NCBI GenBank assembly: GCA_001799195.1
Contig: MGSU01000060.1
Span: 1-15,650 of the forward strand
From: Deltaproteobacteria bacterium RIFOXYA12_FULL_61_11
Lineage (GTDB): Bacteria; Bdellovibrionota_F; JAHFAK01; YA12-FULL-61-11
Reading direction: 5' to 3'
Length of the DNA: 15,650 bases
The position numbers were made by a program, and so were the translations under genes. Shown piece after piece: positions 1-15,650 of the stretch. The notes beneath the pieces were generated by a model that was not told the DNA's origin, searched no databases, and saw only the letters and a list, made by a program, of their open reading frames with translations. Within the stretch, counting starts at the first letter, position 1, and each line of letters begins with the position of its first letter.

Positions 1-167
1 TCACGACCCTCATCATCGCCCATCGCCTGGAGACCATCACCGACGTCGACCGCATCCTCGTCCTGGAGCGCGGCACCGTGGTCGAGGAAGGGGATTTTTC
101 CACCCTCTCCTCCCGACCGGGACCTTTCCGGCGCTATCTCGACACGCTCCCGAGGTCTTCCGGATGA
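1..167 (+). CDS. ABC transporter ATP-binding subunit, C-terminal end only
   Basis: The reading frame enters from the left edge (first whole codon at position 3) and stops with TGA at 165-167. About 54 residues are visible. They read as the end of an ABC exporter nucleotide-binding domain: a switch (H-loop) histidine in the segment LIIAHRLETI, followed by the usual DRILVLERGTVVEEGDF strand-turn-strand found after the H-loop. The stop overlaps the start of the next ABC gene by four bases (ATGA), so the two are translationally coupled and probably form a heterodimeric exporter. The Walker A, signature and Walker B motifs lie outside the window, so whether this half carries the catalytic Glu cannot be seen. 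The substrate is unknown. Confidence 0.88.
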   Translation, partial: TTLIIAHRLETITDVDRILVLERGTVVEEGDFSTLSSRPGPFRRYLDTLPRSSG

Positions 168-1843
168 GCCGCTGGACGCTCCATCCCGCCCTCCGCTGGA
201 GCTTCTCGCAGCTCGGTGGGCATCGACGGCAGGTTCTTCTCGTCCTCGCCGCCACCGTGGTCTTCACCGCCTGCTTCCTGGCGTACCCGTTACTGTTCAA
301 GTTCGCGATCGACGCGGCAGCGAGCGGCCTGTCCCCGGCAACGGTGCGCAACCAGTCGCTGCTCGTACTTTTGGCAGGTGCGGGAGCAGCGCTATCCTAC
401 ACCCTGCTCCAGTACGCCCGGGTCCTGCTCAAGGTTCAGCTCGCCCAGCGCTTGCGCTGTACCCTCTTCGAGCGCTTCCTCACTTCGTCGCTCTCGACCT
501 ACCTCCACCTGCCCAGCGGCGACCTCGTGGTCCGGCTCGGCGACGACCTGCACACCTACTCCTGGCTCCTCTCTTCCGGTCTCTTCCGCATCGTCCAGCA
601 ACTCGCCGCCCTCGCCCTGGGGATTCCCTTGATGCTCTGGCTCGATCCCCTGCTTTGCACGACCCTGCTCGTCCCCCTGGTCCTGATCGTGCTGATCTAC
701 CACGGCTGGGAACGCCGCTTCATGCGCCTCAGCCGGGAGATCCGGCTGACCAAGTCCGAACTGTCCGAACGTATCACCTCCTGCTTCGATGGTATCTGGC
801 TCATCAAGGCCTACCAGGCCGAGCAACCCCAGGGCGAGGTGTTCGAACAGGTCTTGGGTCGCAAACGGGACCTCGAGCTCGAGTTTATGCGGGCCACCCT
901 GTCGCTCCACACCATCTACTCGTTCATGGGAGAACTCGGCATGGTCGTCCTGCTCCTCGTCGGCGGTGCCGCGGTCTCCTCAGGCCGACTCACCCTGGGC
1001 GACTTCGTGGCCTTCACCAACTATCTCTGGTTGCTCGTCTGGCCCATGATGGAGGTGGTCGGCTTCCTGGCTCGCCTCAACGAAATGAAGAGTCAGGGGG
1101 AACGTCTCGGCGAGCTGGAACAGCAGGCCGACGCCCCCCTCGGACCGCGGAAGCCGGTGGCCCGTCCAGGCTCACCTCCGTTCCGCTCCGTTCGCGCCGA
1201 GGGCCTCCGCTTCCGCTATCCAGGCAGCGACCAGGAGGTGTTCCGCGAACTCGATTTCACCCTCACTGCCGGAGAACGGGTCCTGCTCACCGGCCCGGTG
1301 GGCAGCGGCAAGAGTACGCTCTTCTCGCTGCTGCTCGGCCTCTATCCAACCGAACGGCTGCTGCTCGACGACTCTCCCGTGCCGCACTGGGATCCGCACC
1401 TCCTCCGCCGGGGCTATCGCTACACCCCCCAGGAGCCACGGCTGTTCTCGGCCACCATCGAAGAGAACCTGGTGCTCGGCCGACCTCCTCTGGGGAAGGC
1501 CGAGCTGTGGGATTGCCTCACCCTGGCCTCCCTGGCCGACGAGATCGAGGCCCTGCCCTCGGGTCTTTCCACCATCCTCGGTCGCCGGGGAGTCACGCTG
1601 TCCGGAGGCCAGCGGCAACGCCTGGCCTTGGCCCGCGCTCTCTACGGTCTACACAACGCCTCCCGCACCTGGTTCCTGCTGGACAACATCTCGGCCAACC
1701 TCGACAACTACACCGAACGGCACCTCTTCGCCGCCCTGTTCGCCCGCTTCCCCGAAGCCACCTTCCTGATCGCGACCCACAAACCCGAGCTCGTCCCCGA
1801 GGTATCCCGGACCATCGACCTCGGGCCTCTCCCAAAACCCTGA
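164..1843 (+). CDS. ABC exporter half-transporter (membrane domain fused to ATPase), degenerate Walker B
   Basis: This 559-residue protein has an N-terminal transmembrane domain (about six hydrophobic segments, at roughly 23-45, 62-84, 142-180 and 250-305) and a C-terminal ABC ATPase. ATPase motifs are Walker A GPVGSGKST (377-385), Q-loop Gln423 in YTPQEPRLF, signature LSGGQ (479-483), Walker B WFLLDN (503-508) and H-loop His539 in IATHKPE. The residue after Walker B Asp507, normally the catalytic Glu, is Asn508, while the other motifs are intact. This is the pattern of the degenerate half of heterodimeric exporters (as in the TM287/288 or BmrCD type), with the upstream overlapping gene as the likely partner. 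The ATPase domain is compact: the strand between Walker A and the Q-loop is short, and the protein ends about 20 residues after the H-loop, lacking the usual tail. The start ATG overlaps the upstream stop. The substrate cannot be inferred. Confidence 0.9.
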   Translation: MSRWTLHPALRWSFSQLGGHRRQVLLVLAATVVFTACFLAYPLLFKFAIDAAASGLSPATVRNQSLLVLLAGAGAALSYTLLQYARVLLKVQLAQRLRCTLFERFLTSSLSTYLHLPSGDLVVRLGDDLHTYSWLLSSGLFRIVQQLAALALGIPLMLWLDPLLCTTLLVPLVLIVLIYHGWERRFMRLSREIRLTKSELSERITSCFDGIWLIKAYQAEQPQGEVFEQVLGRKRDLELEFMRATLSLHTIYSFMGELGMVVLLLVGGAAVSSGRLTLGDFVAFTNYLWLLVWPMMEVVGFLARLNEMKSQGERLGELEQQADAPLGPRKPVARPGSPPFRSVRAEGLRFRYPGSDQEVFRELDFTLTAGERVLLTGPVGSGKSTLFSLLLGLYPTERLLLDDSPVPHWDPHLLRRGYRYTPQEPRLFSATIEENLVLGRPPLGKAELWDCLTLASLADEIEALPSGLSTILGRRGVTLSGGQRQRLALARALYGLHNASRTWFLLDNISANLDNYTERHLFAALFARFPEATFLIATHKPELVPEVSRTIDLGPLPKP

Positions 1844-1903
1844 TCTTCTCTTGACTGGAAGTGGTTCTAGCCGGCGTGGAACGCTGGGCAGCGAGGCCTG
1901 CGC

Positions 1904-3277
1904 TTACTCCTCGCGGCGGATCGGCTTGTTCAAGGGGGTGAACAACCCGGCGGTGACCAGACGATCGCCGAGCTCTACCGCGCGCCTGGTGTGCGCGATG
2001 ACCCCCATGGAAACATGCTCCCAGACCTCGATAATGACCACGTGGCCCTTGACCAACATGGGCATGTCCTCGATCCGGGCCTTGAGATAACCATCGGCGG
2101 CATGGAGGATGTCGTAGCTGTCGCCCACCTTCATGCGCCGATCCTCGCCGCCCTTGAGATAGATGATCTCCCGCTCTCCGATCAGGGTGTGTTCGGTCTC
2201 GACGGCAATGCAGGTGGTTTCGTTGTAGTAGTCGGCTTGCCTCGCCCGCACCTTGCGGTAGGGATTGAAAAAAGCCATGACCGGATAACCGCGCTGCAGC
2301 TCCTCGAAGCCCTCGGTGATCCTGGCCGTGATCAGCCCTCCCCGCGTGTTGACGATCTGTATGGTCCCGTACAGGGCCACCAGGAACCCGAGATCGTTGA
2401 ACAGGAAGGCGTCGGGATCCTCAATGGGCCGCCGGATGGAATACACGGTGAAGATGTCGCCCGTGGAGATGACCGAAGGATCATAGAACTGGATGTAGAT
2501 CTGGTCGTTGGTGCTGAGGATGACGCCTTCTTTGGCCGCGTGGACGACCTCTCCGATCTGCAGCGGCTCCTCGGCTGAGAAGTAGCTCTTGATCTTGAGC
2601 TCGTAGGTCAAGTAGTCGTCACCGTCCTCGGGCCGTATCGGCAAGCCCTCGTACCGCTTGCGCGAGAACAGGGGTTCTGGTTGGACCTCGGCCTCCTGGC
2701 TGAAGCGGGCTTCCATGATCTCGGCATCGGCTTCCTTAGCGAAGATCTCCAGCATGGGCGGAGCATCGCCGTCCCCGGGATAGAACTTGACCAGGTTACC
2801 GGGGAAGATCAGGTGCGGATTGCGGATGTACTGGTTGAGCTGCCACAGCTTGGGCCAGTAGAAGGGATCTCCGAGGAATTGGATGCAGATGTCCCACATC
2901 GTATCCCCGGGTTTGATGATGTAGGTGACAGGCGGGGTTTTCGGCACGTCCTCGAGCAACCTCACTTCTTTCTCTTTGGTACGGGAGGGCTCAACGTCGA
3001 AGCTGTTGGGATCGTCGATGTCCATGCCGGGGGGGCCGCCCTCAGGCGCCTCTGCAGGAGCCTCCGGCTTGGCCGGTTCCCCGATCACCTCGGGTTCCTC
3101 GACGATCGTGGGGGTATCGGTGGTGCCGATGGTCCGGGGCAGGTCTTCCTCGATGACCTCGAGCGGTTCCTCGTCCTGGGCAGACCCAGAGGTGGCCAGG
3201 ACAATCCCGGTCAGGACGGAAAGGACGACCTGGAACCTTCCCCGCGACCCGATCGGGTATGCACTGGAGCGGGCCAT
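1904..3277 (-). CDS. Exported LysM-domain protein
   Basis: The protein has 457 residues. The N-terminus has a positively charged start, a hydrophobic core (about 16-29) and a likely signal peptidase site near TSGSAQ/DEE. An acidic, proline-rich linker follows (about 35-115), then one LysM domain at about 118-167 (YIIKPGDTMWDICIQFLGDP at its start, ending near NLVKFYPGDG). The remaining ~290 residues look beta-rich and belong to no family I can name. LysM domains bind peptidoglycan, so a periplasmic or wall-associated role is likely. The frame stays open upstream to 3517, but that part overlaps the preceding gene; ATG at 3277 is preferred because it lies 2 nt after the upstream stop, has an AAGGGG ribosome site about 8 nt upstream, and gives a clean signal peptide. 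It is the last gene of the prkA operon. No clear terminator follows before the convergent ABC gene. Confidence 0.87.
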   Translation of the reverse strand: MARSSAYPIGSRGRFQVVLSVLTGIVLATSGSAQDEEPLEVIEEDLPRTIGTTDTPTIVEEPEVIGEPAKPEAPAEAPEGGPPGMDIDDPNSFDVEPSRTKEKEVRLLEDVPKTPPVTYIIKPGDTMWDICIQFLGDPFYWPKLWQLNQYIRNPHLIFPGNLVKFYPGDGDAPPMLEIFAKEADAEIMEARFSQEAEVQPEPLFSRKRYEGLPIRPEDGDDYLTYELKIKSYFSAEEPLQIGEVVHAAKEGVILSTNDQIYIQFYDPSVISTGDIFTVYSIRRPIEDPDAFLFNDLGFLVALYGTIQIVNTRGGLITARITEGFEELQRGYPVMAFFNPYRKVRARQADYYNETTCIAVETEHTLIGEREIIYLKGGEDRRMKVGDSYDILHAADGYLKARIEDMPMLVKGHVVIIEVWEHVSMGVIAHTRRAVELGDRLVTAGLFTPLNKPIRREE

Positions 3278-3279
3278 GC

Positions 3280-4002
3280 TCAATTCCCCTTCAAAGTGTT
3301 CAGGCGTTCCCTGGCCTTCCCCGCGGCGACGCTGGTGGGATACTCGGCCAGGAGCCGGCGGAGCAGTTTCTCGGCCAAGGACGTATTCTCGAGGTGGAGC
3401 TGGCAGAAGGCCGTTTTGAGCAGGGCGTCGGGAGCCTTCTGACCGTTCTTGTATTTCTCCACGACCTTGTTGAACTGATGGATGGCAAGGAGGTATTCCT
3501 TCTTGTCGTAGTAACACTCTCCGGTCCAGTAGAGGGCGTTGGACACGAACTCGTGGTCGGGAAACGCCCGCACGAAGGCATCGAAGGACACGATGGCCAG
3601 ATCGTACCGTCCGGCCTCGTAATCGGCCATGGCCTTTGCGTACTGCTCCTGCGGCAGCGAGGATGAGAGGTCCACGGTACGCGGAACATGTTCTTCCGGA
3701 ACCGGCTGTACCTCGGGAGCGGGTACCGGCGCGGGGGGCCGACGCTCGGGCCGAGGCTCCTCGGCCTTCGGCACGCTCGTCCGCCCGACCTGTCCGCGCT
3801 CGATCAGGGTTCGCAAGACATTGATCCTGTTATTGAGATCCTCGATCTGGGTGTTGGTTTCGACCACCTTGCGCCGCAATTCGAGCACCTCGCCGCGCAG
3901 GTCCTCGATCGAGGTCCTCGTCTCTTTCCCCCCGGAACAGCCTGCCATGATCACGAGAAGGCCGCCGAGCAGCGCGCCGCGGCCCGCGCCGAACCCGTTC
4001 AT
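3280..4002 (-). CDS. CpoB/YbgF-like lipoprotein: coiled coil plus TPR repeats
   Basis: The protein has 240 residues. The N-terminus carries a hydrophobic segment ending in a lipobox (IMAG-Cys22), so it is probably a lipoprotein; classical CpoB is a soluble periplasmic protein. Residues about 28-72 form a heptad-rich coiled coil ([20 protein letters not shown] and onward), followed by a Pro-rich linker (79-108) and three TPR-type repeats at about 118-151, 155-188 and 192-225. This is the architecture of the Tol-Pal partner YbgF/CpoB, which coordinates outer-membrane constriction with peptidoglycan synthesis in E. coli. No tol or pal genes are in view, so the CpoB role is by architecture only; it could be another TPR lipoprotein. 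Its ATG overlaps the spoVR stop (ATGA, 3999-4002), and the LysM gene starts 2 nt after its stop. Confidence 0.86.
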
Positions 4003-5486
4003 GTGAGATTGCGCTCCTTGTACTCGTTGCCATCGAAGGAGAGGTGGACCTTCTTCTTGTTCACCACGGTGAACAGGTTGACTGGACGATGCCAGATCTT
4101 GTGCAGGTTGCGCAGCGTCTCCTTGGCATAGTTCCCCTGGAGATCGATGCCTTCATGGCGGTGCTGGAGCATGAGCTCGGAACGGTTCTGGAAGTTGGCA
4201 TCCTCGACCTGGATGAAGGGCTGGCCGAAGTTGGTCAGACTGAAGAGCAGGGTCTGCTTGACCTTCTGAAACTCCCGCGTGTTGATCTCGTACCGGTTCG
4301 TGCGTTTGTTGAACTGGTAGGCGAACATCTTCGAACGCCGGCAGAAGTCCTCGGTGAGGAAGGTATCGATGAAGGTGACGTCGTTGTGGAGCTTGCGTAC
4401 CTCGAAGATCTTCTCGGTGCCCAAACCGAGCTTCTTGTCCCAACGGTCCCGTTGGCCGTAGTCCTCACAAGCCTCCCATTCCGGCCCGAACTGCCCGCGG
4501 TCCCAGCGCTCCTTGATGTCCCGGAAGAGTTCGATCCCGACTTTATAGGGGTTGATCGAACCGGGCCGCATGGCCAGGGTTCCGGAATGATGGTCGGCAA
4601 AATCGATGACCTCGGCCGCGCTGAGCGCCTTCTCGGTCATGATTCTGCTGTGCCAGTAAGAAGCCCAGCCCTCGTTCATGATCTTCGTCATGCCCTGCGG
4701 GGCAAAGTAGTAGGCCTCTTCACGGATGATCGCCATCACGTCGCGCTGCCAGCTCTCGAGGGAGGCGTGTTCCATGAGGAAGCCCAGGACGTCGCGTTCC
4801 GGTTCGGGTGGGAACTTGCGGGCCTGTTCGCGCTCCTTCTTGAGTTGGACCTCCTGCTGTTCCAGGTAGTCGCGCGGATTGATGTAGGAATCCATATAGT
4901 CCTTGGAGAGGAGCTTGCGGATCTTGGCCTCGATCTTGGCGCTGCCGTCGGGTTCCTCGGGGATGCGTTCCTCCTTACGCTTGACGAAGGGGGCGTGGTA
5001 GTCGATCAGATTGTCCAGGGACAGGCAGATGTCGATGAAACCCTCGACCTCGTCGACGCCGAACCGCTCCATGTAGCGACGGATCCGGGTGCCGTGGTTG
5101 GCCATGTCGTCCATCATCTTGCGGTTGGTCTTGCTGAAGTAGTAATTGTTCTTGAAGAAGTCGCAATGAGCGTAGACGTGGGCGATGACGGTCTTCTGGT
5201 CCACGTTGGCGTTGCACTCGAGGAGGTAGGCGTAACAGGGATCGTTGTTGATGACCATTTCGTAGATCTTGGAGAGGCCGTAGGTATAGCTCTTCTCCAT
5301 GCGCTCGTATTCCATGCCGAAGGACCAGTGCGGGTAACGGGTCGGGAAGCCGCCATAGGCCGCGATCTGGTTGATCTGGTCGTACTCGAGGATCTCGAAG
5401 ATGGTCTCGAAGAAGTCGAGGCCGTAGGCTTTGGCATAGCCCATGATCTCGTGGCGCGTCTCCTCGAGGTGCGGGGGCAGGCTCAT
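3999..5486 (-). CDS. spoVR: SpoVR family protein (YcgB-like)
   Basis: This 495-residue protein is close to the full family length and has typical SpoVR landmarks: an N-terminal block with [20 protein letters not shown] (45 onward), an H-x3-H pair in [17 protein letters not shown] (His103, His107), the segment [10 protein letters not shown] (270-279), and a C-terminal block with [18 protein letters not shown]. SpoVR was first described as needed for the spore cortex in Bacillus subtilis; the E. coli homologue YcgB belongs to the RpoS stress regulon. The biochemical activity is not established. The start ATG at 5486 has AGGAG 6 nt upstream. It lies 18 nt after yhbH and overlaps the CpoB-like gene by 4 nt. 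The family-defining triad with prkA and yhbH is intact here. Confidence 0.96.
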
Positions 5487-5504
5487 GGTTGCTCCTGAAG
5501 TCGG

Positions 5505-6611
5505 TTACTTACCTTTACCGAGGAAGTCTTTGATCGAGCGGTAGATCGCCTCGCGATTCTCGATGCGCGAGGTGATCAGCTTTTCCTCCCCGGTGAGCTT
5601 GCCGTCGAGATCCTTGATGAACTGCCCGCTGCCGTATTGGCTCTCGACCTGGCCGTAGCAGAACACGTTGACGATGGGGAAGAACTTGTCCTTGATCAGG
5701 TCGATGCACAGGTTGGTGTCGTCGCCAGACCAGTTGTCGCCGTCGGAGAAATGGAAGGGGTAGATGTTCCATTCGTCGGGCGGGTAGTCCTTCTCGATGA
5801 GCTGCAGACAGAGCTTGTAGGCGGAAGAGATGATGGTGCCGCCGCTCTCGCGGGTGCGGAAGAAGGTCTCGCGATCGACCTCCCTGGCCGTGGCGTCGTG
5901 GATGATGAAACGGGTCTGGATATCTTTGTACTGGTACTGCAACCAGGTGTCGATCCAGAAGGACTCGATGCGCACGATCTCCTTCTGCTCCTCGCCCATG
6001 GACCCGGACACGTCCATCATGTAGATGACGACCGCGTTGTTCTCCGGCTCCTCGGTGATCTTCCAGGAGCGGTAGTGCTTGTCCTCTTTCACCGGCACGA
6101 CCATGGGATCGCGAGGATCGTAGGCTCCGGAGACGATCATACGTTTGAGGGCGTGCTTGTACGTGCGCTTGAAATGGCGCAGACTCTCCGGCCCCGTGGT
6201 GCGGATGCCGGTGTAACGGTCCTTCAGGTTCTTGATGACCGCCTTGCCCTTGGGTTGAATGTCCGGCAGCTCCAGCTCCTCGCCGAGGATCTGGGCCAGC
6301 TCCTCCAGGGTCACGTCGACCTCGAGAGCGTGCTCGCCGGGTAGGTTGCCGGCCTCGGCCTGGCCTTCGGCCTCTTCGTCGCCGCCGAGAGGGTCGCCCG
6401 GCTCGCCGTCGCCCTGACCAACTCCGGGCTGTTCGCGCGGGCCGAACTTGAACCGCGGAATCTCGATGTAGGGCAAGGGGATGGTCACCATCTTCTTGCC
6501 CTGTCGGCCGATCAGCTCGCCGGTCGACATGTATTTCTTGAGCTCACGCTTGATCCGGCCCTTGACGATACGCCGGAAGCGCTGGTGATCGGCGTCGATC
6601 TTCTTGGCCAC
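5505..6611 (-). CDS. yhbH: YhbH/YeaH family (DUF444) VWA-domain protein
   Basis: This 368-residue protein starts with a basic helix-rich region ([20 protein letters not shown]), then has an acidic, glycine-rich low-complexity insert (about 58-92), then a von Willebrand A-type domain. The MIDAS metal site is visible as DVSGS (Asp200, Ser202, Ser204), with supporting Thr259 in SGGTIISS and Asp290 in FSDGDNW. The family (YhbH in Bacillus, YeaH in E. coli) almost always travels with PrkA and is thought to act as its partner, in the manner of other AAA+/VWA pairs; this is inference. The start codon is GTG (6609-6611), chosen because GAGGAGG lies 6 nt upstream and the N-terminus matches the family. 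It lies 30 nt after prkA. Known homologues respond to starvation or sporulation. Confidence 0.95.
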
Positions 6612-6641
6612 GCTGCCTCCTCACTCCCGCTCGCGGGAACC

Positions 6642-8711
<2,070 letters not shown>

Positions 8712-8748
8712 CCTCGCCCCACCTGGTTGAGCCCCACGACAAGGGGGC

Positions 8749-8778
8749 ATTCTAGGCTGAGGGCGGAAGGATCGTCAA
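8749..8778 (-). promoter_or_regulatory. sigma-70-type promoter of the prkA operon
   Basis: On the minus strand TTGACG (8778-8773) and TAGAAT (8754-8749) are separated by 18 nt, each matching the consensus at 5 of 6 positions. The predicted transcription start near 8742 gives a leader of about 31 nt before the prkA ATG at 8711. The tonB-like promoter upstream of 11939 carries the same TTGACGATC -35 block. Found by eye; not tested. Confidence 0.65.
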
Positions 8779-8802
8779 GGAATGGCAAGGAGGAACCGCG
8801 CT

Positions 8803-8826
8803 TTTTCGTAAGGTTTCAAACGAAAA
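8803..8826. promoter_or_regulatory. Inverted repeat upstream of the prkA promoter (candidate activator or repressor site)
   Basis: Perfect 7-bp arms TTTTCGT (8803-8809) and ACGAAAA (8820-8826) are separated by 10 nt. The site is A/T-rich in a GC-rich neighbourhood and sits about 61-84 nt upstream of the predicted prkA transcription start, a typical activator position. No regulator can be named. Confidence 0.4.
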
Positions 8827-8993
8827 TGGCTATGAACAATGATCAGTTCAGCCTTGGGTGGTTCGAGGGGTCCTGTCACCTCTCACCCCCACCATGCTCA
8901 TGCTTGCGCGTGGTGGGCCCCCCCGTCGGCGCCACCCCAACGAGGTACAAGTCAAGCCAGGGCCATCCACCCAAGGGTGGAACGATTCCTGAC

Positions 8994-9023
8994 ATATTAG
9001 TGGAGGGTTACGCTTTTATTCAA
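8994..9023 (-). promoter_or_regulatory. Possible second, weak promoter directed at prkA
   Basis: On the minus strand TTGAAT (9023-9018) and TAATAT (8999-8994) are separated by 18 nt; each matches the consensus at 4 of 6 positions. It is the most A/T-rich patch of the region and lies just downstream of the repeat element. Use would give a leader of about 270 nt for prkA, or a small RNA. Weak evidence. Confidence 0.25.
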
Positions 9024-9200
9024 CCGCGGACGGTAGGCGATCAGCCGCGCGGGAAGCGCGGCTCAGCGCCTGCCGGGCGCAAGGAGACGCGAGTCGAGCC
9101 GAGCGGAGGCGTACTCAGGGGTACGTCGAGCACGGCGAGGCCGCGTCGACGCCGCGGACGGTGGGCGATCAGCCGCGCGGGGTTGGCGATCAGCCGCGCG
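9024..9200. repeat. GC-rich repeat element with three copies of a 16-mer
   Basis: The 16-mer GGCGATCAGCCGCGCG occurs at 9036-9051, 9164-9179 and 9185-9200. The first two copies belong to a longer 30-nt direct repeat (9024-9053 and 9152-9181, one mismatch, offset 128 nt). The third follows 21 nt after the second and abuts the atpE stop codon at 9201. Inside lie a perfect hairpin AGCCGCGC/GCGCGGCT (9043-9050 and 9056-9063, 5-nt loop), a small CGTAC/GTACG hairpin near 9108-9123, and the palindrome GCGTCGACGC (9143-9152). It has no coding signature. It looks like a REP-type dispersed intergenic element; no other copy is in this window, and I cannot assign it to a named family. Confidence 0.7.
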
Positions 9201-9497
9201 TCAGAACTTACCGGAGAGGATAAAGGAAATGACCAGCGCGTAGATCACCAGGGACTCGATGAGGGCCAGACCGATGATCATAGGCATGAAGATCTTGTCC
9301 GAGGCGCCGGGGTTGCGCGCGATGCCCTCGAGGGCCGCGGTGACCGCCCGGCCTTGGCCGAGCGCGCCGCCGAACGCGGCGATGGCGATGGAGATCGCGG
9401 CGGCCATGGCATACCACTTGGAAGCATCCGCATCGGCTTCAGAAGCAAAGGCAAGACCACAACTCAGCATCAGGGCGACGGAAACCAACTTTTTCAT
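9201..9497 (-). CDS. atpE: ATP synthase F0 subunit c
   Basis: This 98-residue protein forms the rotor ring of F-type ATP synthase. Helix 1 and the polar loop contain GGALGQGRAV and EGIARNP; helix 2 carries the ion-carrying carboxylate Glu81 in LIESLVIYALV. Gln48, Glu81, Ser82 and Tyr86 align without gaps to Na+-site ligands Gln32, Glu65, Ser66 and Tyr70 of the Ilyobacter ring, but the Thr67 position is Leu, so ion choice is open. The N-terminus has about 18 extra residues that look like a cleavable signal peptide (MKKLVSVALMLSCGLAFA, then SEAD), leaving a mature chain near 80 residues. ATG 9497 has a strong AAAGGAG site. The 49-nt gap to atpB includes a small TTAGG/CCTAA hairpin (9517-9533) and may tune its high expression. 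Confidence 0.96.
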   Translation of the reverse strand: MKKLVSVALMLSCGLAFASEADADASKWYAMAAAISIAIAAFGGALGQGRAVTAALEGIARNPGASDKIFMPMIIGLALIESLVIYALVISFILSGKF

Positions 9498-9546
9498 CGT
9501 ATCACTCCTTTGGTAATTAGGGGTTACTCCTAAGTGCTGCTCGTAC

Positions 9547-10251
9547 TCAATGATCGTGGGCCACGGCCATGCTCAGATATACGATCGAGAGCATGGTGAA
9601 GATGAAGGCCTGCAGGAAGGCTACCCAGATCCCAAAACCCAGGAAAATGACCGGGACGAGGATCGGGACGAGATCGGAGAACTGGGCCAAGACGGCGTGA
9701 TCGCCGTTGATGTTCCCCCACAGGCGCAGGGTCAGGGACATGGGCCGCACACAGTGGCTGATCACCTCGATGATCACCATCATCGGGGCGAGATAGATCA
9801 CCGGGCCCATGAAATGCTTGACGTACCCGGCGCCGTGAGCCCGGAAACCGAAATAATGGGTGGCGACGAAGATGACCAGCGCACAGGCGGCATTGTTGTG
9901 GAGGTTGCTGGTCGGCGGCAGGAAACCCGGGATGACACCGAGCAGGTTGCTGACGAAGATATAGATGAAGGACGTCGCGATCAGGGGGATGAATTTGTCG
10001 GCGTCATGTCCGGCCAATCCCTTGACGAGACCGTAGAGCTTGTCGATCCCAAAATCATACACGGTCAGGAAGGAGAGCTTCGCCTCGGGCAAGATGTTCC
10101 CTTGGGCCTTGGCCTGCCTGGCAGCAAGCCGCTGCACGGCGATGACCGAGGAGATGAGGATGAACAGCATGACGAAGATGGCGGCGGCAAGTTGTCCGGG
10201 CAGATCCTGAAGGTAAGGAATGCTGCCGAACCAGGTGAACCCGTGCTCCAT
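9547..10251 (-). CDS. atpB: ATP synthase F0 subunit a
   Basis: This 234-residue membrane protein is the stator half-channel subunit that works against the c-ring. It has about five or six transmembrane segments (for example 20-40, 88-108, 121-133, 149-165, 192-228). The essential arginine is Arg176 in MSLTLRLWGN, matching Arg210 of E. coli subunit a, with Asn180 nearby and the family segment FLQAFIFTMLSIVYLSMAV at the end. The usual GNMYAGE or GNIMGHE stretch reads GNINGDH. ATG at 10251 lies 3 nt after the atpI-like stop, so the genes are coupled. Subunit b, delta and F1 genes are not in view; a split atp locus is common in deltaproteobacteria. Confidence 0.96.
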   Translation of the reverse strand: MEHGFTWFGSIPYLQDLPGQLAAAIFVMLFILISSVIAVQRLAARQAKAQGNILPEAKLSFLTVYDFGIDKLYGLVKGLAGHDADKFIPLIATSFIYIFVSNLLGVIPGFLPPTSNLHNNAACALVIFVATHYFGFRAHGAGYVKHFMGPVIYLAPMMVIIEVISHCVRPMSLTLRLWGNINGDHAVLAQFSDLVPILVPVIFLGFGIWVAFLQAFIFTMLSIVYLSMAVAHDH

Positions 10252-10254
10252 AGA

Positions 10255-10662
10255 TCACTCTGCTCCCAGCCGATGAGATCCGAGCGTGCCGACCAACAGG
10301 GCCGGAATGAAGGTCGAGTAACCGAGGGCCACGGCCAACGGTTCGACCGGCAGGCAGCGTAATATCCAGCCAAGAATCAAAAGTAAAGCAAGAAACTTCA
10401 AGGCGAAGAGAATCACGTTGAGGGCACGACGGGTCCGCCGCAAGAGCAGGTTCCTCAACAGGGCGGTCAACACCGCCAAGTTGCCCCACCCTACCACGCC
10501 GCCCACCAGCACCCCTTGCCAAAACTCTTGGCCGGAGACCCCCAGAGCCGTCAGCGTGGCCACGAGGACCAGCCCTGCGTCGAGGTATAGGGCCCGACGT
10601 ATCCGAGCTTCGGCCTCTTGACCGTCCGGACTGGTCGTCACGGTGTCGCCACCTACGGTCAT
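10255..10662 (-). CDS. atpI: AtpI-like ATP synthase subunit I family membrane protein
   Basis: This 135-residue protein has four predicted transmembrane helices, at about 28-42, 48-70, 81-102 and 108-127, with a basic loop LLLRRTRRALN between the second and third. Size, topology and position directly upstream of atpB fit the AtpI / ATP synthase subunit I family, which is weakly conserved and implicated in c-ring assembly or Mg2+ supply. ATG 10662 has GGAG about 5 nt upstream. The first ~23 residues are polar and could be cytoplasmic. Assignment rests mainly on context and topology. Confidence 0.78.
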   Translation of the reverse strand: MTVGGDTVTTSPDGQEAEARIRRALYLDAGLVLVATLTALGVSGQEFWQGVLVGGVVGWGNLAVLTALLRNLLLRRTRRALNVILFALKFLALLLILGWILRCLPVEPLAVALGYSTFIPALLVGTLGSHRLGAE

Positions 10663-10743
10663 GATCTCCGTTCTCCGCGCTGGGGAACACGTGAGGCACC
10701 CGACGGGGTTCCCCCGGCTGCCCAGGTCAGCCTCGTACTGCAG

Positions 10744-10965
10744 TCAGCGCAGTTTTTCAAAGAATTTCTTCAACCGCAGGAGTACGGCGAAGGCGGCGAA
10801 GAACCCTACCACGGCTCCGGCCAGGACCCCGTACGGCGAAGAAGCGAAATGTCGGTCCGCGCTCCAGCCGAGCAGGAGGGGGGCAACCACGGCCGCGGCG
10901 ATCTCCACACCCAAGGTGCCAAGGGTCAGGATCTTGGCCATGCGTGAGGCGCCATCTGGTTTCAT
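10744..10965 (-). CDS. AtpZ/AtpR-like small membrane protein (F0F1-ATPase accessory)
   Basis: This 73-residue protein has two hydrophobic helices (about 12-31 and 41-60) separated by a short loop (SADRHFASSPYG) and a basic tail RLKKFFEKLR. This is the form of the AtpZ / putative F0F1-ATPase subunit family, usually encoded just before atpI. ATG 10965 overlaps the stop of the tonB-like gene as ATGA (10962-10965) and is preferred for this coupling; a second ATG at 10941 would give MAKILTLG... and cannot be excluded. The frame is open further upstream to 11112 but that part overlaps the preceding gene. An 81-nt gap with nothing notable separates it from atpI. Confidence 0.75.
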   Translation of the reverse strand: MKPDGASRMAKILTLGTLGVEIAAAVVAPLLLGWSADRHFASSPYGVLAGAVVGFFAAFAVLLRLKKFFEKLR

Positions 10966-11939
10966 CGCAAGATCTGCTGGAAGAAGCTGTAGGAGATCTC
11001 GCCGATGAAGGAGAAAGGAATGCGAATGGTTCCATCCGCTTCGACCAACAAGGCAGGTGGATTGAGGAACGGCTGCGCCGCCTGGACTGACCTGATCGCT
11101 TCTTCGTCCCAATCCCGATAGCCCGAGGACTTTTGTACCAGCACTTGCTGCAATTTACCGCGCCGGTCGAGGACGAGCTCGACCTGGGCGACGACCAGGT
11201 TCGGAGGAGAGTTCCGGGTCACGGCATTGATCCTGTCGAAGGCCGGTTGCGGTCTCCAGTTGTAGCTTATCAGCCGCTTGATCCGCGTATAATAACTGCC
11301 GTAGAGGAACTCGCGCGTATTGAGCCGGGTCAATTCGCCTTCCTCTCGGTTCTTGACGTGGTTGGGGTCGTACGGCACGGTGAATTTGCTGAGCAGAGCC
11401 GACGAGAGATTCAGATCGAGCTTGCGTTCTGCCAACTTCGCCCGCAACTCGGCCTCTGTATCCCTTTGCTCGGCTTCTTCGGCCACGGTCTCGCTCGAAA
11501 CTTCCCCAGGCCTTTGCTCCGGCTGCTCCCCGGTTTCCTCGAGCGGCCGTCGGGGTTTGGTACGAGGGGCCGTCCGCACCGGCGGAGTGTGCATCGGCCG
11601 TGGTTCGAGGGCAACCTCGGCCGGGACCGAGGGGATGTTGGTGGCTATTCGGGCTCGGGTCTCGGTATCGACACGCCGGTCTTTGTCCGAGAGGAATTCA
11701 GCCTGTTCCGGGCGTTCGCGCCGGGTCCGGTCGTCGTCTAAAAGATCGACCACCTGCTTGCGCTCCGGCTCGGGCGGCTGCTCGGGGAGGGTCTCGGGGG
11801 TCGGGGGAGCGAGCAATTCGACCAGGAGCTCGGGTTCCTCGGCCTGGGGTTCCATGGCCGGTTCCGGCACCAGGTTCAGGACGGCCAAGTGCAGGAGCAG
11901 GGACAGCGCCAAGGCTAGTCCGAGTACTCCGTTCCGCAT
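10962..11939 (-). CDS. TonB-like energy transducer protein
   Basis: This 325-residue protein has a single N-terminal transmembrane helix (about 5-24) carrying the SxxxH pattern (Ser13, His17) that couples TonB to ExbB/ExbD. A long Pro/Glu/Arg-rich periplasmic stretch follows (26-165), containing the segment AEFLSDKDRRVDTETRARI (80-98) that I associate with deltaproteobacterial TonB-like proteins. The C-terminal domain (about 212-315) looks like a TonB C-terminal fold: YTRIKRLISYNWRPQ, then VAQVELVLDRRGKLQQVLV and a final IRIPFSFIG strand. It would pass inner-membrane energy to an outer-membrane partner; TolA is the alternative. No exbB/exbD or receptor gene is in view. It heads the atpZ-atpI-atpB-atpE cluster, with ATGA coupling to atpZ. 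The SD upstream of ATG 11939 (GGAAGGGAAG, about 10 nt away) is weakly spaced. Confidence 0.82.
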   Translation of the reverse strand: MRNGVLGLALALSLLLHLAVLNLVPEPAMEPQAEEPELLVELLAPPTPETLPEQPPEPERKQVVDLLDDDRTRRERPEQAEFLSDKDRRVDTETRARIATNIPSVPAEVALEPRPMHTPPVRTAPRTKPRRPLEETGEQPEQRPGEVSSETVAEEAEQRDTEAELRAKLAERKLDLNLSSALLSKFTVPYDPNHVKNREEGELTRLNTREFLYGSYYTRIKRLISYNWRPQPAFDRINAVTRNSPPNLVVAQVELVLDRRGKLQQVLVQKSSGYRDWDEEAIRSVQAAQPFLNPPALLVEADGTIRIPFSFIGEISYSFFQQILR

Positions 11940-11987
11940 GGTGGAAAGCTTCCCTTCCCCCCCTCGAGGGCCAATGACCGTAACCGT

Positions 11988-12018
11988 ATCATATCTCCAC
12001 GAACCCTCCGATCGTCAA
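11988..12018 (-). promoter_or_regulatory. sigma-70-type promoter of the tonB-like/atp operon
   Basis: On the minus strand TTGACG (12018-12013) and TATGAT (11993-11988) match the consensus at 5 of 6 positions each; the spacer of 19 nt is slightly long. The predicted start near 11981 gives a leader of about 42 nt to ATG 11939. The leader contains the palindrome CCCTCGAGGG (11961-11970). Confidence 0.5.
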
Positions 12019-12037
12019 GAACACCCCTCTGGAGCCC

Positions 12038-12055
12038 CCCTCGAATTTTCGAGGG
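12038..12055. repeat. Perfect inverted repeat CCCTCGAA/TTCGAGGG
   Basis: Arms CCCTCGAA (12038-12045) and TTCGAGGG (12048-12055) flank TT; as RNA this is a 7-bp stem with a 4-nt loop. On the plus strand it is followed by TTTCTTC, a weak T-run. It lies about 20 nt upstream of the -35 of the tonB-side promoter, so it could be an operator or a barrier. Its CCCTCGA core recurs in the palindrome at 11961-11970. Confidence 0.5.
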
Positions 12056-12127
12056 TTTCTTCGACAATTCCGCAGGTACCGAGATCCAGCAACCGGGAAT
12101 AACTCCTTCTAGGAAAGCCTCCCGATC

Positions 12128-12139
12128 CGGGATATCCCG
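12128..12139. repeat. Perfect 12-bp palindrome CGGGATATCCCG
   Basis: Uninterrupted dyad in the middle of the divergent region, about 55 nt upstream of the operator-like repeat. It may be a regulator binding site; there is no direct support beyond symmetry. Confidence 0.35.
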
Positions 12140-12188
12140 CCTGGCTCGTATTTTGCTTTCGGTGCGCGATCGACCTAGGGGTGGACTT

Positions 12189-12209
12189 TGGGATTGACAA
12201 GCAATCCCA
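12189..12209. promoter_or_regulatory. Operator-like inverted repeat overlapping a -35 box
   Basis: Perfect 8-bp arms TGGGATTG (12189-12196) and CAATCCCA (12202-12209) flank a 5-nt spacer, and the -35 hexamer TTGACA (12194-12199) lies inside. A dimeric helix-turn-helix protein bound here would block RNA polymerase, so repression is the simplest reading. The regulator is unknown and not encoded in view. Confidence 0.5.
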
Positions 12210-12223
12210 TCCGCGAATAGGGT
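12194..12223 (+). promoter_or_regulatory. Candidate promoter of the large lipoprotein gene
   Basis: A perfect TTGACA -35 (12194-12199), an 18-nt spacer and TAGGGT (12218-12223), which keeps the three most conserved -10 bases (T, A and final T). The predicted start near 12230 gives a leader of about 108 nt that contains the terminator-like structure at 12253-12313. Confidence 0.5.
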
Positions 12224-12252
12224 CTCGGCCAGTATTTTCAGGGAGTATTCCG

Positions 12253-12313
12253 GGCCGGCCGGCTTGCCGCATGAAGTGTTGATCAACAAGCGAGCCGTCC
12301 GGCCTTTTTTTTT
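12253..12313 (+). terminator. Strong intrinsic terminator in the leader of the lipoprotein gene (candidate attenuator)
   Basis: The left arm 12253-12267 (starting GGCCGG) pairs with 12290-12304 (ending CCGGCC): about 14 of 15 positions pair, including one G-U, with one internal C-U mismatch. Nine T follow directly (12305-12313). The 22-nt loop contains the palindrome GTTGATCAAC (12278-12287). No plus-strand gene lies upstream in this intergenic region; the structure ends 24 nt before the ATG at 12338, between the predicted promoter and the gene. That position suggests conditional termination of the leader transcript. It could instead simply stop stray plus-strand transcription. Confidence 0.75.
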
Positions 12314-12337
12314 CAACGGCGAAACGAGGGGGTTTCC

Positions 12338-15300
12338 ATGAAGTCGTCAAGGTGTAGCACGGTGAGCGGGCTCCTGGCCCTGCTCGGCATCCTGTTCCTG
12401 ACCACGGGCTGTCCCGGCATGTTCGTGGTAGACGAAGAAGAGCCCGTCGATGACGGAGAACAGGTTAACCAAGAAATCGAGGAATGGGTCGGCTCCACCA
12501 ACATCAAGTTCCCTGAGGGCGCCTTCCGCGGCGGTTATACCTTTGATTACGAGAGACCCGCAGACCTGGACGAGGTGGTCGACCTCATGGCAGGGGTTGA
12601 AGTCCTGGTCGAACCGACCGAGGGGGTTGAATGGATCGACGCCCTGCACCTCGAACTCACCTCCAAGGACGGCGAAGAGCTGCGGCTCCTCCAGCCCATC
12701 GAGTTCCGCATCCGCGCGAACCGTTTTCCCGAGGACATCGACCTCGAGACCGCGCCGCTGACCTCCGGGTACGACGAAGATCTCGACACCTTCTACCTGG
12801 TGCGGGACGACTATAAATATCAGGATGACGGCGAGGGAGATGTGTCCGCCGACGATCCCGCCCCGACCGATGATCCCGCAGACGGCGAAACGACCGGCCT
12901 GCAGCGGGTACGAGTCCTCGTGGCTCTGGTGGGCTCGGGCAACAGCCTCATCGGCGTGCCCTTCACCACCGTTGCTTACAAAAAAGGTCCGAACGTCTTC
13001 TTCACCATCGCCCCGGCCCAGGTCCGCGAGGGCGTCCTCCCGGCCAATACCCGCATCATCTGGTCCGTGTTCGTGATCCCAGACGGCCAGGACGTGGTCG
13101 TCAACGACGTCAAGATCGACGACCTGACCGGAAACTCGGACGGTAAAGAGAACCACACCCCCACGGTCGAAAACATCTCCGCCCAACGGGTCAAGGAAGG
13201 CGAGCGCCTGGACATCTTCGTCATCGCGGACGATTCCGACACCCGGGACCGTCTCACCTACAGCTCCGAGGGCGAACTGCCCAAGTTCATGGTCCTCAAG
13301 AACGACAACCTGGTGGTCAAGCCGGGCTACGACGTGGTCGCCGGCGGTGAAACCGAGAAGATCTTCACCCTCACCCTGGTGGTTGCAGACAACGGCCTGC
13401 CACCCAAGAAGGTCAAGGTCACCTTCGACGTCGCAGTCGAGAACGTCGACCAGCCGCCACAACTCGTTATCGCGAGCGACAAGCCCTTCCCGGCCCAGTG
13501 CCGCGAAGGTGAAGAGCTCCACTATGCCTTTAAGGCCACGGATCCGGACGGCGACCCGGTCGTTTACGGTCTCGGCGCCCTGCCCTATTTCAAACCCTCG
13601 TTCGGCACCGACGGCAAACCCGTGCTCGACGAGAGCGGCGACGTGGTCCAGGTTCCGGCGGCCAGCATCGACCAGACCACGGGCGAGTTCGTCTTCTCGT
13701 GCGTGAACTCGATCGTCCCGGGGTACAAGCAATCGCTCGACGTCACCCTCGAGGTCTACGCGGCCAACACGGTCGAGCAGCTCTTCGCCGGCACGCCCAG
13801 CCGCTTCACCCTGAACGTGCTCAACGTCAACCAGCCACCGGCCTTGAGCCTGGTCCTCGATGAGGGCACTCCCGAGGCCATCGCCACGGCCTACGCCACG
13901 ACCAAGACCTTGAAGGTCAACGAGAACGACCGTCTGCTCTTCACCCTCGACGCCCAGGACATCGACGGCGACCTGGTCACCAAGCGGCAATGGCGCATCG
14001 AACCGATGTGGCCCGAGGAGTGCGTGCACAACGGTGACTGGACCCTCAACCTCCCCGAGGGTGCCGAGGAGTTCTTGCCGCGCGAACAGTACCAGCTCCT
14101 CGCCAATAACGGCGAACCGGTGATCAGCTTCGATGAGCGCTCCGGCCTGATGAGCGTCTTCTTCCCGATCTGTCTGGTCAAAGGCGAACTCAAGCTCGAC
14201 GAAGTGTTCAAGTTCACCCTGGTCGCCTCGGCCATGGACCAGTACAACACCATGTCGCCCGAGCTGCGTATCCCGGTGGAGGTCAAGAACACGGTCATCG
14301 CCCCCTTCCTGGCCAACAACTTCCAGAAGGAATACCAGGCCAACGAGGGCGGCTGGTGGCACCAACTCTTCCAGAACCGCCCCTGTCAGAACGGAACGTG
14401 CGGCCTGCAGCTCGGGTTCGGGGGCCAGATCGTCGCCGTGGAAGACCGCGGGTACAACCTCGTCCTCAACACCATCCACACAGTCGATGAGAGTGGCGAC
14501 GTGCTCGACGACGTCACCGCGACCTATTACAAGCCAAAAGATCAAGCCAACTCACTGCTCTGGCTGCAGAAGGGTCCCTTTGCCGACAACATGCCCGTCG
14601 CCGGCACGACCGACCAGAACAAGGGCAACGACTGGAACCTGCGCTGGGCCATCCCCTACAACACCACGGTGCCCGGCCTGGTGAAGCACTACCGCCTCAG
14701 CTTCACCGCCAGCGACCCCAAGATCCCCAGCACCGATGCGAGGTATGCGGCCACTTCTCTGCCCTTCTCCTTCGACGTGGTCGTGAGCAACTCCAATCAG
14801 AATCCGTACTACCTCGTCGACCAAGGCACGACCCTGCCACAGGGTTTCTTCAACACGGTCGAGGGTGAGCGCAAGGTCGTCTACCTCGACCAGCTCTTCG
14901 GTGATCCGGACGGCGACACCCTGCTCTTCAAGCTCGACCAGACGAGCACGACCTATTCCAACGACCCGTTGAAACCGGGCGACAATCGCTTCCTCGAGAA
15001 GCCGGCCATCGACCAGAGCGGCGACCGCTCGGTCCTGACCTTTATCCCAAGCTACGATATCACTGCCCCACAAGGTGGCCAGGGCGGGGTCAGCATCCGC
15101 GTCGAAGCGACGGACGGAAGCCTCGGCACCGGGTATCGCGACCTGTGGTTCCCGGTCCAGAACACCATGCGCCGGCTCAGCCTCAAGCAATCCCAGGTCA
15201 AGGTCACGGTCTACGAACGCGGCTTCTGGGACCAGGGTTGCGATTTCGGTCGCTACTCCTGCGGCAGCTTTACCCTGAACTTCTCCAACTACCTCGATAA

Positions 15301-15650
15301 CCCGGACAACGACCTCCTGCTGGTCGACCCGGTGTTCGATCCGAGCGCGGACACCAACCCGCTCACCCCGCAGAAGAACGCCACCGAGCTGCTCCAGCCC
15401 GGTCCGCAGTTCGCTTGGAACGACCTTCCTCAGAGCTTGGTCGATCGCGACGGCGCAACCTTCACCTTCCAATACAAGGTCTACCAGAACAGCTACCAGG
15501 CCGAGGCCGACAAGCAGCTCCTCACCTTCGAGGTCGAGGTGCGCAACGCCAACCAAGGGCCTGCCTTCGCCCAGTTCGACCCGTTGCAGATCCAGGAAGG
15601 CGTGCCGGTCGAGATTAACCTCGACACCGTGTTCACGGATCCCGATGAAG
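12338..15650 (+). CDS. Large lipoprotein with cadherin/Ig-like repeats (3' end outside window)
   Basis: The plus-strand frame is open from ATG 12338 to the window edge: 1,104 residues without a stop, C-terminus missing. AGGGGG lies 5 nt upstream. The N-terminus is a lipoprotein signal: basic start, hydrophobic core (11-21) and lipobox LTTG-Cys25, then an acidic stretch. Repeats begin with an N-x-PP-like hinge and contain an Asp-rich turn: hinges near 272 (NHTPT), 371 (DQPPQ), 498 (NQPPA), 820 (NQNPY) and 1072 (NQGPA); Asp turns at 298 (DDSD), 402 (DPDGD), 541 (DIDGD), 856 (DPDGD) and 1101 (DPDE). This resembles cadherin-like or putative-Ig repeats, often Ca2+-binding, on secreted adhesins. 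Region 550-800 is less regular, with Cys pairs near 691-695. Probably a surface or periplasmic binding protein; ligand unknown. The long minus-strand frame across it is codon-aligned antisense and not a gene. Confidence 0.88.
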   Translation, partial: MKSSRCSTVSGLLALLGILFLTTGCPGMFVVDEEEPVDDGEQVNQEIEEWVGSTNIKFPEGAFRGGYTFDYERPADLDEVVDLMAGVEVLVEPTEGVEWIDALHLELTSKDGEELRLLQPIEFRIRANRFPEDIDLETAPLTSGYDEDLDTFYLVRDDYKYQDDGEGDVSADDPAPTDDPADGETTGLQRVRVLVALVGSGNSLIGVPFTTVAYKKGPNVFFTIAPAQVREGVLPANTRIIWSVFVIPDGQDVVVNDVKIDDLTGNSDGKENHTPTVENISAQRVKEGERLDIFVIADDSDTRDRLTYSSEGELPKFMVLKNDNLVVKPGYDVVAGGETEKIFTLTLVVADNGLPPKKVKVTFDVAVENVDQPPQLVIASDKPFPAQCREGEELHYAFKATDPDGDPVVYGLGALPYFKPSFGTDGKPVLDESGDVVQVPAASIDQTTGEFVFSCVNSIVPGYKQSLDVTLEVYAANTVEQLFAGTPSRFTLNVLNVNQPPALSLVLDEGTPEAIATAYATTKTLKVNENDRLLFTLDAQDIDGDLVTKRQWRIEPMWPEECVHNGDWTLNLPEGAEEFLPREQYQLLANNGEPVISFDERSGLMSVFFPICLVKGELKLDEVFKFTLVASAMDQYNTMSPELRIPVEVKNTVIAPFLANNFQKEYQANEGGWWHQLFQNRPCQNGTCGLQLGFGGQIVAVEDRGYNLVLNTIHTVDESGDVLDDVTATYYKPKDQANSLLWLQKGPFADNMPVAGTTDQNKGNDWNLRWAIPYNTTVPGLVKHYRLSFTASDPKIPSTDARYAATSLPFSFDVVVSNSNQNPYYLVDQGTTLPQGFFNTVEGERKVVYLDQLFGDPDGDTLLFKLDQTSTTYSNDPLKPGDNRFLEKPAIDQSGDRSVLTFIPSYDITAPQGGQGGVSIRVEATDGSLGTGYRDLWFPVQNTMRRLSLKQSQVKVTVYERGFWDQGCDFGRYSCGSFTLNFSNYLDNPDNDLLLVDPVFDPSADTNPLTPQKNATELLQPGPQFAWNDLPQSLVDRDGATFTFQYKVYQNSYQAEADKQLLTFEVEVRNANQGPAFAQFDPLQIQEGVPVEINLDTVFTDPDE

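Follow-up and report, generated by a model that had tools for sequence, protein, structure and literature searches.

Does the transcription terminator that appears to lie between the promoter and the start codon of a very large lipoprotein gene control the entry of RNA polymerase into that gene? The question is raised by positions 12230-12337 of the window, a 15,650-nt stretch of a contig from Deltaproteobacteria bacterium RIFOXYA12_FULL_61_11, which an earlier note had read as a candidate attenuator or riboregulator. Direct reading combined with folding bears out the near-perfect 15-bp GC stem, the nine T and the 24-nt distance to the lipoprotein start on which that reading was built. The terminator hairpin (12252-12305, plus strand) has a predicted folding energy of -30.4 kcal/mol. 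Its 5' arm comprises 12252-12258 and 12260-12267 and its 3' arm 12290-12297 and 12299-12305, so that 15 pairs (7 + 8 bp) are interrupted by a single 1 × 1 C-U mismatch at 12259/12298. The outermost pair is a G-U that takes the first T of the T run, a tract of nine T on the plus strand (12305-12313, U9 in the transcript), which is followed by a 24-nt spacer (12314-12337) leading to the ATG of the lipoprotein gene at 12338. When the 64 nt located 5' of the T run were subjected to dinucleotide shuffling, only one of 400 shuffled sequences matched the stability of the hairpin, the shuffle mean being -7.3 kcal/mol, and the entire 88-nt leader (12229-12316) folds with a z-score of -3.1.

The 22-nt loop of the hairpin (12268-12289) contains a perfect palindrome, TGTTGATCAACA, at 12277-12288 of the plus strand; a loop palindrome had been proposed, and it extends slightly further than was claimed, to 12 nt. 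A loop-loop duplex formed through this palindrome has a predicted energy of -15.4 kcal/mol. Its role as a recurrent operator is ruled out by the presence of just one other occurrence of the 12-mer in 1.37 Mb of the genome, inside a gene. Downstream of the T run, the ribosome-binding region (12321-12336, plus strand) displays GAGGGG, a likely Shine-Dalgarno sequence, as part of the loop between the GAAAC and GUUUC arms of a small hairpin; in the predicted fold of the read-through RNA, four of the five arm bases are paired.

The claim that the terminator lies downstream of the predicted promoter of the lipoprotein gene withstands pattern statistics from the sampled part of the genome, which point to a single plus-strand site, the sigma-70-type promoter TTGACA-N18-TAGGGT at 12194-12223. 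The plain pattern TTGACA-N16-18-TANNNT occurs at 30 sites in 1.84 Mb; 28 of them are intergenic, all 28 of these face a co-directional gene, and this intergenic bias serves as the independent test of the promoter. With one mismatch permitted in the -35 box, the intergenic share peaks at spacers of 16-18. A weight matrix from whose training set the window was left out assigns the site a score of 17.8, equalled or exceeded by 19 intergenic and no genic sites, a score that is no independent test because the training sites were preselected for consensus and intergenic position. A scan of 11940-12337 with the genome-trained matrix detected no second plus-strand promoter-like site above a score of 5. 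A simple promoter scan missed the 12194-12223 site because it requires four of six matches in the -10 hexamer. Transcription is expected to start at ~12229-12231, and a start at ~12230 leaves about 22 nt ahead of the stem, close to the ~23 nt of the earlier estimate. Among the 28 promoters, this is the only one with a terminator (hairpin plus T tract) between itself and its gene.

The -35 box is located within a dyad with 8-bp arms and a 5-nt spacer, TGGGATTG-ACAAG-CAATCCCA (12189-12209), a possible operator; initiation may therefore be a site of regulation. The intergenic region 11940-12345 contains four dyads, compared with 0.63 expected from mononucleotide shuffles. Those at 12038-12055, 12128-12139 and 12189-12209 are each unique in 1.37 Mb and are candidate transcription-factor sites.

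The downstream gene (12338-15650, plus strand) encodes a giant repeat lipoprotein with the signal MKSSRCSTVSGLLALLGILFLTTGC and is open at the contig end; the reading frame from 12338 shows a lipoprotein-type signal and has no match in Pfam. Contig C146 (L013, minus strand) starts with the last 18 nt of the window in the same frame and proceeds through 2,708 codons of related repeats. The sequence overlap suggests that the gene probably runs on in-frame into C146, to a length of ~11.4 kb and ~3,800 amino acids, a join that is likely rather than proven because it falls in a repeat. Two smaller paralogous lipoproteins with Ig-like and cadherin-like domains are encoded elsewhere in the genome (C196 and C53), and no comparable hairpin and T tract lies upstream of either. 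The giant protein presumably has a surface role. On the other side of the intergenic region, a divergent gene for a TonB-C-domain protein (10962-11939, minus strand) possesses its own candidate promoter, TTGACG-N19-TATGAT, at 12018-11988. The nearest upstream gene co-directional with the lipoprotein gene is at 164-1843, and 1904-11939 is wholly minus strand, confirming that no upstream co-directional gene requires termination at this position.

The standing of the hairpin within the genome was assessed in a sample of 1.84 Mb (~40%) of the 4.64-Mb assembly, a fragmented draft of 342 contigs that is ~87% complete. Genes were called by a codon-usage script, which yielded 1,380 genes and a coding fraction of 86% in the first 1.37 Mb, and both strands of the 1.84 Mb were surveyed for runs of at least six T (n = 359). 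The 12252-12305 hairpin is the most stable associated with any of these runs, its T9 is the longest tract among the strong hairpins of the sample, and such length and such stem strength do not coincide at any other intergenic T run of the sample. Strong intrinsic terminators are scarce downstream of genes in the 1.84-Mb sample, and the genome encodes a full-length Rho; termination in this organism may be mainly Rho-dependent. A hairpin with T6 is found ~50 nt downstream of a tRNA-Ala gene (contig L196), which indicates that this type of signal is in use in the genome. The second strongest hairpin among the sample's T runs of seven or more, L086:14394-14447, belongs to an sRNA-like unit at L086:14317-14447, which consists of a TTGACA-type box, two strong hairpins and T8, lies ~185 nt before an ApbE-like gene and has no match in Rfam. 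Two further loci, L061:15479-15506 and L012:15055-15110, share a common hairpin sequence (GACAGCCGANAGNTCGGCTCAG) followed by TTTTTTCGAATC and possibly represent a repeated element.

On these sequence statistics, a GC hairpin and U tract on the sense strand precede the start codon, with the promoter upstream and none in between. Owing to this order of promoter, terminator, ribosome-binding site and start codon, transcription could scarcely reach the gene without passing the terminator, and the geometry of leader attenuation is well supported. We place the probability that the element, lying in the 5' leader of the giant lipoprotein gene, is a transcription attenuator at roughly 0.6. RNA polymerase would start at ~12230, produce a 22-nt single-stranded leader, and then the very stable hairpin and U9, upon which an RNA of ~84 nt would be released at ~12311-12313 in most rounds. 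The predicted short terminated RNA would span at most 12230-12313 of the plus strand, as judged from the promoter and terminator positions. The lipoprotein gene (~11 kb if C146 continues it) would be expressed by read-through polymerases only, and the element would cap or gate the production of a huge and costly surface protein. Termination in vivo, accumulation of the short RNA and read-through as the sole route to the gene are features that we infer from this arrangement.

The second question is whether read-through is switched. A search of 11900-12400 against Rfam returned no match up to E = 5, in line with the earlier remark that no clear aptamer precedes the stem. A riboswitch is rejected given the lack of a conserved aptamer, the empty Rfam search, the leader of ~22 nt and the absence of an alternative fold; a novel aptamer would need a transcription start farther upstream. 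Folded for each of the starts tested between 12000 and 12230, the transcript gave no competing antiterminator. In every case an unpaired 3' arm comes at a price of 16-20 kcal/mol, and the predicted folds thus offer no self-contained antiterminator. Antitermination of the RfaH/LoaP type is likewise rejected, since a single NusG-family (PF02357) protein, and no specialised paralog, is encoded in the ~87% complete draft. The genome encodes a CsrA protein, and the leader contains CAGGGA at 12239-12244, which we take to resemble the CsrA core; this 6-mer is no evidence for control of the leader by CsrA. The reading frames of the region, ATG-AAG-TGT-TGA in the hairpin loop and a TTG/GTG frame from 12264 or 12276 to the TGA at 12339-12341, both lack a ribosome-binding site and are not surprising in GC-rich DNA; a leader peptide is rejected on these grounds. 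Of the proposed attenuator or riboregulator, the geometry (promoter, terminator, ribosome-binding site and start) is supported, and the regulated part gains no support from these searches, as no Rfam family, aptamer-sized leader, antiterminator fold or homologous leader was found.

The alternatives differ in what the hairpin and its short transcript would be for. The region might be a small-RNA gene, whose ~84-nt product dimerises through its loop or acts on targets in trans, and whose downstream neighbor lives on leak-through. The strong promoter-to-terminator unit and the palindromic loop, with its predicted duplex of -15.4 kcal/mol, are compatible with it, the genome's second strong terminator (L086:14394-14447) likewise closes an sRNA-like unit that a TTGACA-type box precedes, and the Listeria RNA Rli51 combines both roles (PMC11394854). 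However, no copy, paralog or relative was found, the Rfam search was empty, and the lipoprotein start lies 24 nt past the T run, with no space for a promoter of its own, so that we regard this possibility as unlikely. The same 24 nt, insufficient for a promoter plus ribosome-binding site, weigh against the improbable proposal that the hairpin is an insulator, halting stray plus-strand transcription from the atp/TonB side, with the true start of the lipoprotein gene's transcript at the T run or beyond it. The upstream genes are all on the minus strand, and plus-strand transcripts there would indeed be antisense noise; yet the hairpin is preceded, not followed, by the sole plus-strand promoter-like site, and the genome rarely employs intrinsic terminators for such purposes. 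That the hairpin arose by chance or acts at the DNA level, as operator dyads or a cruciform with no part in termination, is suggested by the four dyads in one intergenic stretch and by the ease with which stems arise at high GC. This reading is nevertheless quite implausible, as only one in 400 shuffles was equally stable, the T9 directly adjoins the base of the stem and is on the strand that termination requires, and the hairpin is the strongest among all sampled T runs. Phase variation, in which slippage in the T9 would alter terminator strength and toggle the surface lipoprotein, draws on nine identical bases where length affects termination, ahead of a predicted surface protein; T8-T9 are ordinary in terminators and no second homopolymer is present, leaving it with very little probability.

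The preferred reading, an attenuator in the leader, faces difficulties of its own. So strong a terminator, if no antiterminator opposes it, would leave the gene almost silent, an odd arrangement unless a factor relieves it or leakage suffices, and a loop of 22 nt is long for a fast-folding terminator, which counts against attenuation. The most likely and most economical reading is a terminator in the leader, damping transcription of the giant gene with release of an RNA of ~84 nt. Regulated read-through is no more likely than simple constitutive damping. Should read-through be under control, the structure of the leader speaks less for a riboswitch than for a factor acting in trans, such as an RNA-binding protein, an antisense RNA or an sRNA, with the short 5' segment or the palindromic 22-nt loop as its target. 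The specific version in which a protein or antisense RNA bound to the palindromic loop, or dimerisation of the RNA, gates entry into the ~11-kb gene is rather doubtful.

Comparison among relatives yielded no counterpart of the locus. The lipoprotein gene has no relative in the one other phylum member compared, nothing beyond a weak repeat-domain match (G010) in a set of 41 genomes, and none in the genome-contig or viral-contig collections searched. No homologous leader was recovered from the other phylum genome, the 41 relatives, the genome and viral contigs, or the phages and plasmids searched, the last two of which gave no match to the leader DNA; no further copy of the hairpin element was found in the genome itself. 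A PrkA scan for relatives within the phylum returned matches from other phyla only, at 68-75% identity, and the atp locus of genome G001 is without TonB and lipoprotein neighbors. The lineage is barely sampled, with one other phylum genome among those compared.

If it terminates in vivo, the element would constitute an RNA-level gate on one of the bacterium's most expensive proteins, and the tested promoter consensus makes other leader elements of this lineage findable. Control by leader terminators is, as a class of mechanism, already well known. Like terminator-type riboswitches in Rfam, the locus places a leader terminator ahead of a coding region; unlike them, it has no Rfam match to E = 5, only ~22 nt before the stem and no alternative fold. 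A review covers how LoaP lets polymerase pass hairpin terminators and how RfaH controls giant adhesins (PMC7819879). As with RfaH/LoaP targets, a very long surface-protein gene here follows a leader with a terminator or pause signal, but in contrast to those systems a single NusG-family protein was found in the ~87% complete genome. In Listeria monocytogenes Rli51-mpl, premature termination in the 5' UTR releases a short RNA that may act in trans, and the terminator is influenced through a loop (PMC11394854). The two loci share an sRNA-sized 5' UTR, a premature terminator and read-through into the gene, a likeness of architecture alone with no sequence relation claimed; Rli51 is 121 nt long and has a predicted, more stable antiterminator (PMC11394854), whereas the leader described here is ~84 nt and none was found. 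In E. coli, 3' ends within 5' UTRs limit expression of the gene or release short stable RNAs, which may act in trans, and these ends were mapped experimentally (PMC7815308), whereas the present leader is known from its sequence. By analogy, and leaving aside the regulation of read-through, the element would work in the manner of the group formed by the E. coli 5'-UTR ends and Rli51.
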